Part shown: piece by piece, positions 1 through 64,000 of the stretch
Layout: every line of letters begins with the position of its first letter
Position numbering within the stretch: the first letter of the stretch is position 1
From: Solobacterium sp.
GTDB taxonomy: Bacteria; Bacillota_I; Bacilli_A; Erysipelotrichales; Erysipelotrichaceae
NCBI GenBank assembly: GCA_017512555.1
Contig: JAFWFE010000009.1
Span: 1-64,000 of the forward strand
Length of the DNA: 64,000 nucleotides
Direction: 5' to 3'
The notes under the pieces: model-generated
The model's database searches: none
What the model was told of the DNA's origin: nothing
The model's input: only the letters and a program-made list of their open reading frames with translations
Translations under genes and position numbers: made by a program

Positions 1-39
1 CTGGAGATTGAAGACCCGTTTACGGGTAATAAGAGATAG
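1..39 (+). CDS. C-terminal tail of an unidentified protein (partial)
   Basis: Frame 1 is open from the left edge to a TAG at 37-39 and encodes the last 12 residues LEIEDPFTGNKR of a protein that begins outside the window. The tail is too short to identify. Its stop codon leads straight into a string of tight hairpins (61-130), the arrangement seen where a TnpB gene runs into the right end of an IS200/IS605-type element, so a TnpB tail is one possibility. This rests on context only. Confidence 0.3.
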   Translation: MEIEDPFTGNKR

Positions 40-60
40 AGTGCTCGCGCAGACCACATT

Positions 61-130
61 TGCGCTGTAAGGCGCAGCTCTGAGAGCAGGGCTATGCCCG
101 CATATGTAAAACCACCGGCTAAGCCGGTGG
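61..130 (+). other. Array of four hairpins; possible IS200/IS605-like right end or terminator
   Basis: Four short perfect stems follow one another: TGCGC/GCGCA (61-65/72-76), GCTC/GAGC (77-80/84-87), GGGC/GCCC (89-92/96-99) and CCACCGGC/GCCGGTGG (112-119/123-130, 3-nt loop). The last one is followed by an AT-rich stretch without a clean U-run, so it is a weak terminator. Such hairpin strings occur at the 3' ends of IS605-type elements, where they form part of the TnpB guide RNA. The element itself would lie to the left, so this stays tentative. Confidence 0.4.
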
Positions 131-172
131 ATATTTATTATTCCGGAAAGTTCTTAAGATCCTTTCTGTGAG

Positions 173-201
173 ATGACGGAGTAAAGATGTTACAGTACAA
201 T
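173..201 (+). promoter_or_regulatory. Candidate sigma-A promoter of the Gfo/Idh/MocA gene
   Basis: ATGACG (173-178; 4/6 to TTGACA), 17-nt spacer, TACAAT (196-201; 5/6 to TATAAT). A start near 208 would give a leader of about 15 nt that includes the GGAGG before the ATG at 223. Confidence 0.45.
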
Positions 202-222
202 AAATAGTAATCGGAGGTATCC

Positions 223-1347
223 ATGAAACCAGTAATCACAGGAATAATTGGCGCAGGGGCGATCAGTGACGCATATCTGGTAAATCTGACCGGCCGTTTT
301 ACACCGTGGATCAAAGTAAAAAGTATTGCGGCAAATCATTTGGAAAATGCGCAGAAAAAAGCGCAGGAATACAGCCTGCAGGCTTGTACAACCGAAGAGA
401 TGATGAATGATTCGGAAATTGAGATGATCATCAATCTTACTCCGCTGGAAGCGCATGAAAATCTGATCCGGGACGCATTGAACCATGGCAAACATGTATA
501 TACAGAGAAAACGATTACCGAAGGATATACACAGGCAGAAAAACTGAGAAGGTTTGCGGCTGGGAAGAACTTGTACCTGGGATGTGCGCCGGATACTTTT
601 CTTGGCTCATCCATACAATGTGCCAAGAAAGCCATACAGGAAGGTATGCTTGGGGAAGTGAACAGTTTCAGTATTGCGGTCAACCGGAATAATGATGTTC
701 TGACAAGCATGTTCCCGTTCTTACGGAGAAAAGGCGCAGGAATACTCCGGGATTATGTAGTCTATTATCTGACAACAATTGCCGTGTTACTTGGACCATT
801 TGCGCAGATTGCCGCAATGATCAAAGCACCATACCAGAAACGTATCTGTATTCTCCCTCAGTCACCGGAATACGGGAAAGAGATTGAAACACCAAATGAG
901 TCGATCGCGTCCGTATTACTTAAACTGGATAACGGAATCACCGGCACATTACACGATGACAGTGAATCCTATATCCATGACCGGGCAGACTTTGTGATCT
1001 ACGGAACGAAGGGAATCCTTCTGCTGGGAGATCCAAATTACTTTGGGGATCCGGTTCGCTTTCTGCCGGCAATCCCGCAGGACTTCAGTAAAAAGCCTGA
1101 ACCTGTTATACTTGAACAGGTAAATACATATACAGAGAATTGCCGGGGACTGGGTGCTGCAGAGATGGCGTATGCCATACGCATGAATACAGGACATCGT
1201 GCTTCTGCAGAACTGGCATGCCATATTCTGGAAACAATCGAAGCGATTGAACAGAGTGCTGCGGAAGAACGGTTTGTTCAAATCCACACTCGTCCGGAGC
1301 TCCCGGAATTCTTCACCGGTATAGAACAGGAGGTACATGGAGTATGA
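223..1347 (+). CDS. Gfo/Idh/MocA family oxidoreductase
   Basis: A 374-residue NAD(P)-dependent sugar or polyol dehydrogenase-like enzyme of usual family length. The Rossmann dinucleotide-binding loop GIIGAGAIS lies at residues 7-15. The usual EKP motif of the family appears as EKT at 95-97, at the end of the nucleotide-binding domain; the rest is the alpha/beta substrate domain. ATG 223 is preceded by a good GGAGG. Its TGA overlaps the ATG of the next small gene (ATGA). Substrate cannot be told from the sequence, and no sugar transporter is adjacent. Confidence 0.85.
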   Translation: MKPVITGIIGAGAISDAYLVNLTGRFTPWIKVKSIAANHLENAQKKAQEYSLQACTTEEMMNDSEIEMIINLTPLEAHENLIRDALNHGKHVYTEKTITEGYTQAEKLRRFAAGKNLYLGCAPDTFLGSSIQCAKKAIQEGMLGEVNSFSIAVNRNNDVLTSMFPFLRRKGAGILRDYVVYYLTTIAVLLGPFAQIAAMIKAPYQKRICILPQSPEYGKEIETPNESIASVLLKLDNGITGTLHDDSESYIHDRADFVIYGTKGILLLGDPNYFGDPVRFLPAIPQDFSKKPEPVILEQVNTYTENCRGLGAAEMAYAIRMNTGHRASAELACHILETIEAIEQSAAEERFVQIHTRPELPEFFTGIEQEVHGV

Positions 1348-1499
1348 TCTGCAGAAAGTGCGGGAAGAGTATTCCCGATAGTGCCAACAAATGTCCGTAT
1401 TGCTACACACGTACAGCTAACGGATGGAAAAACGAAGGGAAGAAACTGATTAAACCTGTGACAGATCTTCTGAAAAAGGATCCGTGGAAAAAGAAATAA
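1344..1499 (+). CDS. Small zinc-ribbon protein, 51 aa
   Basis: ATG overlaps the stop of the oxidoreductase gene, so the two are probably translationally coupled. The protein starts MICRKCGKSIPDSANKCPYC: two CxxC knuckles (Cys3/Cys6 and Cys17/Cys20) that fit the zinc_ribbon_2-type fold. A lysine-rich tail ending DPWKKK follows. Function unknown; free-standing zinc ribbons of this sort are common in Bacillota. An AGGAGG lies 8 nt upstream (1329-1334). Confidence 0.7.
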   Translation: MICRKCGKSIPDSANKCPYCYTRTANGWKNEGKKLIKPVTDLLKKDPWKKK

Positions 1500-1529
1500 C
1501 AGACTGACAATGTAAATTTCGGGTATTAC

Positions 1530-1538
1530 TGGTAAAAT
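1530..1538 (+). promoter_or_regulatory. Extended -10 element before the 99-aa membrane protein
   Basis: TGGTAAAAT fits the extended -10 consensus TGn-TAnnnT. I see no good -35 at 17 nt. The same 9-mer stands upstream of tex (36270-36278). Confidence 0.35.
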
Positions 1539-1570
1539 ATCTGAATAGTATGCGGGAGGCACAAAGATTC

Positions 1571-1870
1571 ATGAATAGTCTGACTCTCTTGATTTTCACG
1601 ATTTTTACCGCAGCTGTATTTGGTTTTGAAGAATACCAATTATGTTCTAAACAGGCGGGCATCTGGTTCCGTCTACTACCGGTGATCTATGGTATAGTCT
1701 GGTGTATTCTTGCGTTACTATGCAGGATCTTTCACTGGTTCGCTGCAGGAGATCTGGACTTATCCGCATTCTTTGCGTTATTAGGTGCATCTTACGGTGT
1801 CCTGTGCATTGCGTCAGCAAGTGCCGGATATTTCTTCTGGCGTTTCAAAAACAGGGTGCAGACAAAATAA
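1571..1870 (+). CDS. Small membrane protein, 99 aa
   Basis: Hypothetical protein with three likely transmembrane segments (about residues 3-20, 33-53 and 65-87) and a basic C-terminus (RFKNRVQTK). An in-frame ATG lies at 1550, but GGGAGG at 1554-1559 sits between the two ATGs, so the start at 1571 (12-nt spacing) is preferred. The stop is followed at once by a hairpin shared with the convergent lplA. Family not recognised. Confidence 0.6.
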   Translation: MNSLTLLIFTIFTAAVFGFEEYQLCSKQAGIWFRLLPVIYGIVWCILALLCRIFHWFAAGDLDLSAFFALLGASYGVLCIASASAGYFFWRFKNRVQTK

Positions 1871-1894
1871 AAGAACAGGGTTACACCTGTTCTT
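1871..1894. terminator. Bidirectional terminator between the membrane protein gene and lplA
   Basis: AAGAACAGG (1871-1879) pairs with CCTGTTCTT (1886-1894) around a 6-nt loop, with T-runs on both sides. The lplA stop codon (1881-1883) lies in the loop, so the last codons of lplA form one arm. Confidence 0.75.
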
Positions 1895-2852
1895 TTAACA
1901 ATTCGCATAGATCTCTGTAGATTGGATGGTCCTTGACAGATAGTCTCTTACAGAGCTCTTCGGATTGAAACAGAGATCCCTGCAGTAACTCCGGGATCAC
2001 ATCAATGATATCCGGCTCCATGGAATCAGACCATACCGACACATGAGTCACTATGCCATGTTCCACCCGGAATTCAAGACGTATACTGCCCCAGGGGAAC
2101 CGCTTCTCACAAGATGTATCGAAGGGTAGTTCCTGTCCGTAGATCCACTCTGGTGACGCAAACTTTGCGGTCCTTTGCGCAAGGACATCCACATCAGGCC
2201 GGGAATACATTTCCGCAGAAACACCGTATTCTTCTTCACATGCTTGGATCAAAGCAGTACGTACCTGATCAATCGTCAGCCCTGGTTTAACATCCGCAAG
2301 ATTTGTCACCCGGCTGCGTACGGAATCTACACCCCGTGCCTTGTATTTCTCCGGATCCGGTTGTAAATACACAGGCATCTTTGAGAGATCACTGTGGATG
2401 AGTAGTGTACCGTGCTGGTATGATTTACCGTTGTGATGATAATACGCATTCCCGGAGAACTTCTTTCCCTGGCAGAGAATATCATTTCTTCCGGTACATT
2501 CTGCCTCGATACCCAGTTTTCTTAAAGCATTACAGATGATCTGGGACTGCCGTTCTTCCGAATAATTCTCATCATCCGTCAGGAAGGTGAAATTCAGATT
2601 CCCCAGATCGTGATATACTGCTCCACCACCAGAAGAGCGGCGTACAAGATGTACGCCGTCTCTTTTGATTTCATTTAATCTGCATTCTTTGCGAACGTTC
2701 TGATTCCTGCCGATGACTACTGTATTGTCATTCTGCCAGAGATACAGGATCATCTCATGAAAATTCACCTGATCCATCAGAACGGATTCCAAAGCCAGAT
2801 TTTCTGTCGGGTTTGTTCCTGAGGCTTCAATCAGATAAAGCCTGTTAATCAT
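1881..2852 (-). CDS. lplA: Lipoate-protein ligase A
   Basis: Attaches free lipoate, by way of lipoyl-AMP, to lipoyl-domain lysines; here the obvious target is GcvH from the same operon. The 323 residues match the LplA family. The lipoyl-adenylate loop RRSSGGGAVYHD is at residues 71-82, followed by GNLNFTF, and FSGNAYYHHNGKSYQHGTLL-type residues line the lipoate pocket further on. The start overlaps the end of gcvPB by 8 nt. It is the last gene of the glycine cleavage operon and ends in a hairpin shared with the convergent gene. Confidence 0.93.
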   Translation of the reverse strand: MINRLYLIEASGTNPTENLALESVLMDQVNFHEMILYLWQNDNTVVIGRNQNVRKECRLNEIKRDGVHLVRRSSGGGAVYHDLGNLNFTFLTDDENYSEERQSQIICNALRKLGIEAECTGRNDILCQGKKFSGNAYYHHNGKSYQHGTLLIHSDLSKMPVYLQPDPEKYKARGVDSVRSRVTNLADVKPGLTIDQVRTALIQACEEEYGVSAEMYSRPDVDVLAQRTAKFASPEWIYGQELPFDTSCEKRFPWGSIRLEFRVEHGIVTHVSVWSDSMEPDIIDVIPELLQGSLFQSEELCKRLSVKDHPIYRDLCELLKEQV

Positions 2853-4272
2853 TGAACGGGAAACGCAGAACCGGTTTTCTTGCGGCAGTTACTTCATCCG
2901 GACGAGTGATCGCAGAATGATGCGGTGCACTGTGCAGATATTCAGGATCTTCCAGAGCTTTCGCATGGAGTTCGAGGAAGATCTTCGCAACTTCATCCAG
3001 AGTTTCCTTGGTCTCTGTTTCGGTCGGTTCTACCATCAATGCTTCATGTACATTCAGAGGGAAGTACATTGTCGGCGGATGAATACCATAATCCTGCAGT
3101 GCTTTCGCAATATCCATTGCACTAACACCATTGATTTTCTTCATCTCTTCCATGGTGATAACAAACTCGTGCATGCAGATACCCTTATTTGTAACATCAT
3201 AGGTTGTTTCCAGGAGATGCTTCAGATAGTTAGCGTTAAGAACTGCATTCTTGGCAACTTCCGGAACACCTTCACGACCTAATGTGAGGAGGTAGGTGAA
3301 TGCCTTTACGACAACCAGGAAGTTTCCGTGGAATCCACGTACAGCACCGATACTCTCAGCACCACGAGGATCCAATGCATACTCACCGTCTTTTTCAACG
3401 ATGCGTTCACCAGGCAGATATGGTTCGAGGAATGCTTTACATCCTACAGGACCGCTACCAGGACCGCCTCCTCCATGAGGGGTGGAGAAGGATTTATGCA
3501 GGTTCAGGTGGATACAGTCAAAGCCCATATCACCAGGTCTTACGATACCCATGACAGCATTCAGGTTAGCACCATCGTAGTAGCACAGACCACCAGCTTC
3601 ATGAACGATCTTTGTGATTTCAGAAATATTCTTATCAAAGATACCAAGAGTATTCGGGTTGGTAAGCATCAATCCGGCAGTATCTTCACCGCAGGCTTCT
3701 CTCAGCTTATCGAGATCTACACATCCATCCGGAGCGGAAGGAATGTTGATGACGGTGAATCCGCACATTGCGGAACTGGCAGGGTTTGTACCATGCGCAG
3801 AGTCCGGAACGATGATCTTATTACGCTGTGTGTTGCCTTTCAGTTCATGATAACGCTTGATCAGTAATAATCCGGTCATTTCACCGTGAGCGCCGGCAGC
3901 CGGCTGGAATGTCATCGCATCCATTCCGGTGATCTCGCACAGGTATTCTTCTGCTGTATGGAGCAGTTCCAGACATCCTTGTACATGATCCTGTGTAGGA
4001 TGGATATTCTTGAAGCCAGGCAGGGCAGCTGCGGTTTCATTGATCTTCGGATTGTACTTCATTGTGCAGGAACCCAGAGGATAGAATCCATCGTTAACAC
4101 CGAAGGTCTGCTTTGCCAGTTCGGTATAGTGACGGCTGATATCTGTCTCTGACAGTTCCGGCAGTCTCATTTCACTCTTTCTGGTGATTTCCGGTGTACA
4201 TTCCGGAACATCACATGCCGGCAGGATGGTACAGTGTCTTCCGGTCACGCTTCTTTCAAAAAGTGTTTTCAT
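2845..4272 (-). CDS. gcvPB: Glycine dehydrogenase (decarboxylating) subunit 2
   Basis: C-terminal half of the P-protein of the glycine cleavage system, found as a separate subunit in many Bacillota and archaea. It decarboxylates glycine and passes aminomethyl to the lipoyl arm of GcvH. The PLP lysine is Lys260 in HLNLHKSFSTPHGGGGPG. Length (475 aa) is normal for the two-subunit form. It overlaps gcvPA by 4 nt (ATGA) and lplA by 8 nt, so translation of the three is probably coupled. Confidence 0.96.
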   Translation of the reverse strand: MKTLFERSVTGRHCTILPACDVPECTPEITRKSEMRLPELSETDISRHYTELAKQTFGVNDGFYPLGSCTMKYNPKINETAAALPGFKNIHPTQDHVQGCLELLHTAEEYLCEITGMDAMTFQPAAGAHGEMTGLLLIKRYHELKGNTQRNKIIVPDSAHGTNPASSAMCGFTVINIPSAPDGCVDLDKLREACGEDTAGLMLTNPNTLGIFDKNISEITKIVHEAGGLCYYDGANLNAVMGIVRPGDMGFDCIHLNLHKSFSTPHGGGGPGSGPVGCKAFLEPYLPGERIVEKDGEYALDPRGAESIGAVRGFHGNFLVVVKAFTYLLTLGREGVPEVAKNAVLNANYLKHLLETTYDVTNKGICMHEFVITMEEMKKINGVSAMDIAKALQDYGIHPPTMYFPLNVHEALMVEPTETETKETLDEVAKIFLELHAKALEDPEYLHSAPHHSAITRPDEVTAARKPVLRFPFND

Positions 4273-5561
4273 GCACAGACCTCCTTTACCAGTGTATCAA
4301 TCTCATCTTTGGTATTTGCCTCAGTAGCGCACCACAGGATGCCTCCCTCAACAGGAAGACCACCGAGGATACCTTTTTCATCTAACTTCTTTACAAGAGC
4401 TTCCGGATCATCACAAGCAGTAACGAATTCATTGAAGAAGTCAGCTTCATAGCAACGCTTCAGACCGGCTTTTTCGAGTTCCGCTGCCAGGTAATGTGCC
4501 TTGGCATAGCACTGTCTTGCAGCTTCCTTCATGCCTTCCGGACCCATCGCGGAAAGATATACGGAAGCAGTCAGAGCACAGTGAGCTTCGTTGGAACAGA
4601 TATTCGAGGAAGCTTTCTCTCTGCGGATATGCTGTTCACGAGCCTGCAGGGTAAGCACGAATGCGCGTCTTCCTTCGGTATCAACTGTTTCACCGACAAT
4701 TCTTCCCGGGAGTTTACGCATCTGTTTTTCCTTACATGCCATGAAACCAAGGTATGGACCACCGAAGGATAAAGGCATACCCAGAGGCTGACCTTCACCA
4801 ACCGCGATATCTGCCCCGTATTCTGCAGGAGAAGGAAGCAGACACATCGCAAACGGATCCATGCTCAGAATATAGGTCAGACCCTTTTCATGAGCAATCT
4901 TACCGGCTTCTTCTGCATCTTCGATCACACCGTAGAAATTCGGCTGCTGCAGATACAGACATACAGCACCTTCACCGTCTACTGCAGAGAAATCTGTCTT
5001 TCCGTCTTTCAGCGGAAGAACAACGATCTCATCACCTGCAGTACCGCAGTAAGTATTGATGACCTTCATTGTGTCCGGATGAATACCGGCAGAAACATAG
5101 ACTTTTCTCTTCTTCGGTGAACGGCACATGGAGATGGCTTCAGCAGCAGCAACACAACCGTCATAGACAGAAGCATTGGCAACATCCATGCCCGTCAGTT
5201 CACAGATCATGGTCTGATACTCAAAGATGGACTGCAAAACACCCTGAGAGATCTCTGCCTGATAAGGTGTGTAGGCAGTAACAAACTCTTCTTTGTTTAC
5301 AACACTGCCGACAATTGCAGGAATGTAATGGTTATAAGCACCGGCACCACGGAATATGGAGAGATATTCCTTGTTCTTGGCAGCGAGAGCTCTGATGATA
5401 CGGTCTACTTCCAGTTCGGATTTTCCGGCAGGAAGCTTCAGTTCTCCCTTGAACTTTAAGTCTTCAGGAACATCACGATAGAGTTCATCCGCACTTGAGA
5501 AACCGGCAGCTTTTAACATTTCTTCCCGCTGCTTGGCAGTGGAAGGAACATAACTACCCAT
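4269..5561 (-). CDS. gcvPA: Glycine dehydrogenase (decarboxylating) subunit 1
   Basis: N-terminal half of the P-protein (430 aa, usual length is about 440-450), partner of GcvPB. Typical stretches: FRGAGAYNHYIPAIV near residue 70 and TPYQAEISQGVLQSIFEYQT near residue 96. This half lacks the PLP lysine but completes the dimeric active site. Two nt separate it from gcvH upstream, and it overlaps gcvPB by 4 nt. Confidence 0.96.
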   Translation of the reverse strand: MGSYVPSTAKQREEMLKAAGFSSADELYRDVPEDLKFKGELKLPAGKSELEVDRIIRALAAKNKEYLSIFRGAGAYNHYIPAIVGSVVNKEEFVTAYTPYQAEISQGVLQSIFEYQTMICELTGMDVANASVYDGCVAAAEAISMCRSPKKRKVYVSAGIHPDTMKVINTYCGTAGDEIVVLPLKDGKTDFSAVDGEGAVCLYLQQPNFYGVIEDAEEAGKIAHEKGLTYILSMDPFAMCLLPSPAEYGADIAVGEGQPLGMPLSFGGPYLGFMACKEKQMRKLPGRIVGETVDTEGRRAFVLTLQAREQHIRREKASSNICSNEAHCALTASVYLSAMGPEGMKEAARQCYAKAHYLAAELEKAGLKRCYEADFFNEFVTACDDPEALVKKLDEKGILGGLPVEGGILWCATEANTKDEIDTLVKEVCA

Positions 5562-5563
5562 GA

Positions 5564-5947
5564 CTAATGAGCCTCTTCTTCGCAGAATTTAATGTATGCT
5601 TCAGCATCAAGCAGGTTTTCTGTATCTGTTACGTTAGCAAGACGGAACAGCCATGCGCCGTAAGGATCAGAGTTGATGGTTTCCGGAGCATCCAGCAGAG
5701 CTTCGTTAACTTCTGTTACAGTTCCGCTTACAGGTGCGTTAACATCAGATACAGCCTTTACGGATTCAACGTCGCAGATTGCTTCGCCTTCAACAGCTTC
5801 TGCATCAACATCCGGCAGATTGACGAATACGAGATCGCCGAGCTGGTCCTGAGCAAAGTCACTCAGACCAACTTCTACTTCTGTGTCAGAGATGAAACGT
5901 ACCCACTCATGGGTTTTCGCATACTTCAGTTCTTCAGGTGTTTTCAT
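5564..5947 (-). CDS. gcvH: Glycine cleavage system H protein
   Basis: 127-aa lipoyl carrier that shuttles the aminomethyl group between GcvP and GcvT and is re-oxidised by a dihydrolipoyl dehydrogenase, which is not encoded in this window. The lipoylated lysine is Lys64 in the motif CDVESVKAVSDV. Intergenic gaps are 2 nt to both gcvT and gcvPA. The lplA gene at the end of the operon can charge this lysine. Confidence 0.97.
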   Translation of the reverse strand: MKTPEELKYAKTHEWVRFISDTEVEVGLSDFAQDQLGDLVFVNLPDVDAEAVEGEAICDVESVKAVSDVNAPVSGTVTEVNEALLDAPETINSDPYGAWLFRLANVTDTENLLDAEAYIKFCEEEAH

Positions 5948-5949
5948 GT

Positions 5950-7008
5950 TTATTTACTCTCCTTCTTATAAAATGGTAATGCGGTAACAACGCCTTCAAT
6001 TTTTCTTCCGCGGACATCTACCTGTACAGGTGTGCCGAGTTCATAAGCCTGGTCAACCAGAGCCATTGCATAAGCACCATTCAGGTACGGGCAGTGAGTT
6101 CCGGATGTTGTATGACCAACTAACTGATCATTGACATAGACATCACAATGTTCTCTTGCGATACCTCTGCCGGTGATCTTGATACCGATACGATGACGGT
6201 TGACACGGTTGGCGATACCTTCACGTCCGATGAATTCCTTGTTCATCTTTACACCAAAGTCCAGACCGGTTTCCAGCGGACTTACAGTCGCATCCATTTC
6301 ATGACCGTATAACGGCATGGAAGCTTCCAGACGTAATGTGTCACGGGCACCGAGACCACAAGGGATCACACGGTCATCTTCCAGTATCTTTCTCCAGATT
6401 TCCGGCGCGTCTTCCGGCTTACAGTAGATCTCGAAACCAAATTCTCCGGTATAGCCTGTCTGAGAGAGGATGACTTCCTTACCGAACAGAGTTGTGTCGA
6501 TATAGCTGTAATACTTCATCGGCAGTTCTGTGTACGGAGCAAGAATCTCACCGCTCAGAGGTCCCTGCAGAGCAATCTGCGCATACTGATCGGAGACATC
6601 TTCGAATTCAACATCACCGGTCAGATGTTCCTTGATCCACGCAACATCCTTGAAACGGTTTGCAGCATTGACAACGACAAAGTAGTCATTCTCACCGCGG
6701 CAATAAACGATCAGGTCATCAACGCATCCGCCGTCGTCATAGCACATTACACCGTAACGTACTCTTCCAGGCTTCAGGCTGGTGTAGTCGTTTGTAATAA
6801 TGTAGTTCAGATTCTTCAATGCGTCCGGACCTTTAAACGTAACCTCTCCCATGTGAGACACATCGAAAAGACCCGCTTTTTCACGGACAGCCATGTGTTC
6901 TTTGATGACGCCTGTCGGATACTGCACGGGAAGTAAATACCCGGCGAATTCAACAATCTTGCCATCTAAAGCAACATGTTCCTCATAAAGAGGTGTTTTT
7001 TCAGCCAT
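5950..7008 (-). CDS. gcvT: Aminomethyltransferase (glycine cleavage T protein)
   Basis: Transfers the methylene group from GcvH-bound aminomethyl to tetrahydrofolate and releases ammonia. 352 aa, slightly short for the family (about 360-370). Visible motifs: AGLFDVSHMGE, LQGPLSGEIL and GLGARDTLRLEASMPLYGHE, the last covering folate-site residues. First gene of the minus-strand operon; GGAGG stands 8-9 nt before the ATG. A TACAAT box on the minus strand (7047-7052) could be its -10, but I see no good -35 and no glycine riboswitch in the 188-nt gap to rubredoxin. Confidence 0.95.
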   Translation of the reverse strand: MAEKTPLYEEHVALDGKIVEFAGYLLPVQYPTGVIKEHMAVREKAGLFDVSHMGEVTFKGPDALKNLNYIITNDYTSLKPGRVRYGVMCYDDGGCVDDLIVYCRGENDYFVVVNAANRFKDVAWIKEHLTGDVEFEDVSDQYAQIALQGPLSGEILAPYTELPMKYYSYIDTTLFGKEVILSQTGYTGEFGFEIYCKPEDAPEIWRKILEDDRVIPCGLGARDTLRLEASMPLYGHEMDATVSPLETGLDFGVKMNKEFIGREGIANRVNRHRIGIKITGRGIAREHCDVYVNDQLVGHTTSGTHCPYLNGAYAMALVDQAYELGTPVQVDVRGRKIEGVVTALPFYKKESK

Positions 7009-7147
7009 AGATTATTCCTCCGATATATGATTTATGGTTCGACTTTATTGTACCTCATAAAGTACACTCAACGGTGACTGAAATTCTAAAAATACGAAAA
7101 TATTTTTATCACAACAGGCAGGTAAAAAAAACTGAATCAGATGTCTA

Positions 7148-7176
7148 TTGTAAATGCTGGAAAAACAGAAAATAAT
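7148..7176 (+). promoter_or_regulatory. Candidate promoter of the rubredoxin gene
   Basis: TTGTAA (7148-7153), exact 17-nt spacer, AATAAT (7171-7176; 5/6 to TATAAT). The start would be near 7183, immediately before the AAAGGAG ribosome binding site. Confidence 0.5.
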
Positions 7177-7196
7177 AAGAGAAAGGAGATAGATTT

Positions 7197-7358
7197 ATGG
7201 ATAAGTATGTATGCGGACCCTGCGGTTATGTATATGATCCTGAAGTTGGCGACCCTGACAGCGGTATAGCACCCGGAACACCTTTTGAGGAACTTCCGGA
7301 AGACTGGTGCTGCCCGATCTGCGGCGTATCCAAGGACATGTTCGAAAAAGCAGAATAA
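7197..7358 (+). CDS. Rubredoxin
   Basis: Small electron carrier (53 aa) holding one Fe(Cys)4 centre. The two knuckles are CGPCG (Cys6, Cys9) and CPICG (Cys39, Cys42), with the usual aromatic residues (Tyr11, Tyr13, Trp37) and the [15 protein letters not shown] core. AAAGGAG precedes ATG 7197. A terminator follows directly, so it is probably mostly monocistronic. In anaerobes rubredoxin typically feeds oxygen- or peroxide-reducing enzymes; none is adjacent. Confidence 0.96.
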
Positions 7359-7365
7359 CTACATG

Positions 7366-7389
7366 GAAACATCGAGAGGTGTTTCTTTT
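7366..7389 (+). terminator. Rho-independent terminator after rubredoxin
   Basis: GAAACATC pairs with GGTGTTTC around a GAGA tetraloop (7366-7385, one T-G wobble), followed by TTTT. Confidence 0.8.
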
Positions 7390-7407
7390 ATCTACAGGAG
7401 GTAAACA

Positions 7408-7734
7408 ATGAGTATTGCAGTAAATTTATACTATACGGGAGTTAACGGAAATGCCCGTAAATTTGCCCGGGAAATGGAAGAAAGCGGTACTGCCGCATTG
7501 ATCCGTGCGGAGGCAGGAAATCTCCGTTATAAGTATTTCTTTCCGATGGATGACCCGGAGACTGTGCTGCTGATCGATATGTGGAAAGACCAGGAGTCCA
7601 TAGATCTGCACCACGCGTCACCGATGATGGCGAAGATCGCGGAACTGCGCAACAAATATGATCTGCATATGCGCGCGGAACGCTTCACATCGGAAGAATT
7701 ACCGGCAGGAGACCAGGGGTTCATCCGGAAGTAA
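7408..7734 (+). CDS. Antibiotic biosynthesis monooxygenase (ABM) domain protein
   Basis: 108-aa single-domain dimeric alpha+beta barrel protein. It resembles the ABM/YgiN group of putative quinol monooxygenases or cofactor-free oxygenases: GNARKFAREMEESG, then YKYFFPMDDPETVLLIDMWKDQESIDLHHASPMM, with the His-rich segment and C-terminal strand (LHMRAERF) typical of the fold. AGGAGG stands 6 nt before the ATG. The true substrate is unknown. It lies between two terminators. Confidence 0.7.
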   Translation: MSIAVNLYYTGVNGNARKFAREMEESGTAALIRAEAGNLRYKYFFPMDDPETVLLIDMWKDQESIDLHHASPMMAKIAELRNKYDLHMRAERFTSEELPAGDQGFIRK

Positions 7735-7735
7735 G

Positions 7736-7761
7736 AGCAGGGTATAAAACCTGCTTTTTTT
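7736..7761 (+). terminator. Rho-independent terminator after the ABM gene
   Basis: AGCAGG (7736-7741) pairs with CCTGCT (7750-7755) around an 8-nt loop, followed by a run of seven T. Confidence 0.85.
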
Positions 7762-7881
7762 CACGTTTTGAAAGCGTATTCATTTTTATTACAAAATAAC
7801 TACATCTTTTGATATACCCGCAGAGAAATAAACTTTATATTTAAATTATGATTAGGCGTATGCCTTTAGAAAGAGAAGAAT

Positions 7882-8823
7882 ATGGATACATGGTTATGTT
7901 TTGACGCCGGCGGAACATTTGTTAAGTATGCCGTGATCAATGAAAAAGAAGAGTTTGAAACGGAAGGGAAATTTGAAACGATCTGTGATGACAGAGAGGG
8001 TTTTCTTGCCAGTCTGAAAGATGTTTATGAGAAGCACAAAGGTGTCAAGGGTATAGCTATGAGTATGCCTGGCATGATCGAGGTGGATACCGGATACATG
8101 CGTACAGGCGGATCGATCCATTGTGTGGCAGGAATGAATCTTGCGGAAGCCGTCAGTGCGTTGTGTGACGGTCTGCCGGTAACGATAGAGAATGATGGTA
8201 AGGCGGCTGCTACGGCAGAACTGGTTTCCGGTACGCTGAAAGACTGCAATAACGGTGTTGTCTGCGGTATGGGTACGGGAATTGCCGGTACGCTGATCGT
8301 TGACCGTAAGATCATCCGCGGCGCGCATCTGTTTGCGGGTGAATTGTCCTACGCGGTAAAGGATGTTTCTTCGTTCCCGGAGGAACCGACAGAAAACGAT
8401 AATCTGTTTAGTCATATCGGTGAAACATTTGTCGGGAATACAACCGCGGCTGCCATGTGCGGAAAGTATACGGCACTGACCGGTACACCGATGGATGCCA
8501 AGGAATGTCCGCATCTCTTTGAACTGATGGAACAGGGAGACGAGAATGCCCGTACAGCGATCCAGGACGCGGTCAATATCCTGGCGATGATGTTGTTCAA
8601 TCTGCAGTGCTGCATCGATCCGGATGTGATTGCGATTGGCGGCGGGATCAGCGCAAACAAGACATATATCGGGATGCTTCAGAAGAGAACACAGGATATT
8701 GCGAAGATGATTGGCTATGGAGCTCCGATACCGAACGTACAGCCGGCAAGATACCGCAATAGTTCCAATCTGCTCGGCGCGTTGTATTATCACTGGAAAC
8801 ACGAGGGAATCAAAGAGTTTTAG
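7882..8823 (+). CDS. ROK family sugar kinase-like protein
   Basis: 313-aa ASKHA-fold protein. The N-terminal phosphate loop is FDAGGTFVKYA (Asp8), the presumed catalytic Asp105 lies in IENDGKAAA, and GMGTGIAGTLIVD plus GAHLFAGELSY form the second phosphate region. I do not see the CxCGxxGC zinc motif found in many ROK kinases. No helix-turn-helix is present, so it is a kinase-type rather than repressor-type ROK protein. First gene of a co-directional operon reaching 15303; gap to the next gene is 10 nt. Probable role: phosphorylation of a sugar or amino sugar released by the downstream hydrolases. Confidence 0.8.
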   Translation: MDTWLCFDAGGTFVKYAVINEKEEFETEGKFETICDDREGFLASLKDVYEKHKGVKGIAMSMPGMIEVDTGYMRTGGSIHCVAGMNLAEAVSALCDGLPVTIENDGKAAATAELVSGTLKDCNNGVVCGMGTGIAGTLIVDRKIIRGAHLFAGELSYAVKDVSSFPEEPTENDNLFSHIGETFVGNTTAAAMCGKYTALTGTPMDAKECPHLFELMEQGDENARTAIQDAVNILAMMLFNLQCCIDPDVIAIGGGISANKTYIGMLQKRTQDIAKMIGYGAPIPNVQPARYRNSSNLLGALYYHWKHEGIKEF

Positions 8824-8833
8824 GAGGTAGTCC

Positions 8834-10210
8834 ATGGGTAAATTACTTGCAGGCGCTGCCAAGGTATGCGCTTCACCAACACAGGAAATTCTGGATGAAC
8901 TGAGAGTTGCCGGTGCCTATACATCCTATGAAAAGGTATACAAGGATGTATATGCGCGTTGTGTGGCATTTACGGACGGTAATGAGAAATTCTTCATCTT
9001 TACTTCCGAGAATGGTATGTTCCCGGCACAGCGGAGATTCCGTGAGAAGATGCAGAAGGAATTCGGTGTACATCCAGATGCGGTAATGCTCGGCAATACA
9101 CATAATCATCAAGGATTTGTGGCTTCTGATCCCGAAGAATCTCCGGGTGGTGCTAGACATCATGTGGAAGGCAAGCTGGCAGAAGTCAACGAGAAGATCA
9201 TCCAGACCCAGCATGAATTTGCGCTGGAAGCTGCCCGTCAGGCGCTGAAGAACGCAGTACCGGCAAGAATGGGGTATATTTCCGGCACCAGTTATATCAA
9301 TGCCAGCAGAGACTGGCCGACCCCTGTAGGAGGTCTGCAGAACTCTGACTACGGCGGATACAGTGACAGGGAACTGGTTGTACTGAAGGTGGAAACCGAG
9401 AGCGGTGAACCGATTGCCTCGGTAGTGAACTTTGGTGTGCATTCCAACATGATGTACCCTCACAGATTCAACGGGACATTTAACTATGTATGCGGAGATC
9501 TCGGCGGGGAGATCATGGAATTCGTAGAGAACGCGCATGCCGGAAAAGAGATCTGTCTCTGGGTGGAAGCTGCCGCAGGAGACCAGAATCCTCTGGTTAC
9601 CGGCTTCCAGCAGGGAGTCAGAGCGCTGCCGGATGGTACATTTGAGGAAATCCATACCGAGATCAGTGCCGAAGCAACCTACACCATGATGGAACATCTC
9701 GCCCAGGTACAGGGTCTGGAAATCCTGAAAGCAGAGAAGACGATCCGTACATATTCCACGGATTTTGATCTGAAATACGGCAGAAGTGTGAAGAGTATTC
9801 CCGGCAAGGTCAATGCCAGAGAAAAATTTGCGCTGATCTTCTCCGGTGAACAAAAAGGCCAGAAAGGGCGTCATCAGATCACTGTGGATGAGTTCAAGGC
9901 AATGGAGATCGAACCCGCAGATGATGTGGAATTCAAGTTACACCTGGCTGTTCTGAACGGGATGGCTTTTGCGGGAATCAATACCGAACCGTATTCTTAT
10001 CTCGGAAGAATTGTCAAGGATGTACTCCCTTACCCGAAAGCCATGATCTTCGCGATTGACGCCGGTCATGTAGGGTATATTCCGGATGTACGTAAATCTG
10101 AATACGCAGGATTCGGTACGCTGGATTCCAAGGCACAGAGTCCCTGGGATACCGAAAGAGTCTTCTATGAGGGATTCCGTGATCTGGCGGAGGAAATAGA
10201 GAAGGAGTAA
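8834..10210 (+). CDS. Neutral/alkaline ceramidase-like hydrolase
   Basis: 458-aa protein resembling the N-terminal catalytic domain of neutral/alkaline non-lysosomal ceramidases and related uncharacterised bacterial proteins. The histidine pair GNTHNHQG (His90, His92) and a second His in VNFGVHSNMM near residue 205 are where that family binds zinc. It starts AGAAKVCASP, like the AGxxxxDITP opening of the family. No signal peptide is visible, so it would act in the cytosol, unlike secreted ceramidases. GGAGG precedes the ATG. The substrate is unknown; cytosolic members may act on other amides or esters. Confidence 0.55.
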   Translation: MGKLLAGAAKVCASPTQEILDELRVAGAYTSYEKVYKDVYARCVAFTDGNEKFFIFTSENGMFPAQRRFREKMQKEFGVHPDAVMLGNTHNHQGFVASDPEESPGGARHHVEGKLAEVNEKIIQTQHEFALEAARQALKNAVPARMGYISGTSYINASRDWPTPVGGLQNSDYGGYSDRELVVLKVETESGEPIASVVNFGVHSNMMYPHRFNGTFNYVCGDLGGEIMEFVENAHAGKEICLWVEAAAGDQNPLVTGFQQGVRALPDGTFEEIHTEISAEATYTMMEHLAQVQGLEILKAEKTIRTYSTDFDLKYGRSVKSIPGKVNAREKFALIFSGEQKGQKGRHQITVDEFKAMEIEPADDVEFKLHLAVLNGMAFAGINTEPYSYLGRIVKDVLPYPKAMIFAIDAGHVGYIPDVRKSEYAGFGTLDSKAQSPWDTERVFYEGFRDLAEEIEKE

Positions 10211-10214
10211 GGAA

Positions 10215-10961
10215 ATGGCTGTTGAACTAAAAGATTTACTGTGTGATATACACACACATACAATTGCCAGCGGACATGCGTACGGAACGATCCGTGAGAA
10301 TGTGCAGGCCGGCGCTGAACGTGGTCTGAAACTCGTGGGTACCTCTGAACATGGTCCGAATATTCCCGGCTCCTGCCATCCGATTTATTACTCCTGTGCC
10401 AACCGCATTCCAAGAGAGATGTTCGGTGTAGAGGTAATCACCGGTGTGGAAGCGAACCTGAACGATGACGGTACGATCGATATCCCGGATATGTTGCTGG
10501 GATTTCTGGACTACGCGATTGTCGGTATTCACGGTTTTGGTTATAAAAATCACGGAGAAGAAGAGAATACGGATCTGGTCATCAAGGCCATGGGTATAGA
10601 CAAGGTGCATTTTGTGGCTCATCCGGATACAGACAAATATCCTCTGAACTATGAACGCCTGGTCAAAGCCGCAATCGAAAACCGCTGCGCACTGGAGATG
10701 AATACCAGTTCCCTGCGTAAGCCTCAGGAGAGACCGGGGTGTTACGACAATTACCGGAGAATGCTGGCAGAGTGCGTAAAACAGGGCTGTTACATCATCG
10801 TCAACACAGACGCGCATGATCCCAGTGAAGTCGGAAGATTCGAGAAAGCGGTGGAACTGCTGAACGAGGTGGATTTTCCGAAAGAACTGATTCTCAATTG
10901 TGATCTGGATAAGTTAAAAGAGTTGATTGATTATAAGTTTGACAGAATTATGGGGTTTTAA
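10215..10961 (+). CDS. PHP domain phosphoesterase (YcdX-like)
   Basis: 248-aa metal-dependent hydrolase. Ligand motifs: CDIHTHT (residues 10-16), HAYGT (21-25), SEHGPN, AIVGIHGF, HPDTDKYP and NTDAHDP near the C-terminus. This pattern matches the YcdX-type PHP family (phosphoesterases, some histidinol-phosphatase-like). Gap of 4 nt after the ceramidase-like gene and 3 nt before the metallo-beta-lactamase-fold gene, so it is surely co-transcribed. It may remove phosphate from an intermediate made with the upstream ROK kinase. Confidence 0.85.
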   Translation: MAVELKDLLCDIHTHTIASGHAYGTIRENVQAGAERGLKLVGTSEHGPNIPGSCHPIYYSCANRIPREMFGVEVITGVEANLNDDGTIDIPDMLLGFLDYAIVGIHGFGYKNHGEEENTDLVIKAMGIDKVHFVAHPDTDKYPLNYERLVKAAIENRCALEMNTSSLRKPQERPGCYDNYRRMLAECVKQGCYIIVNTDAHDPSEVGRFEKAVELLNEVDFPKELILNCDLDKLKELIDYKFDRIMGF

Positions 10962-10964
10962 ACT

Positions 10965-11681
10965 ATGGGTAAAATTACTGAACCGATCGTCGTCGAAATT
11001 GCGCCAAACACCTACCACATCAATGAATTCGGCATCGATAACCAGTATCTCCTGGTTGGCGATGAACGTGCATTAGTGATCGATACCGGCTCAGGCCTAT
11101 ATGATATGAAGAAGCTGATCGCGAAGCTTACCGACAAGCCATATGATGTCGTTGTTACACATCTTCATGGTGATCATAACGGAGGCAGCAATCAGTTTGA
11201 AGAAGTCTGGATGCATCCCCTGGATATTGAATGGTTACCGCCGGTTGCCACAACCGAACAGATGCGCTGGAAAGCCATGCGTATGGAAGAAATCTCCCGT
11301 GAACATCGTGAACACGATGACGGTACGGGATGGCCAAGCTATGAAGAAATCTTCCCGTATGACACCGTAGATATCCTGGAACGCGAGAAGAAATGCCGTT
11401 ATCTGGAATTACAGGACAGACAGGTATTTGAACTGGGCAACCGCAAGGTAGAAGTATTCCATACCCCGGGACATACCAGAGGATCCGTCAGTCTTCTGGA
11501 CTACAAGAGAAGGATCTTATTCAGCGGTGACGCGATGAACTTCAATGTCGGCACACGTTCTGTCGGAGGACCGTACAGCGGAGTCGCTGTCAGTACGATG
11601 TTAAGAGGGCTGCTGAGGATCGTTGAACAACGTCCGTACTTTGACCAGACCTTTACCGGACACTGCAACTACGCCAATTAG
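10965..11681 (+). CDS. MBL-fold metallo-hydrolase, open frame up to an amber codon
   Basis: Metallo-beta-lactamase fold. The metal site THLHGDHNGG (residues 65-74) is followed by FHTPGHTRGSV and FSGDAMNF; the last His expected in the fold is probably in FTGHCNY just before the stop. The 238-residue frame ends at TAG 11679-11681. The same frame then stays open for 68 more sense codons with coding-like sequence to TAA at 11886. The gene therefore looks like a roughly 306-aa protein cut by an amber codon after its metal site is complete. It may still fold, may be a fresh pseudogene, or may be read through. Confidence 0.8.
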   Translation: MGKITEPIVVEIAPNTYHINEFGIDNQYLLVGDERALVIDTGSGLYDMKKLIAKLTDKPYDVVVTHLHGDHNGGSNQFEEVWMHPLDIEWLPPVATTEQMRWKAMRMEEISREHREHDDGTGWPSYEEIFPYDTVDILEREKKCRYLELQDRQVFELGNRKVEVFHTPGHTRGSVSLLDYKRRILFSGDAMNFNVGTRSVGGPYSGVAVSTMLRGLLRIVEQRPYFDQTFTGHCNYAN

Positions 11682-11888
11682 ATCAATGTAATCTCACAGC
11701 CGGACGATGTTCTGGATGATATCATTGAGAATCTGCGCAGAATTCTGCAGGGAACAGCCGTAATCATCGATCGTCCTTCGCACCTGAAACCGGATCTGAT
11801 CATGAAAACCGCCATGTATGGCAAAGCCGCAACGATCTTTAACGAAGACCTGCTGTGGGAAGAAGGGGAAGAACACATTATCCCTTAA
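11682..11888 (+). other. In-frame continuation of the MBL gene beyond the amber codon
   Basis: Codons from 11682 to TAA 11886-11888 read INVISQPDDVLDDIIENLR and onward to EEGEEHIIP, in the same frame as the upstream gene. The first part looks like an acidic amphipathic helix, typical of C-terminal extensions of this fold. No ribosome binding site or start codon is placed to translate it separately, and the next gene begins only 15 nt later with its own GAAGG. Confidence 0.65.
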
Positions 11889-11903
11889 GAAAAGAAGGTA
11901 CGC

Positions 11904-13028
11904 ATGAAAAACAAGTATTACACATACCCTGAAATCACCAACTGGGGTGATCCTACCGTAGACGCTCCGGACTTCCGAAGCGGTGTTGTATCCCTGGCAA
12001 AAGAACAGAAGTGGGTTGCGCCTTTCTATGACCTGGAAGCCATGATGCATACTGCCACAGGCAAAGAGATGATGATTGCGGCGGAACTGGAGAAGAAGTA
12101 TACCGATATCAACGACCCCGGACTGAAGGAATTCTGGGATGGATTCGGACTGGAATATACCGTACATGAGACCAAGGGAGAAAACTGGTTATCCTTTGTG
12201 CCGAAGTGTGTATATGAAAGCGAAGAGAAACTGCCGGTAGTGCTGGCTTTCCGCTCTGCCTGTGTATTTGCGCAGAGTTTCTACTATGATCTGGAAATGA
12301 TCGCGGCACAGGGACAGATGATCCTGCTGGTATTCTCCACGGAAGACAGAGATGCCAACGAACTCTGGCTGGATATCCTGGAAGAAGCCAAGACCATCTA
12401 TCCGATTGATAAGACCAGAGTCTATCTGACCGGACACAGTCACTATGGAGATTTCGCTTTGGAATTCATGCGCAGACACCACGAGATCATTGCGGCAGTT
12501 GCCCAGCAGGGAGATATCCCGGGATGTGCTCCGCATTTCTTCAGTGATGAAGATATTGAGAAGATGCGTGCTATAGACATGCCGATCATCGCTGTTTCCG
12601 GTACTGCGGAAATGAGTATGATGTTCCCGATGAATGTGGATGCCCAATGCCTGGATGCCGTACCTGACCGGATGAAGCATGCCATCCCGGTATACGCGGA
12701 TGACCGGATCAGCGCCTGGCAGAGAAGGCTGTATGCCGCAAACTGCCCGATGAAGACAAAAGAAGAGATCCTTGACGCAAAGAACGGCACACGCGCGGAA
12801 CAGAATCTGGGATTCCCCTGCGATCACAGTGAGACCTTGTGGGTGGATGGCCAGGAAGTGTATATCGGGGATCTGAAGGATGTCAACGGGAACGAACACC
12901 TGAGAGTCGTAGCCATTGAGAATCTTACACATACCACCTGTGAATTCATGCATACGATCAGCTGGTCCTATCTGCGCAGATTTGCCAGAGATCTTGAACA
13001 GGATAAAGTGATCGAACTTTATCGGTAA
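11904..13028 (+). CDS. Alpha/beta-hydrolase, paralogue 1 of 3
   Basis: 374-aa esterase/depolymerase-like protein. The nucleophile elbow is TGHSHYG with Ser179; a following acidic region and His in ENLTHTTCEFMH near the C-terminus could complete a triad. The preceding segment (LPVVLAFRSACVFAQSFYY) sits where the oxyanion loop of PHB-depolymerase-like hydrolases lies. No signal peptide, so cytosolic. GAAGG stands before the ATG. The most diverged of the three tandem copies; 15 nt separate it from copy 2. Substrate unknown. Confidence 0.7.
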   Translation: MKNKYYTYPEITNWGDPTVDAPDFRSGVVSLAKEQKWVAPFYDLEAMMHTATGKEMMIAAELEKKYTDINDPGLKEFWDGFGLEYTVHETKGENWLSFVPKCVYESEEKLPVVLAFRSACVFAQSFYYDLEMIAAQGQMILLVFSTEDRDANELWLDILEEAKTIYPIDKTRVYLTGHSHYGDFALEFMRRHHEIIAAVAQQGDIPGCAPHFFSDEDIEKMRAIDMPIIAVSGTAEMSMMFPMNVDAQCLDAVPDRMKHAIPVYADDRISAWQRRLYAANCPMKTKEEILDAKNGTRAEQNLGFPCDHSETLWVDGQEVYIGDLKDVNGNEHLRVVAIENLTHTTCEFMHTISWSYLRRFARDLEQDKVIELYR

Positions 13029-13043
13029 TAGGGAGGTTTAACC

Positions 13044-14171
13044 ATGGAAAATAAGTACTATTCCTATCCTGAAATCACCAACTGGGGTGATCCTACCGTA
13101 GATGCTCCGGACTTCCGCAGCGGTGTCGTATCCCTGGCGAAAGAACAGAAGTGGGTCGCGCCATACTACAACCTGGAACAGATGATGCATACGATCACCG
13201 GTGAAAGTATGATGATCGCGGCAGAGCTGGAAAAGAAATATACCGACATCCGTGATCAGGGTTTAAAGGACTTCTGGAACAGTAAAGGTCTACAGTACGA
13301 AGTACATACCACCAAAGGTGAAGACTGGTTATCCTTTGTGCCGAAGAGTGCCATGGAAGGAAATGAGAAGTTACCGGTGATGTGCGCGTTCCGGGCTGCC
13401 TGTGTATTTGCGCAGAGTTTCTACTACGACATGGCCATGATCGCGGCACAGGGAGAAATGATCCTGCTGATCTTCTCTACGGAAGATAAGGATGAGAATG
13501 AACTTTGGCTGGATATCCTGAAAGAAGCGGAGAGTATCTATCCAATCGATAACACAAGAGTCTATCTTACCGGACATTCCCACTACGGGGAATTTGCCCT
13601 GGAATTCATGCGCAGACATCATGAGATCATTGCGGCTGTTGCCCAGCAGGGTGATCGTCCGGGCCTTGTGCCTCATTTCAGTGATGATGCGGCAATGGAG
13701 AAGATGCACACGTTTGACTGCCCGGTGAGTATCGCTTCCGGTACCGCCGAGATGACCCAGCACTTCCCGCTGAATACTCCGGCGCCGAGATATGACGCAT
13801 GGAATGAAAGACTACGCGCAGTGATGCCCGGAACACTTGAACAGAGAGTATCCTCCTGGCAGAGAAGACTGTACGGATCCCGCTGTGAAACCGTGACAAA
13901 AGAAGAAATGCTTGCCTGTGCGGAAAGTCCCAACAAGGCGTTGAGAGTTCTTGGTTTCCCGTGTGATGATGCGTATACATTGTGGATCGATGGTGTGGAA
14001 GTCTATGTCGGGGATATTAAGAATGTGGACGGCAGAAAGCACCTGCAGGTGGTTGCTGTAGAGAATCTCTCACATACGACTTGTAAGGCGCAGCACTTGA
14101 TGAGTTGGACATTTGTCCGTAGATTTGCCAGAGATCTTGAGAATGATCTGGTTGTAGAACTGTACGAGTAG
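13044..14171 (+). CDS. Alpha/beta-hydrolase, paralogue 2 of 3
   Basis: 375 aa. Same layout as copy 1: N-terminal YYSYPEITNWGDPTVDAPDF, nucleophile Ser179 in TGHSHYG, and C-terminal VENLSHTTCKAQHLMSW with a candidate catalytic His. GGGAGG lies before the ATG. It is closer to copy 3 than to copy 1; an 80-bp stretch (13320-13399) is identical to 14452-14531. That indicates recent duplication or gene conversion. Only 4 nt separate it from copy 3. Confidence 0.7.
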   Translation: MENKYYSYPEITNWGDPTVDAPDFRSGVVSLAKEQKWVAPYYNLEQMMHTITGESMMIAAELEKKYTDIRDQGLKDFWNSKGLQYEVHTTKGEDWLSFVPKSAMEGNEKLPVMCAFRAACVFAQSFYYDMAMIAAQGEMILLIFSTEDKDENELWLDILKEAESIYPIDNTRVYLTGHSHYGEFALEFMRRHHEIIAAVAQQGDRPGLVPHFSDDAAMEKMHTFDCPVSIASGTAEMTQHFPLNTPAPRYDAWNERLRAVMPGTLEQRVSSWQRRLYGSRCETVTKEEMLACAESPNKALRVLGFPCDDAYTLWIDGVEVYVGDIKNVDGRKHLQVVAVENLSHTTCKAQHLMSWTFVRRFARDLENDLVVELYE

Positions 14172-14175
14172 AGTT

Positions 14176-15303
14176 ATGGAAAATAAGTATTATTCTTACC
14201 CCGAGATCGTAAACTGGGGAAATCCTACCGTAGATGCCCTGGACTTTCAGAGTGGTGTGGTATCTCTTGCCAAACAGAAGAAATGGGTCGCCCCATACTA
14301 CAACCTGGAACAGATGATGCATACCATCACCGGTGAACGGATGATGATTGCGGCAGAACTGGAAAAGAAATACACGGATATCCGGGATCAGGGTCTGAAA
14401 GAATTCTGGGAAGCCAAAGGTCTTTCGTATATGGTCCATAACACCAATGGAGAAGACTGGTTATCCTTTGTGCCGAAGAGTGCCATGGAAGGAAATGAGA
14501 AGTTACCGGTGATGTGCGCGTTCCGGGCTGCTTGTGTATTTGCGCAGAGTTTCTACTATGATCTGGCGATGATCGCTGCACAGGGAGAGATGATCCTGCT
14601 GATCTTCTCTACGGAAGACAAGGATGAGAATGAACTCTGGCTGGATATCCTGAAAGAAGCACAGAGTATCTATCCGATCGATAACACAAGAGTCTATCTC
14701 ACCGGACATTCCCATTATGGGGAATTCGCCCTGGAATTCATGCGCAGACATCATGAGATCATTGCGGCAGTTGCCCAGCAGGGTGACCGCGCAGGTCTCG
14801 CCCCGTACTTTACCGATGATGCCGGCATGGAGAAGATGCACACATTTGACTGTCCGGTAAATATCGTTACCGGTATGGCAGAAGTCAGCCAGCACTTCCC
14901 GCTGAATACGCAGGCCCCTGCATACGACGCCTGGGATGAAGCACGGAAGAAAAGGATGCCCGGCACTCTGGAAGAACGTATTACTTCCTGGCAGAGAAGA
15001 CTGTACGGGTCACGGTGTGAGGTATGTACAGCCGAAGAAATGATTGCGGTCAGAAATAGTAAAAACAAAGCAGAACGTTCTCTGGGATTCCCTTGTGATA
15101 AGGCGAAAACTCTGTGGATGGACGGTGTGGAACTGTATGTCGGTGACTTTAAGAACGTGGATGGACGTTATCACTTACAGGTGGTAGCCATAGAGAATCT
15201 CTCACATACCACATGTAAGCCCATGCATCTGATGAGCTGGACATTTGTAAGAAGATTTGCCAGAGATCTGGAAAACGACCTGGTTGTTGAACTGTACGAA
15301 TAA
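14176..15303 (+). CDS. Alpha/beta-hydrolase, paralogue 3 of 3
   Basis: 375 aa with Ser179 in TGHSHYG and the C-terminal ENLSHTTCKPMHLMSWTF block. Differences from copy 2 concentrate in the segment after the nucleophile (about residues 190-290), where such enzymes carry substrate-binding lids, which suggests different substrate preference. Last gene of the operon; a terminator follows 5 nt after the stop. Confidence 0.7.
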   Translation: MENKYYSYPEIVNWGNPTVDALDFQSGVVSLAKQKKWVAPYYNLEQMMHTITGERMMIAAELEKKYTDIRDQGLKEFWEAKGLSYMVHNTNGEDWLSFVPKSAMEGNEKLPVMCAFRAACVFAQSFYYDLAMIAAQGEMILLIFSTEDKDENELWLDILKEAQSIYPIDNTRVYLTGHSHYGEFALEFMRRHHEIIAAVAQQGDRAGLAPYFTDDAGMEKMHTFDCPVNIVTGMAEVSQHFPLNTQAPAYDAWDEARKKRMPGTLEERITSWQRRLYGSRCEVCTAEEMIAVRNSKNKAERSLGFPCDKAKTLWMDGVELYVGDFKNVDGRYHLQVVAIENLSHTTCKPMHLMSWTFVRRFARDLENDLVVELYE

Positions 15304-15308
15304 AAAGT

Positions 15309-15340
15309 ACTCAGTTTCGCTTTAAGCGGGACTGAGTTTT
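15309..15340 (+). terminator. Rho-independent terminator after the hydrolase operon
   Basis: ACTCAGT (15309-15315) pairs with ACTGAGT (15331-15337), with an inner CGC/GCG stem, followed by TTTTCTT. Confidence 0.85.
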
Positions 15341-15397
15341 CTTAATCATCCGCTTTACTGCACAGTACCGGCATACAGAGAACGTATCCTGTACTTG

Positions 15398-15406
15398 TGG
15401 TATTCT
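15398..15406 (+). promoter_or_regulatory. Extended -10 element before the dehydrogenase gene
   Basis: TGGTATTCT fits TGn-TAnnnT. It lies about 48 nt upstream of the chosen start, just after the hydrolase operon terminator, where a new promoter is expected. Confidence 0.35.
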
Positions 15407-15453
15407 ATAGACAGATAGAATTTGGGTTATCCCGTATCATTGGAGGTATGACT

Positions 15454-16542
15454 ATGACTAAGTACAAGATCGGCATTCTTAACGGTGATGATATCGGATT
15501 GGAGATCGTTCCGGTAGCCGTAAAGGTTCTGAAAACTGCAGTTGCACAATATCCTGATATCGATGTAGAGTGGCATCCGCTTCCGGTAGGATATACGTCT
15601 TTCCTGGAGTATGGTACGACTCTGCTGGATTCCGTAAAAGAGGAGTTATATACCCTGGATGGATGGATCCTGGGACCAATCGGACATATGGCTTATCCCA
15701 AGGATCAGCCTCTGTGCTTTAACCCTCATCCGATCCTGCGCAGAGAATACGACCTGGTAGCGAATATCCGTCCTGCCAAAGCATATCCCACGATTCCTTG
15801 TATCAAGGAGAATACCGATCTGGTGATCATCCGTGAGAATAACGAAGGATTCCAGCCGGACAGAAATATGTTCCTGGGAAACAGTGAGTGTATGCCTACA
15901 CCGGACATGGCGCTGTCCCTGCGTGTGATCACAAAGAGAAACAGTCAGATCGTCGCGCGTGAGGGCTTTGAATTAGCCAGAAAGAGGAATAAACTGAAGA
16001 AGGTAACCGCGATTCATAAGAATACGGTATTTAAACTGGGTTGCGGCTTATTCATCGATTCCTGCCGTGAGATTGCGAAAGAGTATCCGGATATTGAGTT
16101 TGAGACAGTAGTTGTGGATACGTTCGCAATGAAGATGCTGATGCATCCGGAGAACTATGATGTTGTGATCACCACCAATATGTTCGGAGATATTCTCTCG
16201 GATGAGGCTGCAGGTCTTGTCGGTGGTCTTGGTATGGCTGCCGGTTTGTGTGCCGGACCAAAATACTGCATGGCACAGGCTACACACGGATCCGCCCCGG
16301 ATATCTACGGAAAAGGTATCGCGAACCCGTTTGCCATCATCAAGTCTTCCCAGATGATGCTGGACTGGCTCGGCAGAAGGAAGAATGATGATAAGATGAT
16401 GTCTGCGGCAGCCGATATCGAATGGGCAATGGAAGCTGTACTAAGTGACAAGGCATCCATTACACCGGATCTTGGCGGTACTGCGTCCACCGAAGAGATG
16501 GGTGATGCTATCTGTAAGATCCTGGAGAAGGGTAAAGAATAA
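15454..16542 (+). CDS. Isocitrate/isopropylmalate dehydrogenase family protein
   Basis: A 362-aa NAD(P)-dependent beta-decarboxylating dehydrogenase of 2-hydroxyacids. Substrate and metal motifs: IRENNEGFQPDRN, then TNMFGDILSDEAAGLVGGLGMAAG with the metal-binding aspartates, and the adenine-site region HGSAPDIYGKGIANPFA. ATG 15454 is preferred because GGAGG (15442-15446) stands 7 nt upstream; longer in-frame starts at 15397 and 15448 exist. The phosphate- or isopropyl-recognising residues cannot be assigned by eye, so isocitrate, isopropylmalate, tartrate and homoisocitrate all remain possible. No leuCD or citrate synthase gene is adjacent. Confidence 0.8.
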   Translation: MTKYKIGILNGDDIGLEIVPVAVKVLKTAVAQYPDIDVEWHPLPVGYTSFLEYGTTLLDSVKEELYTLDGWILGPIGHMAYPKDQPLCFNPHPILRREYDLVANIRPAKAYPTIPCIKENTDLVIIRENNEGFQPDRNMFLGNSECMPTPDMALSLRVITKRNSQIVAREGFELARKRNKLKKVTAIHKNTVFKLGCGLFIDSCREIAKEYPDIEFETVVVDTFAMKMLMHPENYDVVITTNMFGDILSDEAAGLVGGLGMAAGLCAGPKYCMAQATHGSAPDIYGKGIANPFAIIKSSQMMLDWLGRRKNDDKMMSAAADIEWAMEAVLSDKASITPDLGGTASTEEMGDAICKILEKGKE

Positions 16543-16565
16543 CTGCCGGAAAGGGATGAGTAACC

Positions 16566-16889
16566 ATGGAACAACACGAAAGAATACAAATCATGGAAAA
16601 CGCACTGGATGAAGTGACAGAGAAGATTTCTGCGTTAAGACAGGCATTTACCGAATATACCGGGATTCGTGAGAAGATCATCCAGCTGGAACAGTACTAT
16701 ACCAGTGATCTCTGGGTGAAAGATTATGAAGATGATGAAGCCGGAAAACTGCCGGAAGATCTGAAACGCGGAGTATTATCACAGGACGCAATCGATGATA
16801 TGCTTAATGATGATCTTGAACTGCGGGGAATGATCCTGCAGGAATTATCCGGAAGACATGTACCGGAAGAAGCGGAGTCACAGGAATAA
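16566..16889 (+). CDS. DUF4298 domain protein
   Basis: 107-aa acidic protein with an N-terminal coiled coil (ERIQIMENALDEVTEKISALRQAF...) and the hallmark SDLWVKDYEDDEAGKLPEDLKRGVLSQDAIDDML of the DUF4298 family, common in Bacillota and of unknown function. Gap of 23 nt after the dehydrogenase; GGGATGAGTAACC precedes the ATG. It probably shares an operon with the next Zn-binding gene. Confidence 0.75.
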   Translation: MEQHERIQIMENALDEVTEKISALRQAFTEYTGIREKIIQLEQYYTSDLWVKDYEDDEAGKLPEDLKRGVLSQDAIDDMLNDDLELRGMILQELSGRHVPEEAESQE

Positions 16890-16917
16890 GCAGTCTCAAC
16901 GTCTGGAGGTGTAGAAG

Positions 16918-17247
16918 ATGATAGCACGTCGCAGGTGCCGCCATTGTGGTCAGGAATACAGTTATGAGGATGATTCTGCCAATATCATGACTTTCTGTCC
17001 GCATTGTCATCGGTACGACCATCTGGAGTGCGAGTACGGGTATGGAGGGATCGTCCCGTGTCAGGTATTACTGGGTGATCAACCCCTTGCAGTAATCCGT
17101 AAAAGCGGTGAACATTACCGTCTGGATTCACTTCAGCTGAATATCCACGAGGATCTGAATCATACCGGAATCAAAGCTCTGGAAGAAGCGGAAAAGAGAA
17201 TCACACAGGCATTACCGGTCAAGATCGTTGAATCTGTAGAGAAATAG
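16918..17247 (+). CDS. Zinc-ribbon protein, 109 aa
   Basis: N-terminal zinc ribbon with CRHCG (Cys7, Cys10) and CPHCHRYDH (Cys28, Cys31). A short beta-rich part follows, then a helical C-terminus (ALEEAEKRITQAL). TCTGGAGGTG stands before ATG 16918. No family recognised. It lies between DUF4298 and an Rpn-type gene, all on the same strand. Confidence 0.6.
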   Translation: MIARRRCRHCGQEYSYEDDSANIMTFCPHCHRYDHLECEYGYGGIVPCQVLLGDQPLAVIRKSGEHYRLDSLQLNIHEDLNHTGIKALEEAEKRITQALPVKIVESVEK

Positions 17248-17307
17248 CCGAGAAGCCGGGGAATTACGGAAAAAACGGGTAAGGAATAAGTGAAGGAGGA
17301 TTTCAAT

Positions 17308-18216
17308 GTGATTCCAAACTTTACTACCTTACCCTTTAAAAATGATTTTATGTTTTGTGCTGTACTGCACGATAATCCGGATATTGCCAAGCGTATTACA
17401 GAGATCATTACCGGCAGAAAAATAACCTCCATCACCAATCTCATCCAGCAGAACTGGGTAAATACAGACCCTTTACTGAAGACTGTCAGACTGGATGTGA
17501 CCTTTGAGGGAGATGAACAGATTTATTGTGTTGAAATGCAGGTGGATACAGAAAGAGAAATTGAGAGAAGAATGCGCTATTACCAGGCTGCCAAGGATAT
17601 TGAACAATTAAACGCAGGCCAGAGATATGAGGAGTTAAAATCTGTGATGATCATCTTTATCTGTGATTATGATCCCTTCGGTTTCGGAAAGCAGAAATAC
17701 ACCTATCATAATTTGTGCAGAGAGACAGGGGAAGAACTGGATGACGGTCGTGATATAATTGTAGTAAACACAAGAGGAATGAAGACTGAGGATCCTGCGC
17801 TGAACTCACTGCTGGAATATATCCATACAGGGAAAAAGAACGAAGAAGTACTCACCAGTGTGATTGATGAGGCGGCAGACAGAATCCGGTACAACAAGGA
17901 ATGGAGGGAGCGCTTCATGACTGTCGGAGAGTACATAGAACGGGAAGCAAAAAAGCGGGCTGTCGAAATAGCACAGGAAATGGCCGCGGGAATAGCACAG
18001 GAAATGGCCGCGGGAATAGCACAGGAAATGGTCGCTGAGATTCTTGCCGGCAAATCCGAAGAGGAAAAAATCCTGAGTATTATGAAAGCAGTCTCACTGC
18101 TGGAGAAACTCAATCTCCCTGAGACCCAGATTGCGCAGATGATTACGGAACAGTACGAGATCACCGAAGAGGAATATCACAGGATTCGCGATCACGTACA
18201 ATCCGGGAATCATTAA
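17308..18216 (+). CDS. Rpn family PD-(D/E)XK nuclease/putative transposase
   Basis: 302 aa. LPFKNDFMFCAVLHDN at the N-terminus, the acidic nuclease core VRLDVTFEGDEQIYCVEMQVD (D...ExQ) and RRMRYYQAAKD are typical of the recombination-promoting nuclease (Rpn)/PDDEXK-transposase family of Bacillota. GTG 17308 is chosen because GGAGG (17295-17299) lies 8 nt upstream; the GTG at 17290 would precede that site. Near the C-terminus are three near-identical 24-bp repeats encoding IAQEMAAG units (see the separate entry). A terminator follows. Confidence 0.8.
   Translation: MIPNFTTLPFKNDFMFCAVLHDNPDIAKRITEIITGRKITSITNLIQQNWVNTDPLLKTVRLDVTFEGDEQIYCVEMQVDTEREIERRMRYYQAAKDIEQLNAGQRYEELKSVMIIFICDYDPFGFGKQKYTYHNLCRETGEELDDGRDIIVVNTRGMKTEDPALNSLLEYIHTGKKNEEVLTSVIDEAADRIRYNKEWRERFMTVGEYIEREAKKRAVEIAQEMAAGIAQEMAAGIAQEMVAEILAGKSEEEKILSIMKAVSLLEKLNLPETQIAQMITEQYEITEEEYHRIRDHVQSGNH
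17965..18036 (+). repeat. Three tandem 24-bp repeats inside the Rpn gene
   Basis: Copies at 17965-17988, 17989-18012 and 18013-18036 share AATAGCACAGGAAATGG. Copies 1 and 2 differ at one base; copy 3 has two changes at its end. Each encodes an 8-residue unit close to IAQEMAAG, adding alanine-rich helix. The length is a multiple of three, so copy-number change keeps the frame. Confidence 0.9.
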
Positions 18217-18230
18217 TTGTTCAGAAAAAA

Positions 18231-18266
18231 ACAGAGGAACGTACATTGAAGTGCTCCTCTGTTTTC
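18231..18266 (+). terminator. Terminator between the Rpn gene and convergent DUF554 gene
   Basis: ACAGAGGA (18231-18238) pairs with TCCTCTGT (18255-18262), followed by TTTTCTT. On the opposite strand the stem is followed by a T-rich stretch (complement of GAAAAAAA), so it may serve DUF554 too. Confidence 0.8.
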
Positions 18267-18285
18267 TTATGCTTATCAGAGATGT

Positions 18286-18987
18286 TTAACTGACCAGCGG
18301 CAGGATATACGTTACCCAGAGCCAGGAGATCGGCATAGCCACCACCATGCCCGGAATCATATCCGCTGTCGGGAATTCCTTCAGTTTTAACATACGGAAA
18401 CCGGATGCCAACATGATAAATCCTCCGACTGCCTTGAAGTCATTGATCATGGTTTCTGTAGTCACAGGGATAATCAGACCAGCCAGCAGGAATAAAGACA
18501 TGAAGAGAATAAACTGCGGTACCGCAATAAACGATACTGTCTTACCAAGACGACACGCAAAGATCATTGCGGTAAAGAAATCCAGAATACTCTTGGCAAT
18601 CAATATACTATGATCTCCGTTCATACCGGAAACGAGAGAACCGTAGATTCCTGTACCGCTGGCGCAGAATAAGACGATCACGGTAATCAGTTCATTGATG
18701 TTGCCGGAAGACCCTGAAAACCTGTCCTGCAGAGATATCACCAAGCGATTGATATTATCTCCGAGATGGATCAGTAAGCCCAAGGATGTACCGAGAATGA
18801 CGGAGAAGATCACCGCAGGCATATTCTTCATCAGGACAACATTAGTTATTCCCATACCAAAGGCAGAAAGACCAAAAATCATATTCAGAGTATCTTTATA
18901 GTTATCAGATAACCTGTCCCCGGCAAAAGCTCCGCAAAGACCTCCCAATACTATGGACAATGAATTGATAATAATACCAATAGGCAT
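18286..18987 (-). CDS. DUF554 family membrane protein
   Basis: 233-aa integral membrane protein with 6-7 hydrophobic segments. Family features: PIGIIINSLSIVLGGLCGA at the N-terminus and IFGLSAFGMGITNVVLMKN. Transport or structural function of DUF554 (YdfK-like) proteins is unknown. AAGGAG precedes the ATG on the minus strand. Monocistronic, divergent from the next gene. Confidence 0.88.
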   Translation of the reverse strand: MPIGIIINSLSIVLGGLCGAFAGDRLSDNYKDTLNMIFGLSAFGMGITNVVLMKNMPAVIFSVILGTSLGLLIHLGDNINRLVISLQDRFSGSSGNINELITVIVLFCASGTGIYGSLVSGMNGDHSILIAKSILDFFTAMIFACRLGKTVSFIAVPQFILFMSLFLLAGLIIPVTTETMINDFKAVGGFIMLASGFRMLKLKEFPTADMIPGMVVAMPISWLWVTYILPLVS

Positions 18988-19125
18988 AAGTATTCTCCTT
19001 TATATAACTATTATAATTCATAGTATACATGGATAACGTAAAAACTTACTCTGCATAATACAGGAATTTTTACATTGGATGAAAGTAATACGGTAATATA
19101 AATATATAGGGAGTACAAGAAAACA

Positions 19126-20046
19126 ATGTATTGCAGAAAATGCGGCGCAGAGATTCCGGATGAGGCAGTATTCTGCCCGGAGTGCGGAGAACGTGTAATC
19201 AAGGTCAGCGAAAACCGGAAAACCACAAAAACAGAAGAATTGAAAAAGAATATCCAGAAAGAAAAATCTGTGGTAAAGACAAAGAGTACACCCCGGAAGA
19301 AAGGCGGGATACTGAAGCCTTTACTTATTATGGGAGTGATAGCTGTCCTGGGGATTGCCGGAAAGGATCTTTTCACTGAGTATTTCGGAGAAAAGAAGGA
19401 TCAGCCGGAGCTGTCCGTCGTAATACCCGCAGACGATACACCGGAAAGTACAATCAACACACCTGTCCCATCGGTAAAACCGGAGACGCCTGTCCAGAAT
19501 ACACAGACCATAAAACCTTCGGTTCCCAATAACACGGTTACCGGGAACACTTCAACGGATACTACCGGAAGCGGAACCTGGGAAGAAGATATGATGCCAA
19601 AAACCATCAATGATCTGACGATGGCTATCGCGGATGACTTTATTTATCCGGAGAAGATGCTGGTGGCTGGTGTCCCTCAGAGCGCGGAATACATGCAACC
19701 GTACAAGGCAGAAGGCGCATGGAAATACGAACTGATCTTTGAAGAGAACAATTATAAGGAGATTGGTCTCTGCGAACTGATCTTCGGCCAGAACGGTGTA
19801 AGTTTTGAGTTATATCCTTCCCAGAGTATCTACGGGTATGATATCTATCCCACAGACAGAGAGACTATAGGTTATGATACGTACACCGGTTCTATGAGAG
19901 ATGAGGATTATATCCTGCAGGATTCTTCAGAGAGTTCTACCATCGTACTATCCCCGTTTATCCGCATTGAAGGCACAGAGTATGCCTTTGGCTCAATCGC
20001 CACGGCTGCCGGAGATATCGGTTCATTCCTTTTCACCAGACCATAA
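19126..20046 (+). CDS. Zinc-ribbon membrane-anchored protein, 306 aa
   Basis: N-terminal zinc ribbon CRKCGAEIPDEAVFCPECG (Cys3, Cys6, Cys17, Cys20), a basic linker, one transmembrane helix (about residues 66-80, KPLLIMGVIAVLGIAG), then a Pro/Thr/Ser-rich extracytoplasmic linker (about 100-150) and a roughly 150-residue C-terminal beta-rich domain. This cytosolic ribbon/TM/external domain layout is frequent in Bacillota but has no fixed function. It is followed after 16 nt by another membrane-anchored protein, so the two may work together. Confidence 0.65.
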   Translation: MYCRKCGAEIPDEAVFCPECGERVIKVSENRKTTKTEELKKNIQKEKSVVKTKSTPRKKGGILKPLLIMGVIAVLGIAGKDLFTEYFGEKKDQPELSVVIPADDTPESTINTPVPSVKPETPVQNTQTIKPSVPNNTVTGNTSTDTTGSGTWEEDMMPKTINDLTMAIADDFIYPEKMLVAGVPQSAEYMQPYKAEGAWKYELIFEENNYKEIGLCELIFGQNGVSFELYPSQSIYGYDIYPTDRETIGYDTYTGSMRDEDYILQDSSESSTIVLSPFIRIEGTEYAFGSIATAAGDIGSFLFTRP

Positions 20047-20062
20047 GGAGAGAGAATTAATT

Positions 20063-20560
20063 ATGAACAGAATAGTGAAGATTATCGCAATCGCTTTACT
20101 GATAATTATGGCAGCAATTGGATTTCTGGTCATCAAAAACACTTTTATTGTTCCCGGGGATAACAGTCCATATGACCCGGGTACACCAGCACCGGCACCT
20201 CATGACGGAGTATTTACTTCAGAACACGGTACGATGACATTTAATGGAGATGATGAAACCATTATTGTGAACTTTGATGACACACTGGCAGATTTGATTG
20301 GAATCTCTGCCGGAGAACATGAGATGAAGTATGAGTTCCTCAGCGGTGACCTGCCTCCGCACGGAAGTGTGCCGATACGCTATGATGTAGCCCACGAACT
20401 GCGTTTTTCTACGGATAAGGATAGTTATGTCGTGCGGGTCGGTATTGCGGCAGAGGATGGATCAACCGCCACAGTAGGCCGGGATATGGTTACTGAAGAA
20501 AGGATCCCTTTGTTATTCCAAGGTGAGAAAGGATCATTTTCGGTGATTTTCAATAAGTAA
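20063..20560 (+). CDS. Membrane-anchored hypothetical protein, 165 aa
   Basis: One N-terminal transmembrane or uncleaved signal segment (residues 5-26, VKIIAIALLIIMAAIGFLVI), a Pro/Ala linker (PYDPGTPAPAPHDG), then a beta-rich domain of about 115 residues. An earlier in-frame start (19901) exists but would overlap the previous gene; AAGGAGAG before ATG 20063 supports this one. No family recognised. It ends before a bidirectional hairpin. Confidence 0.6.
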   Translation: MNRIVKIIAIALLIIMAAIGFLVIKNTFIVPGDNSPYDPGTPAPAPHDGVFTSEHGTMTFNGDDETIIVNFDDTLADLIGISAGEHEMKYEFLSGDLPPHGSVPIRYDVAHELRFSTDKDSYVVRVGIAAEDGSTATVGRDMVTEERIPLLFQGEKGSFSVIFNK

Positions 20561-20586
20561 CATTTTTTATCGTGATTATGAATAAA

Positions 20587-20614
20587 ACAGGGTATCTGTT
20601 TTGGAATACCCTGT
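20587..20614. terminator. Bidirectional terminator
   Basis: ACAGGGTAT (20587-20595) pairs with ATACCCTGT (20606-20614), with T-rich flanks on both strands. It lies between the hypothetical gene and the convergent cyclophilin gene. Confidence 0.8.
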
Positions 20615-20616
20615 AT

Positions 20617-21210
20617 TTATTTCTCAATCACTATGGATTCAATGACCGGCTGTTCTTCTGAAAGAATCGTACCGTTTTTATCGACGGGCTGTGCGTCTGC
20701 CGCAATCTTCATCGCAACTTTCAGTCCCTCAGTGACAGTACCAAATGCGGCATAATCACCATCCAGGAAAGTATCATCTGCTACACAGATAAAGAACTGT
20801 GAACTGGCACTGTCTGGGTTCTTGGCTCTGGCCATGGATACGGTGCCGCAGACATGAGATAGCGGATTATCATACCCGTTGGAAGAGAATTCTCCGTGTA
20901 TGGTCTTGCCGGAACCTCCGCCGCCATTCCCGTCAGGGTCACCTCCCTGGATCATAAAACCATCCATGATCCGGTGGAAGGTAAGTCCGTCATAGAAGCC
21001 GCTTTCTGCCAGTTCCACAAAATTCTTAACAGTTTCCGGAGCAGTACTTGTCTTCATCTCAAACACGATCTCTCCGTAGTCTTTAACTGTTATTCTGGCC
21101 GTATATACCGTATCTTCTTCAATCTGTACCGGCTGTTCCTCATTCTTTTTACAACCTGTCATACCCAGAATCAGTACACAGGCGAATATACATGTCCATA
21201 CTCTCTTCAT
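20617..21210 (-). CDS. Cyclophilin-type peptidyl-prolyl isomerase, lipoprotein
   Basis: 197-aa extracytoplasmic lipoprotein: hydrophobic signal (VWTCIFACVLILGMTGC), lipobox LGMTGC, then the cyclophilin domain with FHRIMDGFMIQGGDP, the NGGGGSGKTIHGEF loop, GTVSMARA and SSQFFICV. It catalyses prolyl isomerisation and probably aids folding of secreted proteins. ATG 21210 is preferred over an upstream TTG (21225) because GAGG lies 9 nt before it. Confidence 0.9.
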   Translation of the reverse strand: MKRVWTCIFACVLILGMTGCKKNEEQPVQIEEDTVYTARITVKDYGEIVFEMKTSTAPETVKNFVELAESGFYDGLTFHRIMDGFMIQGGDPDGNGGGGSGKTIHGEFSSNGYDNPLSHVCGTVSMARAKNPDSASSQFFICVADDTFLDGDYAAFGTVTEGLKVAMKIAADAQPVDKNGTILSEEQPVIESIVIEK

Positions 21211-21257
21211 CTTTGTTAACCTCAATAAACCTGATGTGTATTATCATATTCCAATTC

Positions 21258-21266
21258 TGTTACAAT
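21258..21266 (+). promoter_or_regulatory. Extended -10 element before the Nudix gene
   Basis: TGTTACAAT (TGn plus TACAAT) ends 16 nt before ATG 21283, leaving a leader of about 10 nt that still contains AGGAGG. Confidence 0.4.
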
Positions 21267-21282
21267 GAACAGGAGGTGTACC

Positions 21283-21813
21283 ATGAAAATACCGGAAATG
21301 AATTACTGTATGCACTGCGGTACGAAACTGATCCGCAGATATCTGAAGAATGAGGGCGATATCCCGTACTGTACTACCTGTCAGGAATACCGTTTCCCGG
21401 TATTTAATACGGCTGTATCCATGATCATCATGAATGAAAAAGAAGACCAGATCCTGATGATCCGTCAGTACGGTGGTAATGAGTATATTCTGGTTGCCGG
21501 TTATGTCAACAAGGGTGAGGATGCTGAAGATGCCGCAATCCGTGAAGTCCGGGAAGAAACCGGGCTGACCGTCACCAGTGTAAGATTCAATCACAGTCAT
21601 TATTTCGCACCGTCAAATACACTGATGCTTAACTTTGTGGTGACCGTCAAAGGAGAAGTAAACGTTAACGAAGAAGTCGATACCTGGGCATGGTTTACTC
21701 CCGGAGAAGCACGGATAAACATAAGAAAAAACAGCCTGGCTAAGGCATTCCTGCTTGGCTGGCTGGATGGTATCTATGACTTTCCGGAATACCCGGCAAA
21801 ACCGTACAGATAA
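21283..21813 (+). CDS. Nudix hydrolase with N-terminal zinc ribbon
   Basis: 176 aa. N-terminal CMHCG...CTTC zinc ribbon (residues 9-39), as in NudC-type NADH pyrophosphatases, then a Nudix box GYVNKGEDAEDAAIREVREETGL (about residues 74-96) with the catalytic REVREE core. The family cleaves nucleoside diphosphates linked to another group. I do not see the SQPWPFPxS motif of true NudC, so NADH or capped-RNA specificity is unproven. AGGAGG before ATG 21283 rules out the earlier in-frame ATG. Its stop abuts that of the convergent AraC gene. Confidence 0.85.
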   Translation: MKIPEMNYCMHCGTKLIRRYLKNEGDIPYCTTCQEYRFPVFNTAVSMIIMNEKEDQILMIRQYGGNEYILVAGYVNKGEDAEDAAIREVREETGLTVTSVRFNHSHYFAPSNTLMLNFVVTVKGEVNVNEEVDTWAWFTPGEARINIRKNSLAKAFLLGWLDGIYDFPEYPAKPYR

Positions 21814-22581
21814 TTATCCGTTTTTGGATAACTCTATATATTCATTCGGAGTATAACCGGTCTCCTCGTGGAAGACCTTGGTAAAATAACTCTGACTGCA
21901 GAACGACAGGGAATTGGAGATTTCCGCAAGAGATGACGCCGAGTTCATCAACATGATCTTGGCCATCTCTATTTTTTGTTTACGTACAAAGCGGGAGAAG
22001 GTAACACCTGTCTCTGTACGGAACAGGTGAGACAGATAGTCCGGGGTTACGTACAGGGAAGTGGCGACATCTTTCAGTGTGATGTTGGAATATAAGTTTT
22101 TGTATATGTAGTTGATTGCGCTGGTAACAAGCTTGGAGAACTTTGAAATACTGGTTTCTTCCATCAGGTCAGAAGGAGAGACATTACGCATGGACAGGAA
22201 CGTGGATAATGACTGGTAGTACCACTCCGCAGCCTGTTCTTTGGTAAAGTTGAAATCCAGCTGCTGCAGGTACATATCCGAAATCGCAAATGCCACGGAC
22301 CATGGTATACCTGCACGCACAAAACTACGCGTATTCAACGTAATTGAAGCGATACTGCCCATAATCAGCTGTTTCTGCGGGTCCTTTGACATTTCACCCA
22401 TGCGGTCCACATTAAACAAACTCATGGCGAATTCCAAAGTTCTGGGGTCATTATTCACGATATATGATTTCAGAACCTGTTCATCATCATAAGTTAAATC
22501 CCGGTGAGGATCCTTACTTTGAAGAAAATCGTGGATGTTTAAAATATCAAAGCTGAAATTATCCTTACTATCGCTTGCCAT
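21814..22581 (-). CDS. AraC family transcriptional regulator
   Basis: 255 aa. The C-terminal 100 residues carry two helix-turn-helix units (NITLKDVATSLYVTPDYLSHLF and AEISNSLSFCSQSYFTKVFHEETGYTPNEY). The N-terminal 150 residues are helical and unrecognised. No Shine-Dalgarno is visible; on the minus strand TATGAT (22588-22593) sits exactly 6 nt before the ATG, suggesting a leaderless transcript. The neighbouring upstream gene is a MATE exporter on the same strand, so that gene is a possible target. Confidence 0.85.
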   Translation of the reverse strand: MASDSKDNFSFDILNIHDFLQSKDPHRDLTYDDEQVLKSYIVNNDPRTLEFAMSLFNVDRMGEMSKDPQKQLIMGSIASITLNTRSFVRAGIPWSVAFAISDMYLQQLDFNFTKEQAAEWYYQSLSTFLSMRNVSPSDLMEETSISKFSKLVTSAINYIYKNLYSNITLKDVATSLYVTPDYLSHLFRTETGVTFSRFVRKQKIEMAKIMLMNSASSLAEISNSLSFCSQSYFTKVFHEETGYTPNEYIELSKNG

Positions 22582-22587
22582 ACAATA

Positions 22588-22617
22588 ATCATAAGATTTC
22601 TGATAGATGAAAGTAAA
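22588..22617 (-). promoter_or_regulatory. Candidate promoter of the AraC gene (leaderless)
   Basis: Minus strand: TTTACT (22617-22612), 18-nt spacer, TATGAT (22593-22588), then 6 nt to the ATG. The predicted +1 is the A of the start codon. Confidence 0.4.
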
Positions 22618-22671
22618 GATTATTTATACAACATTTCATGAATTTATCATGCTCTGCAGAAGAACAAAGAA

Positions 22672-22693
22672 AACCAGAGAGGTTTCTCTGGTT
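22672..22693 (-). terminator. Terminator of the MATE gene
   Basis: AACCAGAGA (22672-22680) pairs with TCTCTGGTT (22685-22693); on the minus strand the stem is followed by TTTTCTTTG. Confidence 0.75.
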
Positions 22694-22711
22694 ATGCCGG
22701 GAGTAATATAA

Positions 22712-24070
22712 TTAACGTTCAATAGAGTGGATCCACTTCCCGCTGTGCAGACGGGATACACACCATACGGATTTAATCGCGTAGTCAATACGCAGACACC
22801 ACATGGTAAGCCATGCCGGCCAATGTAATACAAGACCTGCCAATGCGCCTAACGGAATGGATACGATCCACATGAAGATAATATCGGCTTTCATCAGGAA
22901 CTTGGTATCTCCGCCGCCTCTCAGTACACCTTTAGTCATGACAGACTGGATTGCCTGGAAGAAGATGATCAAGGCATAGGCATGCATAAGCTGATTAGCT
23001 ATGACAACCGTGTCCGGTGTCAAAGTATACATCTTGACGGATAACGGACCGACGAAGAAAATCAATACACCGGTAATTGCGCCGAAGATCACACTAAGCA
23101 GGTAGAAGGTTTCACCTTCACGAAGAGCTTTCTCGCGGTCACCTGCCCCAACCGTATGTCCGGTAATGATACTGGAAGCGTTGGAAATACCCTGGATCAC
23201 TACAGTCATCAGACGATCTAATACCTGGCAGATTGCGTTAGCCGCAACCACCGCAGATCCCATATGTCCAAGAATGATACTGACAGCCGTACCACCGAAT
23301 CCCAGCAGCGCATCACTAACTAATACAGGAGCACCAAGACGGAAGTAATTGCTGAAGAATTCCGAAGAGGGATTATGGAGAAGATCCTTGACACGTAATC
23401 CCAGTTTCTTATCCATCTTGAAGATAAACCAGAAGGTGACGATAAATTCTGCCGTACGGGCAATCAATGTACCAAGCGCGGCACCGGCAATCTCCATACG
23501 CGGAGCCCCGAATTTACCGAAGATAAACATATAGTTCGCAAGGATATTCACAAAGAAGGAAATACAGGAAACCACAAGACCTAATCGAGCTTCACCGACA
23601 GAACGCATCAGCTGCGCCGCAACCAGACCGGTACCGTGAATGAAATAGATAAATGTCGTGATCCGCAGATAACGTACACCCTGGGCAATGACATCTGCCT
23701 CATTGGTATAGATTCCCATGATCTGGGCAGGGAATAACCATGTGATAACAGCGAAGAAAATCGAGAGGAACGTTGCCAGACGCAGCGCCATATTGAAGGT
23801 CTCACGGACTTTCTCCTGTTCCCTGGCACCCCAGTACTGCGCCGCAAGCACACTGGAACCACCGATGATCCCCATGCAGAAGATATTGAAGATTGCATAG
23901 AACTGGTTGGCCAGAGAAGACGCAGATAATTGTATTTCACCAAAACTGCCAAGCATCATTGTATCCAGCATGTTTACACCCATGTTGATGGCCTGCTGTA
24001 AAGCTACCGGCAGCATGATTGCCAGGACACGCATATAGAAATCTTTCTCTTTGACCAGTTGAATACGCAT
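22712..24070 (-). CDS. MATE family efflux transporter
   Basis: 452-aa, 12-TM multidrug and toxin extrusion transporter driven by Na+ or H+. Typical segments: MLPVALQQAINMGVNMLDTMMLG, AQYWGARE, GTGLVAAQLMRSVGEARLGL, and in the second half SVMTKGVLRGGGDTKFLMKAD. AAGGAG before ATG 24070 marks the start; an in-frame ATG 30 nt upstream lies before it. It ends with a soluble KSVWCVSRLHSGKWIHSIER tail. The divergent neighbour is the GH2 operon. Confidence 0.92.
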   Translation of the reverse strand: MRIQLVKEKDFYMRVLAIMLPVALQQAINMGVNMLDTMMLGSFGEIQLSASSLANQFYAIFNIFCMGIIGGSSVLAAQYWGAREQEKVRETFNMALRLATFLSIFFAVITWLFPAQIMGIYTNEADVIAQGVRYLRITTFIYFIHGTGLVAAQLMRSVGEARLGLVVSCISFFVNILANYMFIFGKFGAPRMEIAGAALGTLIARTAEFIVTFWFIFKMDKKLGLRVKDLLHNPSSEFFSNYFRLGAPVLVSDALLGFGGTAVSIILGHMGSAVVAANAICQVLDRLMTVVIQGISNASSIITGHTVGAGDREKALREGETFYLLSVIFGAITGVLIFFVGPLSVKMYTLTPDTVVIANQLMHAYALIIFFQAIQSVMTKGVLRGGGDTKFLMKADIIFMWIVSIPLGALAGLVLHWPAWLTMWCLRIDYAIKSVWCVSRLHSGKWIHSIER

Positions 24071-24209
24071 CTTTATCTCTCCTTTAAACATGACTATCAT
24101 AGCATTCTTTACGTGTAAGAATCATGTTCATCTTTGTTATGAATCATAAATGGGCAAGGGTAGAATTGACTGTATTTCTGTTCATCAGATACGAAATATC
24201 AAGCCTTAA

Positions 24210-24218
24210 TGGTATACT
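24210..24218 (+). promoter_or_regulatory. Extended -10 element before the galactoside operon
   Basis: TGGTATACT, 33 nt upstream of the GH2 start; no clear -35. It lies in the 181-nt divergent gap with the MATE gene. Confidence 0.4.
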
Positions 24219-24251
24219 ATTAGTAACATTATTCATCGGAAAGGAACGAAT

Positions 24252-26603
24252 ATGCTGCGTATAAATAATTCATGGGAGTATACCTCACAATGGGAGGATA
24301 TATTCACGACAGACGGCAAGTATGAGAAGGTGGTACGTATCCCTCATTCCGTGTCGGAAACACCTCTTCACTATGCCGATCACAAAGAGTATGAAAAGAC
24401 AACAGGATACAGGAAAAAGATCACGATTCCTGAAGAAGAGAAGGGAAAGAGGATCTTTTTGAAGTTTGACGGAATTGCGCATCAGGCAGTGGTATACGTC
24501 AATGGTACAGAATGCGGCAGACATGCCTGCGGGTATACGGCCTTTACCGTAGAGATCACAGATGTTGTAAACTACGGCGAAGAGAATATCATCGCTGTAA
24601 AAGTAGATTCTCATGAAGACGGTACGATTCCTCCGTTTGGTTTTGTGATTGATTATCTTACCTTTGGCGGAATCTACCGGGATATCTGGCTGGATATACG
24701 TCCAAAGACCTATATCAAGGATGTCTATGTCGCAACACCGGATCTGCAGACCGCGGATATCCAGATTGAAACTGACGGAGAGAATGAATCCCCGGAATTC
24801 CATGTACGGATCAAGGATCAGGAAGGTACTGTTGTGGCGGAGACGGTAAGTACTTCTAAAAAGATCCGAATTGAATGTAAGAAAGCCAAAGCCTGGGATA
24901 TCGATATACCGAATCTTTATACCTGTGAGACAGAGTTGTGGGCAGACGGAGTATGTATGGATCAGGTAGTGAATACCTTTGGGTTCCGTACCGTACATTT
25001 CTCTGAGAACCTGTTCTTCCTGAACGGAAGACCGGTATTCCTGCGGGGATTAAATCGTCATCAGTGTTATCCCTATGTAGGATATGCGGCAGTCAAACAC
25101 CTGCAGGAAGAAGATGCCCGTATCCTGAAAGAAGAGTTAAAGGTCAATGCGGTAAGAACTTCCCATTATCCGGACAGTCATGATTTCCTGGATGCCTGTG
25201 ACAGAGCAGGATTGCTGGTATTTACGGAGATTCCGGGATGGCAGCACGTAGGAGATGAAGCCTGGCAGGAACAGGCAGTAAAGAATACGGAAGAGATGGT
25301 ACTGCAGTATCGTCAGCATCCTTCCATCTTCTTGTGGGGTGTAAGAATTAACGAAAGTACAGATAACGATGAATTCTATCAGAAGACCAATGATGTGGCA
25401 CATCGTCTGGATCCGTACCGTCCGACTTCCGGAGTACGTTATCTGGAAAAGAGCAGTCTCCTGGAAGATGTCTATAGTTTCAATGATTTCTCTCATGACG
25501 GTAAAACACCAGGCGCAAAGCCCAAGAAAGATGTCTCTCCGGATGTCCATAAACCGTTACTGATCTCAGAGGCCAACGGACATATGTTCCCGACCAAGTC
25601 ATTTGACCCGTGGCAGAAACGTCAGGAACACGCGCTCAGACATGCCAGAGTACTGAGTGACGCTACCCTGGATGGTACACATGCCGGTGTCTTCCAGTGG
25701 TGTATGTTTGACTATCCTACGCATAAGGACTTCGGTTCCGGTGACAGAGTATGTTATCACGGGGTGATGGACTACTTCCGCAATCCGAAACTTGCGGCTG
25801 CGGTATATGCCAGCCAGAGTGAAGATACACCGGTACTGGAAATTGGTACAAGTATGGATATCGGAGATTACCCGGCAGGACAGATCGGAGAGATCTATGC
25901 GTTCACCAATGCGGATGAAGTCGTTCTGTACAAGAACGATCAGAGAGTCAAGTCTTTCCATACCAAAGGATTTAACGGATTATTACACGGACCGGTCATC
26001 ATTGATGATACGATCGGACAACTTCTGGAAGACAATGAAGGTTTTAGTAAGAAAGAAGCCGATCTGATCCGTGAATGCATGCTGGCAGCCCAGAAGTATG
26101 GATTAACCAATTTGCCGGTCAATTATCAGGCAAAACTCGGATACGCGATGATGCGTTATCATCTGAAGTTTGAGGATGGTTATCGACTCTACGGTACTTA
26201 TGTAGGCAACTGGGGAGGAGAAGCTACGGTATGGCGCTTTGACGCGTTAAGACGCGGAGAAGTCATTGCCAGTGTAGTGAAGACACCCAATACACAGTTA
26301 CATCTGGAGATCAAGGTCAGCCAGAATACCCTGCATGAAGGGGAAGTCTATGATATGGCCGCAATCCGTATACGTATCCTGGACGGAAATAATAATATTG
26401 CTTCGTATGCACAGCTGCCGGTTCACTTTGAGCTGGAGGGTAATCTGGAACTAGTCGGACCAGATACCGTTACCGCAGAAGGTGGCATGTGCGGCACATA
26501 CGTCAGAACAACCGGACACAGCGGAACAGCGAAATTGACGATCCGTGCAGAGGGGATGACCCCTGTCGTAAAGGAATTTACTATTGAGGGAGAACAACGA
26601 TGA
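24252..26603 (+). CDS. Glycoside hydrolase family 2 protein (beta-galactosidase/beta-glucuronidase type)
   Basis: 783 aa, cytosolic (no signal). Order: jelly-roll sugar-binding domain (1-180), Ig-like domain (180-260), TIM barrel from NGRPVFLRGLNRHQ to about 560, then C-terminal beta domains. The general acid is Glu in WGVRINES and the nucleophile is probably Glu in LISEANGHMFP. NAVRTSHYPDSHDFLDACDRAGLLVFTEIPGWQ is typical of GH2. Next genes are a GPH symporter (4-nt overlap) and a GH36-like enzyme, so galactosides are the likely substrates. The exact glycan is not readable. Confidence 0.9.
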   Translation: MLRINNSWEYTSQWEDIFTTDGKYEKVVRIPHSVSETPLHYADHKEYEKTTGYRKKITIPEEEKGKRIFLKFDGIAHQAVVYVNGTECGRHACGYTAFTVEITDVVNYGEENIIAVKVDSHEDGTIPPFGFVIDYLTFGGIYRDIWLDIRPKTYIKDVYVATPDLQTADIQIETDGENESPEFHVRIKDQEGTVVAETVSTSKKIRIECKKAKAWDIDIPNLYTCETELWADGVCMDQVVNTFGFRTVHFSENLFFLNGRPVFLRGLNRHQCYPYVGYAAVKHLQEEDARILKEELKVNAVRTSHYPDSHDFLDACDRAGLLVFTEIPGWQHVGDEAWQEQAVKNTEEMVLQYRQHPSIFLWGVRINESTDNDEFYQKTNDVAHRLDPYRPTSGVRYLEKSSLLEDVYSFNDFSHDGKTPGAKPKKDVSPDVHKPLLISEANGHMFPTKSFDPWQKRQEHALRHARVLSDATLDGTHAGVFQWCMFDYPTHKDFGSGDRVCYHGVMDYFRNPKLAAAVYASQSEDTPVLEIGTSMDIGDYPAGQIGEIYAFTNADEVVLYKNDQRVKSFHTKGFNGLLHGPVIIDDTIGQLLEDNEGFSKKEADLIRECMLAAQKYGLTNLPVNYQAKLGYAMMRYHLKFEDGYRLYGTYVGNWGGEATVWRFDALRRGEVIASVVKTPNTQLHLEIKVSQNTLHEGEVYDMAAIRIRILDGNNNIASYAQLPVHFELEGNLELVGPDTVTAEGGMCGTYVRTTGHSGTAKLTIRAEGMTPVVKEFTIEGEQR

Positions 26604-27982
26604 AATTCACCAAAACACAGACAGCGGCTTATGGTATCGGTGCCATAGGCAAGGATATGGTCTATGCCTTATCCGCTTCCTATGTCATGTATTTCTATCA
26701 GGATATTCTGGGTTTATCCGCAACATTTGTCGGAACGATCTTGATGATTGCCCGTATCTTTGATGCCGCAAATGACCCGTTTATGGGGATCCTGGTAGCG
26801 AAAACCAAGACGAAATGGGGTAAATTCAGACCATGGCTGCTTGGCGGTACGGTACTCAATGCGTTTGTCCTGTATGCGTTGTTCAATGCCCCGAATGCCA
26901 AGGGAACCGGTCTGATGGCGTTCTTCGCAGTAGTCTATATTCTCTGGGGAATGACCTACACGATGATGGATATCCCGTACTGGTCCATGATTCCGGCAGT
27001 AACCGATACGATTGAAGACAGAGAACATCTGTCCGTTGTCGGACGTACATGCGCTGGTGTAGGCAACGCGCTGATCACGGTATTTACGGTCATGGCTGTT
27101 GCCAAGCTCGGTGCCGGAAATGAACGCCTGGGCTTTGGCAGACTGGCGCTGATCGTATCTATACTGTTTATTCTTGCGGAAGTGATCTGCGTAATGTCAG
27201 TTAAGGAAAAGACGACAGAAGAACGCATGGAGACCACCACAGTCAAGGAGATGTTCAAATCCCTGTTCGCGAATGACCAGGCCATGGTTACCGTTGTGAC
27301 GATCGTGCTGATCAACTGTGCGCTGTATATTACCTCCAACCTGATCATCTACTTCTTCAAGTATGATCTTGGCGGCGCAGACTGGCAGGGCAGCTATACG
27401 ACCTTCAACATGGTCGGGGGTGCTTCGCAGATCCTGGGAATGATGTTACTGTATCCTTTACTTCGTAAGAAGATGAGTAATACTTCTATCTTCAAGATGT
27501 GTCTGTGCCTGGCAATCACCGGGTATTTCCTGATCCTCATTGCCTGTATGACCGGTTTATCTTCATCTCTGGCAGTATTGTGTGTATGTGGTCTGCTGGT
27601 ATTCCTGGCAAACGGGATGTTAACGGTACTGACGACGGTATTCTTATCCAGCTCCGTAGACTACGGAGAGTACCAGTCCGGACATCGTGAAGAAAGTGTG
27701 ATCTTCTCCATGCAGACGTTTGTGGTTAAGGCGGCCAGCGGTGTAGCCGTATTCCTGACCGGTATCGGCTTGGATATAATCGGTCTTGTCGGAAACAGCG
27801 ATACGACCGGTGTGGTGGAAGCCCAGAGCGCATCGACGATTCTCGGCCTGCGTCTGTTGATGACGATTCTGCCGATTCTTGGTTTATTCTGCGCGTTATT
27901 GGTATTCTCGAAGAAATTCAAACTTACGGATGAATATACCCGGGAAATTGCCGCAAAGTTAAGAGGAGAAAACAATGGCTGA
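26600..27982 (+). CDS. GPH family glycoside:cation symporter (MelB-like)
   Basis: 460-aa, 12-TM MFS transporter. GAIGKDMVYALSASYVMYFYQD and RIFDAANDPFMGILVAKTKTKWGKFRPWLL are the MelB-type N-terminal motifs, including the cation-site aspartates. It imports a glycoside with Na+ or H+ for the flanking cytosolic glycosidases. ATGA overlap with GH2 and an 8-nt overlap with the downstream gene indicate tight coupling. Confidence 0.92.
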   Translation: MKFTKTQTAAYGIGAIGKDMVYALSASYVMYFYQDILGLSATFVGTILMIARIFDAANDPFMGILVAKTKTKWGKFRPWLLGGTVLNAFVLYALFNAPNAKGTGLMAFFAVVYILWGMTYTMMDIPYWSMIPAVTDTIEDREHLSVVGRTCAGVGNALITVFTVMAVAKLGAGNERLGFGRLALIVSILFILAEVICVMSVKEKTTEERMETTTVKEMFKSLFANDQAMVTVVTIVLINCALYITSNLIIYFFKYDLGGADWQGSYTTFNMVGGASQILGMMLLYPLLRKKMSNTSIFKMCLCLAITGYFLILIACMTGLSSSLAVLCVCGLLVFLANGMLTVLTTVFLSSSVDYGEYQSGHREESVIFSMQTFVVKAASGVAVFLTGIGLDIIGLVGNSDTTGVVEAQSASTILGLRLLMTILPILGLFCALLVFSKKFKLTDEYTREIAAKLRGENNG

Positions 27983-29564
27983 TTTAAACTGGATTCTGGA
28001 ATATGAATCGGAAGGAAGGAAGTATACCCGCAGAGGGAGTACTCCATTCCACGGAGAGATTCATGTTAAGAGTGAATTTACGGGGAAGATCCTCTCCCTG
28101 AAAGGATCTGTCGTACTGCGTGTCAAGGAGACGGAGAAGATCTTCATGAACGGGTACCAGACATGGACCTACTGCCCGGAATACAGTACACAGGACTATA
28201 TCCGCGGGGTAAAGAGACTTCCCAAGCGTATTGTTGATCACTTCTCTCTGGACCGCTACAGTGATTATCACTTCGTGGATTATCCGGAGAAGAGAGGGTA
28301 TCTTCACGGGTATTCCTGGATGTATTTCCGCGATGAGGACAAGTACCGCTTTGTTGGTTCCCTGAATGAACATACCGGGTATACAAGATACCTGTATATT
28401 CATCAGGCACAGTTACTGACGATTGAAAAAGACTGTGAAGGACTGGAAGTAGACGGCGAGTTCTCTCTCTTTGATCTGTACGCGGCAGAAGGGGATGAGA
28501 ATACTGTGTTTGACACCTGGTTTGAACTGTTGCAGATCAAGCCTCGTACAACGGAGAAACTGGCAGGATATTCAAGCTGGTATAACCGTTATCAGGATAT
28601 CAGTGAGAAAGCGATTCGTCAGGATCTCTCTGGATGTAAGGAGATCTTCCAGGAAGGGGATCTGTTTCAGATTGATGATGGCTGGGAACCTTATATCGGA
28701 GACTGGCTGGAACCAGATAAGAAGAAGTTCCCTTCCGGGATGAAAGCAATCTGTGATGAGATCCACGAAGCTGGATATAAAGCAGGACTGTGGCTGGCTC
28801 CGTTTGTGGCAGAAAGAAATTCACAACTGGTCAAGGATCATCCGGACTGGTTATATCTTCATGAGGGTAAGCCCTGGCTGAACGGGTCTAACTGGAGTGG
28901 TTTCTATTCCCTGGATATTGATAATCCTGAGGTGATCCAATACCTGGAAGATGTCTTCCGCAGAGTATTCGAAGACTGGGGCATAGATATGGTGAAACTG
29001 GATTTCCTGTACGGTGCTGCGCCGTTCGGAAACGCGAAAGAGACACGCGCTGAGAGAATGTACAGGGCAATGGATTATCTGAGGAAATGGTGCGGAGATC
29101 ATCTGATCCTGGGCTGTGGTGTACCTGTAATGCCGGCATTTGGCATCGTGGATTACTGCCGGATCAGCTGTGATGTATCCCTGGATTGGAACGATAAACC
29201 TCATATGCGTATCATTCACCGGGAACGTCCGTCTACCCAGCAGGCGATCCAGAATATCCTTTCCCGCCGCCAGCTGAACAACCGTGCATATATCTCCGAT
29301 CCGGATGTCTTCTTCCTCCGGAACAACAATATCCGTCTTACCCGCAAGGTTAAGGATCTTCTGGGAAGACTGGACGCTCTGATGGGAGGCTTATGGCTGA
29401 CTTCGGATGATCCCAGTTCTTACGATGACAAGCAGAAAGCACAATATCGTGAACTGCGTAAACTGATGGATGCGGAAGATGTTGTCTTTGATTACAAGAA
29501 AAAAGTGGTCCGTTATACGCTGAACGGGAAAATCGAAGAACTGGATATCCGGATGATTCTCTGA
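27975..29564 (+). CDS. GH36-like alpha-galactosidase (clan GH-D)
   Basis: 529 aa, shorter than classical GH36 enzymes (about 700-730), with a reduced N-terminal beta domain. Barrel motifs: FQIDDGWEPYIGDWLEPDKKKFP, KAGLWLAPFVAE, the nucleophile Asp in DMVKLDFLYGA, and the acid/base Asp in CRISCDVSLDW. This matches the alpha-galactosidase/melibiase clan. With GH2 and the symporter it forms a three-enzyme route for alpha/beta-galactosides. A different specificity within the clan is possible because of the short form. Confidence 0.82.
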   Translation: MADLNWILEYESEGRKYTRRGSTPFHGEIHVKSEFTGKILSLKGSVVLRVKETEKIFMNGYQTWTYCPEYSTQDYIRGVKRLPKRIVDHFSLDRYSDYHFVDYPEKRGYLHGYSWMYFRDEDKYRFVGSLNEHTGYTRYLYIHQAQLLTIEKDCEGLEVDGEFSLFDLYAAEGDENTVFDTWFELLQIKPRTTEKLAGYSSWYNRYQDISEKAIRQDLSGCKEIFQEGDLFQIDDGWEPYIGDWLEPDKKKFPSGMKAICDEIHEAGYKAGLWLAPFVAERNSQLVKDHPDWLYLHEGKPWLNGSNWSGFYSLDIDNPEVIQYLEDVFRRVFEDWGIDMVKLDFLYGAAPFGNAKETRAERMYRAMDYLRKWCGDHLILGCGVPVMPAFGIVDYCRISCDVSLDWNDKPHMRIIHRERPSTQQAIQNILSRRQLNNRAYISDPDVFFLRNNNIRLTRKVKDLLGRLDALMGGLWLTSDDPSSYDDKQKAQYRELRKLMDAEDVVFDYKKKVVRYTLNGKIEELDIRMIL

Positions 29565-29572
29565 GGTAGTAT

Positions 29573-30001
29573 ATGAGTTATTATGAGTATTTGTTTTGTG
29601 CCCTGGATGTATTGATCTTCGTGATGATCTTCCGCCTGATCAAGGTATCACGGACGATTGAACTGGAATTGAAGGTCAGTGCGAAATGGGTGATCACAGC
29701 ATTCTTCCTGATCATGTGTGTCATCGTGTTCTTCCGTTATTCCGGATTATTCAAGTATATGGAGATGGTGCTGATCCTGATCATGGCAGGTTTGTATCAC
29801 TTTGTGAAGTACGGATTAAACCAGGAAGGAATCGTCAACGCGGGAAGGCTGATTCCCTACGAATATGCCGGAGATATCACCGTGGATGAAGAAAAAGGAA
29901 TCCTGTCATTCCGCAGGGGACATGACCTCACATCGGTATACTTTGATCCTGCCCAGGCAGAGGAAGTGAAACAATACCTGAAGAAAATAAAATGGATCTA
30001 A
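29573..30001 (+). CDS. Membrane protein, 142 aa (PH-like C-terminus)
   Basis: Three transmembrane segments (about 7-22, 38-54, 62-78), then a roughly 60-residue soluble domain (IPYEYAGDITVDEEKGILSFRRGHDLTSVYFDP...), probably a small PH-like or DUF5673-like fold. GAGGTAGTAT lies before the ATG, 8 nt after the GH36-like gene, so it is the last operon gene. Function unknown. Its end overlaps the convergent gene by 4 nt. Confidence 0.6.
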   Translation: MSYYEYLFCALDVLIFVMIFRLIKVSRTIELELKVSAKWVITAFFLIMCVIVFFRYSGLFKYMEMVLILIMAGLYHFVKYGLNQEGIVNAGRLIPYEYAGDITVDEEKGILSFRRGHDLTSVYFDPAQAEEVKQYLKKIKWI

Positions 30002-30456
30002 ATCAGATCCATCAGTACAAACGCGAAGTATGCGGTAGACGCTACCGGTAGAAGTTCAATAAATCCGGAGACAGACAGAGTCTGAGAGAAGCCTGTAGGA
30101 TAATCAAGGACTCCGTCTTTTAATTGTTTGGCAATGTATATCCCGGTACCGATGGCGGTCACACAGTTGATCACCATGGAAATGACGGCAGCAATCCCAA
30201 GTCTCGAACCGAATGCAAAACTATCTTCCAGAACATTCCGGAAGTACAACAACAGGATCACTTCGATCAAGCCGAAGATACATTTGGAACTGACGGTCAC
30301 AAACAGAATCTTAAGCCTGGCGTTGACGGAATCCACATCGTCATCCGGCAGATAATAGATATTATTCTGTGTTCTGCGGATGATGATATGAGCTGTGATC
30401 AAGCCTGCCAGAGATGTGATGATCAATCCTGCAATGGTTATAATATACTGTGTCAT
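29998..30456 (-). CDS. Membrane protein, 152 aa
   Basis: Four predicted transmembrane segments (about 4-23, 52-71, 85-104, 128-146) with a polar loop (RRTQNNIYYLPDDDVDSVNARLK). No family recognised. Start ATG 30456 is chosen because the ATG at 30474 lies inside a perfect minus-strand TATAAT (30466-30471). The mRNA would then carry a leader of only about 3 nt, and no ribosome binding site is visible. Confidence 0.6.
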   Translation of the reverse strand: MTQYIITIAGLIITSLAGLITAHIIIRRTQNNIYYLPDDDVDSVNARLKILFVTVSSKCIFGLIEVILLLYFRNVLEDSFAFGSRLGIAAVISMVINCVTAIGTGIYIAKQLKDGVLDYPTGFSQTLSVSGFIELLPVASTAYFAFVLMDLI

Positions 30457-30465
30457 CGTACAACC

Positions 30466-30471
30466 ATTATA
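30466..30471 (-). promoter_or_regulatory. Perfect -10 box 9 nt before the 152-aa membrane protein
   Basis: Minus-strand TATAAT followed by GGTTGTACG and then ATG; predicted +1 at 30459. The -35 region is weak (GTGCTA at 17 nt). Confidence 0.45.
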
Positions 30472-30566
30472 CAAAAACCCGGGAATAATAGCACGAATAA
30501 ACGGTATTCATATAGAGGATTTCACGAAGCCTATTTATAATAATATAGTGTGGAAAGAGGTGGAAT

Positions 30567-31943
30567 ATGTCTGAACGTAAAAATGAATTAATCAAAGATC
30601 TGACCACTGGCAGTGTGCCGAAAACACTGTTGAATTATGCGACCCCGTTATTCTTCTCGGGTCTGTTACAGACAGTTTATAACATGGTGGATATGATCGT
30701 TGTCGGAAGGTTTGTCGGTAAAGACGGACTTGCGGCAGTATCCATCGGCGGTGAAATACTGATGTTACTGACATTTATTGCCATGGGTTTCTCCAATGCC
30801 GGTCAGGTTTTGATCTCCCGGTATGTCGGTGAAGGAAGAAAAGACCGTGTAGGTAAAATGGTAGGTACGCTTTTTACTCTTCTGATGAGTATCGCGATAT
30901 TCATGACCTTCCTGTTCCTGATCATTCATCCGACAGTCATGCGCTGGATCAATACTCCGGAAAACATCTGGGGGATGTCCAAGGATTATGTCGTAACCTG
31001 TATCTGCGGTTTGATCTTTATCTACGGATATAATCTGGTCAGTGCCTTGCTGAGAGGTATGGGAGATTCTCGTCACCCGTTCATGTTCATTGCGATTGCG
31101 TCGGTGCTGAATATCATTCTTGACCTGGTATTTGTGGCAGGAATGAAGCTTGGTGCCTTCGGTGCTGCGCTTGGTACAGTCATCGGACAGGCAGTCAGCT
31201 TTATCTTCGCGGTCAATCTGTTATATAAAAACCGTGAACAGTTTAACTTTGATTTCAAGCCTAAGAGCTTCCGTATCTACAAAGAAGTATCCGGTTCATT
31301 ATTTGCACTTGGTATTCCGATGGTGATCCAGTCTGCGGCAGTAATTATCTCCGGATTGTTTGTCAACGCGTATATCAATTCTTACGGGTCTACGGCAGTT
31401 GCGGTTACCGGCATCGGCAGAAAACTGGAGATGGTCATCAACGTTGTATCACAGGCGGTATCCAGCGGGGGAGGCGCTATGATTGCACAGGCTCTCGGGG
31501 CAGGCAAGACAAAGCGTGTTCCGGAAGTTATCCGTACTTGTTATATGATTGTCGCGGTACCGGCGGTGATTATGGCCTACCTGACCTATTTCCATTCCGA
31601 GTGGTTATTCGGTATGTTTGCGAATGACGCGGATGTACTGGCGATGGCGAAGATCTACATTCCTGTAGCTATGGTATTGTATCTTGGCTGTATGATCCGT
31701 CCCGCAAACTTCGCGCTGATCAACGGCTCCGGCAACTCCCGTCTGAATCTTGCGGTGGCGCTGCTAGATGGTATTATCGCCCGTATCGGTCTGGCGGTAT
31801 TACTGGGAATCGTCCTGGATATGGGTATCCTGGGATTCTGGTACGGTAATGCTTTAGCAGGTCTTGTGCCGTTCCTGATTGGTACAACATATCTCTTAAG
31901 CGGAAGATGGAAAAACCGAGTATCCAGACCTTCAGCTTCATAA
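30567..31943 (+). CDS. MATE family efflux transporter
   Basis: 458-aa, 12-TM exporter of a different MATE subgroup from the one at 22712. Features: PLFFSGLLQTVYNMVDMIVVGRFVG, GAALGTVIGQAVSFIFAV, and SSGGGAMIAQALGAGKTKRV in the second half. AGAGGTGG precedes the ATG. Monocistronic with a strong terminator. Substrate unknown. Confidence 0.92.
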   Translation: MSERKNELIKDLTTGSVPKTLLNYATPLFFSGLLQTVYNMVDMIVVGRFVGKDGLAAVSIGGEILMLLTFIAMGFSNAGQVLISRYVGEGRKDRVGKMVGTLFTLLMSIAIFMTFLFLIIHPTVMRWINTPENIWGMSKDYVVTCICGLIFIYGYNLVSALLRGMGDSRHPFMFIAIASVLNIILDLVFVAGMKLGAFGAALGTVIGQAVSFIFAVNLLYKNREQFNFDFKPKSFRIYKEVSGSLFALGIPMVIQSAAVIISGLFVNAYINSYGSTAVAVTGIGRKLEMVINVVSQAVSSGGGAMIAQALGAGKTKRVPEVIRTCYMIVAVPAVIMAYLTYFHSEWLFGMFANDADVLAMAKIYIPVAMVLYLGCMIRPANFALINGSGNSRLNLAVALLDGIIARIGLAVLLGIVLDMGILGFWYGNALAGLVPFLIGTTYLLSGRWKNRVSRPSAS

Positions 31944-31952
31944 AAGAATACG

Positions 31953-31980
31953 ACATGACCTTTACCGGGTCATGTTTTTA
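31953..31980 (+). terminator. Rho-independent terminator after the second MATE gene
   Basis: ACATGACC (31953-31960) pairs with GGTCATGT (31968-31975), followed by TTTTTATG. Confidence 0.85.
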
Positions 31981-32024
31981 TGAATCCGGGGTACAGAATC
32001 ACAGAGACGATTTACCGGTTTGTT

Positions 32025-32033
32025 TGATATACT
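32025..32033 (+). promoter_or_regulatory. Extended -10 element before the sensory hydrogenase operon
   Basis: TGATATACT, 35 nt before ATG 32068; consistent with a normal leader holding AGGGAG. Confidence 0.35.
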
Positions 32034-32067
32034 TTTTCTGGGAACAGATAAAAAGGGAGAAGATCAT

Positions 32068-33753
32068 ATGAAATCAGAATATATTCATCTTGTGGATTTC
32101 CATTGCCACAACTGTCTTCGCTGTGTAAGGGCATGTCCTACCAACGCAATGACATATCTCAAGAATTCCCCGAGAATTGAAGCGAATGAGTGTATTCTCT
32201 GCGGAAGATGCTACGCTGCATGTCCGCATGACGCAAAATCCATACGATCCGAGATGAAACAGGTTCTCTCATGGCTGGATGCGGGTGAAGAGGTGATTCT
32301 CAGCGCTGCACCGAGTTTTGCGGTCATCTGGAAGAATATCGGTATTGTGAAAAACATGCTGATCCGTAGAGGATTCAAGGATGTAAAGGAGACAGCGGAA
32401 GGTGCCGCAATGGTTTCCCGGGCATATGTGAATCTGATGAATGAACATAAGATGAAGAATATCATCACGACATGCTGTCCGGCAGTGAACACATTCATTG
32501 AAAAAGAGTATCCCGACCTGATTGATCAGATGGCTCCGGTCGTATCCCCGTTAATCGCTCATGGACGTATGATCCGGAAGAATCATCCGAACGCGAAAAT
32601 TGTTTTCCTTTCTCCGTGCATTGCGAAATACAAGGAGATCGAAGACGCGAGGTTCGCAGGTGCTGTCGATGCCTGCATCAGTATGGAAGAAGTACTGGAC
32701 TGGCTTAAAAATGATCTGGATGAATCAGAAGAAGGAGAATGGACAGAGTTTGAAGGTTCCATATCCAGGGTTTATCCGACAGCAGGCGGTGTTATTGCGA
32801 CACTTCCGGAAAATGAATACTATGATTATCTTCCTGTAGATGGTATAGAACGTGTCAAGGTCATGCTGGAAGCAATTCGCAAGGGAGAACTGGAAGGATG
32901 CCTGCTTGAGGTCAACTCCTGCCGCGGCGCATGTCTTGAGGGACCGCTGCTCTCTCATTACAAGCACAGTGAATTCTCTGCTCATCGCAGTATCCGAAGA
33001 GCTGTTTCAAACAAGCCGAAAGTTACTCCGGGAGAGCTTCCTGTGGATATGAAAGCGGAGTGGAAAGCTTCTCCGGTTTACCATCCGGTTCATACCGAAG
33101 AAGAAATCAATAAACAGTTGATCGCAATGGGTAAGACTACACCGATGAAGATTCATGACTGCGGAGGATGCGGGTATGAATCATGTCGTCTGAAGGCAAT
33201 CGCGGTCCTGGACGGTAAAGCAGATCCCCGGATCTGTCTTCCGGATGCGTTGGAAAAAGCACGGTCGTTTGCGAATGTAGTACTGGATAATACACCAAAC
33301 GGTATCATTGTGGCCAATGAAGATCTACTTGTGGATGACATGAATCCCAGTGCCAAAAAGATGCTGAATCTTGATAATGTAAATCCTGTAGGACTTCCTC
33401 TTGAAGGTATCCTTCCCAATGAAGAACTACTTGATCTGATCCGGAAAACAGGGTATAAAGCTTCTCATTTCCACTGTTACTATGACATGTATGACAAGCT
33501 GATTGAACACGCGATCATCAAAGTCATGAACCAGCCTCAGCATGTCATCATCCTGATGGACAGAACCGAAGAAACCCAAAAGGAAATCGCTATGGCTGAA
33601 GCACGCGCAAAGACGATGGAAGTCACGCAGAAAGTCATCAACGAACAGATGCGTACGGTACAGGAGATTGCGTCCATGCTTGGTGAAACGACAGCCAGTT
33701 CAAAGGTAGCTCTGCTTAATCTGCAGAAAGCCGTCAACGGAGAAAAACTATGA
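32068..33753 (+). CDS. Sensory-type [FeFe]-hydrogenase with PAS domain
   Basis: 561 aa, soluble. Order: 2x[4Fe-4S] ferredoxin domain (Cys13/16/19/23 and 42/45/48/52); truncated H-cluster domain with TTCCPAV (Cys136-137), SPCIAK (Cys184) and VNSCRGAC (Cys285, Cys289); a further FeS domain (Cys365/368/373/390); a PAS domain (about 400-510); and a C-terminal helix. All four H-cluster ligand cysteines are present, but flanking motifs differ from catalytic enzymes (TSCCPxW; MPCxxKK). That matches the putative sensory groups of [FeFe]-hydrogenases, often paired with PP2C phosphatases as here (ATGA overlap). AGGGAG supports start 32068 over 32020. Confidence 0.85.
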   Translation: MKSEYIHLVDFHCHNCLRCVRACPTNAMTYLKNSPRIEANECILCGRCYAACPHDAKSIRSEMKQVLSWLDAGEEVILSAAPSFAVIWKNIGIVKNMLIRRGFKDVKETAEGAAMVSRAYVNLMNEHKMKNIITTCCPAVNTFIEKEYPDLIDQMAPVVSPLIAHGRMIRKNHPNAKIVFLSPCIAKYKEIEDARFAGAVDACISMEEVLDWLKNDLDESEEGEWTEFEGSISRVYPTAGGVIATLPENEYYDYLPVDGIERVKVMLEAIRKGELEGCLLEVNSCRGACLEGPLLSHYKHSEFSAHRSIRRAVSNKPKVTPGELPVDMKAEWKASPVYHPVHTEEEINKQLIAMGKTTPMKIHDCGGCGYESCRLKAIAVLDGKADPRICLPDALEKARSFANVVLDNTPNGIIVANEDLLVDDMNPSAKKMLNLDNVNPVGLPLEGILPNEELLDLIRKTGYKASHFHCYYDMYDKLIEHAIIKVMNQPQHVIILMDRTEETQKEIAMAEARAKTMEVTQKVINEQMRTVQEIASMLGETTASSKVALLNLQKAVNGEKL

Positions 33754-34925
33754 GTAAACAGATCCACGTGGATGCTGCCTGGAAGTCACTCTTTCACTTT
33801 GGTGAGGAACTATGCGGTGACAGAGTCATGATCAAGAGAAACGAGAATTCCTTCGTCATGGTTCTGGCAGATGGACTTGGTTCCGGAGTCAAGGCAAATA
33901 TCCTGTCCACACTGACCAGTACGATCATCTCGGAAATGATCTTTGAAGGTCTTCCTCTGTACGAAGCGGTTGAGACGATTGCCGCAACTTTGCCGGTTTG
34001 TTCCGACAGAGATGTCGCTTATAGTACGTTTACGATTCTGCAGATCGATTACAGCGGTAAAGCGCGCCTGGTGCAGTATGACAATCCGTTAGCAGTATGG
34101 ATCCGGAAAAACCAGGTAATGGATATGGAGAAGAAAGAGGTCCTGATCAACGATAAAAAGATCTATGAGTCTGAGTTTACTCTTGAACCGGATGATCATA
34201 TTCTATTCTTTTCCGACGGGATCCTGTATGCCGGCACAGAAATGCAGCTGAATTATAACTGGGGACAAAAGGATGTCGAGGAATTTCTCGGGGCAGCGGT
34301 CAAAGATGATGATCCGGCCAGGGAATGCGCAAGGATCCTGCTCGCGATGGTGAACAGCCTGTATGACGGCAAGCCTTACGACGACTGCACAGTTGCGGCA
34401 GTACGGATCATTCCTGCCACGGAAACAGTTGTCATGACCGGACCGCCGAAAAATAAAGAAGATGATGACAAGGTATTATCGAGATTATTACACGCCAGCG
34501 GGCAGAAGGTTGTCTGCGGCGGCACGACCAGCCAGATCGTTGCCCGGCATCTGCAGACAGATGTGATTCCGGATATGGATACACCGATGAGTGATGTTCC
34601 GCCCAAAGCGTATATCAGAGGAATTGACCTGGTTACGGAAGGCCTGATCACCATGCAGAAAGTAAGTCTGCTCCTGCACCATTCCTGCAAGGATCCGGAG
34701 TTCTACGAAAGTCTTCTTCTTTCAAAAGAGAAAGACGGAGCAACCTGTCTTGTCAAAGTTCTGGCAGATTCCAGCGCTGTAACATTCCTGCTTGGTCTTT
34801 CGGAAAACGCGGGACATCATAATCTGGGAAGTGATGTATCTCTGGAAGCCAAGAAACTGGTGGTTCATGAGATAGCGTCTTGTCTGGAAGAACTGGGGAA
34901 GATCGTCAAGATCGAAGAATTGTAG
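33750..34925 (+). CDS. SpoIIE/PP2C-type Ser/Thr phosphatase
   Basis: 391 aa. N-terminal PP2C fold: CGDRVMIKRNENSFVMVLADGLGSG (metal Asp in ADGLGSG), SDRDVAYSTF, HILFFSDGILYAG and a C-terminal DDCTVAAVRI; then about 170 residues of helical domain from MTGPPKNKEDDDK. Its ATG overlaps the hydrogenase stop by 4 nt, so it is probably the output module: hydrogen or redox sensed by the hydrogenase controls dephosphorylation of an unknown protein. No kinase or anti-sigma partner is adjacent. Confidence 0.85.
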   Translation: MSKQIHVDAAWKSLFHFGEELCGDRVMIKRNENSFVMVLADGLGSGVKANILSTLTSTIISEMIFEGLPLYEAVETIAATLPVCSDRDVAYSTFTILQIDYSGKARLVQYDNPLAVWIRKNQVMDMEKKEVLINDKKIYESEFTLEPDDHILFFSDGILYAGTEMQLNYNWGQKDVEEFLGAAVKDDDPARECARILLAMVNSLYDGKPYDDCTVAAVRIIPATETVVMTGPPKNKEDDDKVLSRLLHASGQKVVCGGTTSQIVARHLQTDVIPDMDTPMSDVPPKAYIRGIDLVTEGLITMQKVSLLLHHSCKDPEFYESLLLSKEKDGATCLVKVLADSSAVTFLLGLSENAGHHNLGSDVSLEAKKLVVHEIASCLEELGKIVKIEEL

Positions 34926-34951
34926 TTCTTCTTTAGTACTACTGTAAAAGA

Positions 34952-34978
34952 AAGCACAGATAATGATCTGTGCTTTTA
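34952..34978. terminator. Bidirectional terminator between the phosphatase gene and metK
   Basis: AGCACAGAT (34953-34961) pairs with ATCTGTGCT (34966-34974) around AATG; T-runs on both strands. Confidence 0.85.
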
Positions 34979-34983
34979 CTTGC

Positions 34984-36069
34984 TTATTTCAGGTCCTTGA
35001 TCTGTTCCCATGGAAGATCGTCTTTACCGAAGTGACCGTAATTTGTGGTCTTGGTATAGATCGGCTTACACAGATCCAGTTCCCGGATCATATTTCCAAC
35101 CGAGAAATCAAAGTTACGATTGATGATCTCCATCAGTTCTTCTTCACTCAGTGAAGATGTACCGTAGGTATTGATATATACAGAGATTGGTTCCGGTCTG
35201 CCGATCGCGTACGCCAGTTCCAGTGTACATTTCTCACATAATCCGTGTGCCACAAGATTCCTGCATACATATCTGGCATAATACGCGCCGGAACGGTCTA
35301 CCTTCGTTGGATCCTTGGAGGAGAAACAACCTCCGCCGATGGGGGAAGCACCGCCGTAGGAGTCCACCACGATCTTTCTGCCGGTAGTTCCAGAGTCTCC
35401 CCAGCTGCCTCCGACCACGAAACTTCCGGAGGGATTGATCAGGTACTTCGTATCTTCATCTACCATTGCCGGATCTACAACAGGATCGATCACCTGTTCA
35501 CGGATCAGCTTGTGTAATTCTTCCTGAGAGATGGATTCCACGTGCTGCGCGGAGACCACGATCGCGTCAATACGCTTCAGTTTTCCATCCTCATACTCTA
35601 CGGTGACCTGTGTCTTTCCATCTGGTTTTAATACAGGATTCTGTCTTCTTACCTGTTCCAGACGTGCCGCAAGCTGATGCGCGCAGTTTAACGCATAGGG
35701 CATACAGTTCGGGGTTTCATTGCAGGCATAGCCAAACATGATCCCCTGGTCTCCGGCAGAGATCTCTTCCTGAGACACTGCCGCGTTGATCTCGGCTGAC
35801 TGCTTATCCACCTTGGTAATCACGTGATACTCTTCCTCATAGCCGATATCTTTGAGGACTTTCTTTGCGATACCCTCATAGTCAAGCTGTGCGGTTGTCC
35901 CGGCTTCTCCGAATACCAGGATCAGATCATCCTTGATCGTCGCTTCAACAGCCATGTGTGAATCCGGATCCTGACGCAGAGCTTCATCAAGAATCGTATC
36001 CGCAATCAGATCACAGATCTTGTCCGGATGTCCGCTTGTGACGGACTCAGAGCTAAAGTAATATTTCAT
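34984..36069 (-). CDS. metK: S-adenosylmethionine synthetase
   Basis: Makes SAM from methionine and ATP. 361 aa, shorter than the common 380-400 aa, mostly through reduced loops. Key motifs: TSGHPDKICDLIAD (ATP site), EISAGDQGIMFGYACNETP, GGGCFSSKDPTKVDRSGAYYARY (catalytic Lys and Asp) and GHFGKDDLPWE at the C-terminus. In GGGCFS a Cys replaces the usual Ala. GGGAG lies 5-6 nt before the ATG and can be masked by an upstream pyrimidine tract (see regulatory entry). Confidence 0.96.
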   Translation of the reverse strand: MKYYFSSESVTSGHPDKICDLIADTILDEALRQDPDSHMAVEATIKDDLILVFGEAGTTAQLDYEGIAKKVLKDIGYEEEYHVITKVDKQSAEINAAVSQEEISAGDQGIMFGYACNETPNCMPYALNCAHQLAARLEQVRRQNPVLKPDGKTQVTVEYEDGKLKRIDAIVVSAQHVESISQEELHKLIREQVIDPVVDPAMVDEDTKYLINPSGSFVVGGSWGDSGTTGRKIVVDSYGGASPIGGGCFSSKDPTKVDRSGAYYARYVCRNLVAHGLCEKCTLELAYAIGRPEPISVYINTYGTSSLSEEELMEIINRNFDFSVGNMIRELDLCKPIYTKTTNYGHFGKDDLPWEQIKDLK

Positions 36070-36071
36070 CT

Positions 36072-36116
36072 GTTCTCCCTTCTATAGTCAGGAGAGAAAT
36101 TTCAGGCCTTTCTCTG
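36072..36116 (-). promoter_or_regulatory. metK leader with two mutually exclusive stems
   Basis: On the minus strand AGAGAAA (36115-36109) can pair perfectly with TTTCTCT (36099-36093; 9-nt loop). The same pyrimidine segment, TTCTCTCC, can instead pair with the Shine-Dalgarno GGGAGAA (36079-36073; 5+2 bp with a bulge). Such a choice is the layout of translational switches; metK genes of other Bacillota are often under SAM riboswitches. I do not see the SAM-I core, and a full match to the SMK (SAM-III) box cannot be claimed. Confidence 0.35.
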
Positions 36117-36269
36117 CATTTCAGGAATTTACGATCATAAAAAAACACGTATTCCCGGACTAACGCCGTTATTGTAACAGAGATTTATCATATTAGACAG
36201 GGGCAGATCAAATTCTTATTTTCACAAGTGCGCAGTGATTCGGTTAACACTGAATGTTATTCCCGACTG

Positions 36270-36278
36270 TGGTAAAAT
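36270..36278 (+). promoter_or_regulatory. Extended -10 element before tex
   Basis: TGGTAAAAT, identical to 1530-1538; CTGAAT (36250-36255) at 17-nt spacing is a poor -35. Start ATG follows 26 nt downstream. Confidence 0.4.
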
Positions 36279-36304
36279 ATATGGGCACGAAAGGGATGAT
36301 AATC

Positions 36305-38596
36305 ATGAATGAAGAAATAATCCGGGCACTCGCAAGAAACCTGAAGATTTCTGCGGAACAGGTACAGAATACGTTATCCTTGCTTGAACAAGGCGCAACG
36401 GTACCGTTTATCGCCCGCTATCGTAAAGAAATGACCAGGGGACTGGACGAAGAACAAATCCTGTTTATTGATAAACAGTACAAGTACCAGATCCAGCTGG
36501 CAGAACGTAAAGAAGCTGTATTGAACCTGATTGCGGAACAGGGAAAACTGACCGAGGAAATCAAGACCAGTATCATGGCCTGCACAAAGTTATCGGAGGT
36601 AGAAGACCTGTACCGCCCGTATATGCAGAAGAAAAAGACCAGAGCCGCAACTGCGATCAAGAATGGTTTACAGCCTCTGGCAGACTGGTTGCTCACACTT
36701 CCGGAAAACGGAGATATCGAAGCGGAAGCCTCCAAATATCTGAATGAGAACGTCAAAGATACCAAGGAAGCGATCCAGGGTGCGAAAGACATCATTGCGG
36801 AGAATGTCAGTGATCAGGCAAAACTGAGATGGCAGTTCAAGGATAATATCCTGAAAGCAGGCGCTCTGGTATCCAAGGTCAAGAAAGAAAATCCGGACGA
36901 AAAGAAAGTCTATGAGAAATACTATGATTTCAGTGAAGCTGTATCCAAGCTGGCAAATCACCGGATCATGGCCATTGACCGCGCAGAGAAGGAGAAAGTA
37001 CTTACCGTATCTTTAAGCTATGACAAGGAACACCTGATCTCCCAGGCTGAAAACAGCTACCTGAAGGGTCAGAAGACCAACGTGGAAGAGATCTTGCAGG
37101 ACGCGATCGAAGACGGCTGTACCAGACTGTTATTCCCGAGTATTGAACGTGAAATACGCAGTGAACTCAGTGAGAGAGCCCAGCAGGCATCCATTGAGAT
37201 CTTCTCCATGAATCTGGAGAAATTACTGCTTCAGCCGCCGCTGAAGGGGAAAGTCGTCATGGGCTTTGACCCGGCATTCCGTACAGGCTGTAAGCTTGCG
37301 GTACTGGACCAGACCGGTAAGATGCTGGCAATCGAAAAGATCTATCCCCATGAACCCAAACCGGATAAACCCGGAGCTATAAAGAAAATGCTTGAGCTGA
37401 TCAAAAAGTTCAAGATTGAGATCATCGCCATCGGTAACGGTACAGCATCACGTGAAAGTGAACGCTTTGTGGCAGATCTGATCCATGATCATCATCTCGA
37501 TGTCAGTTATGCGATCGTTTCGGAAGCAGGAGCTTCGGTATACTCCGCCAGTGATATTGCCCGCGCGGAATTCCCGGATCTTCCCCTGGAAGAACGCAGC
37601 GCCGTATCGATCGGAAGACGTCTTCAGGATCCTCTGGCAGAATTGATCAAGATCGATCCGAAGTCCATCGGTGTCGGACAGTACCAGCACGATCTTCCGG
37701 AAAAAGCCCTGAACGAACGTCTGGATGAAGCCATCATGAAGTCAGTCAATCGCATCGGCGCAGACTTGAATACAGCTTCACCGGAATTGTTGACCCATAT
37801 CTCCGGACTGAATAGTTCCACCGCAAAGGAAATCGTGAAATACCGTAATGAAAACGGACGCTTTACCAACCGTGAACAGTTGAAGAAAGTCAAAAAACTG
37901 GGAGAGAAAACATTTACCCAGTGCGCAGGTTTCTTACGTATCGTCGGTGAAGAAGAACCTCTGGATGAAACATCCATCCACCCGGAAAGCTATGAAGCCG
38001 CAAGAAAACTGATGAAAGCCTGCGGGATCACCCAGCTGGGTATGCCGGATGCGCAGTTCCCGGAAGAATTAGTCAAGGATCTGGGCATCGATCCGTATAC
38101 GCTGAAAGATATTGAGGATGCGATCCGCAATCCTCTCCGAGACTATCGTGATCAGTTTGAAGGTGCGATCCTCCGCAGTGATATTCTGGAAATCACCGAC
38201 CTGAAGATCGGAGACAAGTTATCCGGTACGGTACGGAATGTTGTAGACTTCGGCGCTTTTGTCGATATCGGTTTACATGACGATGGTCTGGTCCATCTCT
38301 CCAGAATGTCCATGAAGAGAATCAGTCACCCGAGTGAAGTTGTATCCGTAGGTGATATCATCGATGTCTATGTTGTGGAGATTGACGCGGAAAGAGGAAA
38401 GATCGGACTCAGTTTATTATCCCCGGAAGATCTGCAGAAACGTGAAGCACAGTGGCAGGCAAGCCGCAATCGTACACATCACGGCAACAACAAACAGAAA
38501 AAGAAACCGGAACACAAGGCTCCGGAACCGAAGAAACAGGTATCCATGGAAGACGCTACCGCACGTCTGCTGGAAAGATTCGGAAAGAAACACTAA
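36305..38596 (+). CDS. tex: Tex family RNA-binding transcription accessory protein
   Basis: 763 aa. Layout of Tex/YhgF: N-terminal HTH-like helices (ISAEQVQNTLSLLEQGATVPFIARYRKEMT), YqgF/RNase H-like domain (VVMGFDPAFRTGCKLAVLD, near residue 320), helix-hairpin-helix tandem (NTASPELLTHISGLN), and an S1 domain (GDKLSGTVRNVVDFGAFVDIGLHDDGLVHLS, about 640-710). A basic tail follows. Binds nucleic acid and affects transcription and RNA decay. ATG 36305 has GGGATG upstream; in-frame ATGs at 36296 and 36254 are alternatives. Confidence 0.95.
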   Translation: MNEEIIRALARNLKISAEQVQNTLSLLEQGATVPFIARYRKEMTRGLDEEQILFIDKQYKYQIQLAERKEAVLNLIAEQGKLTEEIKTSIMACTKLSEVEDLYRPYMQKKKTRAATAIKNGLQPLADWLLTLPENGDIEAEASKYLNENVKDTKEAIQGAKDIIAENVSDQAKLRWQFKDNILKAGALVSKVKKENPDEKKVYEKYYDFSEAVSKLANHRIMAIDRAEKEKVLTVSLSYDKEHLISQAENSYLKGQKTNVEEILQDAIEDGCTRLLFPSIEREIRSELSERAQQASIEIFSMNLEKLLLQPPLKGKVVMGFDPAFRTGCKLAVLDQTGKMLAIEKIYPHEPKPDKPGAIKKMLELIKKFKIEIIAIGNGTASRESERFVADLIHDHHLDVSYAIVSEAGASVYSASDIARAEFPDLPLEERSAVSIGRRLQDPLAELIKIDPKSIGVGQYQHDLPEKALNERLDEAIMKSVNRIGADLNTASPELLTHISGLNSSTAKEIVKYRNENGRFTNREQLKKVKKLGEKTFTQCAGFLRIVGEEEPLDETSIHPESYEAARKLMKACGITQLGMPDAQFPEELVKDLGIDPYTLKDIEDAIRNPLRDYRDQFEGAILRSDILEITDLKIGDKLSGTVRNVVDFGAFVDIGLHDDGLVHLSRMSMKRISHPSEVVSVGDIIDVYVVEIDAERGKIGLSLLSPEDLQKREAQWQASRNRTHHGNNKQKKKPEHKAPEPKKQVSMEDATARLLERFGKKH

Positions 38597-38597
38597 C

Positions 38598-39188
38598 TTA
38601 TTCTTCCTGAACCAGTTCTATATCCAGGATCTTACCCCGGAAATATTCACTGCGGTTAAAGTTTCCCTGGAGCACAAGATTATTCGAGGCTGTACCGAAA
38701 TACCGGGCAGCCTTTTTACTGTCTATGACAAATTCCAGTACAGAATCATTGATATCTACCGTACACCCGTTGGAAGCGTCTTTCGGGTCTTTCGCGTCAA
38801 TCTTGATCACCGGAAGAATGATCCCGCTGTCTAACTCAAAGTAATACCGGGTACCGACCGGACCGAACTGATAACCCAGAGCTACTCCGATAAAGCCATC
38901 CTTGTCGTAAAGAATCCCGGATCTGTGATCAATCTTCATGGAAGAATGAATCAGTTTATACTGATCGGAAGTACGGTCAGTGATTTTTCGGTAATCTTCA
39001 TAAGTTTTATCCGCACTGTCACCACAGACACCGACAGAATGTGAAGGGAATGCTTTGGTATAGTTCTGCAGAGAACCCAGATCATACGGCTTACGCGTCA
39101 ATACCGGCAATACCGCCGTCAGACCCATCAATACCACCAATACCAGCAGGAAAAAATAAATTGTCGGTGTAAATCTGTACTTCTTCAT
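38598..39188 (-). CDS. Membrane-anchored hypothetical protein, 196 aa
   Basis: One N-terminal transmembrane segment (IYFFLLVLVVLMGLTAVLPVL) and an extracytoplasmic domain of about 170 residues containing two cysteines (CGDSADK, GCTVDIND). No family recognised. The upstream extension to 39320 lies inside the promoter region; ATG 39188 is preceded by an extended -10 TGGTATCAT at 9 nt and no ribosome binding site, so the mRNA may be nearly leaderless. It ends 1 nt from the tex stop. Confidence 0.55.
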   Translation of the reverse strand: MKKYRFTPTIYFFLLVLVVLMGLTAVLPVLTRKPYDLGSLQNYTKAFPSHSVGVCGDSADKTYEDYRKITDRTSDQYKLIHSSMKIDHRSGILYDKDGFIGVALGYQFGPVGTRYYFELDSGIILPVIKIDAKDPKDASNGCTVDINDSVLEFVIDSKKAARYFGTASNNLVLQGNFNRSEYFRGKILDIELVQEE

Positions 39189-39197
39189 CGTAAACGC

Positions 39198-39206
39198 ATG
39201 ATACCA
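39198..39206 (-). promoter_or_regulatory. Extended -10 9 nt before the 196-aa membrane-anchored protein
   Basis: Minus-strand TGGTATCAT (39206-39198), then GCGTTTACG and the ATG; predicted +1 at 39191. Spacing and the final ACG before the ATG match those of the gene starting at 30456. Confidence 0.45.
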
Positions 39207-39255
39207 CGAAACGAACAAGCATACCTCTAAGATTTTCTTAAGACGTACTGTGCGA

Positions 39256-39261
39256 TATAAT
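39256..39261 (+). promoter_or_regulatory. Perfect -10 box 6 nt before rpoN ATG
   Basis: TATAAT, then TTTGCC and ATG 39268. With usual spacing the transcript would start on the A of the ATG. The -35 is weak (TTTTCT at 17 nt). Confidence 0.45.
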
Positions 39262-39267
39262 TTTGCC

Positions 39268-40542
39268 ATGGAACAGAAACTGGAAATCAAACAGATACAG
39301 ACTACTTCACAGAGAATCATCCAGACTAACAGAATCCTTCAACTGACCTCCAGACAACTAGATCAATACATCCTGGAAGAATCGGAAGCCAACCCGGTCA
39401 TTGAAATCGTTGAAGATCCCGAGTATTCCGGACACTCGCGCAAAACACAGGCAGACAGCGCTCCGGAAGACTACCTGAGCGATGATGACGGGGAATCTCT
39501 GTGTGATTATCTGCTTGGACAGATCACAACTTCTTTCTCTGACCATGAACAGTGGCTGTTGGAGTATCTGGTGGATTCTCTGGACGATAACGGATATTTA
39601 AAAGAAGATCCTGCGGAGATTGCGGAACAGACCGGAATGAAACCGGCAGCTGTACTGAAGATGATCGCGTTGATCCAGTCACTTGAACCAGCCGGTGTAG
39701 GCGCAAAGGGTATGAAAGAATGTCTGTTATTACAGTTACAGCGCAGGGAAAACACAGATCTCAAACTGGAACGCTTTATCCGTGACGGCCTGGATTTGTA
39801 CGCGCAGGGAAAGATGGGACAACTCCAAAGCCTGCTCTCTGTTACCAGAGAAGAAATCCTGGAATACATCTCACAGATAAGAGAACTGAACCCCAGACCC
39901 GGCGCCGGATTCTCACACGGAGAGAAAACCACATACCTGATTCCGGATATTTATATAGAGAAGACAGAAAAAGGCTTTGAGATCACCTTTAACCCTCATC
40001 TGTACCACCAGATCCGTGTATCCGAGGAATACCGCCAGTTATACAAGAGCGTACCGAAAGAAGAAAAACAGTATCTGCGGGACCGCATACAACGTGCGTC
40101 TTTTCTTCAGCACTCCATCAATCAGAGAGAGATGATGATCACCTCTCTGGCTAAACTGATTCTGAACAGACAAGAAGAGTTCTTCCTGGACCCGGAAGGT
40201 GTATTGCACAGTCTGCGTATGCAGGATGCGGCAGATGAACTCCATGTCCATGTGTCGACGATCTCACGCACGGTACGGGGTAAGTATCTGCAGTGTGAGC
40301 GCGGTATCTTTCCGCTGAAGTATTTCTTTGTGCAGGGCATTTCCGAAGATCAGCCGGTACGTACGGATATCCGCCAGACCATTGCCAATCTCATTGCGGA
40401 AGAAGATAAGAAAAAGCCGCTCAGTGACCAGAAGATCACGGAACAGCTATTATCTCAAGGTATACGGATTTCACGCAGGACCGTAGCCAAATATCGTACA
40501 GAACTGGGAATACCGGACAAGTCAAAACGTGTACGGTATTAA
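39268..40542 (+). CDS. rpoN: RNA polymerase sigma-54 factor
   Basis: 424 aa. N-terminal glutamine-rich activator-binding region (MEQKLEIKQIQTTSQRIIQTNRILQL), acidic linker (about 55-80), core-binding domain, HTH, and the RpoN box SRRTVAKYRTELGIP near the C-terminus. It recognises -24/-12 promoters and needs an ATP-driven activator, here encoded convergently next door. GTG 39250 overlaps the TATAAT, so ATG 39268 is more likely. The 3' end overlaps the activator gene by 4 nt. Confidence 0.95.
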   Translation: MEQKLEIKQIQTTSQRIIQTNRILQLTSRQLDQYILEESEANPVIEIVEDPEYSGHSRKTQADSAPEDYLSDDDGESLCDYLLGQITTSFSDHEQWLLEYLVDSLDDNGYLKEDPAEIAEQTGMKPAAVLKMIALIQSLEPAGVGAKGMKECLLLQLQRRENTDLKLERFIRDGLDLYAQGKMGQLQSLLSVTREEILEYISQIRELNPRPGAGFSHGEKTTYLIPDIYIEKTEKGFEITFNPHLYHQIRVSEEYRQLYKSVPKEEKQYLRDRIQRASFLQHSINQREMMITSLAKLILNRQEEFFLDPEGVLHSLRMQDAADELHVHVSTISRTVRGKYLQCERGIFPLKYFFVQGISEDQPVRTDIRQTIANLIAEEDKKKPLSDQKITEQLLSQGIRISRRTVAKYRTELGIPDKSKRVRY

Positions 40543-42431
40543 TTGATCAAACCATGTTTCTTCAATTTACGCCACAATGTGACAGTGCTGATTCCCAGCA
40601 TTTCCGCGGCTTTAGCACGATTCTGCTGGCATAACTCAAGAACCTTGATCAGTTCTTCTTTCTCGTTTTTACGGGAATGAACGACAGGTTCTTCTTTTTT
40701 TGTGATTCTGGCAGCTTCATCTACAGTCACAGACTGTGCCAGATCCAGGGAAATCGGTCCCACATCACTCTGCAGCACCAGCATTCTCTCTGTAATATTC
40801 TGTAACTGACGGATATTCCCGGAATAATCCAGAGTCTGAAGATACTGTAAAGCTTCATCCGTGATCTCCGGACAGGGGAGATGCAAGTCGTTGGAACGTT
40901 GATACAGGAAGTGTTTCACCAGTACCGGGATATCTTCTTTCCGTTCGTTCAGATTCGGTACAGACAACTGCAGTACCGCCAGACGATAATACAAGTCTCT
41001 GCGGAATTTGCCGGCCGCGATCAATTCCTGCATATTCCGGTTCGTTGCGGCAAGCACACGTACATCCACGGGGATAACATCGTCAGAACCCAGAGGAACG
41101 ATCTCTTTCTCCTGTAATACACGCAGGAATCTTGCCTGCAGACTCAGAGGCATCTCACTGACTTCATCCAGGAAGATCGTACCTCCATGAGCAGTCAGGA
41201 ACGATCCCTGACGGCCTTCTCTGGCAGCTCCGGTAAACGCGCCTTTCTCATACCCGAATAACGAACTTTCCAGAAGATTCTCCGGCAGCGCGGCACAATT
41301 GACTACCACAAACGGCCCGTTTCTGCGTCTTGACGCGTTATGAATACTCTGTGCGAACATTTCCTTACCACACCCGGTTTCCGCGGTAATCAGTACAGAA
41401 CTATCTACACGGGCAAATCTTTTCGCTCTTTCTATGGATGCGGTCAGGGATGGACTTGACCCGATAATATCCTTGAACGAATACTGTGCCACATGACCCT
41501 TACCCTTTAACTTTTCCTGCAGTTTTCTCTCATCTCTTTGTACCTGCTGAACAGAAGTGAAAGTAATAACTGTTAATTCATCCTGAACCGGAATCAGGGT
41601 TACAGACAACAGGTGATCATTTACGGTAACCAGTTCTGCGACAGCACTCTTGCGGTTCTTGTAGGCAGGTAATTCCGTAATCGGTGCCAGGGGAGTATCC
41701 TCAATCTTATTCATATTTAGCTGTTCACGGGACATATGTAACATATTCACCGCAAAGTTGTTGATCTCCGTGATCCTGGATTCCGGATCAACCGCAATCA
41801 TTCCTTCACTGATACTATTCTGAATCAATTTCAATAACCTGGAACTTCTCTGTGTCATCTCCAGATACTGCAGGATATGTTCGGCTTCTTTTGTGGCCTC
41901 CATGATGTCATGGTCCTCAAAAGGAACGGTAAAACAATGAAACCCGTACTTTGGCGCAACCTGACTGCCGCGGCTTCCGACAATCAAGGTATCGATTCCT
42001 TTCTCCTTCATCAGTAAGAGCTTTTCACGCAATTCCTCATCATTCGCAAATGTCTCCAACATGATCGGATCATCAAATTCTTCTTTGTACTTCAACGCGG
42101 AAAGATACAGAATACCCTTTCTGGCAATAAAACCAACATGATCAGAAAAGTCCCGGGCATTCTTTACCGCTAAGGCAATCGTCGCAAAACTCCGCTTGAT
42201 GGAAATGACCGGTATATTCAGGTGCTCGGAAAGATAATCGTAATATCCTCCGGCAGTAACGATGATCTCCACACCGTCCTGTACAAATTCCATCGCATGA
42301 TTATACATTTCTTCGTTGTTTGAAAAGTTACCGATCACTGGATAATCCCGGTGATTATTCTTTAAGACAACCGGGATATGCCGCATATGATAGGGGCCTT
42401 CAAATATATACGCTATTTTTGATTCTGCCAT
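40539..42431 (-). CDS. Sigma-54-dependent activator, PrpR_N-PAS-AAA+-Fis type
   Basis: 630 aa. An N-terminal PrpR_N-like sensor domain (1-190), which in propionate activators binds a tricarboxylate such as 2-methylcitrate. A PAS domain follows (about 195-300), then AAA+ with TAETGCGKE (Walker A), GYEKGAFTGA (sigma-54 contact loop) and GGTIFLDEVSEM (Walker B). A C-terminal Fis-type HTH ends the protein (NRAKAAEMLGISTVTLWRKLKKHG). Divergent from the catabolic cluster with a -24/-12 promoter, so almost surely its regulator. GAGG lies 8-9 nt before the ATG. Confidence 0.93.
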   Translation of the reverse strand: MAESKIAYIFEGPYHMRHIPVVLKNNHRDYPVIGNFSNNEEMYNHAMEFVQDGVEIIVTAGGYYDYLSEHLNIPVISIKRSFATIALAVKNARDFSDHVGFIARKGILYLSALKYKEEFDDPIMLETFANDEELREKLLLMKEKGIDTLIVGSRGSQVAPKYGFHCFTVPFEDHDIMEATKEAEHILQYLEMTQRSSRLLKLIQNSISEGMIAVDPESRITEINNFAVNMLHMSREQLNMNKIEDTPLAPITELPAYKNRKSAVAELVTVNDHLLSVTLIPVQDELTVITFTSVQQVQRDERKLQEKLKGKGHVAQYSFKDIIGSSPSLTASIERAKRFARVDSSVLITAETGCGKEMFAQSIHNASRRRNGPFVVVNCAALPENLLESSLFGYEKGAFTGAAREGRQGSFLTAHGGTIFLDEVSEMPLSLQARFLRVLQEKEIVPLGSDDVIPVDVRVLAATNRNMQELIAAGKFRRDLYYRLAVLQLSVPNLNERKEDIPVLVKHFLYQRSNDLHLPCPEITDEALQYLQTLDYSGNIRQLQNITERMLVLQSDVGPISLDLAQSVTVDEAARITKKEEPVVHSRKNEKEELIKVLELCQQNRAKAAEMLGISTVTLWRKLKKHGLIN

Positions 42432-42483
42432 GATAAAAACCTCAGATACGCTTATCTATAATATTACATTTCATTTCTGTGTA

Positions 42484-42496
42484 TTTCAATTTGAAA
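42484..42496. promoter_or_regulatory. 13-bp palindrome near the activator promoter
   Basis: TTTCAATTTGAAA, perfect about its central base, 53-65 nt upstream of the activator start codon. TTGAAA on the minus strand could be its -35, so a protein bound here might control the activator gene. Confidence 0.3.
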
Positions 42497-42622
42497 CAAG
42501 GTAACAAGATAAGTAAAAACCGATACTCATATAACTTTTGAACACCAAACAAGAAATATTTGAAAGAAATTGCTTTAAACCCCGGAAATGAACATGAAAA
42601 TATGCCGGTCTTTCTTCTGCCC

Positions 42623-42658
42623 ACTGGTATAGGATGTACTGCCTGCAGATATACCAGT
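42623..42658. promoter_or_regulatory. Inverted repeat; candidate upstream activator site
   Basis: ACTGGTATA (42623-42631) and TATACCAGT (42650-42658) are perfect reverse complements 18 nt apart. Centre-to-promoter distance is about 180 nt, the usual range for sigma-54 activators that work by looping. Fis-type HTH dimers bind such dyads. Confidence 0.55.
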
Positions 42659-42816
42659 GAATTACACTCTCCGATTCCGAATCACAGAGTACAGTAACCG
42701 GTTTTGAAGAATGAAAGGGATTACATATCATTACACAATTACATAATGAAACGATGAAATGAAATGCTGTGCTGAAACAAAACACAAAAATCCCATAATT
42801 ATCGCATTTCTAAAAC

Positions 42817-42832
42817 TGGCATGATATTTGCA
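42817..42832 (+). promoter_or_regulatory. Sigma-54 (-24/-12) promoter
   Basis: TGGCATGATATTTGCA fits TGGCACGNNNNTTGCW with a single C-to-T change; GG (42818-42819) and GC (42830-42831) are exactly 10 nt apart. Start predicted near 42843, leading to GAAAGGAG and ATG 42867. The neighbouring rpoN and sigma-54 activator strongly support it. Confidence 0.85.
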
Positions 42833-42866
42833 ATATAGTAAGTGAAAAAGTGAAAGGAGCAGATTC

Positions 42867-43580
42867 ATGAAAGACAAGATTGGATTCCGAATCTTCAAAG
42901 ATTTCGACCGTCCGGCTCCGGAACTGGTAGAAAAGTTCAGAGGACTTCCTTCCAGCAATATCGGAGATATGGTCAATCGTCTATCCTGCATGAGAAGTGA
43001 GCTCAAACCATTCAATAATCAGCCTCTGCTTGGTGTAGCCTTCACGGTAAAAGCACCCGCAGGCGACAACATGATTCTTCACAAAGCCCTGCACATGGCT
43101 AAGCCTGGTGACATCCTGGTCGTTGACGGAGAAGGATGCAAAGATCGTTCCCTGATCGGTGAAATGATGATGGACCTGATGGACAGAAGAGGACTTGCCG
43201 GTCTGGTTGTTGACGGCGCGATACGTGATGTGGATGCAATCCCGCGTTACAACATGGCAGTCTACGCAACAGCAGTAACACCGCAGGGACCTTACAAGAA
43301 CGGTCCGGGCGAGATCAACGTACCGATTGCCTGCTGCGGTCAGGTCGTCTTCCCTGGTGATATTCTGGTTGGTGATGCAGACGGTGTCGTTGTCATCCAT
43401 CCGGAATACGCGGAAGAACTGGCAGAACTCGCAATTCCCAAGCATGCCTCAGAAGTCAAGAAGATCCAGGACAGAGACAATGCTGAAGATATCGAAGTAC
43501 TCAGCCGCAAGGAAGAAGAGAAATACGATAAGCAGCTTGATGCGTTAGGCGTGCAATATATCGATTTCTATAAAAGATGA
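42867..43580 (+). CDS. RraA family aldolase-like protein, copy 1
   Basis: 237 aa. The RraA/HMG-aldolase fold is marked by GEMMMDLMDRRGLAGLVVDGAIRDVD, with the GxxRD motif for metal and pyruvate-enolate binding, and VVFPGDILVGDADGVVVIHP. Family members include 4-hydroxy-4-methyl-2-oxoglutarate/4-carboxy-4-hydroxy-2-oxoadipate aldolases, which split to pyruvate plus pyruvate or oxaloacetate. Others are RNase E regulators, excluded here by context. First gene after the sigma-54 promoter. A second copy lies at 46676. Confidence 0.85.
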   Translation: MKDKIGFRIFKDFDRPAPELVEKFRGLPSSNIGDMVNRLSCMRSELKPFNNQPLLGVAFTVKAPAGDNMILHKALHMAKPGDILVVDGEGCKDRSLIGEMMMDLMDRRGLAGLVVDGAIRDVDAIPRYNMAVYATAVTPQGPYKNGPGEINVPIACCGQVVFPGDILVGDADGVVVIHPEYAEELAELAIPKHASEVKKIQDRDNAEDIEVLSRKEEEKYDKQLDALGVQYIDFYKR

Positions 43581-43775
43581 GTATAGGGGATATACGGTAA
43601 GGAGATGATGCGAGGGGAAAATAAACAGCTCCGCAGATGAGGTTATAGGACACAAAAGAGACAGCACAATCATGTTCCCTGGTAAGAACTAAGCAATCAT
43701 ACTGTCCCGTAATCATCATACCAAAATACGTACTTATTTATTTCGTTAGTTAGACATTATTTTGGAGGAAAACAA

Positions 43776-45155
43776 ATGTATAACACAACATTAGTTATTA
43801 TAGGATTCGCGATGGTCTTCGGACTGATCGCTGTCCTTCTGTCTGGTAAGACGATTCCGGTAATCGGCTTCGTTCTTATCTCTCTCATCGGTGCTCTGGT
43901 TGCTGGTCTTACCGGAAACCTCGATCTCGGTGAAAAAACACTGATCGCAGTCATTAAGGGTTATGTTACAACCGGCGTCGGCACTGTCGTATCGTCTGTC
44001 GGTATGGCAGCATTCGCTACTGCGTTCTTCACAATTCAGACTTCCAAGGGAACATTTGACCCGCTGGTTAACTTCCTGTCCAAGTTCACGAAGAACGTCG
44101 CAATCGTTATGTTCATTACTTACTGTATCGCTACTGTAGGACACCTGGATACAGGTACAACAAGTACGATCCTGTTAACCATCCCGATGATGCTCCCGAT
44201 CTATCGTAAGATGCACATCAGAGTTGAATGGATGTTCCTCTGCATCGGTTCTGCCGTTGCTATCATGAACATGCTGCCTATGGGCGGTGGCCCGATCGGT
44301 CTGTCCGTATCCACAGGTACAGAAGTTGGTGTTATCTTCAGTAAGATCGTTCCTTCCATGATTATCGGTTGGATCGTTAACGCTCTGCTGATCTTCTTCC
44401 TGTATGGAAAACAGGAACAGGCTCGTATTGCCAAGATGTCTCAGGAAGAACTCGATGCTATGGATGCTGAATATGCACAGTTACTCGAAGGCAACTCCGA
44501 CAAGAAGGCTGTAGAACTCCAGAACGTTACACAGGACTGGAAATACTATGCAAACATCATCACCACAATCGGTGCTCTGGTTGTTGTCTTCATGGATAAG
44601 CTCCCTGCATACTTCGTCTTCATGATTGCCTTCTCTATCGCGTTGATCGTCAACTATCCTGGCAACAAGGCTAAACAGGCTGCGATCAAGATGTGTGCTC
44701 CTAACTGCTACCCGATCATCACCGTCATGCTTTGTGCAGGTGTCTTCGTTGGTGTCACAAGAGAATCCGGTATGTTAACAGATATGGCAACATTCGTTGT
44801 TACTCTGATCCCTGAGTCTCTCCACGGCATCTACAATGCAGTTGTATCTCTCGTCTGCGTACCGATGAGTATCGCTCTTGGTTCCCAGGCTTACTACTAT
44901 GGCTTCAGCCCGCTGCTGGTCGAAGTTGCTTCCAGAATCGGCGTTCCTGCAATCTCCACAATCGCTACATTGATCGTTACACAGAATGCCTTCGGTTTCA
45001 TTACACCGGTATCTGCTGTTAACCACCTGGCTTGTGGTATGCTCGGCCGTGACATCAAGGATGTCTTCAAGTTCTGCTTCCCGCGTCTGTTACTGTTCCT
45101 GGTCATCCAGATCGGAATCAGCTTCCTGACAGGCTTCATCGCAATCGGCGGTTAA
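43776..45155 (+). CDS. CitMHS family di/tricarboxylate transporter
   Basis: 459-aa, 11-12 TM carrier. VGHLDTGTTSTILLTIPMMLPIYRK, LPMGGGPIGLSVSTGTEVGVIF and the C-terminal repeat QNAFGFITPVSAVNHLACGMLGRD resemble metal-citrate:H+ symporters (CitM/CitH). An internal hydrophilic loop of about 50 residues separates the two halves. It probably imports the substrate of the cluster, a di- or tricarboxylate. TGGAGG precedes the ATG. A 195-nt leader with paired segments lies upstream and a 10-bp hairpin downstream. Confidence 0.85.
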   Translation: MYNTTLVIIGFAMVFGLIAVLLSGKTIPVIGFVLISLIGALVAGLTGNLDLGEKTLIAVIKGYVTTGVGTVVSSVGMAAFATAFFTIQTSKGTFDPLVNFLSKFTKNVAIVMFITYCIATVGHLDTGTTSTILLTIPMMLPIYRKMHIRVEWMFLCIGSAVAIMNMLPMGGGPIGLSVSTGTEVGVIFSKIVPSMIIGWIVNALLIFFLYGKQEQARIAKMSQEELDAMDAEYAQLLEGNSDKKAVELQNVTQDWKYYANIITTIGALVVVFMDKLPAYFVFMIAFSIALIVNYPGNKAKQAAIKMCAPNCYPIITVMLCAGVFVGVTRESGMLTDMATFVVTLIPESLHGIYNAVVSLVCVPMSIALGSQAYYYGFSPLLVEVASRIGVPAISTIATLIVTQNAFGFITPVSAVNHLACGMLGRDIKDVFKFCFPRLLLFLVIQIGISFLTGFIAIGG

Positions 45156-45171
45156 TCGTTGATTAAATAAA

Positions 45172-45199
45172 CCGGATGGTATCGCAAGGTACCATCCGG
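45172..45199 (+). other. 10-bp hairpin between the transporter and VOC genes
   Basis: CCGGATGGTA (45172-45181) pairs with TACCATCCGG (45190-45199) around an 8-nt loop. No T-run follows, so it is more likely an mRNA processing or stabilising element, or a weak attenuator, than a full terminator. Confidence 0.6.
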
Positions 45200-45222
45200 A
45201 TTCACTAAATGGAGGAATAAAT

Positions 45223-45570
45223 ATGTTAGACCACATCTGCTTCAACGTGAAAGATGTTGAAAAAACTGCTGAATTATTATCTCATTTCGGATATATCGAA
45301 AAGAGAAGAACACCCCACCACGGAGGATCTATTGAGGTCTACTGTAAGGAACAGCCTGACCTGGTCATCGAACTGATGACCCAGAGAGAAGGAGACTTCG
45401 CCGGATTCAACCACGCATGTTTCCTGCTGTCCGGTAAAGAAGAATACGATGAACTCGTTGCCCAGGGCCTGAACTTCAAGGGAAATTACCACTTTGTGGC
45501 AGATTCCGGCAGATATGTCGATAACCTGGTAGACGAAGACGGGATCAAGTGGCAGGTAACTGCTGACTAA
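45223..45570 (+). CDS. VOC (glyoxalase-fold) protein, copy 1
   Basis: 115-aa protein of the vicinal oxygen chelate superfamily: MLDHICFNVKDVEKTAELLSHFGY at the N-terminus (metal His4), YCKEQPDLVIELM (Glu ligand) and a C-terminal GRYVDNLVDEDGIKWQV (last ligand region). Such proteins act as isomerases, epimerases or lyases through a metal-bound enediolate. GGAGG precedes the ATG; 2 nt separate it from copy 2. In this cluster an isomerase or tautomerase step on an oxo-acid is plausible. Confidence 0.7.
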   Translation: MLDHICFNVKDVEKTAELLSHFGYIEKRRTPHHGGSIEVYCKEQPDLVIELMTQREGDFAGFNHACFLLSGKEEYDELVAQGLNFKGNYHFVADSGRYVDNLVDEDGIKWQVTAD

Positions 45571-45572
45571 GT

Positions 45573-45932
45573 ATGCTGGATCATCTCGAATTTATCGTCA
45601 GTGATCCGGAGAAAACGGTGGAACTTCTGAAACACTTCGGATATGAAGTGATCCGACATACGGAACATCAGGGTGGTGCTTACGAACTCACATGTAAGGA
45701 ACAACCCACGCTCATCCTGGAAATTGTCAGGAAAAGACCACAGGATAAACTCGGTATGAATCATCCGGCTTTCCTGATTCCAAGCAAAGAAGAGTATGAG
45801 CGAATCAGAGAGTCTGTATCTTATGACCCGACAGAGCTTCACTATGTCAGTGGTTCAGGACGTTACGTCAGTAACATATACGACGAGAATGAGATTAAGT
45901 GGCAGATGATACTTGCCAGAACGGAGGAATAA
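45573..45932 (+). CDS. VOC (glyoxalase-fold) protein, copy 2
   Basis: 119 aa, a tandem paralogue of copy 1: MLDHLEFIVSDPEKTVELLKHFGYEV, CKEQPTLILEIV and GRYVSNIYDENEIKWQM align with it throughout. The two single-domain proteins could form a heterodimer, since VOC active sites lie between paired modules. No clear ribosome binding site; 2-nt spacing implies coupling to copy 1. The 3' end contains the GGAGG of the next gene. Confidence 0.7.
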   Translation: MLDHLEFIVSDPEKTVELLKHFGYEVIRHTEHQGGAYELTCKEQPTLILEIVRKRPQDKLGMNHPAFLIPSKEEYERIRESVSYDPTELHYVSGSGRYVSNIYDENEIKWQMILARTEE

Positions 45933-45934
45933 TC

Positions 45935-46666
45935 ATGGATATGACAGGAAAGAAGATGCTGGTTGTAGGCGCACATCCTGGGGATGTTCTCTGGAGATGC
46001 TCAGGCGCTATTGCCAAGCATGTAAAACTCGGCGGTACAGTGGAAGTTATCGTCGTCACTTACGGTACCGGCGGTGAAGCGAATGAGCTCTTCAAAGCCG
46101 GATATACAATTGAAACAGCGAAGAAACAGAGATTTGAAGATTTCGGTAAAGCTATGGATATCCTTGGCGTAAGTCATTGGGAAATCTGGGATATGCAGGA
46201 TTACCAGTTTGAGATCACCAGAGATAAGGTATACAAACTGGCAGAATACATCCGTGTATGCAGACCTGACCTGATTCTTACCCATCATGAAAAAGATATT
46301 CTGAATCCGGACCACGGAACGATTTTCCCCTATGTCGTCATGAGTCTGGAAACAGCTACAGGTCACGGAATCTTCATTGGTGATACAAAGCCTGCAGAAA
46401 GAGCTCCGATCTTCTGCTTTGAACCTCACGCAAGTGAAGTCAACGGCTTTAATCCAAATCTCTTTATCGATATAACCGATGTGATTGAGACAAAGAAAGC
46501 GGCCATGGCTACCTTTGAACTGAAAGCGCCGCTGGCAGAAAGTTATGTCAGACGCGCGCAGTATCGTGCCCAGAATGCCGGCAGTTTCGGCCGTCAGGGC
46601 TGCAAATATGCGGAAGCGTATGAGCATATCTATCCGATTGCTCAGGACGGATTCTTCGTCTACTAA
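45935..46666 (+). CDS. PIG-L family protein, GalB (4-oxalomesaconate hydratase)-like, copy 1
   Basis: 243 aa. PIG-L/LmbE fold with VVGAHPGDVLWRCSGAIAKH where deacetylases have AHPDDE, and THHEKDILNPDHG as the second metal segment. Loss of the catalytic Glu and the DVLWR pattern recall GalB of Pseudomonas putida, a PIG-L protein that hydrates 4-oxalomesaconate before an RraA-type aldolase acts. The RraA genes on both sides support that reading. GGAGG inside VOC copy 2 marks ATG 45935; the longer frame from 45899 is not used. Confidence 0.65.
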   Translation: MDMTGKKMLVVGAHPGDVLWRCSGAIAKHVKLGGTVEVIVVTYGTGGEANELFKAGYTIETAKKQRFEDFGKAMDILGVSHWEIWDMQDYQFEITRDKVYKLAEYIRVCRPDLILTHHEKDILNPDHGTIFPYVVMSLETATGHGIFIGDTKPAERAPIFCFEPHASEVNGFNPNLFIDITDVIETKKAAMATFELKAPLAESYVRRAQYRAQNAGSFGRQGCKYAEAYEHIYPIAQDGFFVY

Positions 46667-46675
46667 GAGGTTCTC

Positions 46676-47341
46676 ATGTCCGTATTTGACGAAAAATACA
46701 GAGCACGCCTGGAACGCTTATCCACCACGAATCTCTCGGATGCGTTAGATGCGTACGGTCTGACCGGCGCAACCTACGGGATCCGTCCGGTGATTGAATC
46801 CTGGGGAAAGATCGTTGGCAGAGCGGTAACAGTCAAACTAAAACCCTTTGACGGTGTAACTCCCAAGCATCACCTTGGCATCCGGGCTATCGATGCGGCA
46901 GAAAGCGGAGACATCATCGTGATCGCGAATGACGGTAAGCTGAATATCTCCTGCTGGGGCGGATGCCTGGCAAACGGAGCAAAGATGAAAGGTATCAGCG
47001 GTGTCGTCATTGACGGCGCATCCAGAGATATCGATGACTGTATCGAAATCAACTTCCCGGTCTATGCCAGAGGAACAGTAGTCGCTACTGCCCGCGGGCG
47101 CGCTGTGGAAGAAAGTACCAACGAACCAATTAACTTTGCCGGTGTGGAAGTAAAGCCCGGGGATGTGGTCATGGGAGACCACAGCGGTGTTGTTATCGTA
47201 CCGTGGGAACACCTCGACAAGGTACTGGAAAAAGCAGAAGCACTCTGTGACAAGGAAGATCATATGATCCATGACCTCCGCAGTGGGATGTCCATGGTAG
47301 AAGTGGATCTGAAGTATAATTACGAGAAAATGCTGAAATAA
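46676..47341 (+). CDS. RraA family aldolase-like protein, copy 2
   Basis: 221 aa. ATNLSDALDAYG-like N-terminus (STTNLSDALDAYGLTG), GAKMKGISGVVIDGASRDIDD with the GxxRD motif, and VKPGDVVMGDHSGVVIVP. Clearly a different subgroup from copy 1, so probably another substrate or partner subunit. 9 nt after the PIG-L gene, with AGAGG upstream. A long-stem hairpin follows before the next gene. Confidence 0.82.
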   Translation: MSVFDEKYRARLERLSTTNLSDALDAYGLTGATYGIRPVIESWGKIVGRAVTVKLKPFDGVTPKHHLGIRAIDAAESGDIIVIANDGKLNISCWGGCLANGAKMKGISGVVIDGASRDIDDCIEINFPVYARGTVVATARGRAVEESTNEPINFAGVEVKPGDVVMGDHSGVVIVPWEHLDKVLEKAEALCDKEDHMIHDLRSGMSMVEVDLKYNYEKMLK

Positions 47342-47421
47342 GCATATACATGGGATTCATCAGGGTAGGATAAAATCTCCAAATATTACGAAATCGAATG
47401 CCTGTAAATGCCCTGGGAATT

Positions 47422-47467
47422 AAAGGTCATTTCTAACCAAAGTTTCAAAAGTGAAATGACCTTTCTT
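47422..47467 (+). terminator. 12-bp hairpin inside the catabolic cluster; probable terminator
   Basis: AAAGGTCATTTC (47422-47433) pairs perfectly with GAAATGACCTTT (47453-47464), loop 19 nt, followed by CTTAAT. The T-run is short, so termination may be partial, lowering expression of the distal ten genes relative to the proximal ones. Confidence 0.6.
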
Positions 47468-47488
47468 AATCAATGAAAGAGGTAAAAA

Positions 47489-48496
47489 ATGAAACACATC
47501 ATCTGCAGCGGAGAAAGAAAACTCGAAAGTGAAACTACCGTCCATCTCGGACCGCACACCTACGAAGTAGATCAGAACTGGCTGAAGTGGCCGGAAGAAT
47601 TACCCGCAAACGTTGTCCTCAACGCAGTATGGGCATCCGACGGATTCCTCTATGCAGTGACCGGCAAGAAAGAATATCCGGTCGTTGTCTTTGACAAAAA
47701 CGGAAACTATGTACGAAAGATGGCTGAAGGAGAGTTCATGAAATCCCACGCGATTTCTGAAACAAAGGAACATACATTCCTGATCATGGATTCACGTGCT
47801 CATGTTGCCAAGGAGATAGATGCTGAAGGAAATGCTCTTCGTACATGGGGAACCTGGGATGTTCCTTCCGATACAGGTTATGATACAGAAGCCTGGGCAA
47901 AGATGGAACCTCTGGGACTCAAACCGGTTGAAACAAAGTGGAACCACAATCCTGCATCCAACGCAAAATTCCAGAGTGTTGTACGCAGAGGCGAACCGTT
48001 CAATACACCGTGCGCTATGATTCAGGCACCGGACGGCGAATACTATGCGGCAGATGGTTACGGAAACTGTGCTGTTCACCGTTTCAACAAAGAGGGTGAA
48101 CTGATCCAGTCCTGGGGTGAACCGGGTACAGAATACGGACAGTTCAGAGTTGTCCATTCCGCAGTAATCGATAAACATAACCGTATCTGGATCTCTGACC
48201 GTGAAAACGGCCGTGTACAGTGCTTCACCAGAGACGGTGAATTACTGGCAGTCGCGGATGGTAACCTCAGCCGTATCGGTAACTGCACTGTAGACAATGA
48301 CTATCTGTATATCGGTGAACTGGACGGCGGTATCACGATCATTGATCTGGATACACTGGAATGTGCAGGCCAGGCAGGTGCGATGAAGACATTCATGCGT
48401 ACGCATGGTATTTCCATGGATGCGGAAGGTAATCTCTATACCTGCTCCAATAACTGGAATCCGAATAACATTATCAAATATACAAAAGTGAAATAA
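47489..48496 (+). CDS. NHL-repeat type beta-propeller protein
   Basis: 335 aa, no signal peptide. Repeated blades such as AVWASDGFLYAVTGKKEYPVVVFDKNGNYVRKM, GELIQSWGEPGTEYGQFRVVHSAVIDKHNRIWISDRENGRVQCFTRDGELL and HGISMDAEGNLYTCSNNW fit a 6-bladed propeller (NHL/SMP-30-like). Related folds include lactonases and amidating lyases, and ligand-binding proteins. A cytosolic propeller in a carboxylate pathway could be a lactonase, which is inference only. AAAGAGG lies before the ATG and 2 nt separate it from the next gene. Confidence 0.7.
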   Translation: MKHIICSGERKLESETTVHLGPHTYEVDQNWLKWPEELPANVVLNAVWASDGFLYAVTGKKEYPVVVFDKNGNYVRKMAEGEFMKSHAISETKEHTFLIMDSRAHVAKEIDAEGNALRTWGTWDVPSDTGYDTEAWAKMEPLGLKPVETKWNHNPASNAKFQSVVRRGEPFNTPCAMIQAPDGEYYAADGYGNCAVHRFNKEGELIQSWGEPGTEYGQFRVVHSAVIDKHNRIWISDRENGRVQCFTRDGELLAVADGNLSRIGNCTVDNDYLYIGELDGGITIIDLDTLECAGQAGAMKTFMRTHGISMDAEGNLYTCSNNWNPNNIIKYTKVK

Positions 48497-48498
48497 TC

Positions 48499-49773
48499 AT
48501 GGGACAGACACTGGTCGAAAAAATACTGGCAAGACATACTGCCGGTCAGATTCGCGTCGGTGATATTGTCTCTGTCAAGGTTGATCGTCTTCTGATCAAT
48601 GACTATGTCGGTGAGATGATCTTCTCCAAACTGGATGAAATGGGTTGTCAGAAAATCCTGTATCCGGAGAGAATCATCACAAATACCGATCATAATCTTC
48701 CGGCATTCAATGTCAAAGCCGCAGACAAATATGTCTTATTCAAAGAGAAAAGTAAACAGTACGGCTTTAAGAATATCGAAGTCGGAGAGCACGGAATCGG
48801 ACACCAGATCATGTGTGAGAGATTTGTACATCCTCATGAGGTGGTTGTGGCAACCGATTCCCACGCAACGATGTATGCGGGTCTTGGGGCTTTCTCCTGC
48901 GGTATTACGACATCAGATGCCATCCAGATCCTGTTGACCGGAGAATGCTGGTTCCGGGTACCGCAATCCGTAAGAATACGGGTGAAGGGAAGATTACAGT
49001 CCGGGGTAACAGCCAAAGATCTGAGTCTTGCCTTACTGAAGGTATTCCCCCCGGAAGCGTATATCTACAGCGCTGTCGAAATTGTTGGTGAAGCGATCCG
49101 TGATCTGTCGGTGGACGGCAGACTGGTGATTGCCAATCTGATGGCGGAAAGCGGCGCAAAATGCGCGGTATTTGAAGCAGACGATAAAACATATGATTCT
49201 CTGCGCTGGCAGGGAGAACGTGAGTATCTGAGCTCAGATGAAGACGCGCAGTACACGTATGATACGGAATTTGACGCATCTGTACTGAAACCCATGCTGG
49301 CATATCCGGATGCGGTCATTAACGTAAAGCCCATCGGAGAAGCTCTCGGGAAACCGCTGGATCAGGTGTTTATCGGCTCCTGTACAAACGGCAGGCTGGA
49401 AGATCTGTTGCAGGCAGCGGAGATCCTCAAGGACAGGCATGTGGCAGATGGTGTACGTCTGATCGTCACACCGGCATCACAGAAGATCGCTCTGGAGGCC
49501 GTACAGAACGGCTGTATGGAGATCCTGATGAAGGCCGGAGCCATGATTTTGACCTCCAGCTGTGCATCCTGTGCGGGGAACGGTCCCGGCCTGATTGGTC
49601 GGGGTGAGAGATGCCTGAGTACAACGAACCGGAACTTCAAAGGCCGTATGGGAAGTAAAAGCGCGGAGATCTATCTTGGTTCAGCGTATACGGCAGCTGC
49701 TTCGGCAGTCACCGGAAAGATCACAGATCCCCGTATCTTCCTGAAAGGAGACCACCATGAATCCGATCATTAA
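48499..49773 (+). CDS. Aconitase family hydratase, large subunit (LeuC/homoaconitase-like)
   Basis: 424 aa. [4Fe-4S] ligands in FIGSCTNGR and SSCASCAGNGPG; substrate-site motifs EHGIGHQIM, ATDSHATMYAGLGAFSCGITTSD and STTNRNFKGRMGS. Size and sequence match the two-subunit isopropylmalate/homoaconitate hydro-lyase group. It dehydrates and rehydrates a 2- or 3-hydroxy acid. Without leuA/leuB nearby and inside this operon, a leucine-biosynthesis role is unlikely. Overlaps the small-subunit gene by 17 nt. Confidence 0.88.
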   Translation: MGQTLVEKILARHTAGQIRVGDIVSVKVDRLLINDYVGEMIFSKLDEMGCQKILYPERIITNTDHNLPAFNVKAADKYVLFKEKSKQYGFKNIEVGEHGIGHQIMCERFVHPHEVVVATDSHATMYAGLGAFSCGITTSDAIQILLTGECWFRVPQSVRIRVKGRLQSGVTAKDLSLALLKVFPPEAYIYSAVEIVGEAIRDLSVDGRLVIANLMAESGAKCAVFEADDKTYDSLRWQGEREYLSSDEDAQYTYDTEFDASVLKPMLAYPDAVINVKPIGEALGKPLDQVFIGSCTNGRLEDLLQAAEILKDRHVADGVRLIVTPASQKIALEAVQNGCMEILMKAGAMILTSSCASCAGNGPGLIGRGERCLSTTNRNFKGRMGSKSAEIYLGSAYTAAASAVTGKITDPRIFLKGDHHESDH

Positions 49774-50290
49774 GGGAAAATGCTGGTGTGGTTATGATTC
49801 CATGACTGTCTACGAGATCATTCCCGAGTCACACTGGACCATGGACCGCATAGACCCGGAAAAGATGAGTGACTGGGTACTGGAAACAGTATTACCGGAA
49901 GCGGTGGAAAACCCCGGATACTTCAAGAATCTGGGATATTCCGTGATTGTGGCAGGGAAGGACTTCGGCTGTGGCAGTAAGTCGGTGGAACATCCGATGG
50001 CAGCTCTGAAAGGAGCAGGAATCCAGCTGGTACTGGCAGAGAGTGTATCCCGTTATAGTTACCGGAATGCGATCAATCTGGGTTTACCGGTGATCACATG
50101 TCCGGGAATCATGAATAAGATAAATACAGGTGATATGATAGAAGCTGATCTGCATGAGGGATATCTGATCAATCAGACAACAGGAGAACAGATCCAGATC
50201 CCTCCGTTAAGTGAATTTGCGGAGAAGATCCTGAATGCAGGAGGATTACTTGAATATATCACAATTCTGGGAAAGGACGAATCAAGATGA
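49757..50290 (+). CDS. Aconitase family hydratase, small subunit (LeuD-like)
   Basis: 177 aa swivelling domain. GKDFGCGSKSVEHPMAALKGAG replaces the near-universal GSSREHA of LeuD/aconitase, so the catalytic-site Arg is missing and one residue is added. SRYSYRNAINLGLPVITCPG is the usual second motif. The altered loop touches the substrate, which suggests an unusual substrate. GGAG before the ATG lies within the large-subunit gene. ATGA overlap with the ferredoxin gene. Confidence 0.85.
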   Translation: MNPIIKGKCWCGYDSMTVYEIIPESHWTMDRIDPEKMSDWVLETVLPEAVENPGYFKNLGYSVIVAGKDFGCGSKSVEHPMAALKGAGIQLVLAESVSRYSYRNAINLGLPVITCPGIMNKINTGDMIEADLHEGYLINQTTGEQIQIPPLSEFAEKILNAGGLLEYITILGKDESR

Positions 50291-50481
50291 AGAAAGAACT
50301 GATGATCCAGGCGGAGTGGTGCAAAGGCTGCGGTATCTGTGCAGCTTTCTGCCCGAAACACGTACTGGAAGTCAAAAATGAAAAGGTGGAAGCTGTACGT
50401 AAAGAAGATTGTATTCTCTGCGGACAATGCGAATTAAGATGCCCGGATTACGCGATCTGGGTAGAGGAGGTCAGCGAATGA
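50287..50481 (+). CDS. korD: 2-oxoacid:ferredoxin oxidoreductase, delta (4Fe-4S) subunit
   Basis: 64-aa 2x[4Fe-4S] ferredoxin subunit with CKGCGICAAFCP and CILCGQCELRCP. It passes electrons from the thiamine-bound intermediate to free ferredoxin. ATGA overlaps on both sides place it in the kor unit of the operon. Confidence 0.9.
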   Translation: MKKELMIQAEWCKGCGICAAFCPKHVLEVKNEKVEAVRKEDCILCGQCELRCPDYAIWVEEVSE

Positions 50482-51599
50482 CAAAGGTATTGATGCAGGG
50501 TAACGAAGCGTGTGTCAAAGGCGCGATTGCTGCTGGTATGCGTTTCTTTGCCGGATATCCGATTACACCTTCAACAGAGATCGCGGAAGGATCTGCTGTA
50601 GAACTGCCGAAGGTCGGCGGTAAGTTCATCCAGATGGAAGATGAACTGGCAAGTATGGCCGCAGTCATCGGCGCATCCGCAGCCGGCGTGAAGTCCATGA
50701 CAGCGACCAGCGGTCCCGGATTCTCACTGAAACAGGAGAATATCGGTTATGCGTCAGAAGCGGAAATCCCGTGTGTAATTGTGGATGTACAGAGAACCGG
50801 ACCTTCTACCGGTATGGCTACTTCTCCTTCTCAGGGAGATGTCATGCAGGCTAGATGGGGTACGCATGGTGATCACCCGATCATCGCATTATCTCCGTCT
50901 TCCGTAGAAGAAACCTATCGTCTGGTGATCCGTGCCTTCAATCTCTCCGAGAAATACATGACTCCGGTAATCTTCCTGATGGATGAAATTATCGGGCATA
51001 TGCGTGAAGGCGTGGAGATCAGCAATGATATAGAAGTCATCGACCGTAAGATGCCTTCCGAAGACCAGAAAGAAAACTATCGTCCGTATGACTGTGCTGA
51101 CGGTGAACTGGTTCCGGTACTGGCTCCGATGGGTAAAGGTTTCTATTACAACATTACCGGTCTTCTGCACGGCGGTGATGGTTTCCCGACAAACGATAAC
51201 GAAGTAACTGGCAGACAGGTTTTATGTCTGATGAAGAAGATCGAAGATAACCGTGCCGATATCTGTCAGAGTGAATCTCAGGATATGGATGACGCGGAGA
51301 TCGCAATCGTCTGTTACGGCGGCACTGCCAGAAGCGCGGATGAAGCCATCTTCCAGCTTAGAGAAAAGGGTATCAAGGTGGGAATGTTCCGCCCGATCAC
51401 AATCTGGCCGTTCCCGGAAGAAGACTTCCTCAAAGCTACTAAGAATGTCAAGAAGATCCTGGTTGTCGAACACAACTACGGACAAATTCTGCTGGAAGTA
51501 CAGCGTCTTGCCAAAAATCTGCCGGTAGAATTCCTTGGCTGTATTAATGGTAAGACGATCTCACCGGATGAAATTATCGCGAAAGTTGAGGAACTGTAA
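50478..51599 (+). CDS. korA: 2-oxoglutarate (2-oxoacid):ferredoxin oxidoreductase, alpha subunit
   Basis: 373 aa. GNEACVKGAIAAGMRFFAGYPITPSTEIAE and GPGFSLKQENIGYASEAEIPCVIVDVQRTGPSTGM are the KorA/VorB pyrimidine-domain motifs. GAGGAGG (50464-50470) supports ATG 50478; the frame open from 50409 would run inside korD. 2-oxoglutarate is favoured by the downstream succinyl-CoA synthetase genes, but branched or other 2-oxoacids are possible. korB starts on the next base after its stop. Confidence 0.9.
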   Translation: MTKVLMQGNEACVKGAIAAGMRFFAGYPITPSTEIAEGSAVELPKVGGKFIQMEDELASMAAVIGASAAGVKSMTATSGPGFSLKQENIGYASEAEIPCVIVDVQRTGPSTGMATSPSQGDVMQARWGTHGDHPIIALSPSSVEETYRLVIRAFNLSEKYMTPVIFLMDEIIGHMREGVEISNDIEVIDRKMPSEDQKENYRPYDCADGELVPVLAPMGKGFYYNITGLLHGGDGFPTNDNEVTGRQVLCLMKKIEDNRADICQSESQDMDDAEIAIVCYGGTARSADEAIFQLREKGIKVGMFRPITIWPFPEEDFLKATKNVKKILVVEHNYGQILLEVQRLAKNLPVEFLGCINGKTISPDEIIAKVEEL

Positions 51600-52418
51600 A
51601 TGCCTAGTAAGTTAATTCAGAAATATATGCGGGAAGAACATCTTCCTCACATCTGGTGCCCGGGATGCAGCCATGGCTCATTCATGCGCGCTGTCGCCGT
51701 CGCGGTTGACCGTCTGGGATTGGATCATGATAAAGTCGTGTTTGTGTCCGGTATCGGCTGTTCTTCCAGATCTGCAGGTTACATGGACTTCAATACGATT
51801 CATACGACACACGGACGTGCATTTGCTTTCGCTACGGGCATTAAGATGGCAAATCCGGAACTGGAAGTCATCCTCTTTACCGGTGATGGTGATGCATCCG
51901 CAATCGGCGGGAACCACCTCATTCATGCCTGCCGCAGAAACATCGGTATTACCACGCTCGTCATGAACAACAATATCTACGGTATGACCGGAGGACAGTA
52001 CTCTCCGACAACGCCTACAGGTGAATTCGGTACAACCGCTCCTTACGGCAATATCGACCGTGACTTTGATATCGCGGAACTGGCCAAGGCAGCCGGTGCT
52101 ACATTTACCGCCAGAGCGAATACTTATGACCTGAACCAGGCAACAAACCTGATCCAGAAGGCAATTGAACATAAAGGTTTCTCTCTCGTGGACTGTCTGA
52201 GTATCTGCCCGAGTTATTACGGACGTAAGAACAAGAAGGGTGATGCGGTAAAGATGATCCAGTGGCAGAAAGAACACACGGTATCAGTACAGAAAGCACA
52301 GAACATGACCGAAGAAGAACTTCAGGATAAGATCGTCTGCGGAGTTCTCTGTGACTACGATTATCCGGAATATACCGAAAAATATCAGCAGATCATTGAT
52401 CGCGTGAGAAAGGATTAA
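51600..52418 (+). CDS. korB: 2-oxoacid:ferredoxin oxidoreductase, beta (TPP) subunit
   Basis: 272 aa. CPGCSHGSFMRAVAVAVD at the N-terminus, GIGCSSRSAGYMDFNTIHTTHGR, and the TPP/Mg motif GDGDASAIGGNHLIHACRRN...NNNIYGMTGGQYSPTTP. Holds thiamine diphosphate, where the 2-oxoacid is decarboxylated to an acyl-CoA. Directly abuts korA, 3 nt before korC. Confidence 0.92.
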   Translation: MPSKLIQKYMREEHLPHIWCPGCSHGSFMRAVAVAVDRLGLDHDKVVFVSGIGCSSRSAGYMDFNTIHTTHGRAFAFATGIKMANPELEVILFTGDGDASAIGGNHLIHACRRNIGITTLVMNNNIYGMTGGQYSPTTPTGEFGTTAPYGNIDRDFDIAELAKAAGATFTARANTYDLNQATNLIQKAIEHKGFSLVDCLSICPSYYGRKNKKGDAVKMIQWQKEHTVSVQKAQNMTEEELQDKIVCGVLCDYDYPEYTEKYQQIIDRVRKD

Positions 52419-52421
52419 AGT

Positions 52422-52958
52422 ATGAAGGAAGAAATTCGTCTTGCCGGTTCCGGAGGACAGGGTGTGATCCTGGCATCCATCATCCTCGCAGATGCGGCAG
52501 TATTAAGCGGTAATAACGCTACACAATCCCAGGCATACGGCCCGGAAGCACGCGGCGGCGCATGTAAGGCAGAAGTGGTCATCAGTGATGAAAGAATCAG
52601 GTTTGGAAAAGTTCTGAAACCTTCATTCTTACTGGCACTGAATCAGAAAGCAGCCGACACATTCGCAAAAGATCTGCCGAAGGAAACCATCGTCATGCTG
52701 GATGAATCCATCAAAACACCGGAAGGATTAACGGAGAATACAGTCATCCGTCTGCCGATCCTGGAAACCGCAAAGGAAAAGGTCGGAAAAGCATTTACAG
52801 CGAATATCGTCGCTGTAGGCGCCATCAACAACGTCTTACATCTCTGCGACAACGAAACACTGTTTGAAGCAGTTAAATTACATATTCCCAAGGGTACGGA
52901 AGAGATCAATCTCAAGGCTTTATCCGAGGGAGAAAAACTGAGAGGTTCCAACGAATGA
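52422..52958 (+). CDS. korC: 2-oxoacid:ferredoxin oxidoreductase, gamma subunit
   Basis: 178 aa. GSGGQGVILASIILADAAVLSG and QSQAYGPEARGGACKAEVVISDERI are the gamma-domain (CoA-related) motifs. Completes the four-subunit enzyme. GAAGGAAG stands near its start; ATGA overlap with sucC. Confidence 0.92.
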   Translation: MKEEIRLAGSGGQGVILASIILADAAVLSGNNATQSQAYGPEARGGACKAEVVISDERIRFGKVLKPSFLLALNQKAADTFAKDLPKETIVMLDESIKTPEGLTENTVIRLPILETAKEKVGKAFTANIVAVGAINNVLHLCDNETLFEAVKLHIPKGTEEINLKALSEGEKLRGSNE

Positions 52959-54115
52959 AGATTCATGAATATCAGGCAAAAGACCTGTTTGCGCAGTACG
53001 GCATCCCGGTAATGAACGGGAGTGTCGCGGAAAACGGTGAACAGGCAGTGACTGCCGCACAAGAGCTGAAAGCACCGTATGTGCTGAAAGCGCAGATCCA
53101 CTCCGGCGGACGTGGGAAAGCCGGCGGTGTAAAGCTTGTCAACACACTGGAAGAAGTACGTACAACAGCCGAAGAACTGATCGGCCAGACCCTGGTTACT
53201 GCACAGACAGGACCGGAGGGAAGAGTCGTACAGAAGATCCTGGTGACCGAAGCTGCGGAAGTAAAGAAAGAATATTACTTTGCGATGACCGTTGATCGTG
53301 ATACAGGAAAACTGGCGATGATCGCTTCTTCCGAAGGCGGTGTCGAAATTGAACAGGTATCCAAGGAAGCACCGGAAAAGATCATTACCGAAAAGATCGA
53401 TCCGGCTGTCGGACTGCACGATTACCGTCTGCGTTATCTTGCGGAAAAACTGGGGATTGCGGATGTAAAGGGCTTTATCCGTACTGGTCTGGGTATGTAC
53501 AAGTTATTCTGTGAAAAAGACTGCAGTCTTGTGGAAATCAATCCTCTGGCAGAACTGGCAGATGGTACGATTACCGCTCTGGACGCAAAAGTCAACTTCG
53601 ATGACAACGCGATGTACAGACACCCGGAGATTCTGGCTTTAACCGATCCCAACGAAGAAGATCCGAGAGAACTGGAAGCGAACAAGTATGGTTTGAACTA
53701 TGTATCTCTCGGCGGTAATGTCGGATGTCTGGTCAACGGCGCAGGTCTGGCCATGGCTACCATGGATATGATCCACTATGCCGGCGCTGTACCCGCGAAC
53801 TTCCTGGATGTCGGCGGTACAGCTACAACCGAGAAAGTAACCAAGGCATTTGAAATCATCCTGTCTGATCAGGGAGTTCAGGCTATCCTGGTAAACATCT
53901 TCGGCGGTCTGATCAAATGCGATATGATTGCGGAAGGAATCATCGAAGCCGCAAAGAATTCAGAGATCAAAGTACCTATCGTTGCGCGTCTTGAAGGCAC
54001 CAACGTAGAAAAGGGAAAACAGCTGTTATTAAATTCGGGAATGAATATTATTCCGGCCTCTTCTCTCAAAGAAGGAGCGGAAATCTGCGCAAAGATCGTA
54101 AAGGAGGCTAACTGA
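52955..54115 (+). CDS. sucC: Succinyl-CoA synthetase beta subunit (ADP-forming)
   Basis: 386 aa. ATP-grasp start [50 protein letters not shown], and the C-terminal [16 protein letters not shown]. With SucD it turns the acyl-CoA from the Kor enzyme into free acid and makes ATP. Adjacent kor and sucCD genes suggest energy conservation by substrate-level phosphorylation. 1-nt overlap (TGATG) with sucD. Confidence 0.95.
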
Positions 54116-55017
54116 TGTCTATTCTTGTCAATAAAGATACACGTTTGCTTGTACAGGGCATGACAGGTTCTCAGGGAACTTTCCACGCAGAAAAAATGCT
54201 TGAATACGGCACGAATATCGTTGGTGGTGTAACTCCCGGCAAAGGCGGTCAGACACATCTCGGTGTTCCTGTATTCAACACGGTCAGAGAAGCGAAGGAA
54301 GCAACCAACGCGAACGCTTCCGTCATCTTTGTGCCGGCGAAGTTTGCGGCAGATTCCATTCTGGAAGCCGCTGAAGCAGGTATTGAACTAATCGTATGTA
54401 TAGCTGAAGGTATTCCGGTACTGGATATGATCACAGTTAAAGATTACCTGAAGGATAAACCGATTACTCTGATTGGTCCGAACTGTCCCGGTCTTACTAC
54501 GGTAGATGAGTGCAAGATCGGTATCATGCCCGGAAATATCCATAAGAAGGGACATGTCGGTGTTATCTCCCGTTCCGGTACATTGACGTATGAATCTGTA
54601 GCCCAGTTAACCGCTCTTGGTCTGGGACAGACAACTGCCGTAGGAATCGGCGGAGACCCGGTCAAGTGCTTCACATTCAAGGATGCGTTAAAGTTATTTG
54701 AACAGGATGAGGACACATACGGTGTACTGATGATCGGTGAAATCGGCGGCGCAGATGAAGAAGCTGCGGCACCGATGTTGAAGACCGGTGAGTTTACCAA
54801 GCCCCTGGCAGCGTTTATCGGCGGTTCTACAGCTCCGAAGGGTAAGCGTATGGGACATGCCGGCGCGATCATTTCCGGCAATTCCGGTACAGCGGAAGGC
54901 AAGAAGAAAGCTCTTCGTGAAAACGGCGCGGTTGTCGCGGAGACACCTGACCAGATGGGTAACGCGATGAAGGAAGCTCTGGAGAAAGCAGGGATTCTGG
55001 ATCGCTGCATGGACTAG
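54115..55017 (+). CDS. sucD: Succinyl-CoA synthetase alpha subunit
   Basis: 300 aa. CoA-binding [59 protein letters not shown], and the phosphohistidine loop [18 protein letters not shown]. Length normal. Four nt separate it from the second PIG-L gene. Confidence 0.95.
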
Positions 55018-55021
55018 TCCT

Positions 55022-55753
55022 ATGAGAATGTTGGTTGTTGCGGCACACGTCGGAGATTTTGTCTGGCGTAGTGCAGGCTCCATCGCAAAATATGTTCAGG
55101 AGGGACATCACGTGGAAGTGATCGTCCTTTCTGACGGATTGATTGCGGAAGCGGCAGAGTACTGGAAACGTCCCGGCGCAAACGAAGAGGAAGGTTCCTT
55201 GCTTCGTCAGGAAGAAGGCAGAAAAGCTGCTGAGATCCTCCTGGGAAGTACGGAAAACTACCATTTCCTGGGGTGGAAAGACCATCCGATCGTATTTGAT
55301 CAGGAACGTATGGATACCCTGGTGAAACTGATTCGTGATGCACAGCCTGACTTTATCGTTACACATGATTTGAAGAGAGATCTCTATAATCCGGATCACG
55401 GGAATACCGCTGAGTTTGTTCTGGAAGCGAGCTGTTTTGCACGCAGTACAGGCAGAATTGATGGACATCCACGTCTGACACATGTGGCACCACTCTTTGG
55501 TATGGAAGCGGAAAATCCTGATATCTGTGATTTTAAACCGGGATGTTATGTGGATATTACCGAAGTCATAGACAAGAAATGCGAAGCGATGAAGGCGATA
55601 CAGACACAAAGCAAGATGTATGACAAGTATCTTGCGAAAGCTGTAGTGCGCGGCAGAGAAGCGGTAAATCGCTGCGGCCGTAAAGGCTGTCAGTATGCGG
55701 AGGTATTCTCCATCAATCATCCAATCGGATCCGAAGGCAGATTTGTCTTCTGA
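55022..55753 (+). CDS. PIG-L family protein, GalB-like, copy 2
   Basis: 243 aa. VVAAHVGDFVWRSAGSIAKYVQEG replaces AHPDDE, and THDLKRDLYNPDHGNTAEFV is the second metal segment; both resemble GalB even more than copy 1 does. Identity with copy 1 is modest. Last gene of the packed operon; 31 nt later a DUF1275 gene begins, with its own extended -10. Hydration of an oxo-enoic tricarboxylate is the favoured role; deacetylation is less likely given the missing acidic residue. Confidence 0.65.
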   Translation: MRMLVVAAHVGDFVWRSAGSIAKYVQEGHHVEVIVLSDGLIAEAAEYWKRPGANEEEGSLLRQEEGRKAAEILLGSTENYHFLGWKDHPIVFDQERMDTLVKLIRDAQPDFIVTHDLKRDLYNPDHGNTAEFVLEASCFARSTGRIDGHPRLTHVAPLFGMEAENPDICDFKPGCYVDITEVIDKKCEAMKAIQTQSKMYDKYLAKAVVRGREAVNRCGRKGCQYAEVFSINHPIGSEGRFVF

Positions 55754-55757
55754 TCCG

Positions 55758-55766
55758 TGATACACT
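55758..55766 (+). promoter_or_regulatory. Extended -10 element before the DUF1275 gene
   Basis: TGATACACT, 18 nt before ATG 55785. If active, the DUF1275 gene is not part of the sigma-54 operon. Confidence 0.35.
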
Positions 55767-55784
55767 GAATCAGGAGACTTAACC

Positions 55785-56426
55785 ATGAGTGAACATGCAC
55801 AACACGCAGATAAATTCCTGTTTCATGCCCTTCTGGCTTTTTCCGGAGGGTTTCAGGACGCGTATACCTACATCGGAAGAGGAAAGGTCTTTGCGAATGC
55901 CCAGACCGGAAATCTTGTCCTGATGAGTATGAATCTGCTGACCGGGGAATTGCGTACGGCATTGCGGTACCTGCTGCCTCTGCTGGCGTTTGCCGGGGGC
56001 GTGTTTGCGGCAGAGAGGATCCTGAATCATTCCGGTACAGATAAAGCACGCGGACGCAGGAGAATCATTCTTGCGGAGATGATCTTACTCGCGGTTGTGG
56101 CATTCCTGCCTCATTCGGTGGATATGCTGGCGAATATGATCGTATCGTTCACCTGTGCCATGCAGGTGGAGGGATTCCGTTCCGCGTTTGGGAATGCCTA
56201 TGCCAGTACGATGATCATCGGGAATCTGCGCAGCGGTGTGGATGCCTTGTCGGTCTATCTGCGGAAAAAAGATGAAGAACACAGGAAATCTGCTGGGTTC
56301 TACTTCACAATCATCCTGGTCTTCGCTCTCGGTGCGGGAATCGGAGGAAATCTGACCGGTCTGTATGATATACCGATGATCCTGGTATCTGCGGGGTGCC
56401 TGTTCCTGGCCAATCTGCTGATATAG
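55785..56426 (+). CDS. DUF1275 (YoaK) family membrane protein
   Basis: 213 aa, about six transmembrane segments. LLAFSGGFQDAYTYIGRGKVFANAQTGNLVLMSMNL and AMQVEGFRSAFGNAYASTMIIGNLRSG are the family hallmarks. Function unknown; transporter-like. CAGGAG precedes the ATG. A strong terminator follows. Confidence 0.9.
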   Translation: MSEHAQHADKFLFHALLAFSGGFQDAYTYIGRGKVFANAQTGNLVLMSMNLLTGELRTALRYLLPLLAFAGGVFAAERILNHSGTDKARGRRRIILAEMILLAVVAFLPHSVDMLANMIVSFTCAMQVEGFRSAFGNAYASTMIIGNLRSGVDALSVYLRKKDEEHRKSAGFYFTIILVFALGAGIGGNLTGLYDIPMILVSAGCLFLANLLI

Positions 56427-56448
56427 AGAATATCTGAACATGAAGAAG

Positions 56449-56477
56449 GACATATCTTTGAAAAGATATGTCTTTTT
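56449..56477 (+). terminator. Rho-independent terminator after the DUF1275 gene
   Basis: GACATATCTTT (56449-56459) and AAAGATATGTC (56462-56472) are perfectly complementary, with a run of five T after them. Confidence 0.88.
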
Positions 56478-56507
56478 CTATTTATCCTGTATAAAACATA
56501 AAGTTTC

Positions 56508-56537
56508 GTTGCATCATGCAACTTTATTGACTATAAT
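56508..56537 (+). promoter_or_regulatory. Palindromic operator and -10 box of the ABC exporter operon
   Basis: GTTGCATCATGCAAC (56508-56522) is a perfect 7-1-7 palindrome covering the -35 position. TATAAT (56532-56537) stands 6 nt before ATG 56544 with no ribosome binding site, so the mRNA would be leaderless. A MarR- or TetR-type repressor is the usual partner of such sites, but none is encoded nearby. Confidence 0.55.
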
Positions 56538-56543
56538 CTAAGT

Positions 56544-58265
56544 ATGCGTACATTGTGGAAGTATATACGCCCGTTTCTGCGGGTAATCGCCATCGGATTA
56601 ACGGCCAAGGCAGCCGGGGCTATCCTGGAGCTGCTGATTCCGTATATCATGTCCATGATCATTGACGACATCGTTCCCCAGAGGGATATTCAGGCGATCA
56701 TCTTATGGTCATGTGTCATGGTTCTTTGCGCGTTCATCGGCTGGAGAGCGAATATCTATGCCAACCGCAATGCTTCCAAAGTCTCCCGGGATATTACGGA
56801 AAACTTACGTAATGACCTCTTTGACAAGACCCTGTACCTGTCTTCCGAGAAGACGGATCAGTTTACAATACCTTCTCTGGAAACACGTTTGACAACCGAT
56901 ACATATCATATCCACAGGATGCTGGGAATGATGCAGAGAGTAGGTATACGCGGTCCGATTATCATGGTCGGAGGTCTGTTCATCACCTTCTTCATGGAAC
57001 CGGTATTATCGCTGGTCTTACTTGCCACGATTCCGTTTATCGGTGTACTGGTCTATATCCGCGCAACCCAGGGTGTGCCCCTGTTTACCCATGTACAGAA
57101 AGTAGAAGACAGGATGGTTGGCGTTGTGCGTGAAAACGCGCAAGGTATCCGCGTTGTCAAGGCGCTGAGCCGGGAAGAGTATGAAAAGAACCGCTACCAG
57201 AAAGTTAATGACGAACTCAAAGAAACACGGATCACAGCGAATAAGAGAATGGCTCTGATCAATCCGGCGATGAATTTCTTCCTGAATGTCGGTCTGACGG
57301 CAGTACTGATCGTCGGCGCTTACCGTGTCAGTTCCGGAATATCCGAGACCGGTAAGATCATCGCGTTCATGTCTTACTTTACGATTATTTCCAGGTCGAT
57401 GATGTCCATCAGCCGTATCTTTATCATGTATTCCCAAGGTGCTGCCAGTGCCAACCGTATTGAAGAAGTCCTGCTGTGCGACAGTGAGAAAGACTGGCTT
57501 CCGCAGAATATTCCGGATGGTGACCCGGAATATACGATTTGTTTTGACCATGTCCATTTCTCCTACCTGAAAGTAAAAGAAAATGTATCGGACATCACTT
57601 TCCGTCTGAAAAAGGGAGAAACGCTGGGAATCATCGGCGCGACCGGTTCCGGCAAGAGTACGATCATGTCTTTATTACTGCGGTTCTATGACGTGGATTC
57701 CGGCGCTATTTATATCAACGGCAAGGACATCCGCAATATCCCTCCGTCCGAGCTCCGCAGACGCTTTGGTATTGTCATGCAGAATGACTTCCTGTTCCGT
57801 GACACGATTGCGGAGAATATCCGCTTCGGCAGAGATGTCAGTGATGAAGCGATGGAACAAGCTGTACATACCGCGCAGGCTTCCGAGTTTATCGACAGTC
57901 TGGATGAAAAATATGAGTATATGCTTACCGGGAAAGGCGCGAATCTTTCCGGCGGACAGAAACAGAGAGTTCTTTTGTCCAGGGCTTTTGCGGCTGATCC
58001 GGAATTTCTCTGTCTGGATGATTCCAGCAGTGCGCTGGACTATGCGACAGACGCAAGATTACGCCGGGCACTCAGTGAAGCACATCCGGATTCTACGCTG
58101 ATCATCATTGCCCAGAGAGTTTCTTCGGTGAAGAATTGTGACCAGATCCTGATGTTGGATGAAGGCAGGATCACGGCTTCCGGTACACATGAAGAATTAC
58201 TGGAGATCAGTCCTCTGTACGCGTCAATCTATGAATCACAGATGGGAGGTGCTCTCTTTGACTAA
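56544..58265 (+). CDS. Heterodimeric ABC exporter, subunit with degenerate site
   Basis: 573 aa: six-TM exporter domain (1-310), nucleotide-binding domain with GATGSGKST near residue 365, LSGGQ at 468-472 and Walker B FLCLDD where Asp493 replaces the catalytic Glu. A canonical LSGGQ with a non-catalytic Walker B is the TM287/BmrC-type half of heterodimeric exporters. Partner overlaps by 8 nt. Exported substrate (drug, lipid or peptide) is unknown. Confidence 0.9.
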   Translation: MRTLWKYIRPFLRVIAIGLTAKAAGAILELLIPYIMSMIIDDIVPQRDIQAIILWSCVMVLCAFIGWRANIYANRNASKVSRDITENLRNDLFDKTLYLSSEKTDQFTIPSLETRLTTDTYHIHRMLGMMQRVGIRGPIIMVGGLFITFFMEPVLSLVLLATIPFIGVLVYIRATQGVPLFTHVQKVEDRMVGVVRENAQGIRVVKALSREEYEKNRYQKVNDELKETRITANKRMALINPAMNFFLNVGLTAVLIVGAYRVSSGISETGKIIAFMSYFTIISRSMMSISRIFIMYSQGAASANRIEEVLLCDSEKDWLPQNIPDGDPEYTICFDHVHFSYLKVKENVSDITFRLKKGETLGIIGATGSGKSTIMSLLLRFYDVDSGAIYINGKDIRNIPPSELRRRFGIVMQNDFLFRDTIAENIRFGRDVSDEAMEQAVHTAQASEFIDSLDEKYEYMLTGKGANLSGGQKQRVLLSRAFAADPEFLCLDDSSSALDYATDARLRRALSEAHPDSTLIIIAQRVSSVKNCDQILMLDEGRITASGTHEELLEISPLYASIYESQMGGALFD

Positions 58266-60009
58266 TAAGAAAAGAGATCGTAAAGGGATCATCCTGCGTC
58301 TGTTGACTTATCTGTTCCATGATAAGTATCTGATGGCACTGGCTCTGGTCATCACCTTTATAGGAAATTATATCAATCTTCTGGTACCCAGATATTCCGG
58401 GAATGCCGTAGACGCGATCAGCGCACCAGGTGGTGTGGATTTTGCCGGTGTTTTCCTCAACTGCCGGAATATGATGATCTGTGTGGTGATCAACGTGATC
58501 ATGACCTATTCGACACAGAGGATCCTGATCTATATTTCCGCAAGTATTACCAACCGTATGCGCAAACAGGTATTTGATCATCTGATGACCATGCCGGTAA
58601 GTTTCTTTGACCAGCACCAGGCCGGAGATATCATTTCGCGTATTTCCTACGATATCAATACGATCAATACATCCCTGTCCGGAGATCTGATCGTATTGCT
58701 GACAACGGCAATAACCGTCATCGGTTCGTTCATCATGATGGTGCGTATCTCCCCGAGAATGTGTATTATCTTCTTCTTTACGACACCGATGATCCTGTTG
58801 ATCACCAGACACAGAGCGAAGAAGGTCAGACCTTTATTCAGCCGCAGATCACGTTTACTTGGTGAATTGAACGGCTTTACGGAAGAGATGTTATCCGGAC
58901 ATAAGACGATCAAAGGATATGGTCAGGAAGAAACGATTATCAGTAAGTTCGCCAAGCGTAATCTGGAGTCTGTGGACGCTTACTACGAAGCAGAGTTCCA
59001 GGGAAGTATTGTCGGTCCTACCGTACAGTTTATCAATAACTTTTCATTGGCGGTTGTGTCCGGGTTCGGCGCGATTCTCTATCTCAGACAGATGATTTCC
59101 ATCGGGAATATCTCCTCGTTTATCATGTATTCCCGCCGGTTCAGCGGACCGATCAGTGAGACTGCCAACATTTTCGCAGAACTGCAGTCAGCACTTTCTG
59201 CCGCGGAACGTGTATTCGCGTTGATTGATCAGCCGAGTGAGAAAGCAGATGATCCTGACGCGTATGTGTTTGAACATCCGGAAGGAAATGTGGACTTTGA
59301 CCAGGTACGCTTCAGTTATATTCCCGGTACAGAAATACTTCACGGTCTGGATATCCATGCGCATCCTGGGAAAATGGTCGCCATCGTCGGTCCTACCGGG
59401 GCAGGCAAGACAACGATCATCAACCTGTTGATGCGGTTCTACGATCCGGATTCCGGCGTGATCTCTATTGACGGTCATGACATTCTTCACGCAACGAGAA
59501 CTTCTCTGCGTAAGCATTTCTCCATGGTTCTGCAGGATACCTGGCTGTTTAAGGGGACAATCTATGAGAACGTTGCGTATGGTAATGACAACGCGACCAG
59601 GGAAGATGTCATCAACGCCTGTAAGGCAGCGCATATCGATGAGTTTATCATGAGTCTGAAGGATGGCTATGATACCGTGCTTACCGATGACGGTGTAAAT
59701 ATCTCCAAGGGACAGAAACAGCTTCTGACGATTGCCAGGGCGATGTTAAGTGAGTCAAAGATGCTGATCCTGGATGAAGCTACTTCAAACGTAGACTCCT
59801 ACACGGAACAGCAGATCCAGGAAGCGATACGTAATCTGTGCAAGGATAAGACGACGTTTATCATTGCGCATCGTCTTTCAACGATACAGTCTGCGGACCA
59901 GATCCTTGTGCTGGATCACGGCACGATCATCGAACAGGGAACACACGATGAACTTCTGGAGAAGAGAGGATTCTACGCAAGATTATTCAATGCCCAGTGG
60001 GAGACATAG
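58258..60009 (+). CDS. Heterodimeric ABC exporter, catalytic subunit
   Basis: 583 aa. Six-TM domain, Walker A GPTGAGKTT, a diverged signature ISKGQ (482-486), and Walker B LILDEATSNVD with catalytic Glu507. Complements the first subunit so that only one composite ATP site is fully active. TTG 58258 is chosen as start because GGGAGG (58244-58249) lies 8 nt before it; the frame open from 58159 lies within the previous gene. Confidence 0.88.
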   Translation: MTNKKRDRKGIILRLLTYLFHDKYLMALALVITFIGNYINLLVPRYSGNAVDAISAPGGVDFAGVFLNCRNMMICVVINVIMTYSTQRILIYISASITNRMRKQVFDHLMTMPVSFFDQHQAGDIISRISYDINTINTSLSGDLIVLLTTAITVIGSFIMMVRISPRMCIIFFFTTPMILLITRHRAKKVRPLFSRRSRLLGELNGFTEEMLSGHKTIKGYGQEETIISKFAKRNLESVDAYYEAEFQGSIVGPTVQFINNFSLAVVSGFGAILYLRQMISIGNISSFIMYSRRFSGPISETANIFAELQSALSAAERVFALIDQPSEKADDPDAYVFEHPEGNVDFDQVRFSYIPGTEILHGLDIHAHPGKMVAIVGPTGAGKTTIINLLMRFYDPDSGVISIDGHDILHATRTSLRKHFSMVLQDTWLFKGTIYENVAYGNDNATREDVINACKAAHIDEFIMSLKDGYDTVLTDDGVNISKGQKQLLTIARAMLSESKMLILDEATSNVDSYTEQQIQEAIRNLCKDKTTFIIAHRLSTIQSADQILVLDHGTIIEQGTHDELLEKRGFYARLFNAQWET

Positions 60010-60115
60010 TTCCATGTTATCCACAAACTGTTGGGGAAAGTGAAACAACTTAGGGAGTACATCAGAACCAAAGCCTGAACCGGACTTGTTAAGATGAGCC
60101 GGAAGAGGTGATGGT

Positions 60116-63100
60116 ATGCTTGGAAAAAAGTGGCTGATGATTCTGCTGACGTTGTTTCTTTCTTTTGGAAGTTTCTCTTATACGCTGTCTGCGGAAGAAA
60201 ATGAACCTGCAGATCCGCCGGAAGAAATTACGGAAACAGAGATTCCGGAAGAAACAGAAACATCTGAACCAGAAGAGAATCAAGAGGATAAAGAGGGTAC
60301 AGATACAGTCCCGGAGAATGTGTCCGGGAAAGTAATTGACCGGATCGATATTGGTGATGTGTCCATGGAAATTGATATTGCGCAATCCGAAGAAGCGTAT
60401 ATCTTGAGTGTGCTGCCGGCACAGGCATCCGTGCACTTTGCGGATACAGACACGGACGGTATCGTGGATATTCACTGGTCCGGAGAAGAATACCAGGAAA
60501 ATACCTATGGCAGTTTTACTTTCTGCGCGGAACTAGATTCGGCCTATGAAGTTGTCTGTGACCTTCCTCTGGCAGAAGTAAAGGTAACCATGGATGTGTC
60601 TTCCTATATCGCAAAAGACCAGAAAAAGTCCATGCGTAAGCTCAGGAAAACACGTGCTTCCGGTACGCCGGTCAAAGATCAGATTCTCAGTGAATACACT
60701 AAGACAGAAGAAATCCTGACGACAGATCCCGCCAAGGCAGATCCGGTACAGAAGAATTACCGGGAGGCAGAAGGGAATACGGATACACAGTATCTGGTGA
60801 AGTCGGCGGAATGGACGGATATCCATATCGGGGAAGCGAAGATCCGTATGGCAGCTTCCCGGACATTTGATGTGGAGACTGGTTCTTCTCATGCCTTGTT
60901 TGTGTTTACGGATTGTCCCTCTCACGGATGGACGTTAAACAAGGCTCTGGATAAGGTCAGTGATCTTCTGGATCATTATCAGAGAGTGACATTGGGCAGG
61001 ATCATCGGACCCAATGAAGACGGGATTCTGCTTGGGGATGTGTCTAAGGATCCGGAGGATGATAACTACTATGTTTACCAGTTGATGGAGATGCCCTGGC
61101 ATGGCGGGGATCATTACTCGTTAAATGTTTACGCGGCTTTATACAAGTATTTCTTCGGGAGTTTTGATTCTGTGACACCGGCTGCGCAGAATCTCTGGCC
61201 GACCGTGATCTACGTGCAGTATGACAATTTGTATGAACCGTGTAACTATCCGGCTGTGGCAGGCTTGCCGGCCGTAACGAATGTCGGTGTGTGCGATGCC
61301 TATGGTATGCACTACTCTACAGGAACGAATACCGGGCACAGGGCAAGGTATGACTCCAGCGGGCAGGCGTATGCGCTGGGCAATGCAGGAAGAGCAGACT
61401 CTCCCATCTGGGATATTCTGAAACAATACAAGGAACAAGGACGATACTTTTCCTATGCGCTGGATGGCACATTTGCGACAAGAGGTGTGTTCTCACGTTG
61501 GGAGAATACTTCTGTAATCAACGCTTCGGATATCTTCCGTCTGAATATCTTTGCGGGTCTTGCGCAGCCTCTGGTGTATGATCCTGCCACAGCGTTACAT
61601 GTCCCCCTGCTGAATGACATCTACCAGCGTCAGAACTGCATTTACAATTCAGATACAGGTTGGCAGCACGTCTATAACCTCGATGAACGGTTCCAGCCGG
61701 ATTATTCCAGTGTTCAGGAGTATACGGATAAGATCGATCCTCATCCTCAAAATATGATTTTGTCAGATGTTGTATCTGAGGATTATGAGATCCTGGATGT
61801 ACAATCAAACAAGGATAATGCGGTTGTAGAGATCCATGGTTCAGAAGTATCGGTTACTTTCCCGGATTATGCGTCAGGGGAAGAAGCCAGTGTGGAGATC
61901 TCTGTAAAAGCCCGCTATGGCACACGGAAAGACTGGGGAGATACCAACCTTGGGAATGGCCGTTCCGGTTCCAGTACCAGTGATACATCCGCAGTATATA
62001 CATATCAGGAAGTGGCTTCTCCGGTACTGACCAGAGATGGATATACCCTGACAATTCATTATCTGGAGAAAGACAGTGAGAAAGTCTTACATCCTCCGTA
62101 TACAGGGGTATATGCAGGAGGGGAGGAATATGATGTATTCTCCCCGGAGATCCTGATGTATGCACTGGTTGATGAAAATGACAAAGAGGTCAAGGGTGTG
62201 ATGCCGTATGAAGATAAGGTCATCTATGTGTACTACGAAAGGGATATTTCGGTTGCTGAACCAATCCGGGTAACAAAAAAAGTCACTGGTCTGGAAGATC
62301 CGCAGGATACGTTCCGTTTTCAACTGATTCCGGAGAATCCGCAGAATCCCATGCCTGAAGATGGTGTGGATATCCTTTCCATCAAAGGGAATGGAAGCGC
62401 TGAGTTCGCGGTGATTCACTTTCCGTTTGACGGAGAATATGTCTATAAGGTGAAAGAACTGGATGACGGACAGTTTGGCTATACCATGGACCAGACGGTG
62501 TACACCGTGAGGTATGTTGTGGAAGAGGGAAAAGTCTACAGAACGATTTCTGATCCTTCCATCACCCCGAAAGAAGAAACCATCACTTTCAGTTATACCG
62601 GTGATGTACAGACCTTCACAGCACCTGAGATTGGTTTCTATACTCTGGAAGCCTGGGGTGCGCAGGGTGGTGCTGCGGCAGCCGGGTCTGGTGGTGAAGG
62701 CGGATATGCCAAAGGGACGATTGCGATGGATAAGGGTGATACGATCTATGTTGTTGTCGGCGGACAGGGCGGTAAGGCTGCCAATGGTAAGAATCCAGCC
62801 GGTGGTTATAACGGAGGAGGCAGAGGACACAGCTGGGATATTACGAACTATGATGATACAGGCGCGGTTACCGGTCATACTTACCGCAACGGTGCAGCCG
62901 GCGGTGGTGCAACGCATTTTGCGTCAGCGGATGGTGTATTATCCTCTCTGGAAAATAATAAAAATGCGGTGATTCTCGCGGCTGGTGGTGGTGGCGGCGC
63001 AGGTATGTTCCAGAAAGCCGGACAGAAGGAAGATGATCCGCGAAGTAATAACTGGAATCCGGAAATCTGGAAGAACTCTGGTAAAGGCGGAGGTCTTGAA

Positions 63101-64000
63101 GGTGGTATCGGCGGTTACGGCATTCAGCATCACTGTAAAGGAGGTACACAGACCAATGGTTACGGCTTTGGCAAAGGACAGCCGTCCGACAGCGGTGTAG
63201 GTGCCGGCGGCGGAGGATGGTTCGGAGGAAGGAAATTTACTCCGGGATCGGCAGTCGGCAGCGGAGGATCCGGGTATATCCAGTCACCGGAAACACTCTC
63301 TTCTTTGCGTATACAGCCGGAGTATCCACTGACTGATGCGTCCACAGAACTGGGTGGAAGAACCGGAAACGGCATGGCCAGAATCACGTATAAGATCTCC
63401 AACGAGACCGGAGAAGCTTCTTTTACCAACACCTATACCGTAACAGATACAGAGAAGTACGCTGTTGCCGAAATGCGTATACAGAAGACGATCCGGGGTC
63501 AGAATGTACAGAAAAGCACACTCAGATTTGTGGTGGAACCGGATGATGACAGCTATCCGATGCCGGAATCTCCAGAACAGGTCCTGGAGACCGATCATTC
63601 AGAAGTCGTTTCTTTCGGAGAGATTACCTTTACACGGCCTGGAACCTATTCTTACTTAATCAAGGAAATACGCGATCCGGAAACCAGACAGTTCACCTGG
63701 GCAGAAGATCTGAAGATAACCTACGTCGTCAGAGAAAACAAAGACGGCGGAGAATTGATTGTAACGCAGGAAGGAGAAGAATTGCCTGAGATGATCAATT
63801 ACTGGAATACATATGATCTGGTCATCGCTAAGACAGGAATAGACGAAGATTTTGAGGATATCGAGTTTATCGTCCAGACTGCATCAGAAGCAGGAGAAGA
63901 AGAGAAGTACGCGTTGTTTGAGAAAACGGAAAGCGGAGAATACCTGTTAAATGGAGAAACCGGCAAACAGGAAGAAGCTTCCATACTGAAACTGAACAAG
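60116..64000 (+). CDS. Large secreted adhesin with pilin-type repeats and glycine-rich domain (partial)
   Basis: Open from ATG 60116 to the right edge (1,295 residues seen, no stop). Signal peptide (KKWLMILLTLFLSFGSFSYTLSA), Glu/Thr/Pro-rich linker, a large uncharacterised N-terminal region, a MucBP-like segment near 640 (YTLTIHYLEKDSEKVLHPP), a Spy0128/FctA-type pilin isopeptide domain (about 716-815), an ALK/LTK-like glycine-rich domain (about 821-1095), a second pilin-type domain (about 1110-1230) and the start of a third. Probably sortase-anchored, but the C-terminus is not in view. GAGG stands 8 nt before the ATG. Confidence 0.85.
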   Translation, partial: MLGKKWLMILLTLFLSFGSFSYTLSAEENEPADPPEEITETEIPEETETSEPEENQEDKEGTDTVPENVSGKVIDRIDIGDVSMEIDIAQSEEAYILSVLPAQASVHFADTDTDGIVDIHWSGEEYQENTYGSFTFCAELDSAYEVVCDLPLAEVKVTMDVSSYIAKDQKKSMRKLRKTRASGTPVKDQILSEYTKTEEILTTDPAKADPVQKNYREAEGNTDTQYLVKSAEWTDIHIGEAKIRMAASRTFDVETGSSHALFVFTDCPSHGWTLNKALDKVSDLLDHYQRVTLGRIIGPNEDGILLGDVSKDPEDDNYYVYQLMEMPWHGGDHYSLNVYAALYKYFFGSFDSVTPAAQNLWPTVIYVQYDNLYEPCNYPAVAGLPAVTNVGVCDAYGMHYSTGTNTGHRARYDSSGQAYALGNAGRADSPIWDILKQYKEQGRYFSYALDGTFATRGVFSRWENTSVINASDIFRLNIFAGLAQPLVYDPATALHVPLLNDIYQRQNCIYNSDTGWQHVYNLDERFQPDYSSVQEYTDKIDPHPQNMILSDVVSEDYEILDVQSNKDNAVVEIHGSEVSVTFPDYASGEEASVEISVKARYGTRKDWGDTNLGNGRSGSSTSDTSAVYTYQEVASPVLTRDGYTLTIHYLEKDSEKVLHPPYTGVYAGGEEYDVFSPEILMYALVDENDKEVKGVMPYEDKVIYVYYERDISVAEPIRVTKKVTGLEDPQDTFRFQLIPENPQNPMPEDGVDILSIKGNGSAEFAVIHFPFDGEYVYKVKELDDGQFGYTMDQTVYTVRYVVEEGKVYRTISDPSITPKEETITFSYTGDVQTFTAPEIGFYTLEAWGAQGGAAAAGSGGEGGYAKGTIAMDKGDTIYVVVGGQGGKAANGKNPAGGYNGGGRGHSWDITNYDDTGAVTGHTYRNGAAGGGATHFASADGVLSSLENNKNAVILAAGGGGGAGMFQKAGQKEDDPRSNNWNPEIWKNSGKGGGLEGGIGGYGIQHHCKGGTQTNGYGFGKGQPSDSGVGAGGGGWFGGRKFTPGSAVGSGGSGYIQSPETLSSLRIQPEYPLTDASTELGGRTGNGMARITYKISNETGEASFTNTYTVTDTEKYAVAEMRIQKTIRGQNVQKSTLRFVVEPDDDSYPMPESPEQVLETDHSEVVSFGEITFTRPGTYSYLIKEIRDPETRQFTWAEDLKITYVVRENKDGGELIVTQEGEELPEMINYWNTYDLVIAKTGIDEDFEDIEFIVQTASEAGEEEKYALFEKTESGEYLLNGETGKQEEASILKLNK

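Follow-up and report, generated by a model that had tools for sequence, protein, structure and literature searches.

An ALK/LTK-type glycine-rich domain predicted to be nested within an isopeptide-type pilin domain of a surface protein from a gut bacterium

The glycine-rich fold of the receptor kinases ALK and LTK has so far been studied mainly in animals and partly in phage fibres. A gene for a long surface protein, which begins near the end of a 64,000-nucleotide stretch of bacterial DNA (hereafter the window, meaning the whole stretch that was analysed), raises the question of whether the same fold also occurs in a bacterial wall protein and, if so, how it is built into that protein and what it might do there. 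The first-pass annotation had pointed to a glycine-rich segment at 62578-63400, had likened it to the ligand-binding region of ALK and LTK, and had proposed that it forms the binding tip of an adhesin between isopeptide-type pilin domains. The peptide that it quoted and the glycine-rich turns that follow are indeed present, in frame and in the place it gave, and the limits now drawn for the domain (62582-63394) differ from the earlier ones by only a few nucleotides. The host genome is a member of an uncultured group related to Solobacterium and represents a gut bacterium. No RNA families or tRNA genes were found in the window. The features to which the following paragraphs refer are these:

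60116-64000, + strand: surface-protein gene, part within the window (1893 aa at full length; stop beyond the window end)
60116-60193, + strand: signal peptide, approximate limits (from the translation, by eye)
60632-62041, + strand: N-terminal region (residues 173-642), a possible head of vWA-like fold (low-confidence model, Foldseek)
62045-62239, + strand: MucBP-like stretch, residues 644-708 (19.1 bits, below the Pfam cut-off of 23)
62264-62581, + strand: first part of FctA domain 1, residues 717-822, lacking the last strand (Pfam)
62276-62278, + strand: Lys721, likely isopeptide lysine (alignments)
62456-62458, + strand: Glu781, likely catalytic glutamate (alignments)
62582-63394, + strand: ALK/LTK-type glycine-rich (TG-like) domain, residues 823-1093 (Pfam, profile and fold searches)
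63395-63451, + strand: last strand of FctA domain 1, residues 1094-1112, after the insert (Pfam and model alignments)
63428-63430, + strand: Asn1105, likely isopeptide asparagine (alignment)
63476-63814, + strand: FctA domain 2, without interruption (Pfam)

From its N-terminus, the protein carries the signal peptide, the region of residues 173-642, the weak MucBP match and the first FctA domain with its glycine-rich insert, followed by the second FctA domain, four DUF11 stretches (Pfam) and, by eye, a NIPTGI motif and a C-terminal membrane segment. The reading frame runs past the window end to a stop codon at position 65797 of the contig (C30; L002:617-6298). Its C-terminus, in which NIPTGI, a membrane helix and KK can be made out by eye, has the form of an xPTG-like sorting signal, and a sortase gene (contig positions 66004-66393, PF04203 match) lies directly after it. 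Against the class C model this sortase scores 57.5 bits (cut-off 160), and it falls below every class-specific cut-off; it probably anchors the surface protein to the wall via the xPTG-like signal. Two ABC exporter genes occupy 56544-60009 upstream, and inspection by eye of the downstream ORFs listed for the locus (L002) revealed no backbone pilin gene. The role of an adhesin, as first proposed, is thus suggested by the signal peptide, the MucBP-like stretch, the FctA and DUF11 domains, the sorting-like signal and the adjacent sortase, all of them features read from sequence. A position at the tip is not supported, since the glycine-rich domain comprises residues 823-1093 of 1893, and approximately 700 residues stand ahead of the FctA domain that hosts it.

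Evidence for kinship with ALK and LTK comes from the Pfam family PF12810 (ALK_LTK_GRD), the domain-family search that had been suggested as a check. With a cut-off of 24.5 bits, this model scores 109.7 bits on the in-window part of the gene, 108.9 bits (E 5.3e-31) on the full 1893-aa protein and 114.3 bits on the excised stretch, where it is covered from position 7 to 242 of 243. ALK was not among the hits when the single sequence was run against the PDB with phmmer, which returned only weak unrelated matches, the best being an ulvan lyase (E 0.001). A bacterial-only profile, built from 22 prokaryotic domain sequences with the window's own among them, was also run against the PDB, and all nine sequences that it retrieved at E<=0.1 are ALK, LTK or the worm protein SCD-2 (E 1.2e-14 to 3.2e-11). 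When the 14 polyglycine II segments of ALK given in PMC13243192 were mapped onto the profile alignment with an inferred numbering offset, all 14 had aligned columns, 12 of them fully or nearly aligned and two in part. No NCBIfam model matches the glycine-rich domain, and a Pfam scan of the whole protein detected neither an EGF-like nor a kinase domain.

The predicted structure leads to the same family. A ColabFold model of residues 707-1116, computed from a 34-row alignment, has a mean pLDDT of 85.2, and the first 21 ranks of a Foldseek search with this model against the PDB are all ALK, LTK or SCD-2 entries, with modest TM-scores (TMq 0.27-0.36, rmsd 9-13 Angstrom). Structural alignment with VIA-align, which gives the comparison with solved ALK and LTK structures that the first-pass annotation had called for, superimposes 179-199 residues within model residues 112-388 at Z 14.9-16.2 and rmsd 3.0-4.1. 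The model therefore has the predicted TNF-like plus glycine-rich fold of the solved receptors. Its weak stretch, residues 261-280 with pLDDT of approximately 51-55, falls precisely where a binding loop could sit. On four tests of sequence and modelled structure, residues 823-1093 are a homologue of the ligand-binding glycine-rich region of ALK and LTK, and on this point the earlier proposal was borne out.

The first-pass annotation was partly right about the flanking isopeptide domains. Two FctA domains do score above the Pfam cut-off, but the glycine-rich domain interrupts the first of them rather than lying between two complete ones. If the protein is cut at residue 822, the FctA match extends over model positions 1-101 of 120 (43.9 bits), and if it is left to run on, over 1-115 of 120. 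Removal of residues 823-1093 yields a single domain covering 1-120 of 120 at 52.4 bits. The FctB and Spy0128 structures, when compared with the intact model, align from residues 1-8 to residues 402-410 and skip the insert (Z 12.4-15.6). By profile match and model alignment, then, the glycine-rich domain is inserted within an FctA (Spy0128-like) domain, just ahead of its last strand.

This insertion splits the likely isopeptide triad. Lys721 and Glu781, conserved in all four sequences that cover them, precede the insert, and Asn1105, conserved in five of five, lies on the last strand after it. The alignments thus place Lys, Glu and Asn on the first, middle and last strands, as in FctA/Spy0128-like domains, and the model places the insert between the predicted bond-forming residues, as in RrgA and Spy0125. 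A search for an empty socket, meaning a relative in which the protein's N-terminal region and FctA are present and the insert is missing, found none: of 244 genomes of the family, 3 carry the N-terminal region, in each case with the insert, and searches of plasmids and viral contigs did not reveal this region.

This N-terminal region, residues 173-642, may be a second, distal head of vWA-like fold. Its model is of low confidence (pLDDT 45.6); at E<=0.001 it has seven Foldseek matches, three to SpaC, three to integrin beta chains and one to Mfa5. A profile of the region found nothing significant in the PDB, its 13 weak matches to coagulation factor XI having E of about 1. The MIDAS motif of vWA domains reads DxSxS; the candidate here reads TDCPSH in four of four sequences and is not canonical.

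Matches to PF12810 above the cut-off occur in 6 of 70 genomes of the genus, one of them (G547) barely so at 24.7 bits. The nested layout was found in five genes from four genomes, comprising the window gene, two genes in G008, one in G013 and one in G546, where the contig starts inside FctA. A sortase gene adjoins four of these five, the exception being the G008 copy on contig C100. In wider, overlapping draws, the domain is present in 15 of the 296 genomes taken from the class and in 9 of the 392 taken from the phylum, and most of the carriers come from one family of approximately 1-Mb genomes (f12) with up to eight copies per genome. Its partners in that family include cadherin-like and dockerin domains (L049) and a type IV prepilin-like start with N-methylation motif (L032); a GFTLIE motif stands at the head of 5 distinct frames out of the 39 listed, and two of those 39 are repeats from overlapping loci (L037). 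At least 61 relatives of the domain were found in viral contigs, several bearing the name 'receptor protein-tyrosine kinase', and three PHROG families with no assigned function match it at E 1.9e-25 or better. A tblastn search of named phage records, with the low-complexity filter on, gave no close relatives, and the sole annotated plasmid relative found is named only 'glycine rich domain-containing protein'.

Comparison among the nested genes bears on how the domain has evolved. Between the window protein and its paralogue G008b, identity is 77% in the glycine-rich domain, 36% in FctA2 and 41% in DUF11, whereas the domain of the syntenic G013 protein is of a different type and 55% identical to that of the window. 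A recent cassette exchange between paralogues was considered, for which this identity pattern is suggestive, but it was rejected because dS is as high in the domain as in the flanks. Since synonymous sites are near saturation in both (dS 1.43 in the glycine-rich domain, 1.44 to 3.12 in the flanks), there is no sign of recent domain exchange; the likeness to G008b could reflect an exchange long ago or constraint acting within one type of domain. Diversifying selection was not seen in the domain, where dN lies well below dS, and this counts against its being a binding head.

With fair rather than strong confidence, we nevertheless read this gene, from its sequence features and model, as encoding a long wall-attached adhesin in which the glycine-rich domain would serve as a side-mounted binding head on an isopeptide-closed FctA domain. 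A Lys721-Asn1105 bond would join the first and last FctA strands and so close the domain where the insert emerges from it. Because the insert would then loop off a chain closed by the Lys-Asn bond, pulling force should pass via that bond and leave the glycine-rich domain unloaded. The rigid glycine-rich bundle could present variable loops sideways. Much as the related phage receptor-binding domains do, these might attach to a protein or a glycan, whether from the host, from mucus or from a neighbouring cell.

One alternative is that the glycine-rich domain binds no ligand and acts as a rigid spacer or stabiliser, leaving adhesion to the vWA-like N-terminal region alone. Its site in mid-protein, behind approximately 820 residues that include one region resembling SpaC in a low-confidence model, would suit such a role, as would the purifying selection that acts on it. 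We judge this unlikely: a domain inserted sideways into another adds no stalk length, and the phage and animal relatives of similar fold bind proteins. Moreover, three other family proteins have the domain near the N-terminus, starting at frame residues 79, 91 and 237, and carry MucBP as well, which is more in keeping with a binding head than with a spacer. Less probable still is that the domain binds glycine-rich peptides or domains by strand addition to its helix bundle, which would make the protein an adhesin that sticks to itself or to neighbouring proteins. AlphaFold Server predicts hexaglycine binding to such a bundle with moderate confidence, according to a 2026 report (PMC13243192), but this is a prediction for a phage bundle, and nothing specific at the window locus points the same way.

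Two further readings concern the match to the receptors itself. One is that the domain imitates ALK/LTK and captures the animal ALKAL cytokines, given that its fold matches the part of ALK/LTK bound by ALKAL in PDB complexes and that one relative comes from goat jejunum. No EGF-like domain follows the glycine-rich domain in the Pfam scan, and the many bacterial and phage carriers are mostly without an evident link to animals, so that we consider this very improbable. The other, that the PF12810 match is spurious and simply reflects a glycine-rich composition, could draw on the unrelated weak matches of the single-sequence search, and we give it next to no credence. It is refuted by control copies of the glycine-rich stretch (one reversed and three shuffled), none of which matched any family; in addition, strands other than the glycine ones are aligned as well, and the searches by profile and by fold give the same answer.

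Some of what this locus displays is already known, in that Pfam covers bacterial members of the family and phage fibres of similar fold have been published and solved. What is new is where the ALK-type domain lies, within an isopeptide-type pilin domain of an adhesin from a gut bacterium, an arrangement of which our literature searches, mostly of papers outside subscription, found no description. The nested adhesin domain offers a small expressible system with which to study ligands of this fold outside animals, and its layout allows one to ask whether an isopeptide clasp can protect such a head against mechanical load. Should the domain prove to bind mucin or a host protein, it would also name a class of gut adhesins. 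A broader proposal, which we advance as speculative and doubtful, is that the TG module is an ancient and portable head for receptor binding in prokaryotes and their phages that was fitted into many surface proteins, is docked here in a covalently closed pilin socket off the load path, and gave rise to the ectodomain of an animal receptor kinase family.

Comparison with known systems defines what is shared and what differs. The window domain has the same order of elements as the ALK/LTK TG region (PF12810, positions 7-242 of 243) and a similar predicted fold (Z 15-16). The receptors combine this region with EGF-like, MAM and kinase domains, which the Pfam scan did not detect in the window protein; unlike its receptor counterparts, the window domain belongs to a bacterial wall protein and lies within an FctA domain. 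The inserts of RrgA and Spy0125 are vWA and thioester domains rather than glycine-rich, TG-like ones, and the host fold of the insert in the window protein is FctA/Spy0128-like, unlike those of RrgA and Spy0125. According to a survey of isopeptide bonds (PMC12617251), insertions are tolerated by CnaA- and CnaB-like folds and usually consist of isopeptide or adhesion domains, and large domains are inserted between the isopeptide-forming residues of RrgA and Spy0125. In the same source, the last strand to take part in the bond comes after the insert in RrgA (Streptococcus pneumoniae) and in Spy0125/Cpa (Streptococcus pyogenes), as does the predicted one in the window protein. By analogy, the nested arrangement described here would follow that insertion rule with a different insert.

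Among phage proteins of solved structure, Pam3 gp24 (Z 9.4) and a Bxb1 tail-tip chain (Z 8.8) share the TNF-like plus glycine-rich fold with the window model. PMC9608196 describes Pam3 gp24 as recognizing its receptor with a glycine-rich bundle; this protein differs from the window protein in that it belongs to a phage, is trimeric and is assembled with the help of a chaperone. In gp38 of phages S16 and PP01, a beta-helix replaces the TNF-like part, and loops carried on the glycine-rich lattice of PP01 gp38 bind OmpC (PMC12892980).

The N-terminal region of the window protein (residues 173-642, possibly a vWA-like head; window 60632-62041) is present in only three of the family's 244 genomes and was not found in the plasmids or viral contigs searched. 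It occurs in four genes, all of which carry the glycine-rich insert. Another large frame with two FctA domains lies in the same genome as the window:

G000:C63:93-1355, minus strand, 4502 residues

The ALK-type glycine-rich domain also occurs in other protein contexts. In family f12, to which most of the PF12810-carrying genomes in the wider draws belong, five distinct frames place a type IV prepilin-like start (GFTLIE) N-terminal of the domain, and in a Pfam scan that of L032 matches N_methyl. The domain may form the head of these pilin-like proteins. A 3029-residue frame combines three such domains with 12 cadherin-like stretches and has a dockerin at its C-terminus.

L010:1060-2274, L010:2447-3712, L024, L031 and L032, GFTLIE plus glycine-rich domain
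L049:1155-10241, minus strand, cadherin/dockerin frame

Several phage proteins with the same fold, matched in BFVD by predicted model mf58da857b3fb, are named 'receptor protein-tyrosine kinase', which is probably a misnaming inherited from ALK.

The neighbours of G008b, a paralogue of the window protein in a related genome, include an ISL3 transposase, a TnpB-like IS605 protein and a serine recombinase (locus entries L043:92-1432, 2365-3696 and 13255-14031), and no sortase gene adjoins this paralogue. The sortase adjoining the window protein gene matched no class model above its cut-off. Read by eye, the C-terminal motif differs between homologues, being NIPTGI in the window protein, NVRTGI in G013 (a related genome) and YPTGV in G008b:

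L002:6194-6295, C-terminal motif region of the window protein, read by eye

All three motifs differ from LPXTG.
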